Source: Halovenus salina (GTDB lineage Archaea > Halobacteriota > Halobacteria > Halobacteriales > Haloarculaceae). From it: a DNA stretch of 64,000 nt. The notes beneath the pieces were generated by a model. That model saw only the letters and a list, made by a program, of their open reading frames with translations. It did no database searches and had not been told where the DNA came from. Made by a program: the position numbers and the translations under genes. Shown in pieces: positions 1 through 64,000 of the stretch (its first letter is position 1; each line of letters opens with the position of its first letter). Where the stretch lies: positions 1,054,001 through 1,118,000 of the forward strand of contig NZ_CP112972.1 in NCBI RefSeq assembly GCF_026410925.1. Direction: 5' to 3'.

Positions 1-1
1 C

Positions 2-496
2 ACCGTCGAAAAGGCACAGAAAATCGAGCAGATGGCGATCGATACCCCGCTCAGTCCTTCGCAGTTTCGCGTCGCAGATGCGGTTACAGAGGTACTCGAC
101 CAGTACGAGCGCCACCACAGTGTTTCCTGTCGGTGTAACTGCCCCGACGACGCCCTCGAACTCAGAAGCGACAAGAGCCTGATTCAGAATATCCTCGAAG
201 AGACGATTCAAAACGCTATTTTGTACACAGACAGGGAAATACCGGAGGTAACGGTGACAGCCCGACCGGCTTCGGGACAGTACGCTGTCGAGCTCGAAAT
301 AGTAGACAACGGCCCTGGAATCCCGGAGAACGAACTCGAACCGCTCCGCAAAGATCAGGAAACGCAGTTACTCCACGGCAGCGGTATCGGCCTGTGGATC
401 ACGAAGTGGTGTGTTACCCGCCTCAACGGCCGGATTCGGTTCGGGACAAGCGGAGAGTCGACGGTCCACATCCTGCTTCCGAATCTGAGCCTCTGA
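2..496 (+). CDS. Sensor histidine kinase, C-terminal part (5' truncated by window edge)
   Basis: The reading frame is open from base 2, so the gene starts outside the window. What remains is a GHKL ATP-binding domain. The N box is seen as EETIQNAILYTD, the G1 box as DNGPGIP and the G2 box as GSGIGLWITK. The phospho-accepting His (DHp helix) and any sensor domain lie upstream and cannot be judged. By family it would phosphorylate a response regulator. The stop codon shares its last base with the first base of a 111-bp inverted-repeat element. No partner regulator is seen next to it. Confidence 0.85.
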   Translation, partial: TVEKAQKIEQMAIDTPLSPSQFRVADAVTEVLDQYERHHSVSCRCNCPDDALELRSDKSLIQNILEETIQNAILYTDREIPEVTVTARPASGQYAVELEIVDNGPGIPENELEPLRKDQETQLLHGSGIGLWITKWCVTRLNGRIRFGTSGESTVHILLPNLSL

Positions 497-606
497 TAGT
501 AATTCTTGCGAGTTGTTACCGCCATAGTTTCGCTTATCGCACATAGCAGACCGTGAAACGAGCGATTCACTGAAACAGGCCTGACAATTACCGCAATAAT
601 CACTAT
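496..606. mobile_element. 111-bp MITE-like element, copy 1
   Basis: The ends are imperfect inverted repeats: ATAGTAATTCTTGCG on the left and CGCAATAATCACTAT on the right. A second element with the same ends and exactly the same length lies at 22279-22389. The interior shares an accgcc block near the left end and a cgtgaaac block, but otherwise diverges. It has no coding capacity. I see no clear target duplication. A small non-autonomous transposon is the best reading; a paired-stem regulatory or 3'-end RNA element is the alternative. Confidence 0.6.
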
Positions 607-700
607 GAGCGTCGGCTGACGAGAATTACTTGTGCTGTCATTAAACCGGCTGGACCATCGTTCCCGAAGGTTTTCCCCTGGGCCTGCCTACGCCGGGACG

Positions 701-1129
701 ATGGCCGACGGTACCCCCGACTCACTCGAAAAGCAGGTACTCGTCGAACACCGCGAGACCGTTGTTGACGTGTGTGAGGCCGGGGATGCGGTCGCGACGG
801 CCTGGCCCGACGAGACCGTTACCGACCCGAAGCAAGTGACGATGCCACTGACTGCACTTCTCGCCGAGCGAGGTCTCGATACCGCGTTACTCGACGTGCT
901 GGCGACAACCGTCGGTGCGGTCGGCGCGTCCACCGCCGGAACGCCGGTTCCCGCTCCGCCGTACTTTATCGTGACGAGCAGGGGGCCGCTCTGTCGGGCA
1001 ACGCTCGACGATGGGCGTCGGCTCGTCGTTCGGCTGAACCTGTTTACCGTCGAGCGTCGCCCGCGCGCCTACCGCTTTCGGAACCCATCGCCAAATACAT
1101 GTCTGGAAACTGGTATTTTCGAGGGCTAA
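701..1129 (+). CDS. Conserved haloarchaeal hypothetical protein
   Basis: Acidic 142-residue soluble protein with no signal peptide or membrane segment. I chose the ATG at 701 (MADGTPDS) over an upstream GTG at 632, because residues before it are basic and not protein-like for a halophile. The C-terminal half has a PPYFIVTSRGPLCRATL stretch followed by a charged strand-rich segment and a late Cys. The layout resembles a family of small haloarchaeal proteins of unknown function, which I recognise only loosely. It stands alone between the inverted-repeat element and a zinc-finger gene. Confidence 0.7.
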   Translation: MADGTPDSLEKQVLVEHRETVVDVCEAGDAVATAWPDETVTDPKQVTMPLTALLAERGLDTALLDVLATTVGAVGASTAGTPVPAPPYFIVTSRGPLCRATLDDGRRLVVRLNLFTVERRPRAYRFRNPSPNTCLETGIFEG

Positions 1130-1244
1130 GCGCACGACAGGACGGGAGAAACCATCTGTTTGGGTGAACGACTCATCGAAGAAATTCAGGCCGCCCTCTG
1201 GCGATTCAACAAATGAAATCGACAGACGTGAACGTTCCGGTGGA

Positions 1245-1252
1245 GTTTTATG
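1245..1252 (+). promoter_or_regulatory. TATA-like box for the zinc-finger gene
   Basis: GTTTTATG is centred about 27 bp before the ATG at 1276. This is the spacing expected for a leaderless haloarchaeal transcript and supports that start. Confidence 0.45.
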
Positions 1253-1275
1253 AGAGTATAGCAAATGTTTACGAT

Positions 1276-1509
1276 ATGACTCACACCTGCCGGGATTGTA
1301 AACGGACGTTTAGCTCGGAGCTTGAACTCGAACTTCACCAAGACAACTGCAAGTCGGGAGAGTTGTTCTGTGACAGCTGTGGGACACGATTCGCAGAGCG
1401 AGCAGCAACAGAGGACGGCTGGCATTACCGATGCCCAGAGCCAGACTGTGAGGGAGACGGAATCGGCGAGGACATCCACCGCGTAGAGGACGTTCGCCTC
1501 AAAGCCTGA
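1276..1509 (+). CDS. Small two-zinc-finger protein
   Basis: 77-residue protein starting MTHTCRDCKRTF. The first module is a C2H2-like finger (CRDC, then HQDNC). The second is a treble-clef or ribbon-like module (CDSCGTRF, later CPEPDCEG). An in-frame ATG at 1213 exists, but the TATA-like box lies between the two candidates and fits the shorter form as leaderless. Small zinc-finger proteins are common in haloarchaea and often bind nucleic acid or partner proteins; the role here is unknown. It converges with infB, with one base between the genes. Confidence 0.8.
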   Translation: MTHTCRDCKRTFSSELELELHQDNCKSGELFCDSCGTRFAERAATEDGWHYRCPEPDCEGDGIGEDIHRVEDVRLKA

Positions 1510-1510
1510 G

Positions 1511-3313
1511 TTACTTCCCCCAGAAGGGGTCACGGTTGCGGTGACGTTCCAGATACATCGAGAGGACCTCCCGCTCGTCCGCGGAGATGTCTTCTGTCAG
1601 TTCCTGTTCGAGAATTTTGGCGTGTTTCTCCGGAATCTCAACCCATAGCTCGTCGCCTTCCTTTATTTGGCGGCCAACGGTCGGTCCGTCGATTGAGACG
1701 GCGACCCGTTCACCGGTCCGGGCCTCGTCGACATCCTCGCCCTCGTCCTGGATGGTCTTGAGCGTCCCGACGCGATCGGGCTCGTTCCCCTCGAAGGAGA
1801 CGACGTTACAGTTCCGGCGGAGCAGCCCGCCCCGAACCTCGACGCCGACGACTGCTGGGTCAGACTGTCGGAACGTGTGGTCGGGGAGAATCTCGAAGCG
1901 GGAGGGCCGGGTGATGTTCTCCAGAATCTGCTCCTGTTGGGCCTCCTGTATCTCCTCGACGTACTCCTGGTAAGATTCGATGAGCCGGTAGATGACGTCG
2001 TGCTCGAACAGGCGCACATCCTCCTGGTCGGCGAGTTGCTGAGCGTCATCGAGCACGTCGACGTTGAACGCGAGGATGCTCTTTTCGTGGGCAGTCTCTG
2101 CAGTTTCGGCCATGCGAACGTCACGGGGAGCAACGTCACCCACGCCGGCGTCCATGACCGGAATCTCGTCCTCTTCAAGCGTGCTTACGAGGGCTTCGAG
2201 ACTACCGAGTGTGTCCGCTTTGACTGTCACACCCTCCTCCTCGGTTGAGACTTCGATGTCGGCGAGTTCTCTGCGGACGATATCCAACACGTCGTCGAGG
2301 TCGCGGTCGCCGACAACCCGGACCGGTGCCCCGGCCATCGCGTCATCGAGGTCCGGCGCGGCCACTTTGACGCCCTCGGCGGCGACGACCGACGACACCT
2401 GCTCGAACTCCTCGTCGGAGCGAATCTCGGACAACGGCTTCGGTTGCAGTAGTGCCCGCACGTCGGTGACAATTGGCTCTGGCTTCGAGCCGACGACGAT
2501 GGTGTCGTCCTCGCGGATGGTGCCGTCGTAGACGACCGTGTCGATGGTCGTCCCGAAGCCCTGGGTGTCTTTGACTTCGAGGACGGTCCCGGCGGCCGGG
2601 CCCGCAGTGTCGATTTCCATCTCGTCTTTCATGTACCGCTGGGAGAGCCCCATCAACACCGTCAGCAGGTCGGGCACACCCTCACCGGTCTCGGCGGAGA
2701 GGGGGACGACGCCGACATTCTTCTGGAAGTCCTGGACGCGCCAGTACATGTCCGCGGAGATGTCTTTGCTCGAAAGCTGGCCGATAATTTCGTAGAGATT
2801 CTCGTTGAGGTCAGACTGGACGCGGTCGCTCTGTGACTCGATTGCCACCTTGGAGGGTCGATTCTGTTCTGGATTCCACCCTGGGACGGTATCGATTTTG
2901 TTGGCGGCGACAATAAACGGCGTCGAGGTGCGAGCGAGAATGTCCATTGCCTCGTGGGTCTGTGGCTGGAAGCCGTCGTTGACATCGACGACGAGAATTG
3001 CGATATCGGCGAGTGCGCCACCCCGCGAGCGAAGCGTCGAAAACGAGTGGTGGCCGGGCGTGTCGATGAACAGCAGTCCCGGAAGGTCGAAGTCGTCAGG
3101 GTTGACGAGTTCGCCCGCGATGTCAGAGATGACATCGAGCGGGACGGCGGTTGACCCGATATGTTGTGTGATTGCCCCTGCTTCGCCCTCGTGGACGGCG
3201 GAGCCGCGAATCTTGTCGAGCAAGCTCGTCTTCCCGTGGTCGACGTGTCCCAGCACGGCGACGATCGGGGTTCGAAGCGCGTCCGACTCCGCCTGGTGGT
3301 CGTGTTCTGACAT
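1511..3313 (-). CDS. infB: Translation initiation factor aIF5B (IF-2 family GTPase)
   Basis: 600 residues, the usual archaeal length without the long bacterial N-terminal extension. It promotes ribosomal subunit joining and initiator tRNA placement with GTP hydrolysis. The G domain shows G1 GHVDHGKT (residues 22-29), G3 DTPGH (84-88) and G4 NKID (138-141). Beta-barrel domain II, the alpha-beta-alpha domain III and the C-terminal barrel follow. The C-terminus ends in a basic RHRNRDPFWGK stretch typical of archaeal versions. The start MSEHDHQAES is acidic and plausible. The upstream neighbour on the same strand is a small hypothetical gene about 70 bp away, so co-transcription is possible. Confidence 0.96.
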   Translation of the reverse strand: MSEHDHQAESDALRTPIVAVLGHVDHGKTSLLDKIRGSAVHEGEAGAITQHIGSTAVPLDVISDIAGELVNPDDFDLPGLLFIDTPGHHSFSTLRSRGGALADIAILVVDVNDGFQPQTHEAMDILARTSTPFIVAANKIDTVPGWNPEQNRPSKVAIESQSDRVQSDLNENLYEIIGQLSSKDISADMYWRVQDFQKNVGVVPLSAETGEGVPDLLTVLMGLSQRYMKDEMEIDTAGPAAGTVLEVKDTQGFGTTIDTVVYDGTIREDDTIVVGSKPEPIVTDVRALLQPKPLSEIRSDEEFEQVSSVVAAEGVKVAAPDLDDAMAGAPVRVVGDRDLDDVLDIVRRELADIEVSTEEEGVTVKADTLGSLEALVSTLEEDEIPVMDAGVGDVAPRDVRMAETAETAHEKSILAFNVDVLDDAQQLADQEDVRLFEHDVIYRLIESYQEYVEEIQEAQQEQILENITRPSRFEILPDHTFRQSDPAVVGVEVRGGLLRRNCNVVSFEGNEPDRVGTLKTIQDEGEDVDEARTGERVAVSIDGPTVGRQIKEGDELWVEIPEKHAKILEQELTEDISADEREVLSMYLERHRNRDPFWGK

Positions 3314-3384
3314 CCCGTCTCACCTAAGAACTGGTTGTAACCAGCCGGCGTTTCCATTTAAGTGCCTCGTTTCGTCCCCTACAG

Positions 3385-3786
3385 TCACCGCGGCGTGCGG
3401 TTCGTGCCGTCGAAGACGACTGCCGACAGCCGCGAGGCCAGATCCCGAGCAGCCTCCTCTGTGGGTGCGTGCAGGTCACCCGAGACCGGACCGGCCTCAC
3501 CGCCGAGCCGTTCGGCCCCCGAGATTGGGTCGGTCCCTCGTGGAAAGCTATCGGACTTGCCGGTCGGGTAGCGCCGTGAGGATGCAGTCTGCTCGCGGAG
3601 CCCCTGGAGGGCCCTGTTGGTGAGTCGGCTGTCGAGGTGGCCGAGGTCGTATTTGACGACGAAGCCGCGTCGGGCGTCTCGGACGGCGACGACGGGCTCG
3701 TCGCGGTTGAGACATTGGTCCCAGAGTCGCTCGCGTTCGGCGTCGGTTCCGTAGACTGGGACGTGTTGTGGATAGAGACGTTCCAT
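3385..3786 (-). CDS. Conserved haloarchaeal hypothetical protein
   Basis: 133-residue soluble protein beginning MERLYPQHVPVYG. It has a mixed charged composition, with a conserved-looking core around DEPVVAVRDARRGFVVKYDL and a C-terminal LASRLSAVVFDGTNR. No cysteines suggest metal binding and no membrane segment is seen. It lies on the same strand just upstream of infB and may be co-transcribed with it, which would hint at a housekeeping role. I do not recognise the family. Confidence 0.65.
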   Translation of the reverse strand: MERLYPQHVPVYGTDAERERLWDQCLNRDEPVVAVRDARRGFVVKYDLGHLDSRLTNRALQGLREQTASSRRYPTGKSDSFPRGTDPISGAERLGGEAGPVSGDLHAPTEEAARDLASRLSAVVFDGTNRTPR

Positions 3787-3853
3787 ATACTCGCTTGGCC
3801 CGGAAAATAAAGTGTGTATCGGTGTTCTTAGATTGTGGGATATTGTACCTGAT

Positions 3854-3861
3854 ACTAAATA
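3854..3861 (+). promoter_or_regulatory. TATA-like box for the transducer gene
   Basis: ACTAAATA is centred about 27 bp upstream of the ATG at 3884, which favours this leaderless start over the in-frame ATG at 3812. Confidence 0.45.
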
Positions 3862-3883
3862 CTACCGTTGCAAACACAAAGAT

Positions 3884-5206
3884 ATGGCACAGACAGAGAG
3901 CGGCACAACTGCGGGTGAAGACTACTCTCAAGAGATTGTCGGCGGAAAGACCCTCCCCGAAGACGAGCTGTGGGACGTTCTCACGGGCAATCTTCGGCAG
4001 GTGATGGAGTCGACAGGTGCGGCAATGCGTATTCTCGACCTCGATTTCAACGTCGTCGTCGAAAACGAGAAGATGAAAGAGATGGGCGGCGTCAACGCAG
4101 AGGGGAGCGAGTCACTCAGCTGCTACGACCAGTTTTGCAACCCCGAGGTGTGTGGAACAGGGAACTGTACGCTCAAGCAGATTGTCGACGAGGGCAAAGA
4201 CGAGATACGTGTCGAAGTCGAGAAAGAGAGCTACGATGGCCGAGTTATCCCAACAGAGCTCGTGGTGAGACCGATTCACGATCAAAAGGGAGAGGTGGTC
4301 GCAATCAGCGAGACCTTTCGGGATATCTCGTCTCAAAAGACGGCAAGCAAAGACATCAAATCTGCAGTCGACGAGCTGAAGCAGTCGGCCCAGGAAGTTG
4401 CCGAGAACTCACAAAATATCAGCGAACAGGCGGCCACACAGCTCGACTCCGTGACCGAGGTTGCACAGGAGGTCTCCTCGCTCAGCGCTACCGTCGAAGA
4501 GATTGCCGCCACGGCCGACGAGGTCAAATCAATCAGCCAGGACGCGCGCCAAGAGGCAGAGACGGGTGGCGAGCAGGCGGCTGAAACAATCGAGATAATG
4601 GACGAACTGGAGGCGGCTGCTGGGAGCGTCACCGAAGACGTGCGTGAACTCGACGAGAGCATCCAGCAGATTGACGAGCTGGTCGACGTTATCAACGATA
4701 TCGCCGACCAGACGAACCTGCTCGCACTCAACGCATCGATAGAGGCCGCGCGTGCAGGTGAGGCCGGCGACGGGTTCGCCGTTGTTGCCGACGAGGTCAA
4801 AAGCCTCGCCGAGGAATCACAGCAACGCGCCTCCGAAATTGAGGACATCGTCGCTGACGTCCGTGGGAACACCAAAGAGGCGGTCGACAGTCTCGACGAG
4901 ACAAACGACATTCTCCAGAGCGGTGCCGAGAAGGTCCAGCAGTCGGGAGAGACGTTCCAGAGCATCGCCGACGTAGTCGAGAACGTCTCCGACGGCGTCA
5001 CCGAGGTTGCCGACGCGACAGACGACCAGGCGGCGAGCACCGAGGAGATAGCCGGCATGGTCGACGAGACGGCAGCGGACTTCGAACGAGTAGCCGAGCG
5101 GGCCGAGTCCATTGCCGCCGCCAACGAACAACAGACCGACAAAATCGAAGAGATTAGTCAGGATGTCGACGAGTTGAACGCGATCGATGTCCAGAGTGAG
5201 CTGTAG
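3884..5206 (+). CDS. Soluble methyl-accepting chemotaxis (Htr-type) transducer with PAS sensor
   Basis: 440 residues with no membrane helix, so a cytoplasmic transducer. The N-terminal ~130 residues form a PAS-like sensor (MRILDLDFNVVVENEKM) followed by a cysteine-containing segment (CYDQFCNPEVCGTGNC) and a strand pair ending ISETFRDIS. The remainder is the long antiparallel coiled coil that docks CheA/CheW, with the hairpin tip IADQTNLLALNASIEAARAG. Glu/Gln-rich heptads on both flanks are candidate methylation sites. The four cysteines in the sensor could bind a metal or cluster, or sense redox state; this is inference. Its 3' end abuts the convergent aminotransferase gene with no gap. Confidence 0.92.
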   Translation: MAQTESGTTAGEDYSQEIVGGKTLPEDELWDVLTGNLRQVMESTGAAMRILDLDFNVVVENEKMKEMGGVNAEGSESLSCYDQFCNPEVCGTGNCTLKQIVDEGKDEIRVEVEKESYDGRVIPTELVVRPIHDQKGEVVAISETFRDISSQKTASKDIKSAVDELKQSAQEVAENSQNISEQAATQLDSVTEVAQEVSSLSATVEEIAATADEVKSISQDARQEAETGGEQAAETIEIMDELEAAAGSVTEDVRELDESIQQIDELVDVINDIADQTNLLALNASIEAARAGEAGDGFAVVADEVKSLAEESQQRASEIEDIVADVRGNTKEAVDSLDETNDILQSGAEKVQQSGETFQSIADVVENVSDGVTEVADATDDQAASTEEIAGMVDETAADFERVAERAESIAAANEQQTDKIEEISQDVDELNAIDVQSEL

Positions 5207-6328
5207 TTACTGCACCGCAGCCGTCGCCTCGCGCATAATCTCGATAGCTTCCTTGAGCGACTCCATGTCGGTCGCATACGAGAGGCGAGCGTACCCCTCG
5301 CCGTGGTCGCCGAAGGCCTCGCCAGGGACGACGACCACACCCCGCTCCAGCACCTCGTCGGCCCACCCCTCGGGCACCTCGGGCATCGCGTAGAACGCGC
5401 CCTCGGGTGTCGGCACCGACAGCCCCATGTCGGTGAGGCCGTCGAGAACCACATCCCGGCGCTGTTCGAAGGCATCGACCATCTTATCAACAGAATCCTG
5501 TGGTCCAGAGAGCGCGCCCTCGGCGGCGTACTGTGCGGGTGCGCTGGCACAGGCCTGAACGTACTGGTGGACCCGGAGCATCCGCTCGATGCGCTCGTGT
5601 GGGCCGGTTACCCAGCCCAGCCGCCAGCCAGTCATCGAGTAGCTCTTCGAGCAGGCGTTGACGATGATGACGTTGTCCGACTCTGCGAACTCCATCGGCG
5701 TGCGGTGTTCTCCCTCGAAGACGATGTGTTCGTACACCTCGTCGGAGATACAGAGCACGTCGTGCTCGTCGGCGATACGTGCAAACTCTTTGATATCTTC
5801 TGTCGACTGGACGGCCCCGGTGGGGTTCCCGGGGCTGTTGATGATGAAGGCGGCCGTGTCGTCGGTGATAGCCTCCTCGACGGCAGCAGGGTCGAGCGTC
5901 AAGTCATCGCGAAGCGGAACAGGGCGAGGGGTTCCACCGGCGACGTGAGTCAGGGCGTCGTAGGCGACGAAACCAGGGTCGGGAAAGATGACTTCCTCGC
6001 CGGCGTCGACGTGGGCTTCCATGGCGAGGTGGAGTGCCTCGCTTCCGCCCGCGGTGGCGATGATGTTCTCGGGGTCGATATCGAGGTCATTGTCACGGGC
6101 GTGTTTCTCGGCGATAGCCTCTCGGAGTTCGATGATACCCTTGTTCGAGGTGTAGGCATCACCGTCACCCGCTTCGATGGCGTCGACCGCCGCCTGGCGC
6201 GCGTGCTCTGGGGTCGGGAAATCCGGCTGGCCGATACCGAGGTTGATGGCGTCCTCGCCGGCCGCTTCGAAGACCTCGCGGATGCCGCTGATAGAGACCT
6301 GTTCGACTCGCCGTGAGAAGTCCGTCAT
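5207..6328 (-). CDS. Pyridoxal-phosphate-dependent class I/II aminotransferase
   Basis: 373 residues from MTDFSRRVEQVSISGIREVF. An in-frame start at 6490 would add 54 residues unlike the family and was not used. Fold-type I features are present: GIGQPDFPTPEHAR near the N-terminus, YTSNKG, NSPGNPTG binding the substrate carboxylate, and CSKSYSMTGWRLGW with the Schiff-base Lys. The likely substrates are aspartate, aromatic or alanine-type amino acids with 2-oxoglutarate; the sequence does not separate these. It converges tail to tail with the transducer gene. Family assignment is firm, substrate is not. Confidence 0.93.
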   Translation of the reverse strand: MTDFSRRVEQVSISGIREVFEAAGEDAINLGIGQPDFPTPEHARQAAVDAIEAGDGDAYTSNKGIIELREAIAEKHARDNDLDIDPENIIATAGGSEALHLAMEAHVDAGEEVIFPDPGFVAYDALTHVAGGTPRPVPLRDDLTLDPAAVEEAITDDTAAFIINSPGNPTGAVQSTEDIKEFARIADEHDVLCISDEVYEHIVFEGEHRTPMEFAESDNVIIVNACSKSYSMTGWRLGWVTGPHERIERMLRVHQYVQACASAPAQYAAEGALSGPQDSVDKMVDAFEQRRDVVLDGLTDMGLSVPTPEGAFYAMPEVPEGWADEVLERGVVVVPGEAFGDHGEGYARLSYATDMESLKEAIEIMREATAAVQ

Positions 6329-6545
6329 ACCAGTACAGGCGTCCCGGGAGGGGATAACTTTTGATGTTGCGGCAGTGGGGGACACGAGAGAGGTAGCACA
6401 AACGAGGGATAACACGTCGAAGCTGTTGTCATCACAGCCGTCGATTCCGGACCGGACCAGAGCGTATCGGCGGTCGATGGTGGGTTTCAAACACTGAAAA
6501 AGACGGAATTTTTTTTATTCCCCGACTGTCGACAGTATCGTACAA

Positions 6546-6770
6546 ATGACTGGAACACAAGACGGGTTTGTCATCGACACATGGGTAGTTCTCGCGGGAG
6601 TCGGTGCGCTTGCGCTCGCGCTTTTCTCGTGGAATGCCCTCTCTGGAGACCCGACCTGGTGGGTTGGGGCCGTCGGCCTCGGCTGTTTGTCACTCGCACT
6701 CACGCGGCGATACCCCGAATACGACGTACCGCTGTTCTCAGTACCACTCGGCGAGAAGTCTGATAAGTAA
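6546..6770 (+). CDS. Small two-helix membrane protein
   Basis: 74 residues with two hydrophobic helices (WVVLAGVGALALALFSW and WWVGAVGLGCLSLAL) joined by a short SGDPTW loop, then a basic RRYPEYDVPLF tail. A T-rich tract ending TTTATT lies about 28 bp upstream of the ATG, compatible with a leaderless start. Function is unknown. It precedes the epimerase gene on the same strand by about 95 bp. Confidence 0.65.
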   Translation: MTGTQDGFVIDTWVVLAGVGALALALFSWNALSGDPTWWVGAVGLGCLSLALTRRYPEYDVPLFSVPLGEKSDK

Positions 6771-6865
6771 ACGACCCATTGCCCGCGTCGTATCTCCGCC
6801 GTTGGGTGGGAGAGACAGTTCGCCGGTATCGACTGCTTTTCAAACGGTCCGGTCGATCCACCGGT

Positions 6866-7858
6866 ATGGACCGCGCACTGGTCATCGGCGGCACACGATT
6901 TATCGGCCGCCATCTAGTTGAAGAACTGCTGGCACACGACTACGAGGTCACGCTGTTCAACCGCGGGAGACACCCCAATCCCTTCGCGGACCGCGACGGC
7001 GTCGACCGCGTAAACGGCGACCGGACGAGCTGGGTCGCCATCGCCGAGGCGGCAAAGGAGGCAGCGGCCCAGGCGGTCTTCGATACCGTCGCGTACTACC
7101 CCGGCGAGGTCGAACAGACGACCCGCGCCCTCAGCAACATCGACGGCCACGAAATCGAGAGCTACGTCTACATCTCCAGTGGCGACGCCTACGGCGTCGA
7201 CGAGATTCCCAAACGCGAGGGCGAGACTCCCCTGGAACCCTGTAGCGACGAACAGGCCGTCGACGACAGCCCCGACACCTACGGCCCGCGCAAGGCAGAG
7301 GGCGACCGACAGGTCTTCGCGGCAGCCGAACACGGCTTCCCGGCGATGAGCGTCCGCCCCACAATCGTCTACGGGAGCCACGACTACACCGGTCGCTTCG
7401 AGTACTGGGTCGACCGCGTCAGCGAACACGACCGGATTCTGGTCCCCGGCGACGGGACGAACATCCACCACATCGTCGCTGTCGAAAACGTCGTCCGAGC
7501 GCTCAGGACAGTCGCCGAAGCGGGCGAGCCTGGAGAGGCGTACAACGTCGGCGACCGACGCGTACTCACGCTTGGGGAGACAATCGAGACGATTGCCGAC
7601 CTGCTCGACGAGGATGTCGAGCTCGTCACAGCCAGCGCCCGCGAACTAGCACAGGGCGACATCGACCCGTCCGAGTTCCCACTGTACAACCTCGACCCAC
7701 ACATCCTCTCGACGGAGAAGCTCTCGGCACTCGGCTGGGAGCCACTCGACCCCCGGAGCGCCTTCAAAAACGCAATCGAGGGGCCGGTCGACCCCGAGCG
7801 CGACCCCGGACCTGACCGGAAGGAGGAAAAGACTGTCTTCGAGGAGTTGGGCCGATAG
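6866..7858 (+). CDS. NAD-dependent epimerase/dehydratase family protein
   Basis: 330 residues from MDRALVIGGTRFIGRHL, with a Rossmann glycine motif GGTRFIG at the N-terminus. An SDR-type active-site pair (YGPRK) lies mid-protein, and a substrate-side region with YNVGD follows. I used ATG 6866 rather than the upstream 6779, since the family starts right before the glycine motif and a TTTTCAAA box sits about 28 bp upstream. The family includes sugar-nucleotide epimerases and chloroplast mRNA-binding-like SDRs. The TRFIGR pattern is closer to the latter type, so a sugar nucleotide substrate is not certain. No nucleotide-sugar genes flank it. Confidence 0.88.
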   Translation: MDRALVIGGTRFIGRHLVEELLAHDYEVTLFNRGRHPNPFADRDGVDRVNGDRTSWVAIAEAAKEAAAQAVFDTVAYYPGEVEQTTRALSNIDGHEIESYVYISSGDAYGVDEIPKREGETPLEPCSDEQAVDDSPDTYGPRKAEGDRQVFAAAEHGFPAMSVRPTIVYGSHDYTGRFEYWVDRVSEHDRILVPGDGTNIHHIVAVENVVRALRTVAEAGEPGEAYNVGDRRVLTLGETIETIADLLDEDVELVTASARELAQGDIDPSEFPLYNLDPHILSTEKLSALGWEPLDPRSAFKNAIEGPVDPERDPGPDRKEEKTVFEELGR

Positions 7859-7958
7859 CTGTCTCACAGCGAGGAAAACAGCGGAACCCCCGACCGACCG
7901 CCGCTAGCAAAAAGCATTTCTCCCGTGGTACCTGAGTGTCAATACATCACAGCCTACT

Positions 7959-10184
7959 ATGAATGAAGTGCAACTGGAGGTGGCCAAGGCCTACCCCAAC
8001 GACTCGGGACGTGGTATCGCCCGCCTCGACCCCGACACGCTCTTGCATCTCAAGCTCTCGCCGGGAGACATCATCGAGATAGAGGGTGCGGACACGACCG
8101 CGGCGAAAGTCTGGCGTGCGGACCGTCAGGACTGGAACACTGACACTGTCCGTATCGACGGATTCACGCGGCAAAACGCCGATGTCGGTATCGGCGAGCG
8201 GGTCGAGATTCGAAAAGCAGAGGCCGAGAAGGCGGACTCGCTCGTGCTCGCGCCGCCAGAGGAGGCGAGCGTGCAGTTCGGCAGCGACGCCGCCGGGATG
8301 GTCAAACGCCAGATTCTCAAGCGGCCTGTCGTCGAGCGCGACATTGTGCCCGTGATGTCGAGCACGAACCATCCGTTCATGCGCTCGCCGGGGCAGGCGA
8401 TTCCGCTCATCGCCGTCGAAACCGAGCCCGAAGGGGTCGTCCTCATCACCGAGGATACCGATGTCGAACTCCGCGAAGAGCCTATCTCGGGCTTCGAAAA
8501 GACCGGCGGCGGCATCACCTACGAAGATATCGGCGGCCTCCAGAAGGAAATCCAGCGGGTCCGCGAGATGGTCGAGCTGCCGATGAAACACCCCCAGATA
8601 TTCAAGAAACTCGGCATCGAGCCGCCACAGGGGGTGTTGCTCCACGGGCCACCGGGCACCGGAAAGACCCTGCTCGCCAAGGCAGTCGCCAACGAAACCT
8701 CTGCGAGTTTCTTCTCTATCGCCGGCCCGGAGATCATCTCGAAGTACTACGGCGAGTCCGAACAGCAGTTACGCGAGATATTCGAGGACGCGAGCGAAGA
8801 AGCGCCCTCTATCATCTTCATCGACGAACTCGACTCAATCGCACCCAAACGCGAGGACGTGACCGGCGAAGTCGAGCGCCGCGTCGTCGCACAGCTGTTG
8901 ACGATGATGGACGGGCTCGAATCCCGGGGTCGAGTCATCGTCATCGGCGCGACCAACCGCGTCGACAGCGTCGACCCGGCGCTTCGCCGTCCGGGTCGGT
9001 TCGACCGTGAGATCGAGATTGGCGTCCCCGACGAGACTGGACGTGAGGAGATTCTCCAGATACACACCCGTGGGATGCCGCTGTCCGACGACGTGAACCT
9101 GGGTCGGCTGGCCGAGGAGACCCACGGCTTCGTCGGCGCAGACATCGAGAGTCTCACCAAGGAGGCAGCGATGAAGGCTCTCCGGCGGTACCTGCCAGAA
9201 ATCGACCTCGACGAAGAGGATATTCCGCCGAGTCTCATCGACCGGATGATAATCAAACGTGACGACTTCAGCGGCGCGCTCAACGAGGTGTCACCGAGCG
9301 CAATGCGAGAGGTGCTGGTCGAACTTCCGAAGATAAACTGGGACCACGTCGGCGGCCTCGAAGAGGCCCAGAAAGAGGTCAGCGAGAGCGTCGAGTGGCC
9401 GATGAACAAGCCCGAGAAGTTCGAACGGATGGGCGTCTCACCGCCGTCGGGTGTCCTCCTTTACGGACCACCCGGAACAGGGAAGACCCTGATGGCAAAG
9501 GCCGTCGCCAACGAGACCGACGCCAACTTCATCAGCGTGCGCGGCCCACAGCTGCTTTCGAAGTGGGTCGGTGAAAGCGAGAAGGCCATCCGCCAGACGT
9601 TCCGCAAGGCGCGCCAGGTCGCACCGACGGTCATCTTCTTCGACGAGCTCGACTCGCTCGCGCCAGGACGGGGCGGCGGCGACGTCGGCTCGAACGTCTC
9701 AGAGCGCGTGGTCAATCAGCTCCTGACCGAACTCGACGGTCTCGAAGAGATGGGCGACGTGATGGTCATCGGTGCAACCAACCGCCCAGATATGATTGAC
9801 CCGGCGCTCATCCGCTCGGGTCGGTTCGACCGTCTGGTCATGGTTGGCGAGCCCGACATCGAGGGTCGCGAGCAGATACTCAAGATACACACCGGCGATA
9901 TGCCGCTGGGACCGGACGTGAGTCTGCGCGAGCTCGCGGAGGTCAGTGGCGGATACGTCGGCTCCGACCTCGAAACAATTGCCCAGGAGGCCGCAATCGA
10001 GGCGTTGCGCCAGAACGAAAACGCCGACGAGGTGACGATGCGACACTTCCGGCAGGCGATGGAGAACGTCCGGCCGACAATCACCGACGACATCCGCGAC
10101 TACTACGAGCAGATGGAAGAGGAGTTCCGTGGCGGCGGTCCCGACCCCGAACGCCACCGCGGCGGACGCATCGGCTTCCAGTAA
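7959..10184 (+). CDS. Cdc48/VCP-type AAA ATPase
   Basis: 741 residues with the full p97 layout. The N-domain (about residues 1-195) contains the double-psi barrel start [18 protein letters not shown]. The D1 AAA module has Walker A GPPGTGKT near residue 230, Walker B FIDELDS and sensor ATNR. The D2 module has Walker A near 502, FFDELDS and a second ATNRPD. It is a hexameric unfoldase that extracts proteins for degradation and cooperates with the proteasome in archaea. The start is the first ATG and matches the family. Both ATPase modules look catalytically intact. No PAN or proteasome gene is adjacent. Confidence 0.97.
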
Positions 10185-10288
10185 TCGCGGAGCTTTTCTC
10201 GGTATCTAGCACGGACCGCACGTAGTTCTGACCAGCCTCACGAGCCGGCTACGTAGATGACACTTCTGGAAGGAATCTGTCGGAGATG

Positions 10289-10382
10289 GTGCGAGGGAAG
10301 ACCGCTCCGTTGGTCTTCCGCACTGGTGCGAGGGCCCGCGTGGGCCACATCTCGAGATGCTCACTGAGTTCGCATCTCGCAG
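10289..10382. repeat. Hairpin-rich tract with repeats of the tRNA-Leu 3' end
   Basis: The nonamer GTGCGAGGG occurs at 10289-10297, 10326-10334 and 10382-10390; the last belongs to the tRNA 3' end and its flanking base. Between them lie perfect inverted repeats: GGAAGACC/GGTCTTCC (10296-10303 and 10312-10319), GGCCC/GGGCC (10333-10337 and 10342-10346) and the palindrome CATCTCGAGATG (10348-10359). It is downstream of the tRNA in the direction of its transcription. It could be a tRNA trailer structure or a relic of integration at the tRNA 3' end. Confidence 0.5.
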
Positions 10383-10467
10383 TGCGAGGGATGCGATTCG
10401 AACGCATGGACCCCTACGGGAGCGGATCTTGAGTCCGCCGCCGTTGGCCAGGCTTGGCTACCCTCGC
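10383..10467 (-). tRNA. tRNA-Leu (anticodon CAA)
   Basis: Read on the minus strand it forms a complete class II cloverleaf. The acceptor stem is GCGAGGG/CCCTCGC with discriminator A. The D arm carries AGCCTGGCC. The anticodon stem-loop is GCGGA-CTCAAGA-TCCGC with CAA at positions 34-36. A long variable arm (TCCCGTAGGGG) and a T arm ATGCG-TTCGAAT-CGCAT follow. CCA is not encoded. No intron is present in the anticodon loop. Confidence 0.95.
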
Positions 10468-10600
10468 GCGCTGTCACAGGTTTGGCGGCCTGCGCCCGGC
10501 GGTAGCAGCCGGACAGTTATAGATAATACGATTCCGATTGTCCCGATGACCCGGCAGCCCAGTTCTGGTACTCGGCTACAAGAGCACGACTGGCACAAGA

Positions 10601-11473
10601 TTACGACTCTGGTGCAGACTCCGAGTCGTTCTCTGAAGAGGTGTCGTCGTCTGATACGGCGTCAGGCTCGTCGTCGGTTCCAGCGTCCGAAGCAGCTCCG
10701 GTCGTCTGTATCGTCGGCCGGCGGGCCAACTGCCCGACGAGAACGCCTGCCGTCGCCACGACGGCCGGATACGCGAAGCCAAAGACGAGCGTATCGATTC
10801 TGTCTGGACGTGTGAATGCGTCCTCGCCAGCCTTCTGGGTGAAAATCGCAATCCCGTCGATAACGAATAGATACATTCCGGCGAAAGCGAGCAACACGAA
10901 CCCGAGCGTGACTGTCCCGCCGCCGACGAGACCACGAATCAGGACATCCCACCACATCTGTGTCTCGTCCATCGAGACGTACCGGTAAGCCAGCACAAAT
11001 CCGACGGCAAAGAGAACGACCGCGGGAATAGCGAGATACACGAAATCGGGGAAGGTCAGGTCGGGGAGAGCGTATCCCTGAGTGCTCTCCGTAGGGATAG
11101 TTCGGGCCCGTTCGTTGTAGAGTGACCCGTTGAGGTACGTCTGGACTGACACGTCTATGCTATCACTCTGGTAGAATGGGTTGTATTGAGCCTCACGGAT
11201 CGTCTCTTGCAAAACGGTGGTGTTATCGACGCTATTTTCGGCGACCTCTTTCGTCTGCTGGTGAGTTGGCACGAGAAACGAGTTATAGAAGAAGTGGCCA
11301 ACCTGCCGGAGCGACTGGGCCTCGAAGTCGATGCCGTCACCGGTTCCGGCTGCGATGCCGAGAAACGACAGGTAGCCAACGACAAACGAGACCAACCCAC
11401 CGAGGAGTCCGCCGAACAACGGTACCCCGTAGTACCGCTCGTCGAGACCACCGAACTCGATTTTGTCTTTCAC
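10601..11473 (-). CDS. Haloarchaeal polytopic membrane protein of unknown function
   Basis: 290 residues with a GTG start (MKDKIEFGG). The first membrane segment (residues ~18-42) precedes an extracytoplasmic loop of about 100 residues with several N-x-S/T sites. Three to four more helices follow (around PDFVYLAIPAVVLFAVGF, GGGTVTLGFVLLAFAG and YPAVVATAGVLVG). The C-terminus is a 40-residue acidic Asp/Ser/Glu tail, probably cytoplasmic. It resembles a haloarchaea-restricted family I recall as DUF7978, without a known role. It stands alone between tRNA-Leu and msrB. Confidence 0.75.
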   Translation of the reverse strand: MKDKIEFGGLDERYYGVPLFGGLLGGLVSFVVGYLSFLGIAAGTGDGIDFEAQSLRQVGHFFYNSFLVPTHQQTKEVAENSVDNTTVLQETIREAQYNPFYQSDSIDVSVQTYLNGSLYNERARTIPTESTQGYALPDLTFPDFVYLAIPAVVLFAVGFVLAYRYVSMDETQMWWDVLIRGLVGGGTVTLGFVLLAFAGMYLFVIDGIAIFTQKAGEDAFTRPDRIDTLVFGFAYPAVVATAGVLVGQLARRPTIQTTGAASDAGTDDEPDAVSDDDTSSENDSESAPES

Positions 11474-11518
11474 ATATATGTGCCCAACGACGGCAAGTAA
11501 AAATCTTCGGGGAACGTC

Positions 11519-11923
11519 TTACTCGTCGGGCTCGAACTCTAGGGACGCCGAGTTGATGCAGTACCGCTGGCCCGTCGGATCGGGACCGTCGTCGAAGATA
11601 TGTCCGAGGTGGCTCTCACAGCGGGCACAGATTGCCTCGGTCCGACGCATGCCGTGGCTGGTGTCAACAGCGGTGCCGACGTTGCCCTCCTCGAGCACGT
11701 CGAAGAAACTCGGCCAGCCGCTGCCAGAGTCGTATTTCTGTTCGGAGTGGAACAGCTCCGCGCCACAGGCCTTACACGAGAAGACGCCCGCCTCGTCGAT
11801 GTCGAGCAACTCGCCGCTGAATCGCGGCTCTGTGTCTCCCTCTCGGAGGATTTTATACTCCTCCTCAGTCAGGATTTCTTGCCACTCGTCTTCGTGTTCC
11901 GGGACGGTGTCGTGTTCGCTCAT
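11519..11923 (-). CDS. msrB: Peptide-methionine (R)-S-oxide reductase MsrB
   Basis: 134 residues reducing the R epimer of methionine sulfoxide in proteins, an oxidative-damage repair function. Zinc-binding pairs are Cys50/Cys53 (CKAC) and Cys99/Cys102 (CARC). The catalytic Cys122 sits in RYCINSASLEF, with GSGWPSF and HLGHIF as further family motifs. I start at ATG 11923 (MSEHDTVPEH); longer in-frame extensions lack family resemblance. No msrA is next to it. The gene is followed on the same strand by the ABC permeases, but about 70 bp and unrelated function separate them. Confidence 0.95.
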   Translation of the reverse strand: MSEHDTVPEHEDEWQEILTEEEYKILREGDTEPRFSGELLDIDEAGVFSCKACGAELFHSEQKYDSGSGWPSFFDVLEEGNVGTAVDTSHGMRRTEAICARCESHLGHIFDDGPDPTGQRYCINSASLEFEPDE

Positions 11924-11994
11924 TATATCGAATACAGATATGCCTTCAACACATATAATTGGACGGTTTCGGCCACTTCTGCCCGGAACCGACG

Positions 11995-12741
11995 CTACTG
12001 ACTGGCGGCAACGGCCACCGCGACAGTCGAGATAACAGCGACCACGAAGAGACCCCAGCCCGCATGCGAGAGCGCGACACGCTCTGCAAGAGCGGCACTG
12101 ATAGCGAGCTCGGCCGCGTGGTGTCCGGGAAGCCAGTCGGCCCACCCCGGAGACCCACCCAGGGGCAGCCCGAGCAGGAGGATGTCGAACATCGGGATGA
12201 AAAGGAGGAGATAGACTCCGGCCATCCGGTCGATAAACAGGCCCGCAAGGACTCCGATACCGCCGTAGGTCGCCCCAGCCACCACCAGCGCGAACAGGAA
12301 CCACCCGAGATGTTCAGGGACGCTGTAGATCATCGTGACAGCCAGCGAGACACACACGACGAGAATCGCCACGGCCGCCAGCAGACAGAGGCGGGCGACA
12401 AGCAGTTCCGCACCACGGAAGCCGACGACCCGCAGGCGCTCGTCGATGTCCCGTGAGCGCTGGACGAGAAACAGCCCCGTGATACCTACGAGCAGGGCCG
12501 CAGTGACCGGCCCCATGAGCGAGAGCATCAGGCTCACAAGGTCCGTCTCGACGGTGACCGTTCCCTCGGCTGTCGCAACCGCGACCCGGACGGGGTCGTC
12601 CGGCACCAGCCACCCCCACAGCCCGATGAAATACACCGGGAGAAACGCCAGAAGGCCGAGTAACACCGGGTCGCGTAACACCTCCTTGCCCGCAACGACC
12701 GCGGCGGCCTGGACCCGCTGGCGGCGAGAGACGTGGCTCAT
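11995..12741 (-). CDS. ABC-2-type transporter permease (second permease)
   Basis: 248 residues with about six hydrophobic helices, beginning near GLLAFLPVYFIGLWGWL and ending VISTVAVAVAA. An extracytoplasmic segment after helix 1 and a conserved-looking ERLRVVGFRGAELLVARL loop match ABC-2 export permeases. The start codon overlaps the stop of the upstream permease by 4 bp (12738-12741), so the two are translationally coupled. With the ATPase gene this forms a complete exporter. Substrate is unknown. Confidence 0.85.
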   Translation of the reverse strand: MSHVSRRQRVQAAAVVAGKEVLRDPVLLGLLAFLPVYFIGLWGWLVPDDPVRVAVATAEGTVTVETDLVSLMLSLMGPVTAALLVGITGLFLVQRSRDIDERLRVVGFRGAELLVARLCLLAAVAILVVCVSLAVTMIYSVPEHLGWFLFALVVAGATYGGIGVLAGLFIDRMAGVYLLLFIPMFDILLLGLPLGGSPGWADWLPGHHAAELAISAALAERVALSHAGWGLFVVAVISTVAVAVAASQ

Positions 12742-13466
12742 GTCAGGTCACCCCCGTAGATGACGAGTGCGACTGCGAGCACGCCGAGGGCAGCGGCGTA
12801 GCCAAGGACGGTCAGCACCTCCCCGCCCGAGACCGTCCCGTCGTAGACGGCCGCATGGAGCATGTCGTGTGGCGTCGCAAGCGGGAAGTACTCGATGACA
12901 GCACTCTCTGTCGGGACAACACCGATAGAGCCGAACGAATCGATATCGGCCAGAAATACGAGGACAAGCGACCCCTCAAGTTCGCGGCCGAGGAGTGCGC
13001 CGAGACAGACCCCCACGAGTGCGTAGACGAGTGCGGCACCGAGAAGCGCACCGAACGCGACGAGCGGGCGCTCGGGGGTGACATCGGTCCGTAGCCAGAA
13101 CGTCACGAACGTGATGGCGGCAACGAGGCCGCCGGCAATCAGCACCGTCAGCAGGCGGGCGAGAAGGACCTCGGCCGGGCGATAGCCACAGACGACCAGT
13201 CGCCGGTCGGACTGGGCCGTGCCGACAACCTGGAAGACGCCGAGTAGTCCGGCGAGAAACGCCGTCGCAAAGAGCGCGCCGCCGAGGTCGGCGGCCCCCG
13301 GGGTGAGGTCGATTCCCGGTGCCGCCGAGATGGGGTCGACTGCGAGTTCGTACATGAAAAGCACCGCAGGCGGAAGAACCACCAGCAGGACGACGTTCAT
13401 CGGCTTCCGGAGGAACGTACGAAGGCCCGCGCCGACGGCTGCCCGCTGCCGTGGCGCTATCGACAT
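12738..13466 (-). CDS. ABC-2-type transporter permease (first permease)
   Basis: 242 residues, six predicted helices, starting MSIAPRQRAAVGAGLRTFLRKP. The helix 1 region is VVLLVVLPPAVLFMYELA, followed by an outward loop (AAPGIDLTPGAADLGG) and a SDRRLVVCGYRPAEVLLARLL cytoplasmic segment. The same segment has a counterpart in the next permease, so the two are diverged paralogues likely forming a heterodimer. The start directly abuts the stop of the ATPase gene. Likely an efflux system; the substrate cannot be read from sequence. Confidence 0.85.
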   Translation of the reverse strand: MSIAPRQRAAVGAGLRTFLRKPMNVVLLVVLPPAVLFMYELAVDPISAAPGIDLTPGAADLGGALFATAFLAGLLGVFQVVGTAQSDRRLVVCGYRPAEVLLARLLTVLIAGGLVAAITFVTFWLRTDVTPERPLVAFGALLGAALVYALVGVCLGALLGRELEGSLVLVFLADIDSFGSIGVVPTESAVIEYFPLATPHDMLHAAVYDGTVSGGEVLTVLGYAAALGVLAVALVIYGGDLT

Positions 13467-14168
13467 CTACGCCACCTCCTCGCCGGATTGCTGGCGTTCG
13501 AGGGTGCCATCCTGAAGTTCGTAGATGCGGTCGAACCGGTCGTGTTCCTCAACGAAGTGACTGATAATGACGATTGCAGTTCCCTGGGCGGCCAGTTCGT
13601 CGGTGAACTCCCAGAACGTCTGGTAGGTTTCCCAGTCGAATCCGGTGTACGGCTCGTCGAGCAACAGCACGTCGGGCTGGTGAAGCAGTGCGACCGAGAG
13701 ATTTACCTTCTGTTGGTTGCCGCCGCTCAGGTGGTCGATTCGGGTGTCGAGATACTCCTCGTACTCGAATCGGTCGGCGAGCCAGGCCAGTCGCTCGCGA
13801 ATCGTCTCGCTGTCCATGCCGTAGCCGCTGCCAAACAACTGCATCGTCTCTCGGACCGTCAGCCGGTCGTACAGAAGTGTCTCCTGTGGACACCAGCCGA
13901 TAGTTCCCTGGCGCTTTACCTCGCCACCGTCCCGGTCCAGAACCCCGACCAGAATCTTCATCAGGGTCGATTTTCCCGAGCCGTTGCCGCCCACGATGCC
14001 GACGAGTTCGGACTCGTTGACCGTCAGTGTCGCACCCGTCAACACGTCGACGGTCCGCCCGAACGGGAGCCAGGAGTCGTAGGTCTTCTCGATGTCTGTG
14101 CCACGAAGCAGCCACGTGTCGTCTGACTGCTCGTCGTCCGGTATCGCTTTGTTCTCTAAATTCGGCAT
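13467..14168 (-). CDS. ABC transporter ATP-binding protein
   Basis: 233 residues. Walker A is GGNGSGKST, the signature LSGGNQQK, Walker B VLLLDEPYTGFD, and the H-loop His lies in IISHFVEEHDR. It energises the two permeases encoded immediately downstream. The ATG is separated from a perfect 16-bp palindrome by a single base, so the palindrome falls in the promoter or just upstream of the transcription start and should control this operon. The divergent gene encodes a MarR/GbsR-type regulator, which is the obvious candidate controller. Confidence 0.93.
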   Translation of the reverse strand: MPNLENKAIPDDEQSDDTWLLRGTDIEKTYDSWLPFGRTVDVLTGATLTVNESELVGIVGGNGSGKSTLMKILVGVLDRDGGEVKRQGTIGWCPQETLLYDRLTVRETMQLFGSGYGMDSETIRERLAWLADRFEYEEYLDTRIDHLSGGNQQKVNLSVALLHQPDVLLLDEPYTGFDWETYQTFWEFTDELAAQGTAIVIISHFVEEHDRFDRIYELQDGTLERQQSGEEVA

Positions 14169-14169
14169 T

Positions 14170-14185
14170 TACCGAATATTCGGTA
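14170..14185. promoter_or_regulatory. Perfect 16-bp palindromic operator between ABC operon and its regulator
   Basis: TACCGAATATTCGGTA is a perfect palindrome one base upstream of the ABC ATPase start and about 38 bp before the regulator ATG. It overlaps the TATAAA at 14184-14189 of the divergent promoter by two bases. A dimeric winged-helix protein bound here would block both promoters. The site is seen; the regulator that binds it is inferred. Confidence 0.7.
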
Positions 14186-14222
14186 TAAACTCATTTATCC
14201 CTTACGGTCAAACGTGACGGTG

Positions 14223-14774
14223 ATGGATGAGAACGGCGACAGCCAGGAGACAGAGGTCGAGCGAGCACGCGAGGAGGTCATCGAGGCGATGGCGACCACG
14301 GCCGAGATGTACGGGACAAAGCGGAGCCTCGGCCGACTCTACGGCATCCTGTACTTTGCAGACGGGCCGCTCTCGCTGGACGACCTCGCCGAGCGCAGCG
14401 ATTACGCCAAATCGACAGTCAGTTCGGCGATGTCGACCTTGGAGCGGTACTACCTGGTGAAACGGCGGTCACTTCCAGGAGAGGGAAAACGTGCCTTCTT
14501 CGAGGCCGAACGCGAGTGGTGGGACGTGATGAAGCGGTTGCTCGAAACCGAAGGACAACGCGAGATCGTGACGATGAACCGAGCACTCGATACGGCACAA
14601 CAACGGCTCGAAGCTAGCGACAGCCCCGACGCGGAACATGACCTCGCCAGGGTGTCACAGCTCCAGGAGTACTACGGCCAGATAGAGCAGTTCGTCAATC
14701 TGCTCTCTGAACTCAGTCCAGAGGAGATGATGGCATTCGCGGAAGCGATGGAGAGCCCCGACAGCGGCAAGTAG
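14223..14774 (+). CDS. GbsR/MarR-family transcriptional regulator
   Basis: 183 residues. The winged HTH spans roughly residues 40-100 (LYGILYFADGPLSLDDLAERSDYAKSTV, recognition helix near KSTVSSAMSTLERYYLV), with basic KRRSLPGEGKR in the wing. The C-terminal part is helical and probably forms the dimer. I use ATG 14223 (MDENGD); a GTG three codons upstream (14214) would suit the TATAAA at 14184, whereas TTTATC near 14193 suits the ATG. It is divergent from an ABC exporter, and a perfect palindrome lies between them, so local drug- or solute-responsive repression and autoregulation are likely. Confidence 0.87.
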   Translation: MDENGDSQETEVERAREEVIEAMATTAEMYGTKRSLGRLYGILYFADGPLSLDDLAERSDYAKSTVSSAMSTLERYYLVKRRSLPGEGKRAFFEAEREWWDVMKRLLETEGQREIVTMNRALDTAQQRLEASDSPDAEHDLARVSQLQEYYGQIEQFVNLLSELSPEEMMAFAEAMESPDSGK

Positions 14775-14862
14775 TCTGTCCTCTCTGTCTTGGCCGACAG
14801 GTCGCCCGTGGGTGGGTCGACACGCTTGGCGTGGGCTGTGTCGGGACACCTGGTACCGTCGT

Positions 14863-14870
14863 CTTTAGTA
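14863..14870 (+). promoter_or_regulatory. TATA-like box for the lycopene elongase gene
   Basis: CTTTAGTA is centred about 27 bp before the GTG at 14894. This supports a leaderless GTG start rather than the longer in-frame reading from 14831. Confidence 0.4.
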
Positions 14871-14893
14871 GTTTGGCGACCACATCGACAGAT

Positions 14894-15778
14894 GTGAGCG
14901 ACGTGACAGAGCGACTCGAATGGCTGGCCCCGTCCGAGCGGACGTTCGCGGGCTATCTGTTCTGGCTCTCACGCCCGCGGTTCTGGCTCTATCTCGCGGG
15001 GCCTGTTGTCGTCGGCGTGACCTACGGCGCCTCGACGACGAGTGATCTCTTCACTCCGCTCTCAGTCGCGCTGTTTCTGTACTTCCTGCTTCCGGCGAAC
15101 GTCTTCCTGTACGGTATCAACGACCGATTCGACGCCGATATCGACGAGCACAACCCCAAGAAATCCGAGGGCGGCCGCGAGGTACGGTACTCCGGTGGTA
15201 ACCGAGTGACTGGAATCGTGCTCGTCTGTGGTGCGCTCGGCGTGGCGTTCGTTCCAGTACTCCCAATCGAAAGCACCGTCGCAATGGGCGCGTTTCTGGC
15301 CCTCGGTGCCGCCTACAGCGTCCCGCCGTTACGTTTCAAGACAACCCCTGTCCTCGACTCGGTCTCGAACGGGCTCTATGTCACGCCGGCACTCGTCGCC
15401 TACGGCGCTGTTGCCGGCACAGCACCGCCGCTACTCGCGGTCGCCAGCGGGTGGGTCTGGGCGATGGGGATGCACACCTTCTCGGCGATACCCGACATCG
15501 ACCCCGACCGCGAGGCCGGTATCGACACGACGGCGACGATGCTCGGTGAGCGAGCGACCCTCGTCTACTGTGGGGCCTGCTGGCTGGTGGCCGCGGGCAC
15601 GATGGCGCTGGTCGACCCCCGTCTCGGCCTCGTCTTTCTTGTCTACCCGCTGTTCGCCGGCGTCATCGGCCGGCTCGGGGTCGACATAGCTCGCGCGTAC
15701 TGGTGGTTCCCGGTGTTGAACACGTTCGCCGGCATGGCGCTGACGATGGGCCGTCTCTGGGTGATGCTGTATGCGTGA
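14894..15778 (+). CDS. lyeJ: Lycopene elongase/hydratase, UbiA prenyltransferase family
   Basis: 294 residues with about eight helices. UbiA Asp-rich motifs are visible: NDRFDADIDEHN in the first loop and DIDPDREAGID in the second. In haloarchaea the homologue adds isoprenyl units to lycopene on the way to bacterioruberin, the red C50 membrane carotenoid. Specific assignment rests on the cruF gene that follows after 14 bp; other UbiA enzymes (digeranylgeranylglyceryl phosphate synthase, menaquinone) remain possible on sequence alone. The crtD desaturase that usually accompanies this pair is not in the window next to it. Confidence 0.85.
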   Translation: MSDVTERLEWLAPSERTFAGYLFWLSRPRFWLYLAGPVVVGVTYGASTTSDLFTPLSVALFLYFLLPANVFLYGINDRFDADIDEHNPKKSEGGREVRYSGGNRVTGIVLVCGALGVAFVPVLPIESTVAMGAFLALGAAYSVPPLRFKTTPVLDSVSNGLYVTPALVAYGAVAGTAPPLLAVASGWVWAMGMHTFSAIPDIDPDREAGIDTTATMLGERATLVYCGACWLVAAGTMALVDPRLGLVFLVYPLFAGVIGRLGVDIARAYWWFPVLNTFAGMALTMGRLWVMLYA

Positions 15779-15792
15779 GTGGGGGGAGACCG

Positions 15793-16662
15793 ATGGCTGA
15801 CGGGACAGAACAGGTCACCCTCGACAGAGAGGGGGTATCGCGGGCGTTCTCGGACAGGGCAGGGTTCGAGGCGGCACTGGATACCCTCGTCGATACCAAC
15901 CGGTTCACGATTGCGGTCGTCTTCCCGCTTATCGGAGCCGTGACGCTGCTCGCCAGCGCCCAGGGGTTGCTCCCTTCGCTGCTTTCGTTTAACCCCGCGC
16001 TGGTGTTGTTCGGCGTGTTCGTGATGCGACTCCCGCTGGTCTCTGGACTGCTCCCACTCGTCGACCGACGCGGGGCCGTGGCGCTGTCGCTTCTGTTCGC
16101 GTACACGTACGCAATCGAGTTTCTCGGCGCGACGCGTGGCATCCCCTACGGCGAGTTTAGCTACAACATCTCGCTTGGACCGATGCTTGCAGGGACCATC
16201 CCCGTGGCGCTGCCGCTGTTTTTCGTCCCGCTTGTCGTCAACAGCTACCTGCTCTGTCTGCTGTTGCTCCGTGGGCGGGCGGCCTCGCCGCTGGTGCGTC
16301 TGCCGGTCGTCGCCGCAACCGTCGTCGCCGTCGACCTGGTGCTCGACCCTGCGGCGGTCGCGCTCGGGTTCTGGGAGTTCGCCGAGGGTGGCTTCTACGG
16401 CGTTCCGGCAATGAACTACGCGGGTTGGGTGTTGAGTGCCGTCGTCGCGACGGTGCTCATCGACGCCGCCTTCGACAGGGAGCAACTGCGCGAGCGCGTC
16501 GAGGTCTGCCCGTACATGCTCGATGACATGGTGAGTTTTGTCCTGTTGTGGGGTGCTGTCAACGCGTTCTATCAGGCCTGGGTGCCGGTCGCAATCGCCG
16601 CTGGGTTCGGGGTCGCCCTCCTGGCAACTGACCGCTTCGACTTCGACGTGGCTCCGCTGTAG
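15793..16662 (+). CDS. cruF: Bisanhydrobacterioruberin hydratase CruF
   Basis: 289 residues with about seven helices, a member of the CruF/DUF422 carotenoid hydratase family. In haloarchaea this enzyme performs the last hydration yielding bacterioruberin. Typical features are the loop GATRGIPYGEFSYN after the third helix and EGGFYGVPAMNYAGW later, with conserved Pro-Tyr-Gly and Asn. I start at ATG 15793 (MADGTEQ), preceded by a purine-rich GGGGGGAG stretch that could act as a ribosome binding site within the operon. The upstream partner is the UbiA-family elongase. Family assignment is firm. Confidence 0.9.
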   Translation: MADGTEQVTLDREGVSRAFSDRAGFEAALDTLVDTNRFTIAVVFPLIGAVTLLASAQGLLPSLLSFNPALVLFGVFVMRLPLVSGLLPLVDRRGAVALSLLFAYTYAIEFLGATRGIPYGEFSYNISLGPMLAGTIPVALPLFFVPLVVNSYLLCLLLLRGRAASPLVRLPVVAATVVAVDLVLDPAAVALGFWEFAEGGFYGVPAMNYAGWVLSAVVATVLIDAAFDREQLRERVEVCPYMLDDMVSFVLLWGAVNAFYQAWVPVAIAAGFGVALLATDRFDFDVAPL

Positions 16663-16665
16663 CGT

Positions 16666-16918
16666 CGGTAGTGTTCAGATAAGGATTTACAGTAGTGATT
16701 GAGACGGGGAAAGCTCTCGACTCCCGCGTTCCGAAAGACTCGCCCCGCTCGTCTTTCGTCGTTCCGCTCATGCTATTCGCGGAACACTCGCTGTGCGTGG
16801 TTCGAAAGAGCTGCTCTTTCGTCATCACGAAAGTCTCCGATTTTCGCAGGCCGCCAGGATTTGGCTGAGTCACGGGCAGAAACCGGCTTGGAGATCGGTG
16901 CTTATCTGAACACCGCCG
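16666..16918. mobile_element. 253-bp non-autonomous element with 18-bp inverted ends
   Basis: The ends are CGGTAGTGTTCAGATAAG (16666-16683) and its near-perfect complement at 16901-16918; the 13-bp core GTGTTCAGATAAG is perfectly inverted. No coding region is present. The interior is rich in hairpins, for instance CGAAAGAC/GTCTTTCG, GTTCCGC/GCGGAAC-like and CGAAAGAG/CTCTTTCG. The right 65 bp match 53 of 65 positions at 19314-19378, the end of a transposase remnant, which identifies the likely parent element. No target duplication is obvious. Confidence 0.75.
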
Positions 16919-16974
16919 GAAAGGGCGGGAGAAATTTTATAATAGCTTGCTCTGTATAAGACGGCAGAGTTTTT

Positions 16975-18510
16975 ATGACTCACGACAACACGACTCACGA
17001 CTTCGTTATTGTCGGTGCCGGGTCCGCTGGCTGTGCGCTCGCACACCGCCTCTCCGGGAGCGAGGACAGGGATGTACTCCTACTTGAAGCCGGTGAACCG
17101 GACAACAGAGAAGAGATTCACGCGCCACCACGGTTTCCCGAGCTGTACAGTTCGGCAGTTGACTGGGACTACCACACAGTTCCGCAGTCGGAGCTGAACG
17201 ACCGACAGCTGTACCACCCTCGGGGAAAGACCCTCGGCGGGTCAAGTTCGCTCAACGGGATGATATACATCCGAGGTCATCCCAGTGACTACGATGGATG
17301 GGCAAAACTGGGCAACGATGGGTGGGGGTACGACGACATTGTCCCATACTTCAAGCGGGCGGAACACTTCGAGCCGGGTGATGGCGAGTACCACGGTGAG
17401 GGTGGTCCGCTGAACGTCGCCGAGCAGGTCGAGCCACACCCGGTTTCGGAAGCGCTCGTCGAGGCGATGGCAGAAGTCGGCATCGATCACAACCCCGATT
17501 TCAACGCCGACGGGCAAGCGGGGGGCGGGTTCTACCACCTGACACAGAAAGACGGCGAACGGTGTAGCAGTGCGGCCGCGTACATTACACCTGTCCTCGA
17601 CCGGTCGAACCTGACCGTCGAGACTGAGGCGAAGGTGACGAGCGTCAGGTTTGACGGAGACCGCGCGGTCGGCGTCGAGTACGAACACGACGGCACGACC
17701 AGAACCGCCGAGGCCCGCGAGGAAGTCATTCTCTCGGCGGGCGCAATAAACTCTCCGCAGCTGCTCATGCTGTCAGGCATCGGCCCCGCAGATCATCTTC
17801 AGGACCACGGTATCGAGGTCCGGGCCGACCGCCCCGGTGTCGGTCGGAACTTGCAGGACCACCTGAAACTCGGAGTGGTATACGAACAGACCGACGGGCA
17901 ACCGGCCCCGGCACCCACCTCGAACGTTGTCGAGACTGGCTGTTTCGTCCGGACTGACGACGACCTGCCCGCGCCGGACCTCCAGTTCCACAACGCGCCG
18001 GTGTACCTACTTGAGCACGGCCTCGGCGCACCCGACGACGATCGCACGTTCTTCACCATGATGCCGACACAGATTCGGCCAGAGAGCAGCGGGACGGTCC
18101 GGCTGGCTTCAGGCGACCCGCACGACTCTCCGGTTATCGACCCCGAATACCTGAGCGCTGACAGTGATATCGAACCACTGGTCGAGGGGGTCAAACTCGC
18201 CCGGGAAATTGCCGATACCGAAGCGCTGGCGCCGTACTGCGGCTCAGAGGTTCATCCGGGATCCGATGTCACCTCGGACGAGGAGATCCGCGAGTTCGTC
18301 CGCAAACACGCCTCGACGGTGTACCACCCGGTCGGGACCTGCAAGATGGGTGACGACGAGATGGCTGTCGTCGACGACACCCTCCGCGTCAGGGGCGTCA
18401 ACGGGCTGCGTGTCGTGGACGCATCGGTCATGCCACGCATCGTCGGCGGGAACACGAACGCACCCACAATCGCTATCGCGGAGAAGGCAGCAGACCTCCT
18501 GACCGTGTAA
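16975..18510 (+). CDS. GMC-family FAD oxidoreductase (choline dehydrogenase-like)
   Basis: 511 residues. The FAD-binding GAGSAG motif is at residues ~14-19, the GMC signature around PRGKTLGGSSSLNGMIYIRG, and the C-terminal catalytic His region at YHPVGTCKMG with VGGNTNAPTIAIAEKAAD. It would oxidise a primary or secondary alcohol such as choline or a polyol; substrate is not determined. No signal peptide is seen. It is flanked by two similar mobile-element right ends in the same orientation, and no betaine aldehyde dehydrogenase or BCCT transporter is near, so it may be laterally acquired cargo. Confidence 0.93.
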   Translation: MTHDNTTHDFVIVGAGSAGCALAHRLSGSEDRDVLLLEAGEPDNREEIHAPPRFPELYSSAVDWDYHTVPQSELNDRQLYHPRGKTLGGSSSLNGMIYIRGHPSDYDGWAKLGNDGWGYDDIVPYFKRAEHFEPGDGEYHGEGGPLNVAEQVEPHPVSEALVEAMAEVGIDHNPDFNADGQAGGGFYHLTQKDGERCSSAAAYITPVLDRSNLTVETEAKVTSVRFDGDRAVGVEYEHDGTTRTAEAREEVILSAGAINSPQLLMLSGIGPADHLQDHGIEVRADRPGVGRNLQDHLKLGVVYEQTDGQPAPAPTSNVVETGCFVRTDDDLPAPDLQFHNAPVYLLEHGLGAPDDDRTFFTMMPTQIRPESSGTVRLASGDPHDSPVIDPEYLSADSDIEPLVEGVKLAREIADTEALAPYCGSEVHPGSDVTSDEEIREFVRKHASTVYHPVGTCKMGDDEMAVVDDTLRVRGVNGLRVVDASVMPRIVGGNTNAPTIAIAEKAADLLTV

Positions 18511-18531
18511 GCGTCCGGGCCGCCCTATGCT

Positions 18532-18560
18532 GTTGCTGGCGTCTAGTTGCCGCCAGCAAC
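18532..18560 (+). terminator. Hairpin after the GMC oxidoreductase gene
   Basis: GTTGCTGGCG (18532-18541) and CGCCAGCAAC (18551-18560) form a perfect 10-bp stem with a 9-nt loop, 21 bp after the stop codon. No T-tract follows, so it may be a 3'-end structure or the edge of a mobile relic rather than a true archaeal terminator. Confidence 0.45.
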
Positions 18561-18985
18561 ATGCTGTGACCTGTTCGCTGTCAGTGTGCGTTCTCGGCTT
18601 CGAGCGTCGCCCCGAGCGCGACCAGCGTCGCCTCGTTGCACCAGGGGCCGACAGACTGGCGGTCGACCGCTCTTCTTAAGCACGTATCTCATCAGTCCAC
18701 TCACTGTCGGCGAGGAAGCCGTGGACACTACCCACGGGTACTTCATCGCCGCCAGCGTCGCCAAGCGAATGTCTATTCGCTAGTTGTCCACTCTCTTGAT
18801 AGCAGCAGCAAGAGAGGAGTCTGAATCGCTGAGAACGCCGATACGAGGCGAAGTACACTTTTGCCACTGCGGAGACTCGGAGAACAGTCACAAATCTGGT
18901 TGCTTTTCGCTGTGACCGTCGCTCAACCGACTCTCAGAACATAGCTGTTGCTCCCCGCCAGCCTCGCTTCCCGAAGCGAGGCGGC
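18561..18985. other. Intergenic stretch without a recognisable gene
   Basis: No reading frame here has haloarchaeal protein character. A perfect 10-bp stem with a 2-nt loop (GCCTCGCTTC cc GAAGCGAGGC, 18961-18982) lies just beyond the stop codon of the transposase remnant and is probably part of that element. The rest may be decayed mobile-element sequence; I cannot identify it. Confidence 0.4.
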
Positions 18986-19373
18986 TTAGCCGAGTCCGTG
19001 TTCGTGCCCTGCTGGTAGTCCCTGGCCGTTCGTCTGGTGTTCATCCTTCCAGCCGAACTCATCGTCCAGCACCTCCTCGATCCTATGGAGAAACGCGTCG
19101 TTGAACGTGAAATCGGTCGGAAGTGCTCGCCCGCCACGCCGTGGCCGGGCGAGCACTGCCCACTGCAACACAACCCACAACTGCTCCAGCAGAAACCCAA
19201 CGCGCACGTAGAACAGCCGAATTGTCGTTGATGGCGTAACATCCTCCCACGGCTGGCCGCCTCGCGGCTTACGTCGTCGGGGTTCCTCGAGGGCGTCTCG
19301 CCCTTTCAGTCCACCAGGGTTCAGCTGAGTCGCGAGCAGAAAATGACTCGTTAATCGGTGCTTATCTGAACAC
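18986..19373 (-). pseudogene. Transposase remnant with one element end
   Basis: Read on the minus strand, the element begins with the inverted end GTGTTCAGATAAG at 19361-19373. About 80 bp later it continues into a protein C-terminus of roughly 95 residues (TIRLFYVRVGFLLEQLWVVLQW, then RRGGRALPTDFTFNDAF, EEVLDDEFGWKDEH) and a stop at 18986. The Trp/Leu-rich helix followed by RGG resembles the C-terminal end of DDE (IS4-like) haloarchaeal transposases. The catalytic core is missing, so this is an internal deletion derivative. An internal 12-bp inverted repeat lies at 19122-19157. The family name is tentative. Confidence 0.6.
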
Positions 19374-19397
19374 CGCCGTAGCGTCGGGTCAGCAGAC

Positions 19398-19403
19398 TTA
19401 ACA
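19398..19403 (+). promoter_or_regulatory. TATA-like box for the archaellin-like gene
   Basis: CTTAAC is centred about 29 bp before the ATG at 19430, compatible with a leaderless transcript starting right after the mobile-element end. Confidence 0.3.
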
Positions 19404-19429
19404 CCCGAGCCGACGAGGGGTGAACAGGA

Positions 19430-20005
19430 ATGGGACGGGCCCAATCGGAGACACAACAGCTTCTCGCGTTCATCGTCGGCGTCACGGTGTTGCTTGCAGT
19501 TCTCCCCACAGCGCTCGGTTTTGCCGGTGTCGACATCCGAGACGGGTCGCTCAGCGGCGACCAAGCGACGACCGAAGACGAACACGACGACGGGGCGTTG
19601 GTCGTCCTCTCGTCGTACGGAACCGCAATCAACGACGACCGGACCAGCGTCGGCGTCGTCGAGGTACTCGTCACGCCCGCAGCCGAAAGCGTCAGCGTCA
19701 GCGACGTGACCGTGACCTGGGACGGAGCGGACCAATATCTACTCACGCCCCCACAGGTCGGCGCTGGCGACGCCTCCTTCGGTGTCGACCCGCTCGATGG
19801 CGGGACCGAACTCCAGCCCGGCGAGCGACTCGTCTTCCAGTTCGATTGCGGCACCGACGATATCGAGGGTGCACAACACGTTGGCGACCGCCTCACGCTC
19901 GGCGAGGCGGTGACGCTGACAATCACGACAGGGACCGGAGCGGAGACGACGACGACCCTTCGCGTGCCCGATCCGCTCCCGCCCGGTCTCGCGGTCAGGC
20001 TCTGA
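19430..20005 (+). CDS. Archaellin/pilin-like secreted protein
   Basis: 191 residues. The N-terminus (MGRAQSETQQLLAFIVGVTVLLAVLP) combines a short polar leader with one hydrophobic helix, as in class III signal peptides of archaellins and pilins, although the usual processing site is not clear-cut. The body is strand-rich, with alternating Thr/Val segments, and the C-terminus (TTTTLRVPDPLPPGLAVRL) closely matches the archaellin pattern of a final VP-x-L motif. It lies alone, with no other archaellum genes nearby, and starts about 50 bp after a transposon end. It could be an orphan archaellin-like or pilus-like surface subunit. Confidence 0.7.
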   Translation: MGRAQSETQQLLAFIVGVTVLLAVLPTALGFAGVDIRDGSLSGDQATTEDEHDDGALVVLSSYGTAINDDRTSVGVVEVLVTPAAESVSVSDVTVTWDGADQYLLTPPQVGAGDASFGVDPLDGGTELQPGERLVFQFDCGTDDIEGAQHVGDRLTLGEAVTLTITTGTGAETTTTLRVPDPLPPGLAVRL

Positions 20006-20008
20006 GCC

Positions 20009-20593
20009 CTACGCGCCGTCGCTGAGGCGGTCGTACTGCTCCTGGAAGCTCTCCAGACACGAGGAACAACAGAAGTGATAGACGGTGCCGTCGAAGCTCT
20101 CACGCTCGCCCTCTGTGTCGACCGTGTTCCCGCATTCGACACAGTCGGGAGCAAACTCTGCCTGGTCGAGCTGTGGCGTCCACGACGTCTCGGCGAGGAG
20201 CTGTACGTCGTACGAACGGACGGAATCGACCACCTCTTCGAAGAGAGTCTCCACGTCGCCGTCAGTGACCGCAGCGGTACAGACGAGTGTCTCGCCTGCG
20301 GTCCGGAAGACGTGTTCGACCGCGGGCTGTTCCTGGAGGTGAGACTCAAGTCGTTTGCCGGTCCCCGGGTCAGCCTGGACGGTCACGAGCACGGGTGTCC
20401 CCTCGCGCAACAGCCCCCGGTCGAGGTCGACGGTGAACCGCCGGATGAGGCCGATCTCTCGGAGGCGGTCAATGCGGTCGGAGACGGCAGGTGCCGAGAG
20501 TCCAACCGTCTCGGCGATATCGCTGTAGGAGCGTCGCCCGTCGTCCAGAAGAATCCGAAGAATCTCTCTGTCGGTGTCGTCGAGTCCGCGCAT
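20009..20593 (-). CDS. Lrp/AsnC-type regulator with C-terminal TRASH metal-sensing domain
   Basis: 194 residues. The N-terminal winged HTH (residues ~1-60, DTDREILRILLDDGRRSYSDIAETVGLSAPAVSDRI) is of Lrp type and is followed by an effector-like ferredoxin fold. The last ~45 residues hold CVECGNTV and FCCSSCLESF, the cysteine layout of the TRASH domain, which binds transition metals. A haloarchaeal protein of this architecture (Halobacterium VNG1179C) is known to control copper export. No copper ATPase is adjacent here. It converges with the archaellin-like gene, 3 bp apart. Confidence 0.9.
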   Translation of the reverse strand: MRGLDDTDREILRILLDDGRRSYSDIAETVGLSAPAVSDRIDRLREIGLIRRFTVDLDRGLLREGTPVLVTVQADPGTGKRLESHLQEQPAVEHVFRTAGETLVCTAAVTDGDVETLFEEVVDSVRSYDVQLLAETSWTPQLDQAEFAPDCVECGNTVDTEGERESFDGTVYHFCCSSCLESFQEQYDRLSDGA

Positions 20594-20677
20594 ACGGTAT
20601 CGTTCGCGCGTCGGAAGAAAAGCGTTCGGCGTGACTGGAGGCGGTGTTTCGGTTAACGTGTTGGTTATGGAATGTGA

Positions 20678-20830
20678 AACAGCAAGGCAGTCTCGCCCAA
20701 ATCCGCGTTCGAGGCCGGGCGGGACTGAAAGGGGCGAGTCGTTCGACGAGCGAGACGACCCAAGGACCGCAACGGAGTGAGGACCGCAGCGAGTCGCAGC
20801 CGTCGAACGACTCGGGGCTTTCTTGCTGTT
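20678..20830 (+). ncRNA. Predicted structured RNA element with three nested/sequential stems
   Basis: An outer 9-bp stem pairs AACAGCAAG (20678-20686) with CTTGCTGTT (20822-20830). Inside it are two long hairpins. The first pairs CAGTCTCGCCC (20688-20698) with GGGCGGGACTG (20717-20727), with one G-U. The second pairs CGAGTCGTTCGACG (20735-20748) with CGTCGAACGACTCG (20801-20814), 14 perfect pairs. The enclosed loop has a direct repeat GGACCGCA. The segment lies between two regulator genes and has no credible ORF. The motif GGACTGAAAGGG at 20722 also occurs inside the nearby transposon remnant. Strand is assumed plus. Confidence 0.55.
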
Positions 20831-20871
20831 CTGCCCGCTCTCACTAAGAGTTCTTAAATAAACACCACCGA

Positions 20872-21558
20872 CTAGACGGTCTCGGCGACATCGTCGGGCG
20901 TCGCCGGCGTGACGTGGATAGAGCCAGCGATAGCGTTCGGAATCGAGACTGTCGGCCCATCTTCCAGACGGACGGTTATCATCCCGATTGGCGTAATCTC
21001 GTCGACGGTGAGTTCGGTCCCAGGTGTGAGGCCGACATCCTTGAGATAGTCGAGTTCCTCGGCGTCACGGTCCCGAACTCGTTCGACGACGACCGACTCG
21101 CCTTCGTCGTACTCATCGAGTCGTCCGCCGTCGGTCTCTTCGAGCGGGTCGAGGCTGTCGGTCGGAATCGGGTCACCGTGAGGGTCGACCGCCGGGTCAT
21201 CGAGCGCGTCCGCGACCCGACGCTCGAACTCCTCGCTGATGTGGTGTTCGAGCCGGTCGGCCTCGTCGTGGACCTCGGCCCAGTCGTAGTCCAGTTGCTC
21301 GGCGAGGTAGGTCTCGATGAGGCGATGATGACGGAGAACTTCGAGCGCGACCGTCTCCCCTTCCGGCGTGAGCTCGACGCCGCTGTATTTCTCGCGGTCG
21401 ACGAGCTCGCGGTCTTCGAGTTTCTCCATCATGCTCGTGACCGTCGGCGGCGTCACGTCCATATACTCCGCGATGCTGGAGGTTGAAACAGGAGCGCCCT
21501 CTATCTCCTTGAGCTCGTAGACCGCCTTCAGATAGTCCTCCATCTTCGCGCTCAACAT
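20872..21558 (-). CDS. DtxR-family metal-dependent transcriptional regulator
   Basis: 228 residues from MLSAKMEDYLKAVYEL. The winged HTH is at ~5-60 (PVSTSSIAEYMDVTPPTVTSMMEKL). A dimerisation/metal-binding helical region with HHRLIETYLAEQLDYDW and HDEADRLEHHISEEFE follows, including the His and Glu metal ligands expected in the family. The last ~75 residues form a FeoA/SH3-like domain. The family represses iron or manganese uptake genes when metal-loaded; haloarchaeal members include SirR/Idr types. It is divergent from hsp20 with about 100 bp between, containing an 8-bp inverted repeat. Confidence 0.92.
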   Translation of the reverse strand: MLSAKMEDYLKAVYELKEIEGAPVSTSSIAEYMDVTPPTVTSMMEKLEDRELVDREKYSGVELTPEGETVALEVLRHHRLIETYLAEQLDYDWAEVHDEADRLEHHISEEFERRVADALDDPAVDPHGDPIPTDSLDPLEETDGGRLDEYDEGESVVVERVRDRDAEELDYLKDVGLTPGTELTVDEITPIGMITVRLEDGPTVSIPNAIAGSIHVTPATPDDVAETV

Positions 21559-21604
21559 GTGTGTTCTCGCTAGCGCGGTTCCGGGCAAAAAGATGGCGAC
21601 TGGT

Positions 21605-21641
21605 CACTCAAACAGAAGGCTGTGCCGAAGGCTTTTGAGTG
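21605..21641. promoter_or_regulatory. Inverted repeat in the dtxR-like/hsp20 divergent promoter
   Basis: CACTCAAA (21605-21612) and TTTGAGTG (21634-21641) form an 8-bp inverted repeat with a 21-bp spacer. The right arm ends about 20 bp before the hsp20 ATG, within or next to its core promoter. It may be a regulator binding site, perhaps for the DtxR-type protein. Confidence 0.35.
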
Positions 21642-21661
21642 TGATAGCCTAATAATTGTGT

Positions 21662-22054
21662 ATGAGAGACGACCGCGACGACCCGTTTGACGAGTTCTTC
21701 AGCGAGATTGAACGCATGATGAACGAGATGATGGCCGAGAACGGCGACGTCCACTTCGAGCACAACAGAGCCGGCAGCCAGGAGACCTCCGGTAACGTTC
21801 ACCTCGATGTTCACGAGAGTGACGACGACGTTCGTGTCGTCGCGGACATTCCCGGTGTCGAGAAAGACGATATCGACCTGAAATGCGACGGTCGAACGCT
21901 CCATCTCGACGCGACCGGCAACACCCGGCAGTACCGCGAACAGATTTCACTCCCCACGCCCGTCGAGGAGACCTCTGCCCAAGCGACCTACAACAACGGC
22001 GTGCTCGAAGTCGTCTTCGCCCACGACGACGACTCGACGAGTATCGACATCTAG
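21662..22054 (+). CDS. Hsp20/alpha-crystallin small heat-shock protein
   Basis: 130 residues: a short acidic N-terminal arm (FDEFFSEIERMMNEMMAENG), then an alpha-crystallin domain from about residue 40 with VRVVADIPGVEKDDIDLKCDGRTL and a C-terminal NNGVLEVVFAHDDD strand. The usual C-terminal I-x-I/V tail motif is seen only as STSIDI. ATP-independent holdase function is expected. I use ATG 21662; an in-frame start two codons upstream is possible. The promoter carries an inverted repeat. Confidence 0.93.
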   Translation: MRDDRDDPFDEFFSEIERMMNEMMAENGDVHFEHNRAGSQETSGNVHLDVHESDDDVRVVADIPGVEKDDIDLKCDGRTLHLDATGNTRQYREQISLPTPVEETSAQATYNNGVLEVVFAHDDDSTSIDI

Positions 22055-22128
22055 CTCGTCTTCTCCGTATAAACGGCCCCCAATATCGTGGACCGACCAC
22101 TACCACCGCCCAGTTCCTTCCATCGTCT

Positions 22129-22254
22129 ATGGGAGCGACAGAGTCAATTCCACTCAGAAGTGACGACCTCCAGGAACAGGTGACGTGGGCGATTGCCCTC
22201 TGGCTGCTGTTGACCTTCAGCCTAGCGCTGACACTGACGTTGTTTCTTCCCTAA
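22129..22254 (+). CDS. Small single-span membrane protein (41 aa)
   Basis: Short reading frame MGATESIPLRSDDLQEQV followed by one hydrophobic helix (WAIALWLLLTFSLALTLTLFL) ending at the stop. Acidic amphipathic N-terminus plus single C-terminal helix is protein-like. CGTATAAACG at 22066-22075 could be its TATA box but would imply a ~30-nt leader. The second 111-bp inverted-repeat element begins 24 bp after the stop. Function unknown. Confidence 0.5.
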   Translation: MGATESIPLRSDDLQEQVTWAIALWLLLTFSLALTLTLFLP

Positions 22255-22278
22255 GACGCTGAAACGAGCGGCTCACTG

Positions 22279-22389
22279 ATAGTGATTGTTGCGAGTCGTT
22301 ACCGCCGTCGGGAAACGAGACGTGGGTCTCACGCCGTGAAACACTGATATTCGTGACGTGGTCACGAAAATAACCGCAATAATCACTAT
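22279..22389. mobile_element. 111-bp MITE-like element, copy 2
   Basis: The ends are ATAGTGATTGTTGCG and CGCAATAATCACTAT, inverted with one mismatch over 15 bp. Length is identical to copy 1 at 496-606, and the first 28 bp match it closely (agtcgttaccgcc next to the left end, taaccgcaataatcac at the right). The interior has its own small hairpin tcgtgac/gtcacga. It ends 7 bp before the hflX stop codon. No ORF. Confidence 0.6.
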
Positions 22390-22396
22390 GAGGCCC

Positions 22397-23650
22397 TCAG
22401 GGAGCGAGGCCTTCGAGTCGGGTACGGGCCTGTTCGAGCGTGGCCGGCCGTGCAGCCACGTCGACATGGACGCTGTCGCTGTCGTACGTGGCTTCGACAT
22501 CGACGGCTTCGTCATGGAGCCAGGAGAGCAGCGACATCGCGTCCTCGGACAGCGGGAGCGTCAGCGCCTCGTGTTCGAGTGACGGGAGTTTCTCACAGAT
22601 TGCCGACGTGAGCGCATCGAGGTTGTCACCCCGACCGGCGCTCACGACGACCGCGTTCGGGGCAAGCTCATCGACAGCGTCGCGTTTCTCCCGGCGGACC
22701 TGTTCGGAGACGAGGTCGGCCTTGTTGAGCGCGGTCACCACCGGCGGATGCGCCTCGCCAAGCGCGTCGTGGACCGTCTCCAGTTTGCGCCGGAGTTCTT
22801 CGACAGGCTGTGCGAGGTCGGCCACGACGACGACGGCGTCGGCGTCTTCGACAGCGCTCAGGGTGTTCCGGAACGACTCGACCAGCCAGTGAGGCAGGTC
22901 GTCCAGGAAGCCGACGGTGTCAGTGACGAGCGTCGAGCGACCCGATAGTGTCGCCCGCCGCGTCGCCGTCTCCAGCGTCTTGAACAGCCTGTCCTCGACG
23001 GCTGCAGTCTCGTCGAGGTCGTCGTGTGCCGTCTCGCCGAGTTCCATCTCGTCGGCCAGCCGGCGCAACAGCGTCGACTTGCCCGCGTTCGTATAGCCCG
23101 CCAGCGCTACCAGGTCGAACCCCTCTTCGCGGCGCTGTGCTCGGTGCTGTTCGGCGACCGAGGGGAGGTCGTCAAGTTTGTTTTCGAGTTCGTCGATACG
23201 GTCCAGCAGGTCGTAGTACCGGGTTCCGCTCTCGGTGAAGCGGTTGAGCGCACCCTCGTCCGAGCGTTCCCGGACGCGAGGCAGGCGGTACTGGAGCCGG
23301 GCGAGTTCGACCTGGAGCTGTGCCCGGCGGCTCCTGGCCTGGTCGGCGAAGATTTCGAGGACGACCCGGTGGCGGTCGACGACGTGTGCGCCGACGGTGT
23401 CTTCGAGTGTCACTGTCTGCTGTGGCGTCAGCTCGGCGTCGACGACGACCGTCTCTGCCCCGGTCTCCTCGACCAACTCTGCGATTTCTGTGACTTTTCC
23501 GGGCCCGAGTTCGGTCCCTGGGTCCGGGGGTCGTTGCTGTGTGACCTCGGCCACCACGCGTGCGCCGGCGGCCTCGGTCAGTCCGCGAATCTCGTCTGTG
23601 TCTGGTGTCTCGTCTGTCGTCCGTTGTGCGATGATTGCCGTCTGTAACAT
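22397..23650 (-). CDS. hflX: GTPase HflX
   Basis: 417 residues. The N-terminal HflX domain (about 1-170) contains ELGPGKVTEIAELVEETGAETVVVD and ends in a long coiled helix (RRAQLQVELARLQYRLPRV). The GTPase domain has G1 GYTNAGKST, G3 DTVGFLDDLP and G4 NKAD. A C-terminal domain of ~65 residues follows. HflX binds ribosomes and can split stalled 70S particles in bacteria; archaeal copies bind the large subunit. The ATG at 23650 gives the family-like start MLQTAIIAQR. Confidence 0.95.
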   Translation of the reverse strand: MLQTAIIAQRTTDETPDTDEIRGLTEAAGARVVAEVTQQRPPDPGTELGPGKVTEIAELVEETGAETVVVDAELTPQQTVTLEDTVGAHVVDRHRVVLEIFADQARSRRAQLQVELARLQYRLPRVRERSDEGALNRFTESGTRYYDLLDRIDELENKLDDLPSVAEQHRAQRREEGFDLVALAGYTNAGKSTLLRRLADEMELGETAHDDLDETAAVEDRLFKTLETATRRATLSGRSTLVTDTVGFLDDLPHWLVESFRNTLSAVEDADAVVVVADLAQPVEELRRKLETVHDALGEAHPPVVTALNKADLVSEQVRREKRDAVDELAPNAVVVSAGRGDNLDALTSAICEKLPSLEHEALTLPLSEDAMSLLSWLHDEAVDVEATYDSDSVHVDVAARPATLEQARTRLEGLAP

Positions 23651-23882
23651 GTGTGTGGACGGCTGCGATGCTCTGTAACTGTCCCTCCCCGGCGAACAAC
23701 GCTGTCGCTGGGGGTCAGTCGAACAAAACGGGTATCATCGACGCGCCGGTGTCCGGCAGCCTCACGAACGGCCAGGGCGTCGAGGACCCCGTTAGAAGGA
23801 GGAGAGCTCCATGTTACTACCAACTCCCAGGTCTACTAACAAAAAACTACCGTGACAGAGGGGACCACACGCCGAACGTGAG

Positions 23883-24749
23883 TTACTGCTGTGCCCGGAC
23901 GAGCGCGGCGACGTCGTCCCAGAAGCCCTCCTCGTATTTCGTCGCCGAGTCGATGGTCGGGCGAGCGTTTGTCTCGTTGACGACGGCGCGGTCGTCGGTG
24001 ACCAGCAGATCGACCCCGAGCCACGGAATCTCCATCGCGCGGGCGGCCTCCTCGGCCAGCGCCCGCAGGTCGTCGTTGAGGTCGACCGCGGTCGCCTCGG
24101 CCCCGCGGTGGACGTTGTGTTTCCACCCCCCAGCCGCGAGTGCTTCCTCGGGGAGTCGACGTTCGACCGCGCCGACGGCCTCGCCGTCGACGACCATGAC
24201 ACGGAAATCCCGCGCGTCGGGGAGGTACTCCTGGACGAGAAACGACTGGTCGCCCGTGGCGCGGTAGTCGTGGACCAAATCGAGATAGTCACAGATACCG
24301 AGAAACGAGTCGAGGTCCCCGGCGCGTGTCACGCCCGTTCCTCGTGTGGTAGAGTTGGGTTTGACGACGACCGGCCCCTCGAATCGCTCGAATGCCGCCG
24401 TCAACGCATCTTCGTCTGCGGGGTTCGAGACGACGACAGTCTCGGGCGTCGATACGCCTGCAGTCGAGAGTCGGGCGAGCGCCTCACCCTTGTGACGCGA
24501 GCGTAGAATCTCGTCTCGTCCGTTCACCCACGGCACCCCCAACAGCGCGTCGGCGACACCCCCCTCAGCCAGCCGCGAGGGGTAGACGAAGCCGACATCG
24601 AACTCCGCCGCGCCGAGCGCGTCATCGTCCGCGAGTGAGATGGTCCGTTTCGTGGTTTCAACGTGGGCCGCCTCGATGTCGCGCGCGCTGAGGGGCCCCT
24701 GCATTCGCTCGTAGGTCTCGGCCGCGGTTGCGACCGCCAGTCGGAGCAT
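23883..24749 (-). CDS. RimK-like ATP-grasp ligase
   Basis: 288 residues. The ATP-grasp fold is seen from PVVVKPNSTTRGTGVTRAGD (ATP-binding strand and loop), FLVQEYLPDARDFRVMVVDGEAVGAVER, and the Mg-binding end WLGVDLLVTDDRAVVNETNARPTID with Asp, Glu and Asn. The N-terminal domain includes SRHKGEALARL. Relatives add glutamate or other amino acids to a carboxylate (RimK, LysX, MptN/CofF). No LysW-like carrier or coenzyme F420 gene is adjacent, so the substrate is open. Confidence 0.88.
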   Translation of the reverse strand: MLRLAVATAAETYERMQGPLSARDIEAAHVETTKRTISLADDDALGAAEFDVGFVYPSRLAEGGVADALLGVPWVNGRDEILRSRHKGEALARLSTAGVSTPETVVVSNPADEDALTAAFERFEGPVVVKPNSTTRGTGVTRAGDLDSFLGICDYLDLVHDYRATGDQSFLVQEYLPDARDFRVMVVDGEAVGAVERRLPEEALAAGGWKHNVHRGAEATAVDLNDDLRALAEEAARAMEIPWLGVDLLVTDDRAVVNETNARPTIDSATKYEEGFWDDVAALVRAQQ

Positions 24750-24799
24750 ACAGAACCGAGCGGCCTGTAAAACAAAAGCGTTCGTGGTTCAGGGAGCCG

Positions 24800-25768
24800 T
24801 TACTCCAGCTCTTCGGCGAGGTCGTCGGCGTCGATATCGGCGTCTTCGAGCGCTTCTTCGAGGTCTGCGCCGCCAGCGCCACCCATACCGCCCATCATGC
24901 CGGGCATGCCCATCGGGCTGTCCTCGATGGTCTCTTGCACGACGATGCGGTCGATGCCCAGCAGGTCGATGAGCTCCTGGCCAATCTGCTGTTTCTGCAT
25001 CATCCACTGCTGGTTCATCGTCAGCTGCGGCGTAGCCTCGATGTACAGCGACTCTTTCTCGACCTCGACGGTCTCGTACTCGGGCTCGCTCTCCTCATCG
25101 TCGTCTTCCTCGTCGTCTTCGTCCTCGACGAGCTGTTCTTCCTCGACGGTTTCGGTCTCGAACCACATCTCGAGGTCGAGGCCGAGGTACATGTCGACCA
25201 GCCCTTCGGCCATCTCCATGCGGTCGTCGACGGTGTCGACGATTTCGTAGTCGTACTCGATGTCGTCACCCGCGAGTGGGTGATTGAAGTCGACGCGTGC
25301 GCGGCCGCCGACGATGGTCTCGACGAAGCCCTCGTCGCCGTCGATGGTGACCTGTGCGCCGGGGTAGCGGTCGTCTTCCGGAATCTTGTCCTTGCTGATG
25401 GTGCGGACCTGGTCTTCCTCGAACTCGCCGAAGGCCTCGCCGGCGGGAACGGTCACGGTTCCTTCTGCGTCGACCTCCTCACCGCGGATGTCGTCTTCGA
25501 CGCTGGCGAAGATGTGGCCCTGACCGAGAACAATAGTTCGCGGTCCAAACTCTCGGTCGTCGTCGTCGATGCCCTCCTCCTCGGCGACTTCCTGAGAAGT
25601 CGTATCGACGAGCTGGCCGTCCTCGATGGTTCGTGCGGTGTAGTCGAGACGGACGAAATCGTCGTCCTGGAGTCCGGATGTCTGTTCGTCTTCGACTGCT
25701 TCCTCCTCGATTTCGGGCTCGTCGTCGGCCTGGGTCTGCTCGTTGTCGGCCTCGGATTCGTTGCTCAT
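24800..25768 (-). CDS. FKBP-type peptidyl-prolyl cis-trans isomerase (SlyD-like, extended)
   Basis: 322 residues. A ~35-residue acidic N-tail precedes the FKBP core (VRLDYTARTIEDGQLVDTTS) with an IF (insert-in-flap) region and NHPLAGDDIEYDYEI, as in SlyD. A very acidic linker (around residues 225-240) leads to a C-terminal domain of ~85 residues that includes TMNQQWMMQKQQIGQEL and a Met/Gly-rich segment (GMPGMMGGMGG). The protein probably acts as a folding helper for cytoplasmic proteins. The C-terminal extension is typical of haloarchaeal versions; its Met-rich part could contact hydrophobic clients or metals, which is inference. Confidence 0.93.
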   Translation of the reverse strand: MSNESEADNEQTQADDEPEIEEEAVEDEQTSGLQDDDFVRLDYTARTIEDGQLVDTTSQEVAEEEGIDDDDREFGPRTIVLGQGHIFASVEDDIRGEEVDAEGTVTVPAGEAFGEFEEDQVRTISKDKIPEDDRYPGAQVTIDGDEGFVETIVGGRARVDFNHPLAGDDIEYDYEIVDTVDDRMEMAEGLVDMYLGLDLEMWFETETVEEEQLVEDEDDEEDDDEESEPEYETVEVEKESLYIEATPQLTMNQQWMMQKQQIGQELIDLLGIDRIVVQETIEDSPMGMPGMMGGMGGAGGADLEEALEDADIDADDLAEELE

Positions 25769-25878
25769 ACCGTTTTGGTCAGTCGTTGTACTCTTAAGGA
25801 CACCGTTTCGCCCCGCTCGTGGGAGCAGGTGACACCGATATCAGGCCGCTTTTGAGGCCACTACCCCGACCTACTGAC

Positions 25879-26445
25879 ATGTACGAAGTCGAAATGAAGG
25901 TTCCCGGGGACCACGACCGCGTCACCGACGCCCTCACAGAGACCGACGCGGCCCACCTCGGGACGGTCAGACAAGAAGATACGTACTACGACGCTCCGGA
26001 CCGGGACTTTGCGACGACCGACGAAGCGCTCAGGATTCGGCGGGAAACAACCGACGACGGGGACTGTCGAACAGTCGTGACCTACAAGGGACCGCTGGTC
26101 GACGAGCACTCGAAGACGCGGACCGAGGCTGAAACCGTCGTCGAGGACGGCGAGTCGATGCAGGCAGTTCTTTCTGGACTCGGCTACGAGCCGGCGGCCC
26201 GGGTCACCAAAGACCGCGAGCGGTACGAACTCGATGGCTGTGTGGTGACGCTCGATTCGGTCGAGGGGCTCGGCGACTTCGTCGAGGTCGAACGCGACAT
26301 TCCCGAGGAGGCCGATATCGCTGCCACAAGAGAGGAGACCGCCGCTGTGCTGGACTCGCTCGGCCTCGACCCCGACGATCAGATTCGGACCTCCTATCTG
26401 GATTTGCTCATAGAGCAGTCGGACCACGACACCGCCCCGCGGTAA
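25879..26445 (+). CDS. CYTH-domain protein (class IV adenylate cyclase/thiamine triphosphatase-like)
   Basis: 188 residues. The signature E-x-E-x-K is present at residues 3-7 (EVEMK). Further tunnel residues appear as LRIRRE, VVTYKGP, RTEAE, YELDGCVVTLDSVEGLGDFVEVE. CYTH proteins act on nucleotide or inorganic triphosphates with Mg; in archaea the physiological substrate is mostly unknown. I start at ATG 25879 because the E-x-E-x-K motif sits directly at the N-terminus in the family. It is divergent from the FKBP isomerase gene. Confidence 0.92.
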   Translation: MYEVEMKVPGDHDRVTDALTETDAAHLGTVRQEDTYYDAPDRDFATTDEALRIRRETTDDGDCRTVVTYKGPLVDEHSKTRTEAETVVEDGESMQAVLSGLGYEPAARVTKDRERYELDGCVVTLDSVEGLGDFVEVERDIPEEADIAATREETAAVLDSLGLDPDDQIRTSYLDLLIEQSDHDTAPR

Positions 26446-26506
26446 AGCGGCTTCCAGGCCAACCCTATTACTATAGTGCATCAGGGCGACGTTCGACGTT
26501 TTCGTA

Positions 26507-26514
26507 AGTTATAG
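26507..26514 (+). promoter_or_regulatory. TATA-like box for SAM synthetase
   Basis: AGTTATAG is centred about 31 bp before the ATG at 26541, near the leaderless range; a very short leader is possible. Confidence 0.3.
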
Positions 26515-26540
26515 ACCCGCCGGTGTCAAATCGGAGAGCA

Positions 26541-27746
26541 ATGAGCAATCGGAACATCCGTGTCGAGGAGACAGAGGGTATCGCAGTCGAGGACGAACAC
26601 GTCGAAATTGTCGAGCGAAAGGGGGTCGGACATCCCGACTCCATCTGTGACGGCGTTGCAGAGGAGGTCTCCCGGGCGCTCGCACAGACCTACAAGGAGC
26701 GATTCGGCAAACCGCTCCATTTCAACACCGACGAGACACAGCTCGTCGCCGGGACAGCCGCGCCGGCCTTTGGCGGCGGCGAGATGCTGGAACCCATCTA
26801 CCTGCTCATCGTCGGCCGCGCCACGAAAGAATACCAGGGCGAGCGGATTCCAGCCGAGACGATTGCGCTCCGGACGGCCCGCGAGTACCTCGAAGAGACC
26901 TTCCCGTATCTCGATGTCGGCTCGGATATCATCATCGACGTGAAACTCGGCGAGGGAAGCGGTGACCTCCAGGATGTCTTCGGCGAGGACGGCGAGGCCG
27001 TCCCAATGGCCAACGACACCAGCTACGGCGTCGGCCACGCCCCGCTGACCGAGACCGAGCGAATCGTCTACAACACCGAACACAGGCTGAACACCGAGTA
27101 CGCGGCCGAGAACCCCGTCGTTGGACAGGACATCAAAGTGATGGGCAAACGGGAGGGCAACCACATCGACGTGACGGTCGCCGTAGCGATGGTCGACGAA
27201 CACGTCGCGGGTCTCGAGGAGTACCAGACAGCGGTCGCGGATGTCAAAGAGTACATTGAGGGGCTGGCGACGGAGTACACCGACCGCGATGTGACCGTCC
27301 ACGTCAACACCGCCGACGACTACGAAGAGGGCTCAATCTACCTGACGACGACGGGCCTGAGCGCCGAGCAGGGCGACGACGGCTCTGTCGGCCGGGGCAA
27401 CCGTGCCAACGGCCTCATCACGCCAAATCGGCCGATGAGCATGGAGGCGACGAGCGGCAAGAATCCGATCAATCACATCGGAAAGATATACAACCTCCTG
27501 AGCACCGACATCGCCGAGGCAGTCGCCGCCGACGTGGCGGGCATCGAGCAGGTCCAGATTCGACTGCTCTCCCAGATCGGGCGGCCAATCGACCAACCCC
27601 ACGTCGCCGACGCCAAGGTCGTCACGAGCGAGGATGTGACCCTCGAAGACATTCACGCAGACATCGAGGCGACAATCGACGAAGAACTGGCCGGCGTGAC
27701 CAATCTGACCCAGCGTGTCATCGACGGCGACATTTCGACGTTCTGA
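26541..27746 (+). CDS. mat: Archaeal-type S-adenosylmethionine synthetase
   Basis: 401 residues of the archaeal MAT family, distinct from bacterial MetK. It makes S-adenosylmethionine from methionine and ATP. Motifs include [23 protein letters not shown] near the N-terminus, [34 protein letters not shown] and [21 protein letters not shown] chose ATG 26541 over an in-frame ATG six codons upstream (26523) because it gives the usual N-terminus and follows a TATA-like box at 26507-26514. The gene lies upstream of thiI with about 50 bp between. Confidence 0.97.
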
Positions 27747-27765
27747 ACGGAGTGGAGTCAATATC

Positions 27766-27773
27766 CGTTTAAG
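27766..27773 (+). promoter_or_regulatory. TATA-like box for thiI
   Basis: CGTTTAAG is centred about 27 bp before the ATG at 27796, indicating a separate leaderless transcript rather than read-through from mat. Confidence 0.4.
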
Positions 27774-27795
27774 CCTCGGTATATTTCTCCCAGAC

Positions 27796-29028
27796 ATGTA
27801 TCCACCCGGAGCCGATACCGTCCTCGTTCGATTCAGCGGCGAGATCGGCATTAAAAGCCAGTCCGTTCAACAGCGGATGGAGCGACGGCTCCGGGAACAC
27901 CTCAGGCAGATGCTCGACCAGCGAGGCCTCGATGCGAGCGTCGAGGCCGAGTTCACGCGGCTGTACGTCAGAACCGACCCCGAGCAGATAGAAAAAGCCA
28001 CTGCGGTGGCTGCGTCGGTGTTCGGTGTCTCCTCTGTGAGTCCGGTCAAGCAGGTCCCCCCGACGATGGACGCGATTTGTGCGGCGCTACGAGAGTCAGC
28101 CCGAGAGCGGTACGACGGCGCGGCCTTCGCAGTGCGGGCGAATCGGGCTGGACAGACAGACGACCACCCGTTTTCGAGTCCCGAAATCGAACGGGAAGGA
28201 GGGGCGGCGGTCACAGCGGCGGCCGAGGCGGTCGGCATCGAACCGGAGGTCGACCTCGACGACCCAGAGGTTACGTTCGGCGTCGAGTGTCGGCCCGAGC
28301 GCGCGTTCGTCTATCTCGAGCGACAGTCGGGTCCCGGCGGACTCCCGCTCGGGACCCAAGAGCCCGTCGTCGCGCTAGTCAGCGGTGGCATCGACTCACC
28401 GGTGGCCGCCTGGGAGGTGATGAAGCGCGGCTGTCCGGTGGTCCCAGTCTATGTCGACCTCGGGCGATTCGGCGGCGTCGACCACCGGGCGCGCGCAGAG
28501 CGGACGGTCGGGCGACTCGCGTCCTACACCCCCGACGGGTTGGAGCTGTGGGTTGTTCCCGGCGGTGACGGGCTGGAGCGACTCACGGAAGTCCCGGAGC
28601 GCTACCGGATGCTTCTTGCCCGGCGGTTCATGCTCCGGATTGCCGCAAGGGTGGCCGAGCGGACCGAGGCGGTCGGCATCGTTACGGGAGAGTCCATCGG
28701 CCAGAAATCCAGCCAGACAAGTGCCGCGTTACGGGTCACCGACGCGGCTGTCGACTACCCAGTCCATCGCCCGCTGGTGTCGCTCGACAAAAGCGAGATA
28801 AGCGAGCGAGCGCGTTCGGTTGGCACCTACGAGGAGGCGACAATCGACGCCGGCTGTCATCGACTCGCGCCCGAGAATCCGGCGACCCGGCCGCCGCTGT
28901 CCACACTCAGAGAGGTCGAGCCAACGGCGATAGAGACACTGGCTATCGAAGCCGTCGAGAGTGCCGACCGAATCGAACTGCGGGAAGCCGTTTCTGACCA
29001 AGAAACGAGCGGCCCCTATTTATTGTAG
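27796..29028 (+). CDS. thiI: tRNA 4-thiouridine sulfurtransferase ThiI
   Basis: 410 residues. An N-terminal ferredoxin-like plus THUMP region (about 1-165) binds tRNA. The PP-loop ATP pyrophosphatase motif SGGIDSPVAAW lies near residue 196, followed by the conserved GESIGQKSSQT and VHRPLVSLDKSEI. It makes s4U8 in tRNA and may also supply sulfur to thiamine. The C-terminal rhodanese domain of the enterobacterial enzyme is absent, as in other archaea. The last ten codons overlap the promoter of the small gene that follows. Confidence 0.95.
   Translation: MYPPGADTVLVRFSGEIGIKSQSVQQRMERRLREHLRQMLDQRGLDASVEAEFTRLYVRTDPEQIEKATAVAASVFGVSSVSPVKQVPPTMDAICAALRESARERYDGAAFAVRANRAGQTDDHPFSSPEIEREGGAAVTAAAEAVGIEPEVDLDDPEVTFGVECRPERAFVYLERQSGPGGLPLGTQEPVVALVSGGIDSPVAAWEVMKRGCPVVPVYVDLGRFGGVDHRARAERTVGRLASYTPDGLELWVVPGGDGLERLTEVPERYRMLLARRFMLRIAARVAERTEAVGIVTGESIGQKSSQTSAALRVTDAAVDYPVHRPLVSLDKSEISERARSVGTYEEATIDAGCHRLAPENPATRPPLSTLREVEPTAIETLAIEAVESADRIELREAVSDQETSGPYLL
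29016..29025 (+). promoter_or_regulatory. TATA-like box inside the thiI 3' end
   Basis: CTATTTATTG is centred 28 bp before the ATG at 29049 and lies within the last codons of thiI. It supports independent leaderless expression of the 40-residue gene. Confidence 0.5.
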
Positions 29029-29048
29029 AGGGACGAGAACAGGCTGAT

Positions 29049-29171
29049 ATGGTATCAAAGAAGACACTCACCGCAGGTATCGCAACCGCAGTCGTCCTCG
29101 CATATAGCCTCAGCCGGTGGAAGAGTTCGCCCGACCCCATCGACGAGAATGTCGAACACACCGACGCGTAG
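29049..29171 (+). CDS. Small single-span protein (40 aa)
   Basis: Starts MVSKKTLTAGIATAVVLAYSL and continues SRWKSSPDPIDENVEH. A Lys-Lys N-terminus followed by one short hydrophobic helix and an acidic tail gives a clean N-in or signal-anchor topology. A TATA-like box at the right distance supports it. The stop codon abuts the stop of the convergent response regulator. Function unknown; too short for a family call. Confidence 0.6.
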   Translation: MVSKKTLTAGIATAVVLAYSLSRWKSSPDPIDENVEHTDA

Positions 29172-29750
29172 CTAGCGACCTTCGCGACCGATTTCTGCGA
29201 ACTCATCGAGCGAACTCGCAACATCATCGAGTAGCCGCCGCACTCGCTGCTCCAGGTCGGCACACCTGGCTGCGATATCCTGGTATCTGTCGTGACCCTC
29301 GCGGTCCTCACGGGGAATCTCTGCGGCAATCACTCGTCGTTTGGATTCGACACCGAAGTACTCGCCGAGGAGTTCGTACCCCAGAATCTCGCACTGCTGG
29401 CGGACCGCAGCCCGGACATCCTCTCGGTCAATTGGCTTGCAGAGATAATCGTCGAACGGCATATCGAGGACATCAAACCCAGGGTCGATAGCTGTCACCA
29501 TGATGATCTTGCCGTCGAACCCGCGCTCGTCGAGTTCGTCGAGGACATCGTCTCCCGACATTCCCGGCATATGTCGGTCCAGCAAGACGATATCGATGGT
29601 CTCCTCTTCGACCATCGAGATCGCCGTCTCCCCGTCGTAGGCGGTCTCGACCTCGCACAGACCACGCAGTCTGAGCGCGTATGCGTCTGCCACCTCCTTC
29701 TCGTCGTCGACGATGAGCGCGATTGGACGGTCCGCAGTCGTCTCGTTCAT
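29172..29750 (-). CDS. Response regulator with HalX domain
   Basis: 192 residues. The receiver domain (about 7-120) shows the acidic pair Asp15/Asp16, phospho-acceptor Asp58 in LLDRHMPGMSGD, and conserved Lys105 in CKPIDRED. The C-terminal ~65 residues are the helical HalX domain (YFGVESKRRVIAAEIP and the RVRRLLDDVAS coiled segment), found in haloarchaeal regulators and of unknown output. It has no DNA-binding domain. It is divergent from an HTH gene across 177 bp, which may be functionally linked. Confidence 0.93.
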   Translation of the reverse strand: MNETTADRPIALIVDDEKEVADAYALRLRGLCEVETAYDGETAISMVEEETIDIVLLDRHMPGMSGDDVLDELDERGFDGKIIMVTAIDPGFDVLDMPFDDYLCKPIDREDVRAAVRQQCEILGYELLGEYFGVESKRRVIAAEIPREDREGHDRYQDIAARCADLEQRVRRLLDDVASSLDEFAEIGREGR

Positions 29751-29848
29751 AAGCGTTTCTTACGCAACTGGTTTGACTGCAGTACACATAATGGCTGGCA
29801 TTTCGAGGGCTGTCACGGTGTTGCTGCCAGTCGTTCTGGTTGTTTCTT

Positions 29849-29859
29849 TATAGCTAGAT
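29849..29859 (+). promoter_or_regulatory. Promoter motif TATAGCTAGAT shared with the paralogous HTH gene
   Basis: The 11-mer lies exactly 79 bp before the ATG of the HTH gene at 29928. The same 11-mer lies 79 bp before the ATG of its paralogue at 36493. GCACAGGGG also occurs in both leaders (29889-29897 here). This implies a conserved 5' leader of about 50 nt, unlike most genes in this window. Confidence 0.6.
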
Positions 29860-29927
29860 GGTGGTTGGAAGGGTATTCTTCGTAATTAGCACAGGGGAAT
29901 AGGGAGAGTCCGGATAACCATAGATGT

Positions 29928-30281
29928 ATGTTGCAGAACCGTCCCCGCGACCGGACCGCGCCGGCTGCGACCGACGAGGACAGTGACGGGACCGAGGAGC
30001 TGTCGACGAGCGGCTTGCTGGAGCTCTTAGGCGACGAGTACACGCGAGCGGCCCTCAGAGTCGTCGCCGACGAGCCACGGAGTGGCACGGAGGTCGCCGA
30101 GAGGACATCGATGTCGAAGCCGACCGCGTTCAGACGGCTCAACCGACTGTCAGAGGTCGGACTGGTAACGGTTCATCGCCGCATCGACACCGAGCAGGGC
30201 CACCACCACAAGGTCTACGAGGCGAGCCAAGAACACCTGGAAGTGGAGCTGGACAGCCTCCTCGACGAGGTCGACAGCTAG
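29928..30281 (+). CDS. ArsR-like winged-HTH regulator, paralogue A
   Basis: 117 residues. A disordered charged N-terminus is followed by LLELLGDEYTRAALRVVADEPRSGTEVAERTSMSKPTAFRRLNRL, the wHTH core, then a strand-rich wing (LVTVHRRIDTEQGHHHKVYEA) and an acidic end. The protein at 36493 has the same core order. The HHH run in the wing could bind metal but is unproven. The stop overlaps the stop of the convergent permease in the shared bases CTAG. It is divergent from the HalX response regulator. Confidence 0.85.
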   Translation: MLQNRPRDRTAPAATDEDSDGTEELSTSGLLELLGDEYTRAALRVVADEPRSGTEVAERTSMSKPTAFRRLNRLSEVGLVTVHRRIDTEQGHHHKVYEASQEHLEVELDSLLDEVDS

Positions 30282-32503
30282 CCGAAGAGGCGACGGGCGC
30301 GCCGCCAGAGTCGCCTGCGCAACGGCACCTGTTCTCCCGGTTCGTTCACCACAAGCACCGACGTATCGGTCTCGCCGGCGACGTAGTCGGTCGTCTGGCC
30401 GAAAAATTCTCGGTACCGCTCTGGATGTGCTGGCCCACCCATGACCAGCAGGTCCGCACGGTTCGCCCGGCTGACCAGCGCCGTCTCGACGTCTGTCGTT
30501 CGAATTAGTTCCGTCTCGGCCGGTGTCGAGAGGAGGTCCGCCAAGTCGGCAAGATAGTTCCCTGCGGAGGCGGTTGCCGCCTCAGAAGCGTCTTCGGGAA
30601 TCGCTTTCACCAGCGTCAGCGACGCTCCGGTCGCCGCCGCAATAGCGTCTGCAACCTCGATTTCGGCACGGTCGTAGGGGCCGGTCGCTGTCGCAACAAC
30701 GATATCGCCGATGTCACCGGTTCCGCGGTCCTTGAGAACGGCCAGCCGGACGGGAAAGTCAGAGCGCAGAATCTCATCGACGTGACTCTCTCGGAGGTGG
30801 CGTTTGCGGATGGGGTCTTCCCAGTCGACGACGACCAGTTCGGTCTGGTCGCCGACGCTCCCCAGCAGGGCGTCCGTTCGGTCGTGGGCTCGGACGTGGT
30901 CGAAGACGACAGCGCGGTCTCGTAAGGCGAGTTCGTGCTCGATGGTCTCCTGCCAATCGTCGTCGACCTCGTGGTCGGCCTCCGAAAGCGGGAGCTGTGG
31001 CGGAACCTCGGTTATCGTGAGCACGTCGAGGTCGGCATCCAGCCGGTCGGCAAACGCTCGCATCACCACCAGCAGGTGTGGGTTCGTCTCGCCCTCGACG
31101 GTCTCGACGAGGACGTGTGGCCCGAGGGTCACGTCGCTGCCGACCTCGCCTGTCTTCTCCTCGATAGACCGGCGGTACTGTGCGCCGAGGAACTGGTCTC
31201 TGATGTCGTGGTCTGGCTCCACTGGGTCACCGACGCGGGTCTGGAAAAGATACCAGCCCGCGCCGAAGACAATAAATCCAAGCGCAGTTACCTGTGAGAG
31301 CAGCCCCATGAACGGAATCAACGCCAGCGCGGCCAGAGCACCCGCAAGCGGCAACACCGGCGAGAGCGGCGTCCGGTAGTCTGGGTCGTACCACTCGGGC
31401 TGGGAGTTCCGGAGCAAGACGACAGTCACGTTGAGCAAGACGAACACGAGGATGCCGAAGGTCCCTCCGAGTTTCGCCAGCTTCTCGACGTCGAGAGCCA
31501 CCACGAGCGCGACCATCACGCCACCGGTTATCCAGATAGACAGCGAAGGCGTCCCAAAACGCGGCGACGACCGCTCGAAGACAGACGGGAGGAGGTTGTC
31601 ACGCGACATCGCAAACGGGAACCGCGAGGAGGTGAGTACTGCCGCGTTTGCCGTCGAGACGGTCGCGAGCACGCCCGCGAGCGCGAGAATCGAGCCACCG
31701 AGACTCCCGAGAACAAGCTCACCGGCCTCGGCGACCGGGGCGGAGCTCGCGGCAATCTCGTCTATATCCATCACCCCGGTGACGATGAGCATCACCAGAA
31801 TGTACAGGAGCGTGACAAAGATGACCGCGCTGAACATCGCTCGCGGAAGCGTCCGCCCGGGGTCTTCGACCTCCTCGGCGACAGCAGTGGCCTTCACGAT
31901 ACCGAGATAGGAGATGAAGACGAGCCCAGTCGTCGAAATAATCCCCTCTACACCCGAGACCGCGAAGGTCGACCACCGGGCCGGGTCGGCGGCGAAGAAC
32001 CCACCGCCCGAGAAGACCGCAAGAATCGCCACCAGGCCGACGACGACGGCGTTCTGGAGCTGGCCGCTCTCCTCTGCGCCGACCCAGTTGACCAGCGTCA
32101 GCGCCAGTCCGCCCGCGAGGGCGACGCCGAGGACCGGAACCTCGAGGAACTCGGTGACATACCAGCCGAGCCCGACGAGCGCGAACGAGCCCTTAAAAAT
32201 GAGGGATATCCAGGCACCGAAGCCGACGACAGCGCCGACCAGCGGCCCCATCGCACGGCTCGTGAAGTAGTACGAACCCCCCGACTGTGGCATCGCCGTC
32301 GACAGCTCGACGGCACACATCGTGGCGACAAGCGCAATTACTCCCGCGAGCGCGAACGAGAGCGCGGCCGCTGGCCCCGCGCCCTCTGCTGCTGGCCCCG
32401 GAAGGACGAAGATACCGGCCCCGATCATCGTCCCGGCAGTCACGGTGAACACGGCGAAAGTCCCGAGGTCGCGACTCAGCTCAGAGTCACCTGTCTCGAC
32501 CAC
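30278..32503 (-). CDS. APC-family amino acid permease with C-terminal universal-stress domains
   Basis: 741 residues. The N-terminal ~430 residues contain about twelve helices and the APC helix 1 motif TVTAGTMIGAGIFVLPG, so amino acid/polyamine transport is likely. The C-terminal ~300 residues hold two UspA-like domains; the second ends with the nucleotide-fold pattern LLVMGGPAHPERYREFFGQTTDYVAGETDTSVLVV. The UspA part is cytoplasmic and probably modulates transport with ATP or a related ligand. The gene is divergent from an Lrp-type regulator with a palindrome in between. A basic RRRLWRRARRL tail ends the protein. Confidence 0.93.
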   Translation of the reverse strand: MVETGDSELSRDLGTFAVFTVTAGTMIGAGIFVLPGPAAEGAGPAAALSFALAGVIALVATMCAVELSTAMPQSGGSYYFTSRAMGPLVGAVVGFGAWISLIFKGSFALVGLGWYVTEFLEVPVLGVALAGGLALTLVNWVGAEESGQLQNAVVVGLVAILAVFSGGGFFAADPARWSTFAVSGVEGIISTTGLVFISYLGIVKATAVAEEVEDPGRTLPRAMFSAVIFVTLLYILVMLIVTGVMDIDEIAASSAPVAEAGELVLGSLGGSILALAGVLATVSTANAAVLTSSRFPFAMSRDNLLPSVFERSSPRFGTPSLSIWITGGVMVALVVALDVEKLAKLGGTFGILVFVLLNVTVVLLRNSQPEWYDPDYRTPLSPVLPLAGALAALALIPFMGLLSQVTALGFIVFGAGWYLFQTRVGDPVEPDHDIRDQFLGAQYRRSIEEKTGEVGSDVTLGPHVLVETVEGETNPHLLVVMRAFADRLDADLDVLTITEVPPQLPLSEADHEVDDDWQETIEHELALRDRAVVFDHVRAHDRTDALLGSVGDQTELVVVDWEDPIRKRHLRESHVDEILRSDFPVRLAVLKDRGTGDIGDIVVATATGPYDRAEIEVADAIAAATGASLTLVKAIPEDASEAATASAGNYLADLADLLSTPAETELIRTTDVETALVSRANRADLLVMGGPAHPERYREFFGQTTDYVAGETDTSVLVVNEPGEQVPLRRRLWRRARRLFG

Positions 32504-32558
32504 CTGTCACCACCCCTCCTGTCGGGCCGCGTGACTCTCTTGGAGTGCAGTACGCCCA

Positions 32559-32573
32559 GTCTGTTTGACAGAC
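32559..32573. promoter_or_regulatory. Palindrome between permease and Lrp regulator
   Basis: GTCTGTTTGACAGAC is a 15-bp inverted repeat (6-bp arms, 3-bp centre) 56 bp upstream of the permease start. It fits a dimeric regulator binding site; the divergent Lrp-type protein is the likely ligand. The 80 bp to its right are very AT-rich. Confidence 0.5.
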
Positions 32574-32749
32574 CGACTGCTGGCTGTCGAATCACTCACC
32601 ACGAGCACACTGAACCTAGTTCTGTCCTTGTTGTATTTAAATTACCTGCTTATTCGACAATATTAGACTGCTATATTTTCGTATTGATTATTATAGACCA
32701 ATTCTATGAGAGGAAAGATTGATTCGACTCGCATCGAAAGACCGTAGCG

Positions 32750-33244
32750 ATGAACGGGAGACTCGATGAGGTCGACAAGATGATTCTGTTCGAGTTACAG
32801 AAAAACGCCCGCGACACCTCCTCGAACGACATTGCCGACCAGATTGGGCTGTCGGCGAGCACGGTCCGCAACCGGATTTCGAAGCTCGAGGAGAAGGGAA
32901 TCATCCGTGGCTACCACGTCGATATCGACTACGAGCGGGCGGGATACCCTCTCTATACGAAGATTATCTGTACTGCACCTATCGACAACCGCGAGGAGCT
33001 TGCAGAGAGCGCCATGGAGGTCCGGGGTGTGACCGCCGTCCGTGAGATAATGACCGGTGAGCGAAACATCTACGTCAACGCTATCGGCGAGGACCACGAC
33101 GAACTCAGCCGTATCGGGCGAGAACTGACCGACCTCGGCCTAACTGTGGTCGACGAACAGCTCATCCGCGACGAGTTCGTCTGTCCGTTCCACGGCTTTC
33201 TCGGCAAACAGCCCGACTGTCTGGACGAGCCAGCCGACGAGTAG
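32750..33244 (+). CDS. Lrp/AsnC-family transcriptional regulator
   Basis: 164 residues. The HTH is at residues ~5-55 (LDEVDKMILFELQKNARDTSSNDIADQIGLSASTVRNRISKL). The second half is the RAM-type ferredoxin fold that binds amino acids and oligomerises (YTKIICTAPIDNREELAESA and RNIYVNAIGEDHDELSRIGREL). A C-terminal addition (EFVCPFHGFLGKQPDCLDE) with two Cys and a His is not typical of Lrp and might bind metal. The divergent amino-acid permease is a natural target. Confidence 0.92.
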   Translation: MNGRLDEVDKMILFELQKNARDTSSNDIADQIGLSASTVRNRISKLEEKGIIRGYHVDIDYERAGYPLYTKIICTAPIDNREELAESAMEVRGVTAVREIMTGERNIYVNAIGEDHDELSRIGRELTDLGLTVVDEQLIRDEFVCPFHGFLGKQPDCLDEPADE

Positions 33245-33252
33245 TCTCCCGT

Positions 33253-34788
33253 TCAGGAGTCATCAGCAACGTCGAAAAACTCCTCGAGGAGCTTCCGCTG
33301 GCCGGCCCGCAGGTGGTGTAACAACGTCGGCCCGGTGATGTCGAGCGCCTCCGCGACCTCCTGGGCGTTGCTTCCTCGGGGGGACTGGAAGTACTCCGCG
33401 AAAAATGCCGTCCGGAGCGCGTTTTCCTGGCGCTCGGTCAGCTTGTCACGGAGCTCGTCCCGGAACTCGCGTGCGGTCGTCACGTCGCGTTCTCGCTCAC
33501 GCTTTGCGAGTACGTCCACCTCGAACTCTCGCGAGACCGCATCGACGAGTCGCCGGACGTCCTCCTCGGGAGAGCACTCGATGTCGATATCGCCGACTGC
33601 GTCGCCAAACTCGGCCGATCGGACGGTAACGCCGCTGGCGGCGAGCAGTCCCAGGGGCGTCCGCGGTCCGAGTCGTGCCTCGAAGACACCGCCTTCGTCG
33701 TACTCGCCGATGAGCCTGGTGTCCCGGACGCCCGAGCGGTCGGCGAGCGAGTCGACCACCGCCGACACGGCCGAGTCGTCGGCGACGAGATAACAGAGCA
33801 GTTCCTCGCCCTGTGGGACCAGCCCGTCGAGGGAAAGCGGCGTGTCGGTCTCGGTTGCGGCCCCGACAAGCGGTGCCGCCGAGTCGGTCACCTGCAGGTC
33901 GAGTTCGACCACCGTATCCGACAGCAGAAGGTTCCGGTGGCGTGTCGCGTTGATGGCGAAGCCGGCCATCTCGCCGACCGTCTCGAAACTCGCGCGCTCG
34001 CGCTCGGAGAAGGCGTCCTGTTCGCCCGTGTAAACGCCGACGACACCGTAGACGCTGGAGCCGTAGGTGAGCGGAATCGCCAGCAGCGACTGGAGGCCGT
34101 CGGCGAAGGCGGCCCGGCGAATCGACTCAGGAATCCCCTCGTCATCGCCGATGGGCTGGACGATGACCGACTCGCCGGAGTCGATGGCCCGCTGTTCGGG
34201 GACAGTGGCGTCGTCGAGGCAGGACTCGATTTCGTCGAGCGTGCGACCGGTCTGGCCCGCCGCCGCGCGGAGCACGAGGTCGTCGCCGCCGAGTTCACGC
34301 TCGGCGACCCAGGCGAAGTCGTAGATGTCGGTCTCGCCGAGCCGGCGACAGATCGTGTCGGCAATCTCTTCGCGGCTGGCCGCATCGACGAGGTCGGCGA
34401 GGATATCCGAGATTAGCTCGTTGAGCACCGTCAGCCGGTCGAGATCGTCTCGGAGCCCTTCGGTTCGGCGGCGCTCGTGGTGTCTGTCGGTCACGTCGTC
34501 GACGTACACCACCACCTGCTCGTCGACTGGAACGAGAGTCACCTCAAGCCACCGGTCCAGCGGCGGATAGTACTCCTCGATGGACCGTCGTTCCTCCAGC
34601 GACGAACCGAACGCCCGGGGAACAGTGGCCTCGATCGAATCGGGGAAGACAGCCGCGACATCGGCACCCTCGGTCTCCTCGGGAGAGCAGCAAAGAACCT
34701 CACAGGCGGCTTCGTTGCAGTCCAGGACCGTCCCGTCGGCCGTCACCGTCAGGATACCGACAGGCGCGTGGTCCGATACCTCGTCCAT
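33253..34788 (-). CDS. PAS-GAF-HTH10 multisensor transcriptional regulator (bacterio-opsin activator-like)
   Basis: 511 residues. Domains in order: PAS (about 1-110, GILTVTADGTVLDCNEAACEVL, with PAC-like YPPLDRWLEVTLVP), GAF (about 140-290, SRE EIADTICRRLGETDIYDF to GEMAGFAINATRH), a haloarchaeal Bat-type domain (about 295-440), and a C-terminal HTH-10 (LTERQENALRTAFFAEYF with the recognition region TGPTLLHHLRAGQRK). Such proteins respond to oxygen, light or redox ligands and activate membrane or phototrophy genes. No opsin gene is in this window. It converges with the Lrp gene, 8 bp apart. Confidence 0.93.
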   Translation of the reverse strand: MDEVSDHAPVGILTVTADGTVLDCNEAACEVLCCSPEETEGADVAAVFPDSIEATVPRAFGSSLEERRSIEEYYPPLDRWLEVTLVPVDEQVVVYVDDVTDRHHERRRTEGLRDDLDRLTVLNELISDILADLVDAASREEIADTICRRLGETDIYDFAWVAERELGGDDLVLRAAAGQTGRTLDEIESCLDDATVPEQRAIDSGESVIVQPIGDDEGIPESIRRAAFADGLQSLLAIPLTYGSSVYGVVGVYTGEQDAFSERERASFETVGEMAGFAINATRHRNLLLSDTVVELDLQVTDSAAPLVGAATETDTPLSLDGLVPQGEELLCYLVADDSAVSAVVDSLADRSGVRDTRLIGEYDEGGVFEARLGPRTPLGLLAASGVTVRSAEFGDAVGDIDIECSPEEDVRRLVDAVSREFEVDVLAKRERERDVTTAREFRDELRDKLTERQENALRTAFFAEYFQSPRGSNAQEVAEALDITGPTLLHHLRAGQRKLLEEFFDVADDS

Positions 34789-34856
34789 ACCTCAGTCCTC
34801 CAGGGGCAACGACAAATAGCTGGCTCTCGGTTGGCCCGGCGAGCAGGGGAGTCGGT

Positions 34857-35876
34857 TCACTGTCCCGCTACTCCGTGGAGTTCGAACCGTGCCCCGCCGG
34901 AGTCGGCATCTGTGACAGTAATCTGCCAGCCGTGCAGGTCGGCGATTCTAGCGACGATTGCAAGTCCCAGGCCGGTCCCGTGTTCGTCAGAGGAGTAGCC
35001 CGGTTCGAGGACGCGCTGACGGCGGTCTGTGGGGATCCCCGGCCCGTCGTCAGCGACATAAAATCCGTCGTTGAGCTTCCCGACAGTTACGTCGACTGTA
35101 CCGGTGTCGGACTCGCCGTGCTCGACGCTGTTGCGAAACAGGTTCTCGAAGAGCCGACTGACCCGGTCGGAGTCGGCGAGTGCCGTCGGGAGCTCGTCTT
35201 CGACGGTCAACGTCGCGCCGTTGGTCTCGACTGTCTCCCAGGCCTGTTCGGCGACCACCCCGAGGTCGACGGTCTCGTCTGGGTCGACGACATCCTCGCC
35301 CCGGGCCAGCGTCAACACGTCTTGGATGATTCGCTCCATCCGCTCGTGTGCCTGTTCAACGTGGTCGAAGTGCTCGGGTTCCTCGAACTCGCGAGCAGCC
35401 TGGAGTCGGGCGCGAGCGACATCAAGCGGGTTCCGGAGGTCGTGGCTGACGACACTCGCGACGTGATCGACCGCGATACCATCTTGGAAGGCGTCGGTTG
35501 CAGCTACCGAGCTGTCGTCTGTGCGCTTACTGAACACCAGATAGCCATCAGTCGACTCTGCTGGCAGTGTCACGTCGACCTGGTACTGGCTGGTACCGCC
35601 GTCGATGGTGAACTGCTGGCCGTCTCGGAGCGCGTGGAGACAGTCACTGTCGAGCTGTTCGAAGACCTCGGTCAACGACTCGTTCCGTTCGACAGCGCCG
35701 AATTGCTCGTCGAATGGGCTGTTCGTCTCGCGTACGACCACCTCGTCGTCGTCGAACACGAACCGACAGACTGGCACCGGGAGGTGGTCTGCCGACAGCG
35801 CCTCGAGACTGGTTCCGTTCTCCATCATTCTGTTACTCGTAGCTGTTCCCGACGGCTGGTTTCTCGCCGGGCCCAT
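34857..35876 (-). CDS. Soluble sensor histidine kinase
   Basis: 339 residues with no membrane helix. A PAS-like N-terminal domain (about 30-130) precedes the DHp helix with the phospho-acceptor motif VVSHDLRNPLDVARARLQAA, then the HATPase domain with N box LFENLFRNSVEHGE, G1 ADDGPGIPTDRRQ and G2 GTGLGLAIV. It senses a cytoplasmic signal and phosphorylates a response regulator. ATG 35876 gives a slightly extended N-terminus; ATG 35828 is an alternative start. The neighbouring HTH-10 regulator is on the same strand but has no receiver domain. Confidence 0.93.
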   Translation of the reverse strand: MGPARNQPSGTATSNRMMENGTSLEALSADHLPVPVCRFVFDDDEVVVRETNSPFDEQFGAVERNESLTEVFEQLDSDCLHALRDGQQFTIDGGTSQYQVDVTLPAESTDGYLVFSKRTDDSSVAATDAFQDGIAVDHVASVVSHDLRNPLDVARARLQAAREFEEPEHFDHVEQAHERMERIIQDVLTLARGEDVVDPDETVDLGVVAEQAWETVETNGATLTVEDELPTALADSDRVSRLFENLFRNSVEHGESDTGTVDVTVGKLNDGFYVADDGPGIPTDRRQRVLEPGYSSDEHGTGLGLAIVARIADLHGWQITVTDADSGGARFELHGVAGQ

Positions 35877-36413
35877 GTCTGCTATCAGTAGATGAGTGTT
35901 CCCACCCCTTAGTGATGAACACTAGCTATACAGAGATTGCCCAACTCGGAGGGGCAAATCGGTACACTCAGGTCAAAAATCACGCGACTTCGAGAGTGAA
36001 TTCCTCCCAGCATACCGTTCACACATCGGATTTACAGACGGACCACCAGTGACCACTCATACTGAGTATTGCAGGTCGTTGCCACCACGGTGTGGTGTAC
36101 CGGACCCTAAGAGAACTGATTCGATGAACCGTGTTTCAAACGTACCGCACTGATCATTGCTAAGCGCGCACAAACGGAAAGAGAAGTCGACACTGGCTGC
36201 CAAAGTAGAGAAGAACGAACGGAGGCGGGGCGGAAAAACCGGGGCAGGATTTCCCGCACCGCAACCGTTCACTTGTTGCTGGCTTTCCGTCAGGGGGGAC
36301 GGATTCAGGCGGCATATGTTTGCCGCCATCGGTACTTGGCGTTTGTCCGTATTTAATCCACCACCGCTGTTTCTGGCTCAGAAACGACACACCCGATTGT
36401 GGCTGTGTCTCTG
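35877..36413. other. Long intergenic region without a recognisable gene
   Basis: No frame here shows acidic haloarchaeal protein composition; the longest frames are Ser/Arg/Pro-rich and look non-coding. GTATTTAATCC near 36350 resembles a TATA box. The sequence has several CCGC-type short repeats but no strong hairpin that I can confirm. It may contain the control region of the HTH gene that follows. Confidence 0.4.
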
Positions 36414-36424
36414 TATAGCTAGAT
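36414..36424 (+). promoter_or_regulatory. Promoter motif TATAGCTAGAT of paralogue B
   Basis: Identical to the 11-mer at 29849-29859 and also exactly 79 bp before the start codon. The downstream leader contains GCACAGGGG (36434-36442) and a second ATAGCTAG at about 36447. Confidence 0.6.
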
Positions 36425-36492
36425 TGTGTCTGAGCACAGGGGGAGGATAGCTAGCCCCTCGTTCCAGGTGGATACGGAAGGAGAGTATAGAT

Positions 36493-36900
36493 ATGGCAAG
36501 TTCCCGACGCTCCGCACGTCCGGTGGAAGCGCTTGACGAAACTGAGACGCTCCGTGGCTGTGAGGCAGAGTCGCTGCTCGAATTACTCGGTGACGAGTAC
36601 ACTCAGCGAGTCGTGAAAGCCCTCGGTGACGGCCCGATGACGGGTAGCGAACTCATCGAGCGCGCCGACGTATCGAAGGCGACGGCTTATCGACGGCTCG
36701 ATGGCCTGCAGGAAGCAGATATCGTCGAATCGACGCTTCACGTCGACCCCGACGGCCACCACTGCGAGCAGTACAGCCTGGCTGTCTCGGATATCGGCGT
36801 CTCGCTCGGCCCCGACGGATTCGAGGTCGAGCTGGCTGCCGACGGGCCTGGAACGGCAGGCAAGCAGGGCGTGCCAGGATTCATCCACGCGGACGACTAG
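36493..36900 (+). CDS. ArsR-like winged-HTH regulator, paralogue B
   Basis: 135 residues. The core LLELLGDEYTQRVVKALGDGPMTGSELIERADVSKATAYRRLDGL aligns with paralogue A, followed by a wing with HVDPDGHHCEQYSLAV, an HHC metal-binding-like cluster. The C-terminus is longer and less acidic than in A. It is a likely repressor or activator of the ArsR-like haloarchaeal set; target unknown. The promoter layout matches paralogue A. Confidence 0.85.
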   Translation: MASSRRSARPVEALDETETLRGCEAESLLELLGDEYTQRVVKALGDGPMTGSELIERADVSKATAYRRLDGLQEADIVESTLHVDPDGHHCEQYSLAVSDIGVSLGPDGFEVELAADGPGTAGKQGVPGFIHADD

Positions 36901-36910
36901 GGAGAAGGTC

Positions 36911-36916
36911 TTTATT
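36911..36916 (+). promoter_or_regulatory. TATA-like box for the metalloprotease-like gene
   Basis: TTTATT is centred about 25 bp before the ATG at 36938, compatible with a leaderless transcript. Confidence 0.35.
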
Positions 36917-36937
36917 CGTCAGTCACAATCCTCCCGT

Positions 36938-37885
36938 ATGGGAATTTATCACAGCGTTCGGACTGTCACCGGCGCGAGCGGTGAGGGCCCAATCGACTGG
37001 GAGGCCGTCGCCGAGGCTGCGAAATCGTCTGTCGACCCCGGTGACCTCGATGTCTCCCGTGCCGAAGAGGAAGCCTACGCGTCGGATTCGAAGGATGCGC
37101 GTGACCGCGTCCGGGGGGTAACTGATATCGAGTTCGATCTCCCCGACCGCGTCGAAATCCAGAACCGACACCACTGGCTCGACGCCAACGTCGCCACGTT
37201 CAAACGTGTCATGCGCCCGCTCGAACAGCAGGTCCAGACCGCACCAGGGCTCACAACGGTTGCGAATACCGGCTCGATGGCGTTTGCGCTGCGCTTTCTC
37301 TCGAAACACGTTCTCGGCCAGTACGACCCGCTGTTACTCGCCGACGGCGAGCCGCACGCGCTCTATTTCGTCCGACCCAACATCAAACACGTTGCCGACG
37401 TACTCGATGTGCCCTACGGCCGGTTCCGTCGCTGGATTGCGTTCCACGAGGTCACACACGCCGCGGAGTTTGGCGCGGCACCGTGGCTCTCTGACCACCT
37501 CGAAGCCAACATGCGAGAGGCCGTCGACAAGCTCTCCGGTGGCGACATCGACCGGGCGGCTCTCGGCGAACTCGACACGACGATGACCGCCGTCGAAGGC
37601 TACGCAGAACTCATCATGGACCGAGCGTTCGACGACGAGTACGACGACATGCGCCGGAAGCTCGAACAGCGCCGCGACGGACAGGGGCCGGTCGAGGCAC
37701 TGATTCGCCGGTATCTTGGCCTGAGCGTCAAGCGTCGCCAGTACGAGCGCGGGAAGGCCTTCTTCGAGGAGGTCGCCGACCTGCGGGATGTCGAGACGGC
37801 CGGTCGGGTCTGGGAGTCACCCGAACTGCTTCCGACCGACGAGGAGCTGGACGACCCGGCCTCGTGGGTTCGCAGGGTCGAGTAG
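36938..37885 (+). CDS. Zinc-dependent metalloprotease-like protein (DUF2342/F420-associated family)
   Basis: 315 residues. The zinc motif HEVTH is at residues 170-174 (AFHEVTHAAEFGAAPWL), with a downstream EGYAELIMD that could supply the third ligand Glu. Family members occur in actinobacteria and haloarchaea next to coenzyme F420 genes, but their substrate is unknown. I chose ATG 36938 (MGIYHSVRTVTGAS). No signal peptide is visible, so it is likely cytoplasmic. No F420 gene is seen nearby. A TATA-like TTTATT lies about 25 bp before the start. Confidence 0.87.
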   Translation: MGIYHSVRTVTGASGEGPIDWEAVAEAAKSSVDPGDLDVSRAEEEAYASDSKDARDRVRGVTDIEFDLPDRVEIQNRHHWLDANVATFKRVMRPLEQQVQTAPGLTTVANTGSMAFALRFLSKHVLGQYDPLLLADGEPHALYFVRPNIKHVADVLDVPYGRFRRWIAFHEVTHAAEFGAAPWLSDHLEANMREAVDKLSGGDIDRAALGELDTTMTAVEGYAELIMDRAFDDEYDDMRRKLEQRRDGQGPVEALIRRYLGLSVKRRQYERGKAFFEEVADLRDVETAGRVWESPELLPTDEELDDPASWVRRVE

Positions 37886-37944
37886 GGAACCGACAGAACT
37901 GGAAACGGGTTGTGTGACGTTGTCTCGTCCGTGAGATGCCATGA

Positions 37945-37951
37945 CTTATTA
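37945..37951 (+). promoter_or_regulatory. TATA-like box for the surface protein gene
   Basis: CTTATTA is centred 28 bp before the ATG at 37976, which supports a leaderless start there. Confidence 0.4.
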
Positions 37952-37975
37952 CCGTCGACAACCCGGGATATAACG

Positions 37976-39724
37976 ATGCGACGGCGAACAACAGGTTTCG
38001 CACTTGCAGTCGCCCTGATGGCCCTTGCAGCGGTGGCCGTACCGGGGGCAGCGAGTCTTGACGGGAGTACAGCACCAGCGGCACAGTCAGGTGGCTTCAC
38101 CGACATTGCGGCCGCAGACAACCACATCGAAGAGTGTGCAGCCGAGCCGCCAGCAGACTTTGCCGACCCCGACGGCGGGAACGATGTCATCGGCTGGGTC
38201 GACGGCTTCTGGTACAACGAGCCGATAGATATCGACACGTCGGACGGCCTCAACGACACCGAGCTGGCGGACCTCAGCGCACGGGCCACCGCCCGCGTTG
38301 AGGCGATTCGGTGTCTCGCTGCGGTCGATGGAACGCCACCGGTCCAGATTCAGACACGGGAGGAGTTCCAAGACAATCAGACCGGCACCTACGCGAACGT
38401 TAGCCAGAAGAACAGACTCGTCGATAACGCCCGTTTCGAGACGACGCTGATGATTAGCTCCGAGGAGGACTCGATTGACGTGCGCGAGCAGAACCGCGGC
38501 ACGACGGTGGGTGGGTTCTACAGCTTCGCAGAGAACCGCATCGTCATCGTCACCGACGACCCTGAGAACTTCCTCATCTCAGAACAGACCCTGGCCCAGG
38601 AGGTCGGCCACGCGATTCAGGACCAGCAATTCAACCTCACGCGTCTGGTCGGCGAAACGACTGACCAAGACCTCGGCTACGAGGGACTCGTCGAGGGAGA
38701 CATGAATCTCGTCGACCAGCGCTACCAGCAGGCCTGTGACCAGGGGCTGTGGAACGAACCCTGCGTGAGCGAGTCGAACGATGGTGGCGGTGGCGGCGGC
38801 GGTGGTCCCGCAAACTGGGGACTGTACCTCCAGAGCTTCCAGCCCTACAGCGAAGGGCCGCCTTTCATCCAGTCCATCTATGAAGAAGAAGGCTGGGACG
38901 CAATCGACGCGATGTACGACAACCCGCCCGAGTCCGCACTGTACAGCATGTTCCCGGAAACGCACGGCGAGGTCGAACTCGCAGATGTCGAGGTTTCCGA
39001 CCGGAGCAACGACCAGTGGCAGCGCATCACCTACGAGGACGAGGTTGATTACGACAGCCTGGGACCGAGTAACATCGCCGGTATGTTCATGGCCACGACC
39101 TACGACGCCCAGCAGCCGATTATCGACCCGCAGTCGTTCCTCAACACCACAGCGAGCGGTGAGGTGTCGAGCACGCAGCCGCTGATTTACGCCCATCCCG
39201 AAACGGAAGGCTGGCGCGGCGATAGACTGTACACCTACCGGAATGGTAACGAGACGGGAACAGTCTGGAGCGTCGAGTGGGCCTCCGCAGAGGACGCACA
39301 GCCGTTCGTCGAGAGCTACAACGAACTCGCGAGCATCCGCGGCGGAGAGGCTGTCGAAGAGTACGAGAACACCTATCGCTTCGGCGAGAACAGCGCCTGG
39401 GACATGGCGCTCACTATTGTTCCGGACGGGAGTACGGTGACCGTGGTTACTGCCCCGACTGTCGAAGACCTGACCGCGGTCCACGATATCCAGCTCGTCG
39501 AGAGCCAGGAGTCGACTCCGACGGCAACCGAAACACCGACGCCGACGGCAACCGAAACGCCAACACCGACTGAGACATCGACAGCAACCGAAACGCCGAT
39601 GTCAGAGGACACGTCGACAGCGACCGAGACCCCTGAAGACAGCGACGACGACGGTGCTGGCTTCGGTGTTCTCGCTGGCGTACTCGCGGTTACGCTGACC
39701 GCGCTCCTCGCCCGGCGGCGATAG
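37976..39724 (+). CDS. Hvo_1808-like surface protein with PGF-CTERM-like anchor
   Basis: 582 residues. The N-terminal signal peptide has RRRTTGFALAVALMALAAVAVPGAAS. The exported domain contains an HExxH-like element (residues 208-212, Q-E-V-G-H) followed by AIQDQQF, the H-A-x-QDQ pattern of a metallopeptidase-like fold, but with Gln in place of the first His. A Gly-rich loop (GGGGGGG) lies in the middle. The end has a Thr/Pro-rich linker (repeats of TPTATE and TETPT), an acidic run and a C-terminal helix (GVLAGVLAVTLTALLARRR). This is the tripartite PGF-CTERM-type layout for archaeosortase processing, but without a clear PGF. Stands alone before the M48 operon. Confidence 0.8.
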   Translation: MRRRTTGFALAVALMALAAVAVPGAASLDGSTAPAAQSGGFTDIAAADNHIEECAAEPPADFADPDGGNDVIGWVDGFWYNEPIDIDTSDGLNDTELADLSARATARVEAIRCLAAVDGTPPVQIQTREEFQDNQTGTYANVSQKNRLVDNARFETTLMISSEEDSIDVREQNRGTTVGGFYSFAENRIVIVTDDPENFLISEQTLAQEVGHAIQDQQFNLTRLVGETTDQDLGYEGLVEGDMNLVDQRYQQACDQGLWNEPCVSESNDGGGGGGGGPANWGLYLQSFQPYSEGPPFIQSIYEEEGWDAIDAMYDNPPESALYSMFPETHGEVELADVEVSDRSNDQWQRITYEDEVDYDSLGPSNIAGMFMATTYDAQQPIIDPQSFLNTTASGEVSSTQPLIYAHPETEGWRGDRLYTYRNGNETGTVWSVEWASAEDAQPFVESYNELASIRGGEAVEEYENTYRFGENSAWDMALTIVPDGSTVTVVTAPTVEDLTAVHDIQLVESQESTPTATETPTPTATETPTPTETSTATETPMSEDTSTATETPEDSDDDGAGFGVLAGVLAVTLTALLARRR

Positions 39725-39780
39725 CAGACAGCTAACGAGGGATACTATTATTTTGTTTGCGCTTCGACGCATAAACAACG

Positions 39781-40833
39781 ATGGCCCTCCGCGTTCGTAT
39801 GCTTGCAGTCCTAGCGCTACTTGTCGGTCTCAACGCCCTGTTTGTCTTCGCTGTGCTCTGGGGGTTCGGGGTCCTGTTGCCGACGGTCGTGACCGCTGCT
39901 GTCCTCGGAGAGCCCGCGCTTCTGTCAGACCTGTTCCGGTTACCGGTCTCAGTCCCCGTCTACGCAGCCCTCGTCGTGGCGTTTCTCGCCGGGCAGGTGT
40001 ACTACGGCTACCGCCGAGTGTTCGCTCGTCCCTCCGTCACAGACGAGACACAAGGCCACGAGGTTGATGAAATCGTCCGTCGCCTCGCGATGCGCGTCGA
40101 TATCCCGACACCGTCGACGCGGATTATCGACAGCGAGCAGCCCAGCTGCTACACCGTTGGTCGCTTCACAGACGCAACGATTGTCGTGACGACGGGGCTA
40201 ATCGAGAGACTCGACAGCAACGAACTGGAAGCGGTCCTCGCCCACGAGCTGGCACACGTCGCCAACCGAGATGTGACGCTGATGACCGTGACGACACTCG
40301 TGCTCGAAATCGCAACGCGAACCTACCACACAGTCCGGCTGGTCCCGCGAGCACTCGGGCAGACCGAACAGCTCACCAGGACAGAACGAATCGCACTCCG
40401 CTGGTTTCTTCCGCTGTCGGTGGTCGTCTACGTGGTCGTCTCGCCGCTGTTGCTGGTTTTCCCGAAGCTGACAGAGTGGGCGACGAAAACGCTCTCACAC
40501 GCCCGCGAGTTCGCCGCCGACGAGGCCGCCGCTGCAACGACAGGTGCCCCGCTGGCGCTGGCGACGGCACTGGTAGCACTCGACGAGGCCGCGCCGACAC
40601 CGGAACGAGACCTGCGGCGCGCGCGAACGCAGGCGCTCTGTATTGTTCCAACGCCGCCGGTGACAGGCCCGACCGCGAGTGACCCACCCGAACCGGCTGC
40701 CACCGACCGCGAGCCCCTCACGGAGTGGCTGCCCGGACGAACCGGAACCAGCCCGGTTTCAGGCACCCATCCGCCGGTCAAAAAGCGAGTCGAGCGGCTC
40801 CAGTCACTTGCTGCTCAGGAGGACGGCAGATGA
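39781..40833 (+). CDS. M48-family membrane metalloprotease (HtpX-like)
   Basis: 350 residues. The zinc motif HELAH is at residues 155-159 (HELAHVANRD), with the third ligand Glu in the later HAREFAADEAAAATTG. Two N-terminal helices and one or two near the middle anchor it in the membrane, with the catalytic site on the cytoplasmic face, as in HtpX. Its stop overlaps the start of the following DUF4129 gene by 4 bp (ATGA), so it is translationally coupled to the operon. This suggests quality control or processing of envelope proteins made there; that role is inferred. Confidence 0.93.
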   Translation: MALRVRMLAVLALLVGLNALFVFAVLWGFGVLLPTVVTAAVLGEPALLSDLFRLPVSVPVYAALVVAFLAGQVYYGYRRVFARPSVTDETQGHEVDEIVRRLAMRVDIPTPSTRIIDSEQPSCYTVGRFTDATIVVTTGLIERLDSNELEAVLAHELAHVANRDVTLMTVTTLVLEIATRTYHTVRLVPRALGQTEQLTRTERIALRWFLPLSVVVYVVVSPLLLVFPKLTEWATKTLSHAREFAADEAAAATTGAPLALATALVALDEAAPTPERDLRRARTQALCIVPTPPVTGPTASDPPEPAATDREPLTEWLPGRTGTSPVSGTHPPVKKRVERLQSLAAQEDGR

Positions 40834-42437
40834 ATCCGGGTCGGCGTCTGCTGTTGGTGCTGGTCTGTGTACTTGGCGTCGTCGTCGTTGCCGCGACGTT
40901 TCCGGCCGCGGACCCACGTCTCGACCCACCGGAAACCGCAAGCGGTGTCTCCGGGGGTGACTGGGACAACGTTACCGGGAGTTCAGAGCGATCCAATGGA
41001 GATACCATCGACGAAGAACAGCGCTCCAACGAACAGTCAGCGAACCCACAGGACGGCGGGTTTTGGCCGTTCGTCGAGGGGTCCGTGGTGGCTGGAACAA
41101 CGGCTCAGGCTGGTGTCGACGACGGCGACTTCTTCGTGAGCAGCCACGACAGCGTCACGATGCTCGTCAACGGCGAGACGGTCGGTACTGTCGGTCCGGA
41201 CAGAAACACGGAATTCCGTGTTCCGACCGGCACCGACGAGATAACGGTCACGGTCGAAGAGACCGGTGACAGTGTGACCGTCCCCGTCGAGACAAACATC
41301 ACGGTCAGCTCGGAGGGAACCTTCGCGCCCAACAGCGAGGTACAGATTACAGGAGACATTGGGAACTACACCGTTGATAACGCGACAGTCAGCGTCGACG
41401 GCGAACCCGTTGCAACGACCGACGAAGACGGGAAAGCAGACGTCACCCTTCCGGAGAGCGCGGGAGAAACTGAAATACGACTCACGCGGGGGGCGCTGGC
41501 GGGGTCACTAACCGCGACCGTCGCCGAGCCAGAGGTGGGCTTCTCGTCGCCGGTTATCTTCCCTGGCCTGCCGACACACCTGTCGGTGACAGCAGACGGT
41601 GGAGGTGTCGACAACGCGACCGTGGTCGTAGGAGACGACGAGACGACAACCAACAGCGGCGGGTCGGCCTGGGTCAGCGTTCCTCTCGCTGACGAGGTGA
41701 CCGTCACCGCCACAGTCGGAGAGGAACAGGCGACGACGACGGTTTCGAATCTCTACCTGCGGACGACACTCGTCGTGTTGGTCGGGCCAGGTCTGATTAT
41801 CGGTGCTGTCTGGACGTACGTTCGCTACATTGCAGCCCGGCGCCGAGAGGGGTTCGGAGCAGCTGTACTCGGGATAGCGGCGTTGCTGGGTGGACTCAGC
41901 GCCGCGGTGTTCCAGTACGGGTCGCTGAGTCTGCAGGGTATCCGGTCGCTCCGTCTTCCGAGTCTCCCCAGCGCCTCGTTTCCAAGGATGAGCCTTCCAT
42001 CACTGGGTGAACTGTTCTCGCTCGGGCTGCCGTCGCTGAGCAAACTGGTTGACAATCTTAGTATGTCACACAGGTCGGGCGATAACACGGTCGCTGGTGC
42101 TGTGACAGATGGTGAGGAGTCGACCACCGGCGAGGAGACAGCCGATGAGAGAGCAAGTGAGTCCGCTGTTGCGGGGCCACAGGCGGCGGTCAGAGACGCC
42201 TGGCACACCTTCCTCGCCCAGCTCCAAATCCGGGACATAGAGACGGCAACCCCCGGCGAGGCCGCACGCGTCGCACTCGCCGCGGGCTATCCGGCCGAGC
42301 AGGTCCGTCGGCTGCTCTCGCTGTTCAGAGCTGTCGAATATGGCGATAGCGACCCATCCACGGACGATGTCGCCGACGCTCAAGCGACGGTCGATACGCT
42401 CACCGACTACCATCCTGAGGAGGAGGAGCCACAATGA
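40830..42437 (+). CDS. DUF4129-domain membrane protein
   Basis: 535 residues. A signal-anchor helix (LLLVLVCVLGVVVVAATFP) is followed by an extracytoplasmic part with two Ig-like, Thr/Val-rich domains that contain repeated GETVGTV, NATVSVDGEPV and NATVVVGD patterns. Two helices lie near residues 345-395 (STLVVLVGPGLIIGAV and GAAVLGIAALLGGL). The C-terminal ~120 residues form the cytoplasmic DUF4129 domain (DAWHTFLAQLQIRDIETATPGEAARVAL to DSDPSTDDV). In bacteria and haloarchaea this family accompanies MoxR and DUF58, often with transglutaminase-like proteins. Overlaps its neighbours by 4 bp on both sides. Confidence 0.85.
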   Translation: MNPGRRLLLVLVCVLGVVVVAATFPAADPRLDPPETASGVSGGDWDNVTGSSERSNGDTIDEEQRSNEQSANPQDGGFWPFVEGSVVAGTTAQAGVDDGDFFVSSHDSVTMLVNGETVGTVGPDRNTEFRVPTGTDEITVTVEETGDSVTVPVETNITVSSEGTFAPNSEVQITGDIGNYTVDNATVSVDGEPVATTDEDGKADVTLPESAGETEIRLTRGALAGSLTATVAEPEVGFSSPVIFPGLPTHLSVTADGGGVDNATVVVGDDETTTNSGGSAWVSVPLADEVTVTATVGEEQATTTVSNLYLRTTLVVLVGPGLIIGAVWTYVRYIAARRREGFGAAVLGIAALLGGLSAAVFQYGSLSLQGIRSLRLPSLPSASFPRMSLPSLGELFSLGLPSLSKLVDNLSMSHRSGDNTVAGAVTDGEESTTGEETADERASESAVAGPQAAVRDAWHTFLAQLQIRDIETATPGEAARVALAAGYPAEQVRRLLSLFRAVEYGDSDPSTDDVADAQATVDTLTDYHPEEEEPQ

Positions 42438-43087
42438 AGCTCCCAGGCCGTCGAGTCACGTTGGCCGTCACAGCCTGCTGTCTGGTCGTCGCCATCAGCA
42501 CCCTGGTTGCGGCCGGCCTCGTCGGGAACGCCCTCCAGTCGCCGGCCGTTCGCAGCCTACTCTTGTTTCTCGCCTCTGTTCTGCCGGTCGTCGGTCTCGT
42601 GGTGAGCAGTGCTGTCATCTGGAGAGTGGTACGGGCCAGAAGTCGGGGCATTGCTGCCGGGCCCACAGATCAGCGGGACAACAAGCAGGTGGTGGGGTAC
42701 ACCCTCCAACAGCGACTGTCGGAAGCAACGGCGGACTGGTATCGCTGCGAGGCAGGGTACACGACCACCAACATCAGAGAGCAACTCGAAGAGAGCGCAG
42801 CTAGGGCGGTCACGACCACCACCGGTGTCGACGAGGAGACAGCACAGGAGACGCTGGCGGCAGGAACCTGGACCGACGACCCGGTTGCTGCGGCCTTTCT
42901 CTCTGCGCAGTGTAGGCAGCCCCTCGGTGAGCGTCTCAAGGGAGCACTCGACCCAGGGCAGGCATTCCGTCGACGCGTCGACCGAACAATTACAGCTATC
43001 GAAGTACTCGAAGGCCAAACTGTCTCGCGCCAGCCCGACGAACTGGACGGAACCGACGAACAGCCGACGGAGGTGGCGGCGAGATGA
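42434..43087 (+). CDS. Membrane protein of the MoxR/DUF58 operon (DUF7269-like)
   Basis: 217 residues. Two N-terminal helices (LAVTACCLVVAISTLVAAGL and SLLLFLASVLPVVGLVVSS) are followed by a cytoplasmic helical domain with YTTTNIREQLEESAARAV and a C-terminal acidic tail. Four-base overlaps with both neighbours show it belongs to the coupled unit. It matches the small membrane component regularly seen between DUF4129 and DUF58 genes in haloarchaea, which I recall as DUF7269. Function unknown. Confidence 0.8.
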   Translation: MKLPGRRVTLAVTACCLVVAISTLVAAGLVGNALQSPAVRSLLLFLASVLPVVGLVVSSAVIWRVVRARSRGIAAGPTDQRDNKQVVGYTLQQRLSEATADWYRCEAGYTTTNIREQLEESAARAVTTTTGVDEETAQETLAAGTWTDDPVAAAFLSAQCRQPLGERLKGALDPGQAFRRRVDRTITAIEVLEGQTVSRQPDELDGTDEQPTEVAAR

Positions 43088-44388
43088 GTTCCACAGAACG
43101 TGTGACCGACGGCGAGTGGGCAGTCGGCGTCTCGGTTCTCTTGCTCGGGACCGGTATCCTCACCGGCTCACCGGTATTGGTCGGGCTCGCGGCGATGCCA
43201 CTCGGATTCGTCGCCGCCGCGGGGTTCGACACCGCACTGGAGCCGTCGGTTACTCTGGAACGGGTCTTCGACCCAGAAGGCGGCCCGACAACAACCGAGG
43301 GAGGGCTGCAGGGTAACCCGGGCGAACGCGTCACAGTTCAGCTGACTGTCCACAACACCGGGACAGACCCGCTCGTCGACCTCCGGCTCGTCGACAGCGT
43401 TCCATCGGAGTTGCCGGTCGTTGCCGGAACCCACCGGGCGGCCGTCACGCTCGGCCCCGGCGAACGGGAGTCAATCGAGTACGAACTAGAGCTTCGCCGC
43501 GGCGAGTACGCCTTCGATGCCGTCGAAGTACAGAGCGAGGGATTCGGCGGGACAGTTCTCCGCACCGAGACGACGACGGCAGACGGTGCCCAAGCGTTGC
43601 GGTGTATCCCCTTTGTCGAGGAGGTCCCGCTCGGAGACGGCGCGAACGATTACGCGGGCCAGATACCGACCGACGAGGGCGGCAGCGGCGTGGAGTTCTA
43701 CTCCGTTCGAGACTACGAGCCGGGCGACCCCATCCGGTCGATTGACTGGCGGCGCTACGCGAACAGCAGAGAGCTGGCAACAGTCGAGTTCCGCGCCGAG
43801 CGGGCGACGCGTGTGGTCTGTCTTGTCGACAGCCGTCAGAGCCAGAGACGCGCGCAGTCGACAGACCACCTGCCAGCACTGGACCTCTCGGTTGCCGCTG
43901 CCGAACAAACGTTCGACGCTGTCGTCGATGCAGACTATCCAATCGGCGTCGTTGGTATCAAGAACCGGGCACAGCTTGTCGTCGAACCCGGTGAGGATGA
44001 GATGACAAGGCAACGTGGAACTGAGCTGCTGGCTGCGCTTCGGAGCCACGAGACAAGCAAGCACGCACAGAGCCACTGGGGAGAGCCAACTGCCACGGTG
44101 CCAACGCTGTTGCCTGGGGAGGCACAGATTGTTCTCTTCTCGTCGTTCGTCGACGATATCCCCCTGGCGCTCGTCAAGCGGCTCTGCGTCCACGGCTACC
44201 CTGTCTGTGTTGTCTCACCGGATGTCGCCTCCGACCGGGAAGACACCGCCGGACGCCTTGCAGCAGTCACGCGTCGGACGCGTCTCGCGACAGCCAGGCA
44301 GGCAGGCGCTCGCGTGGTCGACTGGGACGCCGGTGATTCGATTGGGACCGTGCTGAAGCGTGTCGTCACGGAGGTGTCGAGCAGATGA
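43084..44388 (+). CDS. DUF58-domain protein (vWA-like)
   Basis: 434 residues. Two N-terminal helices lie around residues 15-55. An extracytoplasmic-looking conserved segment follows, with Ig-like strand patterns. The DUF58 core has YEPGDPIRSIDWRRYANSRELATVEFRAE, which matches the family signature (Asp-x-Arg-x-Ile-x-W-x-x-x-Ala/Tyr), then VCLVDSRQSQ, a vWA-type strand. It partners MoxR ATPases, which are thought to act as chaperones for DUF58/vWA proteins. The gene overlaps both neighbours by 4 bp. Confidence 0.93.
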   Translation: MSSTERVTDGEWAVGVSVLLLGTGILTGSPVLVGLAAMPLGFVAAAGFDTALEPSVTLERVFDPEGGPTTTEGGLQGNPGERVTVQLTVHNTGTDPLVDLRLVDSVPSELPVVAGTHRAAVTLGPGERESIEYELELRRGEYAFDAVEVQSEGFGGTVLRTETTTADGAQALRCIPFVEEVPLGDGANDYAGQIPTDEGGSGVEFYSVRDYEPGDPIRSIDWRRYANSRELATVEFRAERATRVVCLVDSRQSQRRAQSTDHLPALDLSVAAAEQTFDAVVDADYPIGVVGIKNRAQLVVEPGEDEMTRQRGTELLAALRSHETSKHAQSHWGEPTATVPTLLPGEAQIVLFSSFVDDIPLALVKRLCVHGYPVCVVSPDVASDREDTAGRLAAVTRRTRLATARQAGARVVDWDAGDSIGTVLKRVVTEVSSR

Positions 44389-45737
44389 GCCAACTCCCAC
44401 AGACCACGCGACGCGCGGTTGTGGCCGCGGCCGTCGTCGGCGTCGCCGGACTGGCACTGCACGAGTCACTGCTCGTGGTGGCCGCACTGGCTGGTCTCGC
44501 CGTCGGCCTCGGTGTTCGCGGCCTCAGCGGGAGTCCGTCGACGGTGATAGTGGCCGCCGGCCTCATGCCGCTTGGACTTGTGGCCGCAGTCGCGACTGTC
44601 GGTACCGTCGCGGCTGAGCCGACCGTAGACGAGACAGTCTACAGTACCCTCGCTGCACTCTCGGTACTGCTGATGGGAGTGGTTGGGCCTGTTCTCGGCG
44701 GCAACTCCCCGGCAGCTCTCAGGGATGCCAGCCGGGGAGCACTCGCCGGCGCAGTCACTGGAACGGTGCTTGCGACCCTCGCGTCGATACTTGAAACACA
44801 CGGGCAGCCGCCGGTCGAGTCAGTGGTGTATGCCACAGGTGGAGGTTTCGACGGCATCGCCGCGACTATCGCTGTGACAGCAGTCGCCGGAGCCGGAGCT
44901 GTCGTTGCCGTGCCGGATGCAGCGGTGACAACCCCCCGTCGTAAGGAGTTCCTCCCTCGCTACAGGAGACAGGCCATCGTCGCGATTGTTGCGCTTGCAG
45001 GCGGGCTTCTCGCAGTAGTCGCGGCCGCACGGGTCGTCGGCGGTCGGTGGCTTGTCTCTCGGATATTCGACACGCTGGTGTTCAGGGGGCTGTTGGTCGG
45101 TCTCGCCGTGTTGTGTCTTCTCGTCGCTGCCACGGGACTGCTCGTCGGCTTCGCCTGGAACCGGGGCGACAAAAACGGCTCTGTGGCACCTCTTCTGTTG
45201 GGGACAGTACTCAGCCTCACGGTCATTGTCGGTGGGGGCTATCTCGCGGGGGTTCCGCCCTCGTCGCTTTTCGCCATCCCGCTGTTGCTGGGAGTCGCAG
45301 GCGTTGCGCTCGTAGCGTTCTCGCGCCTGCTGGGGCTGGCTGGCGGCGGCCGACTGTCCGGAACTACCCCAGTCGCTCTCACGGCGCTATGTCTGGCCGG
45401 TGTAGCAGCCGTCGGCGCCGATATCGGGAAGACGGCGACGCCTGGTCTCTCGCTGGTCGGCGTCGTCTCGACACTGGGTTCCGGACTGTTCATCTACGTG
45501 GTCGGGACCAACGGCGCGACACTGCACGCACACGTTGGAAGCGAGGGCGCAACACGAGAGCCACAGCTGGTTCGCATCGCCTACGCGGTGAGTGTCGTCG
45601 CCGTCAGCGCCACCGTCACCGTCGGTGGTATCTGGCTCGCGATGGCCGTCGCGCCCACGCTGTCGGTTCCATCGACGCTCGCACTCGTCAGCGCACTCGT
45701 GGCGACCGGGCTCGTTCTCAGGACGCTGCTTCGCTAG
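44385..45737 (+). CDS. Polytopic membrane protein of the MoxR/DUF58 operon (DUF7519-like)
   Basis: 450 residues with about twelve hydrophobic helices, Ala/Val/Gly-rich throughout, and few conserved charges. It sits last in the operon and is coupled to DUF58 by a 4-bp overlap. Family members (I recall DUF7519) occur next to DUF58 in haloarchaea. It may form the membrane scaffold or a transporter-like part. Its 3' end overlaps the 3' end of the MoxR gene on the other strand by 20 bp (45718-45737). Confidence 0.82.
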   Translation: MSQLPQTTRRAVVAAAVVGVAGLALHESLLVVAALAGLAVGLGVRGLSGSPSTVIVAAGLMPLGLVAAVATVGTVAAEPTVDETVYSTLAALSVLLMGVVGPVLGGNSPAALRDASRGALAGAVTGTVLATLASILETHGQPPVESVVYATGGGFDGIAATIAVTAVAGAGAVVAVPDAAVTTPRRKEFLPRYRRQAIVAIVALAGGLLAVVAAARVVGGRWLVSRIFDTLVFRGLLVGLAVLCLLVAATGLLVGFAWNRGDKNGSVAPLLLGTVLSLTVIVGGGYLAGVPPSSLFAIPLLLGVAGVALVAFSRLLGLAGGGRLSGTTPVALTALCLAGVAAVGADIGKTATPGLSLVGVVSTLGSGLFIYVVGTNGATLHAHVGSEGATREPQLVRIAYAVSVVAVSATVTVGGIWLAMAVAPTLSVPSTLALVSALVATGLVLRTLLR

Positions 45738-46686
45738 GGTCCATCGCAGGGACCTCGACGGAATCAAGCACCGCCGTGATGATATCGCGCTCGCTGACAC
45801 CACGGACGCTGGCTTCGGCATCGAGAACAAGTCGGTGAGAAAGCGCCGAGGGAGCCACTCGCTTCACGTCGTCAGGGACGACATAGGAGCGACCTTCGAG
45901 CGCGGCATGTGCCCGGGAGAGTTCGAACAGCCGCTGGACGCCGCGGGGCGAGACACCGACCTCGACCCTGCCGTCGGTCCGTGTCGCCCGGCAGATCGCA
46001 CCGATGTAATCACGGAGCGGGTCCTCGACGGTAACAGTCTCGGGCGTCGCCTGTATCTCCCGGACTGTCTCAAGGTCGATGACCTGTTCGACGGTCGGGT
46101 CGGGCTTGTCTCGCTCGGCCCGGCGGTCGATGAGTTCGCGCGTTCCCGACTGGTCTGGATACCCCAGCGACGTTTTGACGATGAAGCGATCACGTTGTGC
46201 CTCGGGAAGCTCGAAGGTCCCCTCCTGTTCGACAGGGTTCTGTGTGGCGACGACGACAAACGGTTCGGGCAGGTCGTGTGTCTCGCCGTCAACGGTGACC
46301 TGGCCTTCTGCCATTGCTTCCAGCAGCGCCGACTGGGTCTTCGGCGGCGCACGGTTGATTTCGTCAGCGAGGACGATGTTGGCGAAGATGGGGCCGGGCG
46401 TGAAGTGGAACTCCCCGGTCCCCTCCTCGAAGACGTACGAGCCAGTCACGTCGGAGGGCATCAGATCGGGCGTGAACTGGATTCGTGAGAATTCGAGGCC
46501 GAGTGCGGTCGCAAACGCCTGGGCAGTCAACGTCTTGCCGGTGCCGGGCACGTCTTCGAGCAAGACGTGTCCACGGGCGACCATTCCGGCGAGTACCTCT
46601 TCGAGAACAGCTCTGTCTCCGACGACAACCGACAGTATTTCTTCGAGGACCGCATCTGCGTGGGCAGCAGTTTCCTGGACCGACAT
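45718..46686 (-). CDS. MoxR-family AAA ATPase
   Basis: 322 residues. Walker A is GTGKT (EDVPGTGKTLTAQAF), Walker B ADEIN, and sensor/arginine-finger patterns ATQNPVEQEGTFELPEAQRDRF are clear. The C-terminal lid has the DDVKRVAPSALSHR motif. MoxR proteins fold or activate vWA/DUF58 partners; the DUF58 gene is on the opposite strand, converging. I use ATG 46686; the longer in-frame reading is foreign to the family. A TATA-like TTTATA on the complementary strand lies 27 bp upstream. Confidence 0.95.
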   Translation of the reverse strand: MSVQETAAHADAVLEEILSVVVGDRAVLEEVLAGMVARGHVLLEDVPGTGKTLTAQAFATALGLEFSRIQFTPDLMPSDVTGSYVFEEGTGEFHFTPGPIFANIVLADEINRAPPKTQSALLEAMAEGQVTVDGETHDLPEPFVVVATQNPVEQEGTFELPEAQRDRFIVKTSLGYPDQSGTRELIDRRAERDKPDPTVEQVIDLETVREIQATPETVTVEDPLRDYIGAICRATRTDGRVEVGVSPRGVQRLFELSRAHAALEGRSYVVPDDVKRVAPSALSHRLVLDAEASVRGVSERDIITAVLDSVEVPAMDPSEAAS

Positions 46687-46710
46687 ATTTCGATCCACGG
46701 CACCGGTGTG

Positions 46711-46716
46711 TTTATA
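46711..46716 (-). promoter_or_regulatory. TATA-like box for the MoxR gene
   Basis: The complementary strand reads TATAAA, centred about 27 bp before the start at 46686, compatible with a leaderless transcript. Confidence 0.45.
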
Positions 46717-46767
46717 CGTACTGCATGACAGAGAACTATCTTGTATTCGGAGAATAAACTTGTTACC

Positions 46768-47334
46768 ATGGAACATACACGGCGGCAGTTCCTCGGTATC
46801 GTCGCTAGCTCGCTGGCTCTGGCCGGTTGTGTCGGCGGCGACTCCGGGGACGACGGAGAGGACACAGAACAGCCGACCGGCGACGAGAGCGGGACCGACG
46901 AGGGCGAAACGGACGGCGGAGACGAGACGGAGGTGCAGGTCGTCGACACCGAGAGCCAGGGCGAGGTGCTCGCAGGCCCAGAGGGACTGACACTGTACGT
47001 GTTCGACAACGACGACCAGGGAGCCGAGTCGAGCGCCTGTACCGGCAGCTGTACGGATAACTGGCCACCCCTCACGATCGACAGCGAGGTGGTAGCTGCC
47101 TCGGGTGTCGACACAGAGCTGAGGACCTTCGAGCGTGAGGATGGCTCGACACAAGTCGCCGCCGACGGCCGGCCGCTGTACTACTGGGCCAACGACGAGA
47201 CAGAAGGAGACACCAACGGACACGGAGTCAACGACGCCTGGTGGGTCGTCAGCCCGGACGGGAGTCCGAAACGCCCCGCCGAGGACGGCTCAGACGGTGA
47301 CGGTTCAGACGGCGGTGACGGCCCGGCCTACTGA
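46768..47334 (+). CDS. Secreted lipoprotein with Yx(FWY)xxD repeats
   Basis: 188 residues. A twin-Arg N-terminus (TRRQFLGIVASSLALAGCVGG) ends in a lipobox Cys, typical of haloarchaeal Tat lipoproteins. An acidic Gly/Asp linker precedes the conserved domain, with two Y-x-[FWY]-x-x-D repeats, LTLYVFDND and PLYYWANDE, plus a CTGSCTDNWPP segment with two Cys. The family (COG4315 type) is widespread and of unknown role; the Cys pair and aromatic repeats may bind a cofactor or metal. It ends in an acidic Gly/Asp/Ser tail. It is divergent from the MoxR gene. Confidence 0.88.
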   Translation: MEHTRRQFLGIVASSLALAGCVGGDSGDDGEDTEQPTGDESGTDEGETDGGDETEVQVVDTESQGEVLAGPEGLTLYVFDNDDQGAESSACTGSCTDNWPPLTIDSEVVAASGVDTELRTFEREDGSTQVAADGRPLYYWANDETEGDTNGHGVNDAWWVVSPDGSPKRPAEDGSDGDGSDGGDGPAY

Positions 47335-47378
47335 CGGCAGACGGCCTGCCGCCGAACCGCTCGTCACCGCAAGCTGAG

Positions 47379-48404
47379 TCAGCCCTCGGTGTAGCTGACC
47401 GAGGAATCGAACGTCGCGAGCAGATGCGAGAGGTGAATCCGGTCGCTGGTCCCCTCGGCGAGGTCCATATCTATCTCACCCGCCCGCCTGTGTATCGCGG
47501 CCAGTTCTGCCCCAGTGTACCGGGACCGCGCCACGTCGAGGACCGATTCGAGCACCTCTTCCCCGCTGTACCCCTCGTCGATGAGTAACTCGTCGAGTGT
47601 CGAGCGGGCGTCGGTGAAGTCGCCGGCTTCGGCGTCGGCAATCATTTCCTGGATGCGCTCGTCGGTATCGACCGACGAGAGCACCTCGTAGGCGGTCTCC
47701 ATCGTGATTTCGCCCGCCTGCTCTGTGGTCGTCTGTGCCGACATAATCGCCTCTCGGAGGTCGCCGCCGGCCGCTCCGGCGACGTATTCGAGACCCTCCT
47801 CATCGTAGGCGGCCTCCTCGCGGTCGGCAATTGTCCCGAGCACGTCGATGATTTCGTCCTGTGTCGGCGACCGAACCGGAATCGGGTAACACCGGGAACG
47901 AATCGGCGAGATAAGCGCCGACGGCCGGCGGGTCGCGATGACGAACTGCGTCGCCTCGTAGTACTGCTCCATGACGCGACGGAGCGCCTGCTGGAAGTCC
48001 TCGCGCATCCCCTCGGCGTTGTCGAGCAACACGGTCTTGTAGTCGCCGGTCATCGGCGCGTTGGCTGCCGACTCCTTGAGCACGTGGTTGATGAGGTCGG
48101 CTTTCGAGGAGGTACGGCGCTGTTTCGAGTCGATGAACTGCGAGAATCTCGGGTCCTGGCTGATCTCTTTTTTCGTCGAGTCGAAGAAGTCGGCGACGTT
48201 GATTTCGATGCGGTCGGCGTCGGGGTCGTCGTGGACTTCTCGGGTTAGCGCACGGACGGCGGCGGTCTTGCCTGCGCCCGCCGGCCCGTGGACGACGAGA
48301 TTCATCGGCTCCTCGAGCGCGCGCTCGAAGTTCTCGCGGACCTCCTGCTGTGGCAACTCGTCGAGGTCGGGGGCGTGTTCCTCCGTCCACAGGGGCGTCT
48401 CCAT
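47379..48404 (-). CDS. rfcC: Replication factor C small subunit 2 (clamp loader subunit)
   Basis: 341 residues from METPLWTEEHAPDLDEL; an ATG two codons earlier (48410) is possible. Walker A is GPAGAGKT (residues 40-47). The Walker B position reads LLDNAE, with Asn at the position where active clamp loaders have Glu (residues 128-131), while the SRC motif of RfcS (IRSRCYPI) is present. In haloarchaea several RFC subunits coexist and this type (RfcC) is the divergent one. It loads the PCNA clamp with the other subunits. Family membership is firm; which subunit role is inferred from the Walker B change. Confidence 0.9.
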   Translation of the reverse strand: METPLWTEEHAPDLDELPQQEVRENFERALEEPMNLVVHGPAGAGKTAAVRALTREVHDDPDADRIEINVADFFDSTKKEISQDPRFSQFIDSKQRRTSSKADLINHVLKESAANAPMTGDYKTVLLDNAEGMREDFQQALRRVMEQYYEATQFVIATRRPSALISPIRSRCYPIPVRSPTQDEIIDVLGTIADREEAAYDEEGLEYVAGAAGGDLREAIMSAQTTTEQAGEITMETAYEVLSSVDTDERIQEMIADAEAGDFTDARSTLDELLIDEGYSGEEVLESVLDVARSRYTGAELAAIHRRAGEIDMDLAEGTSDRIHLSHLLATFDSSVSYTEG

Positions 48405-48447
48405 TACCATCGGCTTGTGAACAGGCTCGTACAAATCTTCCGCTCTC

Positions 48448-49245
48448 TCACCAGTTCCAGGCCGCGCCGTCGGGGTCGAGAAGCCGCTCGCGCTCCTCGA
48501 TAGCCGCGATGCGGTCGAGGTCTGCGTCGTCCAGTTGAATCGAACGCGCCTCCCAGTTCTCGCGGACGTGGTCACCGGTCGCCTTCGGTATCGGGACGAC
48601 CGAATCCTGTGCGAGCCCCCAGGCGAGACAGACCAGCGGGACCGATACCCCGTGTTTGTCGGCAATCTCCTCCAGGATGGGGTGCGTGACAGAGGCCTGT
48701 CCCAGCGGACAGTACGCGACGAGGCGGTGGTCGTGGGTCCGGGCGTACTCGCGGAGTTCCTCCTGCTGGAGCAGCGGGTGACATTCCACCTGATGGGCTA
48801 CAATGGGGGCGTCGAGAATCTCGCGGGCCTCCTCAAGCAGAGAGGGGGTGAAATTCGAGACGCCGACGTGGTTGGTCAGCCCCGACTCGCGGAGTTCGTC
48901 CATCGCCTGGAGTGTCTCCTCGGGGTCGTAGGCCTCAATCGGCCAGTGAACGTACAACAGGTCGACGTAATCGAGACCGAGGCGGTCGAGACTCTCCTCT
49001 GCCGTCGAGAGGGCGTCCTCGTAAGCGAGGTTCGCGGGGAGGATTTTCGTCGCGACGACGACCTCCTCGCGGTCGACGCTGCTTTCGCGGATGCCCGCGC
49101 CGACGGCGCACTCGTTGTCGTACATCTGTGCGGTGTCGACGTGTCGGTAACCCATATCGAGCGCGTCGGCGACGGTCTTCCGGCAGGTGTCGGGGTCGCT
49201 GTTGCCGGAGGTGCCAAGGCCGAGCGCTGGCATGTTTAGTTCCAT
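48448..49245 (-). CDS. Aldo/keto reductase
   Basis: 265 residues. The catalytic tetrad is visible: Asp37 and Tyr42 in DTAQMYDNE, Lys in VVVATKI, and His in LLYVHWP. The NADPH-binding C-terminal loop has VVPIPKAT. The enzyme reduces aldehydes or ketones; substrates are often 2,5-diketo-D-gluconate-like or methylglyoxal, not resolved here. The TIM-barrel is complete. It lies upstream of rfcC on the same strand with about 40 bp, so co-transcription is possible. Confidence 0.93.
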   Translation of the reverse strand: MELNMPALGLGTSGNSDPDTCRKTVADALDMGYRHVDTAQMYDNECAVGAGIRESSVDREEVVVATKILPANLAYEDALSTAEESLDRLGLDYVDLLYVHWPIEAYDPEETLQAMDELRESGLTNHVGVSNFTPSLLEEAREILDAPIVAHQVECHPLLQQEELREYARTHDHRLVAYCPLGQASVTHPILEEIADKHGVSVPLVCLAWGLAQDSVVPIPKATGDHVRENWEARSIQLDDADLDRIAAIEERERLLDPDGAAWNW

Positions 49246-49302
49246 GACAGGTGGTTAGGCTGGAGCTAATAAGGCGTACCGCTCGCGTCGCGGGCAGTGC
49301 AG

Positions 49303-50169
49303 TCACCCTTCCGACCAATCGGTCTCGTCCACCCAGTCCGGCCGCTCGACAGAAATCTCTCCGAGTTGGTGGACGACGAACGACTGGGCTACCGTGACTA
49401 TCTGACCGTCGTTGTCTTCGATTTCGAGGGACATGTTCGCCTCGTGGACGACGCTCTCGGTGTCAACGAAGACGCTCCCGGTCGCCTCGGTGACCCTCCC
49501 AGAAATACCGGACTCATCGGCCGAATCAAGCTCGAACCGGAGGAGTCGGCGGCCGTTGCGCTGGACAGTCTCGGTGGGAACGTACGTCCCGATTCTGAGA
49601 ATGCCACCCAGGCTCTCCCCGTCGTTGAGCATTTCGGGCGGGTGCGTCCCGGCGAAGTCGCGCTCAAGCTCGCGGCTCTCGACTATCGTCTCACCGTTGG
49701 ACGTGCCCCGGACATACTGGGTTCTGCCCTCTATGTATATGCGGTTCGTCTCGGTCGAGGCGTCGAACACGAACAGCCGCCGTTCCGACGCCAGACTGCT
49801 CCGCCGTTGCTGTGTGACACTCAGCGTCTCCTCTCCGCCGGCGGTGTTGACAAGTTCCTGTTCGAGGTCGTACCCATTCTCGGTTAGGGCCTGACGCGTC
49901 GCATCGACGAGTGCCGCGGTATCGTCGATACCGCTCTCAGAGGTTCCCTCCGGAGGGGCGAGAGACTCTGGGGCCGTCTCTCCGTCATCACCCCCGCCGG
50001 AGCCGTCGCTTCCGTCGGCACCCTCTTCTCGCTCAGTAGCCCCCGAATCGTCTCCATCACCCTCATCCTGACAGCCCGCAAGTCCCGTCGTCACTGCGAG
50101 GCCAGCCACGGCAAGGACGTGACGTCTCGTGCTCTCTTTCGCTGATATTGCTCTCAATCGCATCATCAC
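49303..50169 (-). CDS. Haloarchaeal lipoprotein (DUF7537-like)
   Basis: 288 residues. The Tat-like signal (STRRHVLAVAGLAVTTGLAGC) ends in a lipobox Cys, followed by an acidic Gly/Ser/Asp linker. The rest is a strand-rich domain with repeated ETVQRNGRRLLRFEL-type segments and a SLASERRLFVFDASTETNRIYIEG stretch. Similar lipoproteins, recalled as DUF7537, are abundant in haloarchaea without assigned roles. Its start overlaps the stop of thrC by 4 bp, so it is translationally coupled to an amino-acid biosynthesis gene, which is odd for a lipoprotein. Confidence 0.82.
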   Translation of the reverse strand: MMMRLRAISAKESTRRHVLAVAGLAVTTGLAGCQDEGDGDDSGATEREEGADGSDGSGGGDDGETAPESLAPPEGTSESGIDDTAALVDATRQALTENGYDLEQELVNTAGGEETLSVTQQRRSSLASERRLFVFDASTETNRIYIEGRTQYVRGTSNGETIVESRELERDFAGTHPPEMLNDGESLGGILRIGTYVPTETVQRNGRRLLRFELDSADESGISGRVTEATGSVFVDTESVVHEANMSLEIEDNDGQIVTVAQSFVVHQLGEISVERPDWVDETDWSEG

Positions 50170-51380
50170 GCACCCTTCTTCGAGTTAGCGGCGTGTTTCC
50201 CGATTTTCGACGCCGTCTTCGCTCCGGCCCCGGTGTTGATGACGACGACATCCTCGTCGGGACCGAAGACACCCTCGGCGGCAAGTTCCATCGTCCCGGC
50301 CAGCGCGACGGCGGAGGTGACACACATCTCGACGCCGGCCTCTCGGGCCGCAACAAGGGAAGCGTCGAAGGCCTCCTCGTCGCTGACGGTGACGCCGGTG
50401 CCGCCAGATTCGAAGACCGCTTCGAGCATCCATGGGGACGCCCCGGGGTCGGGAATCTCGACCCCGCGAGCGATACTGTCGGGGTTCTCCCACGGCTCGT
50501 GTTCCTCTCGACCCTCCTCGATTGCTTCGACGACTGGGGCCGCGCCGGTTGTCTGTGCGACGTGGAGCTTCGGTGGGTCCGCGTCCAGCCAGCCGAGTTC
50601 CCGAAGCTCCTGGTAGGCCTTCCAGATACCAATGAGGCCGACGCCGCCGCCGGTTGGGTAGACGATGTGATCCGGCGAAGACCACTCGAAGGCCTCGAAG
50701 ACCTCGTACCCCATCGTCTTCTTGCCCTCGTGTCGGTACGGCGTCTGAAAGGTTTTCACCGAGTACCAGCCGTGTTCGGCCGCCGCCTCGGTGAAGGCCG
50801 CGCCGGCGTCGCCGATTTTTCCTTCCTGGAGGTGGAGGTCCGCGCCGTGTGCTCGGACGAGACTCTTTTTCACCTTGCCGGCCTGGTGGTTGAGGAAGAC
50901 GTGACAGTTCATGCCCGCGCGGGCGGCGTAGGCGCTCGCGGACTGGCCGGCGTTGCCAGCGGAGTTGAGCGCAACGTCGGTGACGCCCTGCTCGTTCGCA
51001 CAGGAGATCGCTGCGGCCTGGCCGCGGTCTTTGAACGTGTTCGTCGGGTTCTGACCCTCATCTTTGAACCAGAGGCCGTCGACGCCGAGGTCTTCGGCCA
51101 GGCGGGGTGCGTTGACCAGTGGCGTTGCTCCCTCGCCCATCGAGACGATAGCGTCGGGGTCACGGACGGGTAACAACTCCCGATAGTCCCACATCGAGTC
51201 GCCGCGAGCGGCCCACTCCTCGGGCGTGATATCGAGAGCATCGTAGTCGTACTGCGGGTCGAGAATCCCGCCACACTCCCGGCAGGGAAACTCGGTGAGA
51301 TCGAGGTCGTATGTCTCGCCACAGGAACGACAGGTGATGTGTGAGACAACAGTGCCGGTGGTCTCGCCGTCGGTGTGCAT
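50166..51380 (-). CDS. thrC: Threonine synthase
   Basis: 404 residues. An N-terminal zinc-ribbon-like segment (CRSCGETYDLDLTEFPCRECGG) precedes the PLP-dependent fold type II core. The PLP lysine lies in NPTNTFKDRG, the Ser/Gly phosphate loop in GGGVGLIG and the conserved NSAGNAGQSASAYAA loop contacts the substrate. It converts O-phosphohomoserine to threonine and phosphate. The zinc-ribbon N-terminus is common in archaeal and plant-like thrC. It runs toward the lipoprotein gene on the same strand. Confidence 0.93.
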   Translation of the reverse strand: MHTDGETTGTVVSHITCRSCGETYDLDLTEFPCRECGGILDPQYDYDALDITPEEWAARGDSMWDYRELLPVRDPDAIVSMGEGATPLVNAPRLAEDLGVDGLWFKDEGQNPTNTFKDRGQAAAISCANEQGVTDVALNSAGNAGQSASAYAARAGMNCHVFLNHQAGKVKKSLVRAHGADLHLQEGKIGDAGAAFTEAAAEHGWYSVKTFQTPYRHEGKKTMGYEVFEAFEWSSPDHIVYPTGGGVGLIGIWKAYQELRELGWLDADPPKLHVAQTTGAAPVVEAIEEGREEHEPWENPDSIARGVEIPDPGASPWMLEAVFESGGTGVTVSDEEAFDASLVAAREAGVEMCVTSAVALAGTMELAAEGVFGPDEDVVVINTGAGAKTASKIGKHAANSKKGA

Positions 51381-51461
51381 GCGGAGAGGGTAGAGCCTCG
51401 GGGGCTTAAATCCAAGCCGTCGCGTCGGCCGGCTGAAAGAAGGGTCGTCGGTAACAGACCG

Positions 51462-51542
51462 TTACCACTCGATTTCGTACTGGCAGGCGTCGCCGCCGTT
51501 CTCGCGACAGACGTCTCCAGTCTCCGAACGCTGCGACCACAC
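51462..51542 (-). CDS. Possible 26-residue Cys-containing miniprotein
   Basis: GTG-started frame ending CRENGGDACQYEIEW. It has two Cys eight residues apart, acidic content and a W at the end, unlike random halophile sequence. No upstream start extends it (a stop lies one codon before). The SRR-type composition in other frames is less protein-like. Support is weak because of the size and the GTG start; it could be the tail of a decayed gene. Confidence 0.25.
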   Translation of the reverse strand: MWSQRSETGDVCRENGGDACQYEIEW

Positions 51543-51600
51543 CTCTCAGTATCCCAAGTCAAACGCACAGGGACACCACCGTGGTGCCGTCGGCTTGTGC

Positions 51601-52737
51601 TCAGTCGGTGTGAGTTCGGAGGTCGTTCTCGACGGACTCACCCGGCAGGCTGTCCCGGCGCGCGACTGCGACACCGCTGTCGGCGTCAAAGAGATGGACT
51701 CGCTGTGGCGGGAAATCGATACCCACCCGTTCGCCCCGACTGACCGCCCCTGGGCCGTCGGTCGTGACAGTCACGGTCGTGTTTGCGAGTTCGACGTACG
51801 CGTGAGAGGTTTCGCCCAGCGGTTCGACAACCTCCACGGTTCCGGTCGCAGCCCCCGTTTGTGGCTCAACCACCTCGATTGCCCCCGGTCTGATACCGAG
51901 GACGAACGCCCCGCCAGACCGGAGGTCGTCGGCCCGCTCCGGGACGGGATACTCGAACCCGTCGGCGACGAGTTGGTCTCCCCGACGGGTAACATCGAGC
52001 ATGTTCATCGCCGGCTCCCCGATGAACTCCGCAACGAACCTGTTCTGTGGCCGGTAGTAACACTCCAGCGGCTCGCCGACTTGCTGTAGCTCGCCGTCCT
52101 GCATGACCGCGATTCGGTCGGCCATCGTCATTGCCTCTGTCTGGTCGTGGGTGACGTACATCGTCGTCACCTCGAGGTCTTCTTGGAGCTGTTGGATTTC
52201 AGTGCGCATCGTCGACCGAAGCGAGGCATCGAGGTTGCTGAGCGGTTCGTCCATCAGAAACACCGCGGGGTCTCTGATGATAGCCCGCCCGAGCGCGACG
52301 CGCTGCTTCTGTCCGCCCGACAGCGACTTCGGCTTCTGTTCGAGCAACTCACCGATGTCGAGCAGCTCGGCGGTCGATTCGACGCGCTCGCGGCGCTCGG
52401 CGGCCGAGAGGTCCGTCGTCATCTTGAGGCCGAATTCCATGTTCTCGGCGGCGGTCATGTGGGGGTACAGCGCGTAGTTCTGGAACACCATCGCGATATC
52501 CCGTTCCTCGGGCCGTCGCTCGGTGACCGGCTCGTCCTCGATTCGAATCGTCCCGTCGGTGACCGATTCCAGACCGGCAATGCAGTTCAGCGTCGTCGAC
52601 TTCCCACAGCCGGATGGGCCGACGAGCACGAGAAACTCCCCGTCGGCAGCCGACAGTGAGAGGTCGGAGACGGCCTCGACACTATCTTCGCCACGTCCGA
52701 ACGTCTTCCGTAGTGTTTCGATTTCGAGTTGTGCCAT
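51601..52737 (-). CDS. Sugar ABC transporter ATPase (MalK/UgpC type)
   Basis: 378 residues. Walker A GPSGCGKST, signature LSGGQKQRVALGRA, Walker B VFLMDEPLSNLD and His-loop THDQTEAMTMADR are complete. The C-terminal ~130 residues form the TOBE domain (NRFVAEFIGEPAMNML, then PGAIEVVEPQTG), as in CUT1 ATPases such as MalK. It energises the two permeases encoded upstream. The gene is the last of a four-gene operon on the minus strand. Confidence 0.95.
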   Translation of the reverse strand: MAQLEIETLRKTFGRGEDSVEAVSDLSLSAADGEFLVLVGPSGCGKSTTLNCIAGLESVTDGTIRIEDEPVTERRPEERDIAMVFQNYALYPHMTAAENMEFGLKMTTDLSAAERRERVESTAELLDIGELLEQKPKSLSGGQKQRVALGRAIIRDPAVFLMDEPLSNLDASLRSTMRTEIQQLQEDLEVTTMYVTHDQTEAMTMADRIAVMQDGELQQVGEPLECYYRPQNRFVAEFIGEPAMNMLDVTRRGDQLVADGFEYPVPERADDLRSGGAFVLGIRPGAIEVVEPQTGAATGTVEVVEPLGETSHAYVELANTTVTVTTDGPGAVSRGERVGIDFPPQRVHLFDADSGVAVARRDSLPGESVENDLRTHTD

Positions 52738-52740
52738 GGA

Positions 52741-53628
52741 TTATCCTTTGACAGCTCCGTCGGTGAGCCCGCGAACGAAATAGCGCTGTAGCGCGACGAA
52801 GAAGATGACTATCGGCACGATACCGATAACTGCAGCGGCCGCAATGTTGGTCCACTGCGTCGCCAGCTGATTGTCGAAGACGTAGATGCCCATCGAGAGC
52901 GTATAGAGGTCCTCGCCGCCGGGACTGAGCATCGTGTACGCCATCACGAACTCGGACCAGGTCAGAACGAAGTTGAAGATGGCGACGACAGCAATACCGG
53001 GCATCACCGGCCGCAACAACACGTACCGCAGCGTCTGAAGGCGATTACAGCCATCGATTCGGGCGGCTTTGTCCAGTTCGGTTGGGATGGTGTCGAAATA
53101 CCCCTTGAGTAGCCACAGCGAAAACGGAATCTGCAGCCCGATGTACAGCAAGACCAACCCGGCGTGGCTCTCGGTCAGTCCGAGCGTTCGCATGATGTCG
53201 TACAGCGGGAGCACGATGACAATCGGCGAAATCATCTGGAATCCCAGCACGGCCAGCAGTAGCGACCGGCGGCCACGGAAGCTGAACCGCGAGAACCCGT
53301 ACGCCGCTGGCGTCGTCACGAGAAGGATGCCGACAACCGAGAGGACGGCGACAAACAGCGTGTTCCGCATCCACCCGAGGAGGCCGCTGGCGAGTACCGC
53401 CCGATAGGAGTCTACCGACAGCTCGCTCGGAATCAGCTCCAGGGACGTGTATACCGCGCTCTCTGTTCGGAGGCTCAGTGAGACAATCCAGAGGACCGGA
53501 AACACGAAAAACAGTATTGCCAGGCCGTAGACCAGGTACGTGAGCCCGTCGTAGCAGTACCGGCGGATGCGCGGCCACGAGAGGGTCACGTCGAAGTCGC
53601 CGAGGGTGGTATCAGTGCGTCCCGCCAT
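52741..53628 (-). CDS. Sugar ABC transporter permease (MalG-like)
   Basis: 295 residues with about six helices. The EAA loop is seen as LDKAARIDGCNRLQTLRYVLLRPVMPG, the cytoplasmic element contacting the ATPase. The MalG-type C-terminus (RYFVRGLTDGAVKG) is characteristic, since the AVKG end is common in CUT1 permeases. It pairs with the next-upstream MalF-like permease. The stop is 3 bp before the ATPase start. Confidence 0.94.
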   Translation of the reverse strand: MAGRTDTTLGDFDVTLSWPRIRRYCYDGLTYLVYGLAILFFVFPVLWIVSLSLRTESAVYTSLELIPSELSVDSYRAVLASGLLGWMRNTLFVAVLSVVGILLVTTPAAYGFSRFSFRGRRSLLLAVLGFQMISPIVIVLPLYDIMRTLGLTESHAGLVLLYIGLQIPFSLWLLKGYFDTIPTELDKAARIDGCNRLQTLRYVLLRPVMPGIAVVAIFNFVLTWSEFVMAYTMLSPGGEDLYTLSMGIYVFDNQLATQWTNIAAAAVIGIVPIVIFFVALQRYFVRGLTDGAVKG

Positions 53629-54579
53629 CTATATCTCCTCACTGATGTCGAACACGCGGAAGTAGACCGCGGTGACAACCAGTGTTATCATCAGCAAGAC
53701 GACTGCCGTTGCCGCGGCCATGCCCATCTGGTAGCTGTTGAACGCCGATTTGTACATCGAGAGTGCAATAACCTCGGTCGCCCGGCCGGGGCCGCCGTTT
53801 GTCAGCGCAAAGATGAGGTCGAAGGAATTCAGCGAGTAAATCGTCACGAGAATCGTCACGACGAAGACGACCGATTTCAGTTGCGGGAGCGTGACGTACC
53901 GGAACCGCTGGAGCGGCCCCGCCCCGTCGACTTTCGCCGCCCGGTACAGCTCGTCTGGAACCCGCTTGAGACCAGCGTAAAACATTATCATCGAGAAGGC
54001 AGTGCCACGCCAGGCCCCGGCGGTGATGACCGAAACCACGGCAATCTGTGCATCAGAGAGGAAGGGGATGATGCCAAAGCCAAGCCGCCCGAACATATTG
54101 TTGACGACCCCGACGTTGGTCTCTAAGAGCATAATCTTCCAGACCAGGCCGATGATAATTCCCGGGACAATCCAGGCGCTGAGGACGACGACGCGGGTGA
54201 CCAGCGGTCCGCGCAGTCCGCGTCTGACGCCGTAGTCGATTGCGAGCGCCAGCCCGAGCCCAAGGCCAATCTGGAGAAGAACGCTTGTAACCGCGTAGAT
54301 GCCGGTGACACGAAGCGTCGAATAGAACTCCTCGCTGCCGAGCAGCCGGCGGTAGTTCTCCAGCCAGACGTACGACTCCTCGGAGCTGATGAGACTCATG
54401 TCGGTGAGGCTCATACGGAACACCTCGAACACCGGGTAGAGCTGGAAGACAGTGATAAACAACAGTGCCGGCAGGAGCCAGAAAAGCGGCCGCGAGACGA
54501 CTCTGTCGACGTAACTGCGAAGCGTCTGTCGGGTGCGTGCCCCGGCAGAGGATTCCTCTGTCGCCGTCTCAGTTGACAT
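53629..54579 (-). CDS. Sugar ABC transporter permease (MalF-like)
   Basis: 316 residues (start MSTETATEES; an in-frame ATG at 54591 adds four residues). About six helices, with the first near PLFWLLPALLFITVFQLYPV. The EAA loop LYRAAKVDGAGPLQRFRYVTLPQLK matches CUT1 permeases. The start overlaps the stop of the binding-protein gene by 11 bp, so these are coupled. It forms a heterodimer with the MalG-like protein. Confidence 0.94.
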   Translation of the reverse strand: MSTETATEESSAGARTRQTLRSYVDRVVSRPLFWLLPALLFITVFQLYPVFEVFRMSLTDMSLISSEESYVWLENYRRLLGSEEFYSTLRVTGIYAVTSVLLQIGLGLGLALAIDYGVRRGLRGPLVTRVVVLSAWIVPGIIIGLVWKIMLLETNVGVVNNMFGRLGFGIIPFLSDAQIAVVSVITAGAWRGTAFSMIMFYAGLKRVPDELYRAAKVDGAGPLQRFRYVTLPQLKSVVFVVTILVTIYSLNSFDLIFALTNGGPGRATEVIALSMYKSAFNSYQMGMAAATAVVLLMITLVVTAVYFRVFDISEEI

Positions 54580-55945
54580 ACTCAACGTCACCGTCGTAGG
54601 CTGCAGCGATGTTGTCGAGCATCGTCCCGACAGCCTCCTCGGGCGAGGACTGCCGGGTGAAAACGCGTTCTTTGGCTGTTACCCACTCCTCTTCGATGGC
54701 CTGGGAGTATATCGGTGCGCTCGGCCTCGCAACACCGTTTTCGAGGAAGTCCCGAAACTGGTCCTGGAACCGGAACGTATCGCTGCTGAACAGGTCGTCA
54801 TCGTCGAAGACAGAGGCCCGAGTTGGGAGCTGTGACCCCGCCTCGCAGTACCGACCCATCGTCTCCGGCTCGACCGCCTTCGCCGCGAACGACTTGGCTG
54901 CTTCCGCTTCCTCACCCTCCTGTGCGTAGACGCCTTCGGTCCAGCCGCCGACGCCGGTTGCAAACTGGTCGGCCTCCCGCATCGGTATCTCTGCCACATC
55001 CCAGCGGTCGGGGTTGTCGTCATTCGGCTCGATGCTAATCTGGTACCGGGAGTTGCTCCCGATGAACATCGCCGACTGGCCGTTTGCCGCCTCCTCGCCG
55101 AGCTGTGCCGGGTCGTCGAGGGTGCCAACTCGCTGGGGCGTCACGCCCTGTGAGACGAGGTCGTCGAAGAACTCGAACGTCGAAAGCAACGCGTCGTAGT
55201 TGTCCTCGTTGCCGAGAACTGGCGCGCCATCGTCGTCGACCAGTTGGCCGCCCTGGCCCCAGAAAAACGGCAGCGTATCCAGCGCACTCATCTGTACGGT
55301 AAAGCCGTCTATTCCCTCACCCTCGGCGATTGCACCACCGACCTCCAGCACGTCGTCCCACGTCCGCGGTGACTCTCCGCTCCCGTACTCTTCGACGAGG
55401 TCTGTCCGGTAGTACAGGCACCGAAGCCCGGTGTAGAACCACGCCGCGAGGAGGTCATCATCTTCCATCGCAGTGTTTTGTACGAACGGGAAGAAATCGT
55501 CGACGTCGTCGACGTAGTCGTTGAGTGGTTGGAGGTACTCCCGGTTGTCCGGAACCCAGACAGAGTCAAGCGTCGACGATGGCGGCGCCTCGCCGTTGCT
55601 CGCACGCGTGACCAACTGCGATTCCCACTGGTCCAGGTCTGACTGATAGACCAGGTTCGCCTGGTATTCGGGGTTCTCTTCTGCCCACTCCTCGAACCGG
55701 GCTTGCATCGCAGACGCGGTTTCGGCCTGGAGGCTCTCGTCTTCGTCGGGGGAGTAGAACGCGCTCGTCCAGTGGTCGAACTCGACGTCTCCGTCCCCAA
55801 CCCGCGTGTGTGTGACCAAGCTGTCGCCGTTGTCGTCATCACTCCCTGTGCAGCCGGCGAGTGCCGCCGTACTTATCGCGCCGGTCGCGAGCAGGAACGT
55901 TCGTCGTGTCGATTCGCTTGTCGCTTTGTCAATTATATCTGACAT
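54569..55945 (-). CDS. Sugar ABC transporter substrate-binding lipoprotein
   Basis: 458 residues. Tat signal with STRRTFLLATGAISTAALAGC and lipobox Cys, then an acidic spacer and an extracellular solute-binding protein type 1 fold. Characteristic are the hydrophobic/aromatic pocket residues (WVPDNREYLQPLNDY, RTWDDVLEVGGAI, PFFWGQGGQLVDDDG, and GVGGWTEGVYAQEG). The binding protein delivers an oligosaccharide, glycerol-3-phosphate or similar compound; substrate not determinable. I use ATG 55945 because the Tat motif follows directly. First gene of the operon; a TATA-like box lies 26 bp upstream. Confidence 0.94.
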   Translation of the reverse strand: MSDIIDKATSESTRRTFLLATGAISTAALAGCTGSDDDNGDSLVTHTRVGDGDVEFDHWTSAFYSPDEDESLQAETASAMQARFEEWAEENPEYQANLVYQSDLDQWESQLVTRASNGEAPPSSTLDSVWVPDNREYLQPLNDYVDDVDDFFPFVQNTAMEDDDLLAAWFYTGLRCLYYRTDLVEEYGSGESPRTWDDVLEVGGAIAEGEGIDGFTVQMSALDTLPFFWGQGGQLVDDDGAPVLGNEDNYDALLSTFEFFDDLVSQGVTPQRVGTLDDPAQLGEEAANGQSAMFIGSNSRYQISIEPNDDNPDRWDVAEIPMREADQFATGVGGWTEGVYAQEGEEAEAAKSFAAKAVEPETMGRYCEAGSQLPTRASVFDDDDLFSSDTFRFQDQFRDFLENGVARPSAPIYSQAIEEEWVTAKERVFTRQSSPEEAVGTMLDNIAAAYDGDVEYVN

Positions 55946-55967
55946 TATATATGTCCAGGACTCTATG

Positions 55968-55975
55968 AATAAATA
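55968..55975 (-). promoter_or_regulatory. TATA-like box of the sugar ABC operon
   Basis: On the complementary strand TATTTATT is centred about 26 bp upstream of the start at 55945. The spacing fits a leaderless transcript. Confidence 0.5.
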
Positions 55976-56082
55976 TCTGTCCCGGGTTGGCGATAGCGCT
56001 CCTGTGTCAGGACTGCTCTTCGCTGCTCTAACTGCGTCAGTGACAGGGAGGGATTCAGAGGCGGTTCTGGCTACGACCGACA

Positions 56083-56643
56083 TTACAGTCTCTCCGTTAG
56101 CTGGACGATTCGCGGGTGTCGGCGCAGTCGGGTCGCCCCGTAGAACGCGGCGACGCCAATCAACACCCCGACGACCGTATCAGAGGCGTAGTGCGTACCG
56201 AGATAAACTCGCGAGACGGCGACCATTCCAGCCAGCACGGTGACGACACCGAATGGGAGCACCGACGACTCGCGGGCCGTCATGGTGTAGACAGTCACTG
56301 CCCCGGCGTGGCCAGAGGGAAGCGACGCAGCAACGCTGTTCGCGTCGCCGGTCATACAGACCGGGCCAGGTGGGAGCGGCCGCTGGATGGTCGCCCACAT
56401 CGTCGCGACACAGAGGCCCGTGATTGCGAGCGCGAGCGCACTCGTGTACAGTTCCTCGTCCCACTCGGCGAGATAACAGACGCCAAGAAAGACGAGGGCA
56501 GCGGTCGCAGACCCGAGTCCGGTCACCGACGCCATCACCTTCGTCACTAGCGGATGTCGCAACGAGAGGACCAGGTCGACAACTTGGTGGTCGAGCCACG
56601 TAATAAAGTCGAGAACGTCGGCGAGAGCGCCGTACATGTCCAC
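56083..56643 (-). CDS. PAP2-family membrane phosphatase
   Basis: 186 residues with about five helices. The three PAP2 motifs are ATIQRPLPPG (motif 1 remnant), LPSGHAG with the phospho-accepting type His (motif 2) and SRVYLGTHYASDTVVG (motif 3, catalytic His and Asp). The enzyme hydrolyses lipid or isoprenyl phosphates at the outer membrane face. An alternate ATG (MYGAL) two codons later is possible. It is followed on the minus strand by a DUF457 protein and a CDP-alcohol phosphotransferase upstream, so a lipid-related cluster is likely. Confidence 0.92.
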   Translation of the reverse strand: MDMYGALADVLDFITWLDHQVVDLVLSLRHPLVTKVMASVTGLGSATAALVFLGVCYLAEWDEELYTSALALAITGLCVATMWATIQRPLPPGPVCMTGDANSVAASLPSGHAGAVTVYTMTARESSVLPFGVVTVLAGMVAVSRVYLGTHYASDTVVGVLIGVAAFYGATRLRRHPRIVQLTERL

Positions 56644-56676
56644 AGCGTATCGGCCGCGTGGGTTTATTCTCGTCGG

Positions 56677-57141
56677 CTATTTCGCCGACAGCCGGTCGTT
56701 CTGCCAGCCCCGAACGACGAGTACAATCAGTGTCCCCCAGATGAACAGTTCGAGGTAGAACGACGGTGTGCCGAGATAGTACCAGAAGAACGAACCGGGC
56801 GGAATCGCCAGGGGGTCCGGTGGTTCGACCACCGGCCAACACAGAAACAGCGCGTCGGCCGGTCGGCCGTTGACGACGACGTGTCCCGCGTCAAGAGCGA
56901 GATGTGACGCCCACCCTATCGCTACAGCCAGCCCACGCCGCCCCGACAGCGCGATTGGAACCATTACGACCGCCAGCAGAGCAGAGTGACCAACCGAGTG
57001 AAACAGCGCAGTCACGCCCACCGTGCCGAGTGGCTTGTCAACGACGTCGGGTACAGCAGCACCCACAACGAGCCACAGCGGCGAGCGTCCGATGAGCCGG
57101 GAGAGTAGCCCCGCAGCCGCGAGGTGTGTCGGGAACAGCAC
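56677..57141 (-). CDS. Metal-dependent membrane hydrolase (DUF457/YdjM family)
   Basis: 154 residues with about four helices. The metal-binding pattern is seen as PTHLAAAG (His), VPDVVDKPLG (Asp), FHSVGHS (His) and SHLALDAGHVV (His, Asp), all at membrane edges. Family members are predicted membrane-bound hydrolases, including YdjM. It sits between the PAP2 phosphatase and the CDP-alcohol transferase genes. The ATG at 57141 fits the motif position. Confidence 0.88.
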   Translation of the reverse strand: MLFPTHLAAAGLLSRLIGRSPLWLVVGAAVPDVVDKPLGTVGVTALFHSVGHSALLAVVMVPIALSGRRGLAVAIGWASHLALDAGHVVVNGRPADALFLCWPVVEPPDPLAIPPGSFFWYYLGTPSFYLELFIWGTLIVLVVRGWQNDRLSAK

Positions 57142-57168
57142 ACCGGAGGTTCGTGGTCGACAGACAAA

Positions 57169-57939
57169 TCAGTATGCACCGCCCAGACGGCCAGTGGCGT
57201 GGTAGTAGTCTCGCACGAAGACGGCAATAGAGGGCGCAAGCACCAGTGGTGCGACGCTGAAGACGTGTGCCGTCGAGACTGCCGGGACGAGCGCAACAGT
57301 GATAAACGCCATCTGGAGGCCGGCGAGATACCTTCCGAGATTGCTGTCTGGCAACGAGTGGACCGTCCCGCCACGCCAGCGGTGGAGTCGCACTGCGCCG
57401 ACAAAGACGTACCGGGCGGCCGAGATAGTGAGGTAGTACGCCGGGAGCATCCCCCAGAGGACCGCGACCAGTGGGGCGACAACGAACCCGAAGGTGTCGA
57501 AGGCCTTGTCGAGACGCGTTCCAAGCGCCGTCTCCCCGCTGATGGTGCGCGCAAGCGTTCCGTCAAGTTGGTCCAAGATAACTCCCACGCCGTAACACGC
57601 GGCAGGCACCCAGGCGAGTGCCGTCTCCGCCGGGACGACGACAAACCCAGCGACGATAGCATACAACGCCCCGCGAAGGAGTGTGGCGATGTTTGCCAGC
57701 CCGAACACCTCGCTGTAGGGCATCTGCACCGCCACGGGCCTGTTGAGGCTATAGCTCACGTAGAGGAGCTGTCCGGCCAGGCAGATGCCGGTGACGACTG
57801 CAGGGTGGATAATAGCGCTCGGGACGTGTCCCTCGGGAAGCACCGGGAACAGGATAGCCGTAAGCGCAATCGCAACAGTGAGCGACAGCCAGACATGAAC
57901 CACGGATTGGGCCGGTGTTCGTCCTACGCGTGTGCCCAT
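57169..57939 (-). CDS. CDP-alcohol phosphatidyltransferase family protein
   Basis: 256 residues with about six helices. The exact signature D-G-x2-A-R-x8-G-x3-D-x3-D is present in the segment from DGTLAR to LDKAFD. It transfers a phosphoalcohol to a second alcohol with release of CMP; in archaea, products include archaetidyl-inositol or -glycerol phosphate. Which head group is unclear. The gene starts an unbroken three-gene block on the minus strand (spacings of about 27 and 33 bp) with DUF457 and PAP2 downstream, implying membrane lipid head-group synthesis and dephosphorylation. Confidence 0.92.
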   Translation of the reverse strand: MGTRVGRTPAQSVVHVWLSLTVAIALTAILFPVLPEGHVPSAIIHPAVVTGICLAGQLLYVSYSLNRPVAVQMPYSEVFGLANIATLLRGALYAIVAGFVVVPAETALAWVPAACYGVGVILDQLDGTLARTISGETALGTRLDKAFDTFGFVVAPLVAVLWGMLPAYYLTISAARYVFVGAVRLHRWRGGTVHSLPDSNLGRYLAGLQMAFITVALVPAVSTAHVFSVAPLVLAPSIAVFVRDYYHATGRLGGAY

Positions 57940-58024
57940 CGCGAATCACCCCGTCGGTCGCCTATTCCGGCAAATCGGCTGTCTGGGGTTACGTGCCGAC
58001 AGTAGGGAGCCCCAGCAGTCGTCG

Positions 58025-58417
58025 TCACGAGTTGTCCCACACTAACACAGCTAACGCAACAATGAGGATGACCTGTGCGACCTTATCGACGGCTCCGAGC
58101 GTTCCAATATCACCGGGGAACGATTTGTCCCCGCCAGCGAAATTGAACAGGTACCACAGCACAATTTGTCCGAGAGTGAATGGGATGCCGAGCGCGTACA
58201 CCGCACGGCGACGAACGTCGGCCAGAACCAAGAGAACACCACCGACGAAGCCGATGCCAGCAACGATGAAACTGATTCCTAATCCACTCGGGACCATCCG
58301 AGCGCCCAGTAGGAGGTGAACAGCCGCACTGGCGAGCGCTGCAGCGATACCGACCCAGCGAAGCACAGTCAACCCCCTCGTATCAGACTGCAGCCCCTGC
58401 TGCTCCGTTGTAGCCAT
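58025..58417 (-). CDS. Small haloarchaeal membrane protein (DUF7475-like)
   Basis: 130 residues with four helices (roughly 20-36, 45-65, 75-95 and 110-125). Start MATTEQQGLQSDTRG at ATG 58417; the upstream in-frame ATG (58453) would be preceded by an arginine-rich stretch. Haloarchaeal four-helix proteins of this length and character are common, recalled as DUF7475, with unknown role. A TATA-like GTATATC lies close upstream on the complementary strand. Confidence 0.75.
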   Translation of the reverse strand: MATTEQQGLQSDTRGLTVLRWVGIAAALASAAVHLLLGARMVPSGLGISFIVAGIGFVGGVLLVLADVRRRAVYALGIPFTLGQIVLWYLFNFAGGDKSFPGDIGTLGAVDKVAQVILIVALAVLVWDNS

Positions 58418-58626
58418 TACTATCAGTACGCTCTGTACGCGTATATCTAACACACCAAACTGATTTGGCTATCGCCACCACATCCCGACCAGCAAGGGCC
58501 GCTAGTCGGTTGTGGCTGTTGTCCGCGACCGGCGGGACCACGGGAACAGACACGGGTGACAGAGGTCACGGCCGAGATATCTCCGAACCAGGGAGACCCG
58601 ACGCTCTGCCGTCAGCAACTCACAAC

Positions 58627-58633
58627 CTATTTG
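58627..58633 (+). promoter_or_regulatory. TATA-like box for tpiA
   Basis: CTATTTG is centred 28 bp before the ATG at 58658. This favours the short tpiA start and a leaderless transcript. Confidence 0.4.
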
Positions 58634-58657
58634 CCCGACCCGGCCCCTGCCTCGGAT

Positions 58658-59290
58658 ATGTTCGTACTCGTCAATCTGAAAGCCTATCCCTGTGACCCGG
58701 TCGCCGTCGCACAGGCAGCCGACCGTGTCACGACAGAGCACGACGTGGCAATCGCCCCACAGACCGCCCACATCGGGGCCGTCGCCGAGACGGGCGTTGA
58801 GACGTGGGCCCAACACGTCAGCCCAGTCGGACACGGGAGCCACACCGGCTCCACGCTCGCAGAGGCCACCGCCGACGCCGGCGCGGCTGGGACACTCCTG
58901 AATCACTCCGAGAAGCGCCTCAAACTCGCCGATATCGACGCGAGCCTCGACGCGGCCGAGCGGACGGGGCTGTCGACAGTCGTCTGTGCCAACAATCCCG
59001 ACCAGATTGCGGCGGTAGCGGCCCTTGGCCCTGACGCCGTCGCGGTCGAGCCGCCAGAGCTTATCGGTACCGGGACACCCGTCAGCCAGGCCGACCCTGA
59101 TATCGTCCGGGACGCGGTCGCGGCCGCCAACGAGGTTGACCCTGAAGTGGATGTCTACTGTGGAGCCGGCATCTCGACGGGCGACGACGTGGCCGCGGCC
59201 GCGGAGCTCGGGGCTGACGGCGTCTTACTCGCCAGCGGCGTCGCGAAAGCCGACGACCCGCAGGCTGCGCTCGAATCACTCGTCGAATGA
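58658..59290 (+). CDS. tpiA: Triosephosphate isomerase (archaeal short form)
   Basis: 210 residues, the compact archaeal length versus about 250 in bacteria. It interconverts dihydroxyacetone phosphate and glyceraldehyde 3-phosphate in glycolysis. Catalytic Lys8 lies in VNLKAY, His83 in LLNHSEKR, and Glu131 in [11 protein letters not shown], with the phosphate-binding GAGIS and [11 protein letters not shown] loops at the C-terminus. The start at 58658 puts the first strand right at the N-terminus, as in archaeal TpiA. The gene stands alone. Confidence 0.96.
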
Positions 59291-59600
59291 GTGGTGTCAG
59301 CAATCGGCTATCGTTGAGTTTGCACTAGTTCGGATAAAACCAACCACTCCGTAGAACTGTGAACTGACCGCCGAGGAAACTACCCGATAGAAATAATATG
59401 TATACAGGTATCCAAGATGGAAGGTGTGAGTCTTGCACGGTGTTTTTTCAATGTTCGTCTGTAGCAGTGACTGTGTCTTGTATGGTATTTGAGGTTTTCA
59501 AACACTAATAGTACCGCCATACAGAGTTATTTGATTTTTCATAACGCTCAGGACTAGCTCGAGAAAATCTTGCGGATCGACTTCTACAGATGAGCATATA
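59291..59600. other. AT-rich intergenic stretch
   Basis: Lower GC than the neighbours, with runs such as TTTTTTC and many TATA-like words. No coding frame fits halophile composition. It ends at the promoter of the pentapeptide-repeat gene. Nothing else identified. Confidence 0.4.
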
Positions 59601-59608
59601 TTTTTATT
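59601..59608 (+). promoter_or_regulatory. TATA-like box for the pentapeptide-repeat gene
   Basis: TTTTTATT lies about 26 bp before the ATG at 59631, the leaderless spacing. Confidence 0.45.
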
Positions 59609-59630
59609 CCCCGTAATCGAACGGACGGGC

Positions 59631-61244
59631 ATGGCGACGGAGTGTGGATACACACACGACGTATCGAGCGAGCGCTTCGAGGACATGCCCGGAGATCAGT
59701 GGAAGTGTTCTCAGCCAGCGACTGGAGGAGACCGTTGTGTGTTCCACGCCGACCCGGACACCGTGAGCGACGAGACAGTTCGGGAATCGTTCTTGAATGT
59801 CGTTGCGACCGAGAAGGGAGCCGTCCGGTTGATTGGTACCAGACTTAGCTCGCTTTCGGTCGACTATGCCATCTTGGATGGACCGTCGAATCATCCTATC
59901 GATCTTAGGGAGAGTGTGATTGGAGGGGGCCTGTCAGCACGATATGTCACGGTCAAGCGACCACTGCGACTTGATGGAGCGCGACTGGAAGGCATCGTTA
60001 ATCTTGAGGACGCAGTATTTTCCCGTCGTGTAGATTTCGGCGATACGGTTTTCGGTGGCCGGGTTTCGTTCAGGCTCGTGAATTTCGAGTCGGCGCTGGA
60101 TCTGCGTGACGCTGACTTCCACGAACCTGCATATATGCGACTCGCTGTCTTCCAGCGTGGGATCTACGGTGTTGGTGTCACTTTCCATGCCGCCGCGGAT
60201 TTCCTCAACACACGGTTTGAGGATGTGTGCAATTTCTATCGGGCGTCGTTCCACAGCGGAGCCATCTTCGATAGCAGTACATTCGCCGGTGGAAACGCAC
60301 AGTTCTTTGAGGCAGAAATCGACTCTCCTGCGGTCAAACTTGACTCGGCAATGGACAACCCGCGGTCCGAACGCGAGTATTATGAAGACATTGCGCTCTC
60401 GATGGATGGTGTCACCTGCGATCGGGACCTCCGACTCGCTGGCGCGACGTTAGGTGGCGACGTGGTATTCACCAGCAGCGATCTCGGTCGGGATCTGAAG
60501 TGCGGTGACCTCTCGACGACCGACCACATTGTCGTGAATTGTTCCGGGACTACAGTGGTCACTGGTAAAATTGGGGGCAGTAACGATCGCGTGACCTATG
60601 ACTTTACCGACGCAACGGTTGGGGAAATCGATATCGCAGATGACGCTTCGTTTGACATGTTCCGTTTTGACGAGACGACATTCAGCGGCTTCGACTTTGG
60701 CGCGTACAAACAGGAACTTGCTGTCCGGGACTGGCGACTCCACGACGCGAGTACGGACTACTCGCCGACGAGGCTGGAGAATCTTTATCTCCGTGCAAAA
60801 AATGGCGCGAACGAAATTGGGGAGACACGAGCAGCAGCGGAGTTCTTCATTTACGAGATGGTCTACCGACGTAGGAACCACTACCACCTGGCGCTGACCG
60901 GTTCCAGTATTCGGGAGCGACTGCGGGCTGCATCTAAGTGGGTGTCAAACACGGCGCTTCAGTTTTCGTGTGGCTACGGAGAGCGACCGTTCCGACCGGT
61001 TGTATTCTCGATGGGCCTCATCGTTGCGTTCGCCAGCCTGTACGCGCTTCTGGGCGCACCCGTTGTCTACCCGGGTTTTCTTGGGTACTTGACGTTCAGC
61101 ATTGAGGGGTTCGTCTCGCTCGTACTCGGTTTGCCCGATGTCACCAATCCCGTCCTCGGCTTCTTCGTTGCGGTGGAGGGGTTCCTCGGTGGGTTCATCA
61201 TCGCATTGTTTGTCTTCACGCTCACCCGGTCTATCAGCCGATGA
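59631..61244 (+). CDS. Pentapeptide-repeat membrane protein with C-terminal channel-like domain
   Basis: 537 residues. The start MATECGYTHDVSSERFEDM may include a small Cys/His element (ECGYTH, with KCSQ and RCVFHAD downstream; Cys-Cys-Cys-His). Residues ~70-350 carry long runs of pentapeptide-like repeats (A[DNR][LF]xx pattern; e.g. LDGARLEGIVNLEDAVFSRRVDFGDTVFGG), predicted to form a quadrilateral beta-helix. A cytoplasmic helical part precedes two hydrophobic segments near the C-terminus (VVFSMGLIVAFASLYALLG and FFVAVEGFLGGFIIALFVFTL) with a pore-like turn between them, as in two-helix ion channels. Codon and base composition are less GC-rich than neighbours. Function unknown; possibly acquired. 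Confidence 0.85.
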   Translation: MATECGYTHDVSSERFEDMPGDQWKCSQPATGGDRCVFHADPDTVSDETVRESFLNVVATEKGAVRLIGTRLSSLSVDYAILDGPSNHPIDLRESVIGGGLSARYVTVKRPLRLDGARLEGIVNLEDAVFSRRVDFGDTVFGGRVSFRLVNFESALDLRDADFHEPAYMRLAVFQRGIYGVGVTFHAAADFLNTRFEDVCNFYRASFHSGAIFDSSTFAGGNAQFFEAEIDSPAVKLDSAMDNPRSEREYYEDIALSMDGVTCDRDLRLAGATLGGDVVFTSSDLGRDLKCGDLSTTDHIVVNCSGTTVVTGKIGGSNDRVTYDFTDATVGEIDIADDASFDMFRFDETTFSGFDFGAYKQELAVRDWRLHDASTDYSPTRLENLYLRAKNGANEIGETRAAAEFFIYEMVYRRRNHYHLALTGSSIRERLRAASKWVSNTALQFSCGYGERPFRPVVFSMGLIVAFASLYALLGAPVVYPGFLGYLTFSIEGFVSLVLGLPDVTNPVLGFFVAVEGFLGGFIIALFVFTLTRSISR

Positions 61245-61740
61245 CACGCTGTTGCGACGCTTAACGCCGTCGCTCTCTTCGACCCATCACAAGAGATCTT
61301 CTGGTCTATCCATTCTCTGTCTTGTTATTTATTATGCTACTTGGCTCGTGTCGTGTTTTGGAAAGCTATTCAACTAAATTTCGGAGAGTTTGTATATAGT
61401 ATTAATTATTTTATATAGTATTTTTATATATTTTTCCAAATCTTTCGACTGGCAATAACAGGCAGAATTACAAATACGCAGGCAAACTACGCCGCTGAGT
61501 CAGCGGAGAGTGTCTGAAAAAATAGATGGCTGTGCTGTATCCATCCTCTGCATGTTTCACCGGCTGTCTGATGGATTTCAGAGAGATTCCCGCTCGTCGC
61601 GGTACGTATGTGACCTGTACTAGTCCACTAGTTGTCTGGTAATGTATGCGTCCATCTCCCCTGTCCACGTGTGCTTTGGGTGTACAATCTTGTGTTGCTC
61701 AGATGGCTACACCTAAACAGGCGGCTGACAAAGACAGGGT
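61245..61740. other. Intergenic region with a very AT-rich core
   Basis: Positions 61370-61440 are almost only A and T (for example TTATATAGTATTTTTATATA), extreme for this genome. A short palindrome CCGCTGA-G-TCAGCGG lies at 61492-61506, and ACTAGT occurs twice at 61619-61632. No gene with halophile composition is visible. It could hold a promoter, an unwinding element of an origin, or simply foreign DNA. The ATG at 61703 is out of frame with azlC. Confidence 0.45.
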
Positions 61741-62436
61741 ATGGATCGGGTGGAGTTTGGGCAGGGTGTCAAAGATGTCAGCCCACTTCTCCTGGGGATT
61801 ATCCCATTTGGTTTCATCGCTGGCATCGCCGCTGTGAACGCGGGCCTTGGCCTCCCAGAGGCAGTCGGGTTGTCTAGTATCGTGTTTGCCGGAGCCGCCC
61901 AACTCGCTGCACTGGATCTCATTGGCCGGGATGCACCACTTGCGATTATCGTCGTCACCGCCGTCGTCATCAACCTCCGGATGTTCATGTACTCGGCGTC
62001 TATCGCTCCCCATTTCCAGAAGCTGTCGAAGCGGATGAAGGCTCTCGCTGCGTACCTCCTGACAGACCAGGCGTATGCACTCGCTATTGCCCGCTACCGA
62101 GAGGAGGATTCGACTCGTTCTGTCGCGTATTATCTCGGTGCTGCAATGACGCTGTGGATAGTCTGGCAAGTGACGACGATTGCTGGCGTCGTGCTCGGAA
62201 CGAGCGTTCCCGACTCACTTGGGCTCGAGTTTGCTGTGCCACTGGTCTTTCTGGCCCTGCTGGTTCCAGCGATGGAAGATGGCCCAACAATCGTCGCCGG
62301 TATACTCGGTGGCATTGTTGCTGTTGGGACCGCTGGATTGCCGCTCAATCTGGGCTTGCTTATTGGTGCCACAGCGGGTATCGTCGCCGGTCTTCTCACA
62401 GAGGTCGCCACGGAGGGGTCACTGAATGGCAACTAG
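61741..62436 (+). CDS. azlC: AzlC-family branched-chain amino acid exporter subunit
   Basis: 231 residues with about five to six helices. The conserved N-terminal VKDVSPLLLGIIPFGFIAGIAA and the internal VVTAVVINLRMFMYSASIAPHF plus TDQAYALAI match the AzlC family. Together with AzlD it exports branched-chain amino acids or related compounds. I start at ATG 61741, since the in-frame reading upstream is not supported. CCTAAACA about 27 bp upstream resembles a TATA box. It overlaps azlD by 11 bp. Confidence 0.9.
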   Translation: MDRVEFGQGVKDVSPLLLGIIPFGFIAGIAAVNAGLGLPEAVGLSSIVFAGAAQLAALDLIGRDAPLAIIVVTAVVINLRMFMYSASIAPHFQKLSKRMKALAAYLLTDQAYALAIARYREEDSTRSVAYYLGAAMTLWIVWQVTTIAGVVLGTSVPDSLGLEFAVPLVFLALLVPAMEDGPTIVAGILGGIVAVGTAGLPLNLGLLIGATAGIVAGLLTEVATEGSLNGN

Positions 62437-62773
62437 CTACTCTGAACCCATCATCTGGGCACTCATTTGTGTAATCGGGATACTGACATTCCTGATTCGG
62501 CTGTCGTTCATTGCTCTGTTTGGATATTTCGACGAAATCCCGGCACGGATTGAGCGTGCACTCCGATTCGTTCCCGCGGCTGTGTTAGCCGCACTTGTCT
62601 TTCCATCGTTCGTTACCCTCGAACCTGGAGCTGGCGGCATCGCTATCGATACGCTCGTCGCTGGTCTCATCGCTGTCGGCGTCGCCTGGCGGACAGAAAA
62701 TGTCTTCTTGACAATCGGAACGGGGATGGTGACCCTCTGGGTCGTTCGATTTGCACTCCTCCCGGCAATCTAA
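62426..62773 (+). CDS. azlD: AzlD-family exporter subunit
   Basis: 115 residues with four helices, typical of AzlD (about 100-110 residues). The start lies 11 bp before the azlC stop, so the pair is translationally coupled. The family marker is FLIRLSFIALFGYF after helix 1 and RFVPAAVLAALVFPSF. AzlD works only with AzlC. The gene converges with a small glycine-rich gene. Confidence 0.9.
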   Translation: MATSYSEPIIWALICVIGILTFLIRLSFIALFGYFDEIPARIERALRFVPAAVLAALVFPSFVTLEPGAGGIAIDTLVAGLIAVGVAWRTENVFLTIGTGMVTLWVVRFALLPAI

Positions 62774-62886
62774 TCGCTCAGTACTACCCATGGATTGACC
62801 AATCACAGCGACCTCAAATTAGTCGAGTGTGAACTCACAACGGCACGGTTGAGAGCTACTGAGCCATCGGCTCGAAACGCCTCGGC

Positions 62887-63054
62887 TTATCGGCTTTCGA
62901 GAGCCGCGCCGATGGCAGTGCCGCCGCCAAATCCAATAGCGATACCGAGCGCGAGATTCCCGAGTACCATCCCGAGTGACACGCCGACGGCACCGCCGAG
63001 GCTGACTCCAAGCGCAAGCATTTCGCCGTCGTTCTCGGTGTCTCCAGTGTCCAT
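62887..63054 (-). CDS. Small glycine-rich membrane protein (55 aa)
   Basis: 55 residues from MDTGDTENDGEMLALGV. Two Gly-rich hydrophobic segments (LGVSLGGAVGVSLGMVLGNLAL and GIAIGFGGGTAIGAAL) resemble a glycine-zipper hairpin. The acidic N-terminus is typical of halophiles. An in-frame extension upstream would be Arg/Ser-rich and was rejected. Function unknown; glycine-zipper proteins often oligomerise in membranes. Confidence 0.6.
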   Translation of the reverse strand: MDTGDTENDGEMLALGVSLGGAVGVSLGMVLGNLALGIAIGFGGGTAIGAALESR

Positions 63055-63121
63055 CAGTCCGATGTTTCGCTGCCTCTGAAAAAACGGTTTCGTGACACGA
63101 TCAACTGGGTCGTGACTGACT

Positions 63122-64000
63122 CTAGAGGTCTGTCGTCTCCTCGATGTCTCTGATGTAGCCGTCGACTGTCTCCTCCTCGACGTAGTCCTCAAGCTCTGAG
63201 ACCAGGCGGTTGCGCAGGCAGTAGTCGTAGTGGCCGCGGCCGACGTGTTCGACCAGACCAGCCGTCCGTAGCTCCCGATTGTGGGAGTAGGCCGCGGTCC
63301 GGTCTTCCTCGCCGTCAGCCGCAAAGAAGGCATCCAGCGGTGTCGCCGGCCCGAACTCGCGGTAGAAGGCGAGCATCTTGCGCGTCTTCGTGGGCAGTGC
63401 CCCGATGTCCGCCTTACACTCTCTGACGACGAGTGGCTCGGTGTCGCTCTCGTCGACAATCTCTGCGTCGTTTCGGAGGGTGGACTCGATCTGTTCGCGG
63501 GGCGTCTGTGACCGGTCACTCGGCCAGTCCTCGTCGACGCTCTCAGGCGGCGAGCGGAGTTCGCCCAGCAGCTGGTCGGCATCGACGCCGCTGGCCGTTG
63601 TGCTGTTATCCTCCCAGGCAGTGAACGCAGGCTCGTCCCCTGCGGTGACTGTCGCCTCCTGATCGTTCGATTCTGGGCCGGCCGCCTCAAGCAGCGAGCC
63701 ATCGCCGGCCTCGGCTGTCTGCTCGGACTCGCGGCCACCAGCATCCGGCCCGGGAGAGGCCTCTGTCTCTGCACTCGTGTCAAAAATCGACGAGGGGAAC
63801 TCCTGTGCGGACTCTTCGGTCTGTCCGTCGTGCTCGCTCGTCTCGTCGAGTGTCACCTGCTCGCCCGGTATCGATGGGGCGCGTGGGCCAGAGCGCATCC
63901 GTTCTCGTTCTGTCCGGCCGGGCGCAGCTCCCTCGACGTGGCCGACCAGGGCCTCGACAAACTGGTCTGCCATCTGCTGGAGGTCGCGAGCATCCTGGAG
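63122..64000 (-). CDS. Hypothetical protein with C-terminal helical/winged-HTH-like domain (5' cut by window)
   Basis: The frame runs from the window edge to 63122 without a stop, so its start is probably outside; ATG 63973 is an internal candidate. The N-terminal ~190 residues are acidic, Ser/Thr/Glu-rich and disordered. The C-terminal ~110 residues form a compact domain (LPTKTRKMLAFYREFGPATPLDAFFAADGEEDRTAAYSHNRELRTAGLVEHVGRGHY) with a winged-helix look: helix, turn, helix and a strand ending in VEHVGRGHYDY. It may be a regulator or adaptor. I do not recognise the family. Confidence 0.65.
   Translation of the reverse strand, partial: LQDARDLQQMADQFVEALVGHVEGAAPGRTERERMRSGPRAPSIPGEQVTLDETSEHDGQTEESAQEFPSSIFDTSAETEASPGPDAGGRESEQTAEAGDGSLLEAAGPESNDQEATVTAGDEPAFTAWEDNSTTASGVDADQLLGELRSPPESVDEDWPSDRSQTPREQIESTLRNDAEIVDESDTEPLVVRECKADIGALPTKTRKMLAFYREFGPATPLDAFFAADGEEDRTAAYSHNRELRTAGLVEHVGRGHYDYCLRNRLVSELEDYVEEETVDGYIRDIEETTDL

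Follow-up and report, generated by a model that had tools for sequence, protein, structure and literature searches.

Between two regulator genes of Halovenus salina, in the 64,000-nucleotide stretch of DNA analysed here (the window), lie 153 nt (20678-20830) that can be folded into three long stems. The flanking genes, both on the minus strand, encode a DtxR-like and an Lrp/AsnC-TRASH regulator. What is this structure, and does it belong to the locus at all? The reading that appears rather probable is that it represents a decayed member of a haloarchaeal family of non-autonomous interspersed repeats, and that it would have moved, folded and been deleted as proposed below. This reading draws on the homology, copy number, distribution, covariation and head-to-head pairing of the copies, and on the IS6-type terminal repeats and 8-bp target duplications present in a subset of them.

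A letter-by-letter check found the three stems of the first-pass annotation at the positions and lengths it had given: an outer stem of a perfect 9 bp (20678-20686 with 20822-20830), a second of 11 bp with one G-U (20688-20698 with 20717-20727) and a third of a perfect 14 bp (20735-20748 with 20801-20814). The description as strongly folded also held, with folding energies below those of shuffled sequences on both strands (z-score -3.96 on the plus strand, 1 of 200 shuffles as good; -5.62 on the minus strand, 0 of 200). The stretch had been said to lack an ORF; two mechanical ORFs of 67 and 68 aa cross it, and there is no other of at least 60 aa. The direct repeat GGACCGCA reported inside the large loop is present at 20764-20771 and 20781-20788. 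According to the family model described below, each of its GGACC words supplies one strand of an apical helix, which has an A·A at its centre, and the second pair of this helix is C-G in 14 of 28 copies and G-C in the other 14.

A BLAST search of the same genome with 20640-20860 as query returned 12 places, including the query's own and split pieces. Three other copies are 92-97% identical across the core, with divergent outer flanks. From 29 copies a covariance model, R1, was built, which gives a single unit in the window, at 20716-20830. The parts recognized in the window are as follows.

20640-20869, plus strand: MITE-like element carrying the structured unit, from a paralogue alignment in which own-genome copies share sequence out to both ends
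20640-20656, plus strand: IS6-type terminal inverted repeat of the left side, with the degenerate sequence GGCGGTGTTTCGGTTAA (scoring 10 of 15 bases)
20853-20869, minus strand: IS6-type terminal inverted repeat of the right side, with the sequence GGTGGTGTTTATTTAAG (scoring 12 of 15 bases)
20678-20698, minus strand: what is left of a second unit in inverted orientation, with the 3' end CTTGCTGTT joined to the 5' end GGGCGAGACTG
20716-20830, plus strand: structured unit of the haloarchaeal family (R1, 138.5 bits, E 2.9e-25; itself one of the 29 copies from which R1 was built)
20735-20748, plus strand: 5' arm of the main variable stem, pairing with 20801-20814
20801-20814, plus strand: 3' arm of the main variable stem, pairing with 20735-20748
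20764-20785, plus strand: apical helix GGACC / GGACC with central A·A, from the family model
19255-19312, minus strand: 5' half of a second unit copy, truncated, the origin of the shared GGACTGAAAGGG motif
19361-19377, minus strand: IS6-type terminal repeat GGCGGTGTTCAGATAAG, upstream of the truncated unit

In an alignment of 29 copies from many genera (A2), the unit begins with GGGYGGGACTGAAAGGGGC, followed by a 12-14 bp stem of freely changing sequence. Inward of this variable stem lie a small inner helix, the conserved loop strands GACGCAA and GCAGCGA, and an apical GSACC/GGASC helix; on the 3' side, the closing arm of the stem is followed by GGGGCTTTC. The RNAalifold consensus of A2 contains 29 pairs, 18 of them with double changes, and the compensatory changes that the first-pass annotation had proposed to look for in homologues are therefore present. 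In total, 132 cells are changed on both sides, compared with 38.8 in shuffles that do not keep the relatedness among copies (0 of 500 reach 132), and the shuffles score 0.131 for covariation where the alignment scores 0.426. The score drops to about 0.05 when one arm is slid by 1-3 columns, a comparison that is inflated, the structure having been derived from the same alignment. In most of the haloarchaeal genera sampled, matched mutations preserve the same detailed structure, with a GGG/GGG internal loop and the inner loop strands staying unpaired across copies. Miniature elements usually drift once immobile; this gene-less haloarchaeal repeat instead keeps its detailed structure. A G-quadruplex was considered and rejected: conserved G-tracts occur among the units, 133 of 149 having GGGnGGG ahead of the core, yet a quadruplex appeared in the minimum-energy fold of 0 of the 60 units checked, the first 60 of the 149.

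The three stems do not make up one fold, as had been supposed, and hence not one RNA, since two of them derive from an inverted pair of units. Among 104 clusters of strictly matching units, a set that does not include the window copy, 22 are head-to-head pairs, three are tail-to-tail and 79 are single. A full pair has its two 5' ends (CCCGCCC...GGGCGGG) turned towards one another and its 3' ends on the outside. The left unit of the window consists of its two ends alone, AACAGCAAG and CAGTCTCGCCC; thus, the 11-bp stem forms between the two 5' ends and the 9-bp stem between the two 3' ends, and the 14-bp stem alone of the three belongs to the ~115-nt unit itself. Two other loci (L003 and L006) carry deletions similar to those of the window copy, and intact head-to-head pairs are present elsewhere. 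An inverted pair would have entered the window locus as one MITE, and an internal deletion may then have removed most of the left unit. The window copy is damaged and truncated, without the upstream module of a longer form of the unit, and is probably a non-functional remnant that still folds strongly.

The motif said to recur 1.4 kb away does so: an exact GGACTGAAAGGG lies at 19301-19312 on the minus strand. With up to two mismatches the motif is no commoner than chance (three found, 4.9 expected). Within 19272-19312 on the minus strand, the motif, a stem arm and GAACCCCGACGACG follow one another as in full units such as L031. The pattern GGACTGAAAGGG-N(12-20)-GAACCCCGACGACG occurs once in the window and in 0 of 100 shuffles, a chance figure obtained after the fact, as the pattern was composed once the resemblance of the site to full units had been noticed. 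R1 does not detect the half unit at 19255-19312 at E<=1. Judged by its sequence, the 19301 motif is half of a second unit next to an ISH3 remnant, in the order IS6-type end, half unit and C-terminal part of an ISH3-family transposase. Over 84 aa, this transposase remnant (18986-19240, minus strand) shares 88% identity with a copy from a Halococcus plasmid. ISH3 was considered as the mover of the family and rejected, the ends in two of three plasmid copies (GCTAGTTGTCCACTCT, L039 and L040) being different.

R1 matches were found in 226 of 293 genomes of the haloarchaeal order, representing 70 of 87 genera, in a scan that scored at most 12 candidates per genome and gave 11 matches in the H. salina genome. 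Six genomes of one genus (g25), scored more fully, hold 86, 46, 85, 66, 10 and 48 copies; the genome with 10 (G104) stands beside congeners with 46-86 (G059, G075, G087, G097 and G118), a spread of more than eightfold at most. A phylum-wide draw of 246 genomes yielded 36 with an R1 match, all 36 from the same order. BLAST matched 53 of 97 genomes, the own genome included, and an exact-pattern scan of a genome collection found 56 stretches, all with a haloarchaeal title. A viral origin was dismissed, there being no match in viral contigs (one exact pattern) or in a phage collection. Among 23 matching plasmid records, 22 list no feature beneath the match, the gene table consulted being incomplete; of three annotated plasmid copies, two are intergenic and one lies within a gene called hypothetical. 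The family thereby gives annotators a label for gaps now left blank. At one g25 locus the long form is common to several species, with parts missing in some, and copies can thus be old.

Part of the family moves as IS6-type MITEs, as shown for some copies. The H. salina genome contains 41 exact copies of GTGTTCAGATAAG and none of a reversed control. Such ends flank shorter elements as well as a 697-bp IS, the product of which has a match at 4.9e-57 to NF033587, the model of the IS6 transposase. Ten paired-end elements of this genome could be read and two further ones could not; perfect 8-bp duplications flank three of five full IS and three of five MITEs. In the 200 flanks of 100 unit clusters, a score of at least 12 is reached by IS6-type ends 12 times when they point inward and 0 times when they point outward, and 11 of the 12 sit 40-57 nt from the unit; 89 of the 100 clusters have no clear IS6-type ends. 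Strong ends are present at 11 clusters, and four of these have target duplications of at least 6/8, compared with 0 of the 89 remaining clusters and 0 of 110 crossed pairs, in a scan that covered 30-75 nt from the unit and in which L003 and L006, both cluster loci, were not counted as hits. A flexible scan for 8-bp duplications gave no excess (one of 100, L019, against 0, 0 and 1 in controls). The clearest case is L019, in a relative's genome, where a complete head-to-head pair of 343 bp has a duplication of 8/8; L116 has 7/8. At own-genome loci the matches are 7/8 (L003), 7/8 (L006), 4/8 (L004), 2/8 (L008), 0/8 (L002) and 2/8 (L005). IS6-type transposases would move IS6-ended copies in trans, the 697-bp IS with similar ends being resident.

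For the window copy, the IS6 route is only suggested. The element has no transposase gene, is multicopy and shares its genome with an autonomous IS with similar ends. Its own ends are degenerate, with scores reached in 57 of 2000 random stretches on the left (at least 10) and six of 2000 on the right (at least 12). Outside the predicted ends the duplication match is 1/8, and a one-base shift gives 6/8 by eye. In g25 there is no excess of IS6-type ends (26 units; best inward and best outward scores both 11), and these copies, which have the longer form and in some cases 3' tandem arrays, likely use another mode of spreading. Elsewhere in the window, 16667-16917 is a 251-bp MITE with IS6-type ends GGTAGTGTTCAGATAAG / GGCGGTGTTCAGATAAG and no matching 8-bp duplication, and a 275-bp IS6-type MITE of the same genome (L078) carries only the apical part of the unit, at 1597-1644 of that locus (model positions 40-79, E 0.0018).

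Several known systems resemble the family in part. ISFinder lists MITEHarch3, the name of which we read as haloarchaeal, under IS6 (available part of PMC6807381). IS6-type MITEs are likewise short, without a transposase and with IS6-type repeats, show an 8-bp duplication in some copies and have a transposase available in trans; compared with such MITEs in general, the present family has a haloarchaea-wide covarying unit, often head-to-head, and most of its copies lack recognizable IS6 ends. Bacterial REP/BIME/REPIN sequences, as far as the sources available describe them, are also high-copy intergenic palindromes in inverted pairs, but with units of 20-40 nt rather than ~115 nt. REP/BIME are associated with a Y1 transposase, whereas no Y1-type match was found in G059, G087, G097 or G118 (86, 85, 66 and 48 copies); Y1_Tnp was present in 21 of 30 genomes. 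A description of the family itself was not found in a literature search that included exact 12-mers of the motif and had supplements and most subscription papers outside its scope, nor in the available parts of PMC12306157, PMC10969869, PMC12558985 and PMC5852579.

In the available part of PMC3119063, MITEs, PATEs and SMRs are described from Haloquadratum, and the mobilization of small repeats is called enigmatic. SMR-A and PATE of Haloquadratum walsbyi are gene-less, palindromic and of high copy number, and SMR-A, at ~110 bp with prominent inverted ends and up to 54 copies per genome, comes close to the present unit. That the family is an SMR-A or PATE-type element already described there is nevertheless improbable: by the description in that part of the source, SMR-A has no target duplications and inserts into IS605-type palindromes and PATE is IS605-related and without terminal inverted repeats, whereas a subset of unit copies has 8-bp duplications and IS6-type ends. 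Less likely still is a regulatory RNA or attenuator specific to this locus, a role to which the position of the fold might point, as it starts 84 bp upstream of the AsnC-type start codon and stops 41 bp before the DtxR-type stop codon. The element is missing at the orthologous place in a congener (G003), where the intergenic region is not conserved, and other copies lie beside unrelated genes with no strong orientation bias. The interval of G003 matching 20634-20872 holds ~114 bp of non-aligning, unrelated sequence, so that the empty site is not clean. Since the element is missing there and the window copy is truncated, the independent ncRNA of the first-pass annotation is unlikely as well.

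Structured RNAs linked to mobile elements are known in the omega-RNAs of TnpB and the HEARO of IscB, and a TnpB guide scaffold left after loss of its gene had been offered as an example. The unit is RNA-like, structured, tied to mobile elements and of plausible size, and the genome has 23 places with a TnpB C-terminal domain. None of the 23 adjoins a confident unit copy, however, the nearest being a weak BLAST hit (E 7e-4) ~1.5 kb off, and R1 finds nothing in 20 of the 23 tnpB loci, searched with 1.5-kb flanks; run on 20 tnpB and 14 IS/MITE loci, it matched only the partial unit in L078. No true neighbour gene is common to more than four of 104 unit clusters, and thus no recurrent cis nuclease gene accompanies the family; the largest groups of candidate partner genes (10, 10, 7 and 6 clusters) are mostly ORFs overlapping the repeat, and a cis-acting partner was rejected. 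The recognizable ends are IS6-type. A search of Rfam, in which HEARO is presumably included, gave no family match at gathering or relaxed thresholds; hits to eukaryotic miRNA families in L002 and to psbNH in L163 were set aside as chance. The RRXRR domain of IscB (PF14239) was found in 0 of 30 genomes in a search whose controls were silent too, and which is not proof of absence. A TnpB or IscB guide scaffold that has outlived its nuclease gene is therefore the least credible of the readings considered. Of the original interpretation, the structured element, the compensatory change in homologues, the mobile-element link and the related 19301 motif stand, and the single RNA and the TnpB scaffold do not.

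Whether the repeat matters as RNA or as DNA is a closer question. At stem positions 1-12 of 130 distinct strict units (119 stem types), there are 59 G·U and 11 A·C mismatches, and under a stricter filter (first ten positions, 115 stems with at least 7/10 pairs) 25 and five. By genome group, 18 favour G·U and three A·C, with 50 of 71 tied (sign test p 0.0007); the groups were set by hand and are not phylogenetically independent, some loci of one genome being kept separate. On double-stranded DNA, G·U and A·C would be expected equally, and the excess of G·U thus suggests selection on the plus strand as RNA. It is possible, as a tentative proposal, that the family constitutes an unrecognized haloarchaea-wide class of structured RNA, acting in trans and under selection across ~70 genera, with IS6-type MITEs as partial vehicles. 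Such RNAs, ~115 or ~250 nt long depending on the form, with up to ~86 copies per genome, would probably be bound by a host or transposase protein. As read from these patterns, the plus strand would be transcribed and act as RNA, which would keep the structure and let G·U be tolerated more often than A·C; the most likely role would be a selfish one, as a protein-binding or stabilizing scaffold of the element itself.

A purely DNA-level palindromic MITE, in which the hairpin matters as a cruciform or single-stranded DNA or has no role and covariation stems from correction within the palindrome during replication or repair, seems somewhat doubtful. It would fit the low total of wobble pairs (25 G·U in 1150 cells), unusual for plain RNA, as well as the head-to-head inverted pairs and the IS6-type ends with a perfect 8-bp duplication at L019. 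Most units lie in the gaps between genes. Their gene context, near neutral at 42 and 31 tandem, 28 divergent and 25 convergent among 126 placed units, is also compatible with it and fits an independent mobile element rather than a cis-regulator; the count used crude ORF-based gene calls and left out 40 of 166 units (19 inside an ORF call, 19 without calls and two too far). A terminator or 3'-UTR role was rejected, the same units having no strong orientation or context bias. However, DNA-level correction does not predict the 25 to 5 preference for G·U over A·C, and it should pair the GGG/GGG loop and inner loop strands that are kept unpaired, a point from which the step to RNA is an inference. 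If the RNA reading is true, haloarchaea hold up to dozens of copies of an undescribed RNA, and R1 is ready for a search for partner proteins; if the DNA reading is true, the family is a clear case for studying how long palindromes remain perfect.

The short form of the unit measures ~115 nt and the long form ~250 nt, the latter with an upstream module GCGAGGG ... GGCTGGGGAGG. Upstream words such as GAGGGAYGAG or GGYTGGGGAGG accompany 27 of 126 units, counted before the g25 loci were added. A search expression requiring GCGAGGG, GGGGAGG, AAAGGGGC and GGGGCTT in order found 38 long copies, of which 35 remained by length and position and 27 were aligned (A6) after one genus was thinned. The words demanded by the expression are invariant by construction in A6; conservation beyond them extends, for example, to the GG-T that precedes GGGGAGG and to most of the apical portion of the core. 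The A6 consensus has 32 pairs, 22 with double changes, all 22 within the core. Wobble changes in the first helix of the long form were dropped as support, as the selecting expression fixes most of that helix.

No conserved promoter was found upstream of units. In some g25 copies (L175, L178, L184, L185, L189, L191, L195 and L201), TATA-like words lie ~13-24 nt before the long form, just upstream of GG(T)GGCGCG, and such words recur inside the 3' tandem units. The usual archaeal TATA distance would not put a start before the structure at this spacing. A long-form promoter was set aside, the words being limited to some g25 copies and their spacing unfit; a target preference is another possible reading of them. 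The 3' end of the long form is repeated in tandem at L191 (1609-1868; 57 bp x 4.6), L100 (1599-1795; 45 bp x 4.4), L125, L142, L155, L179 and L195. The tandem unit consists of the closing arm, GGGGCTTT and the next ~30-50 nt, and differs by locus.
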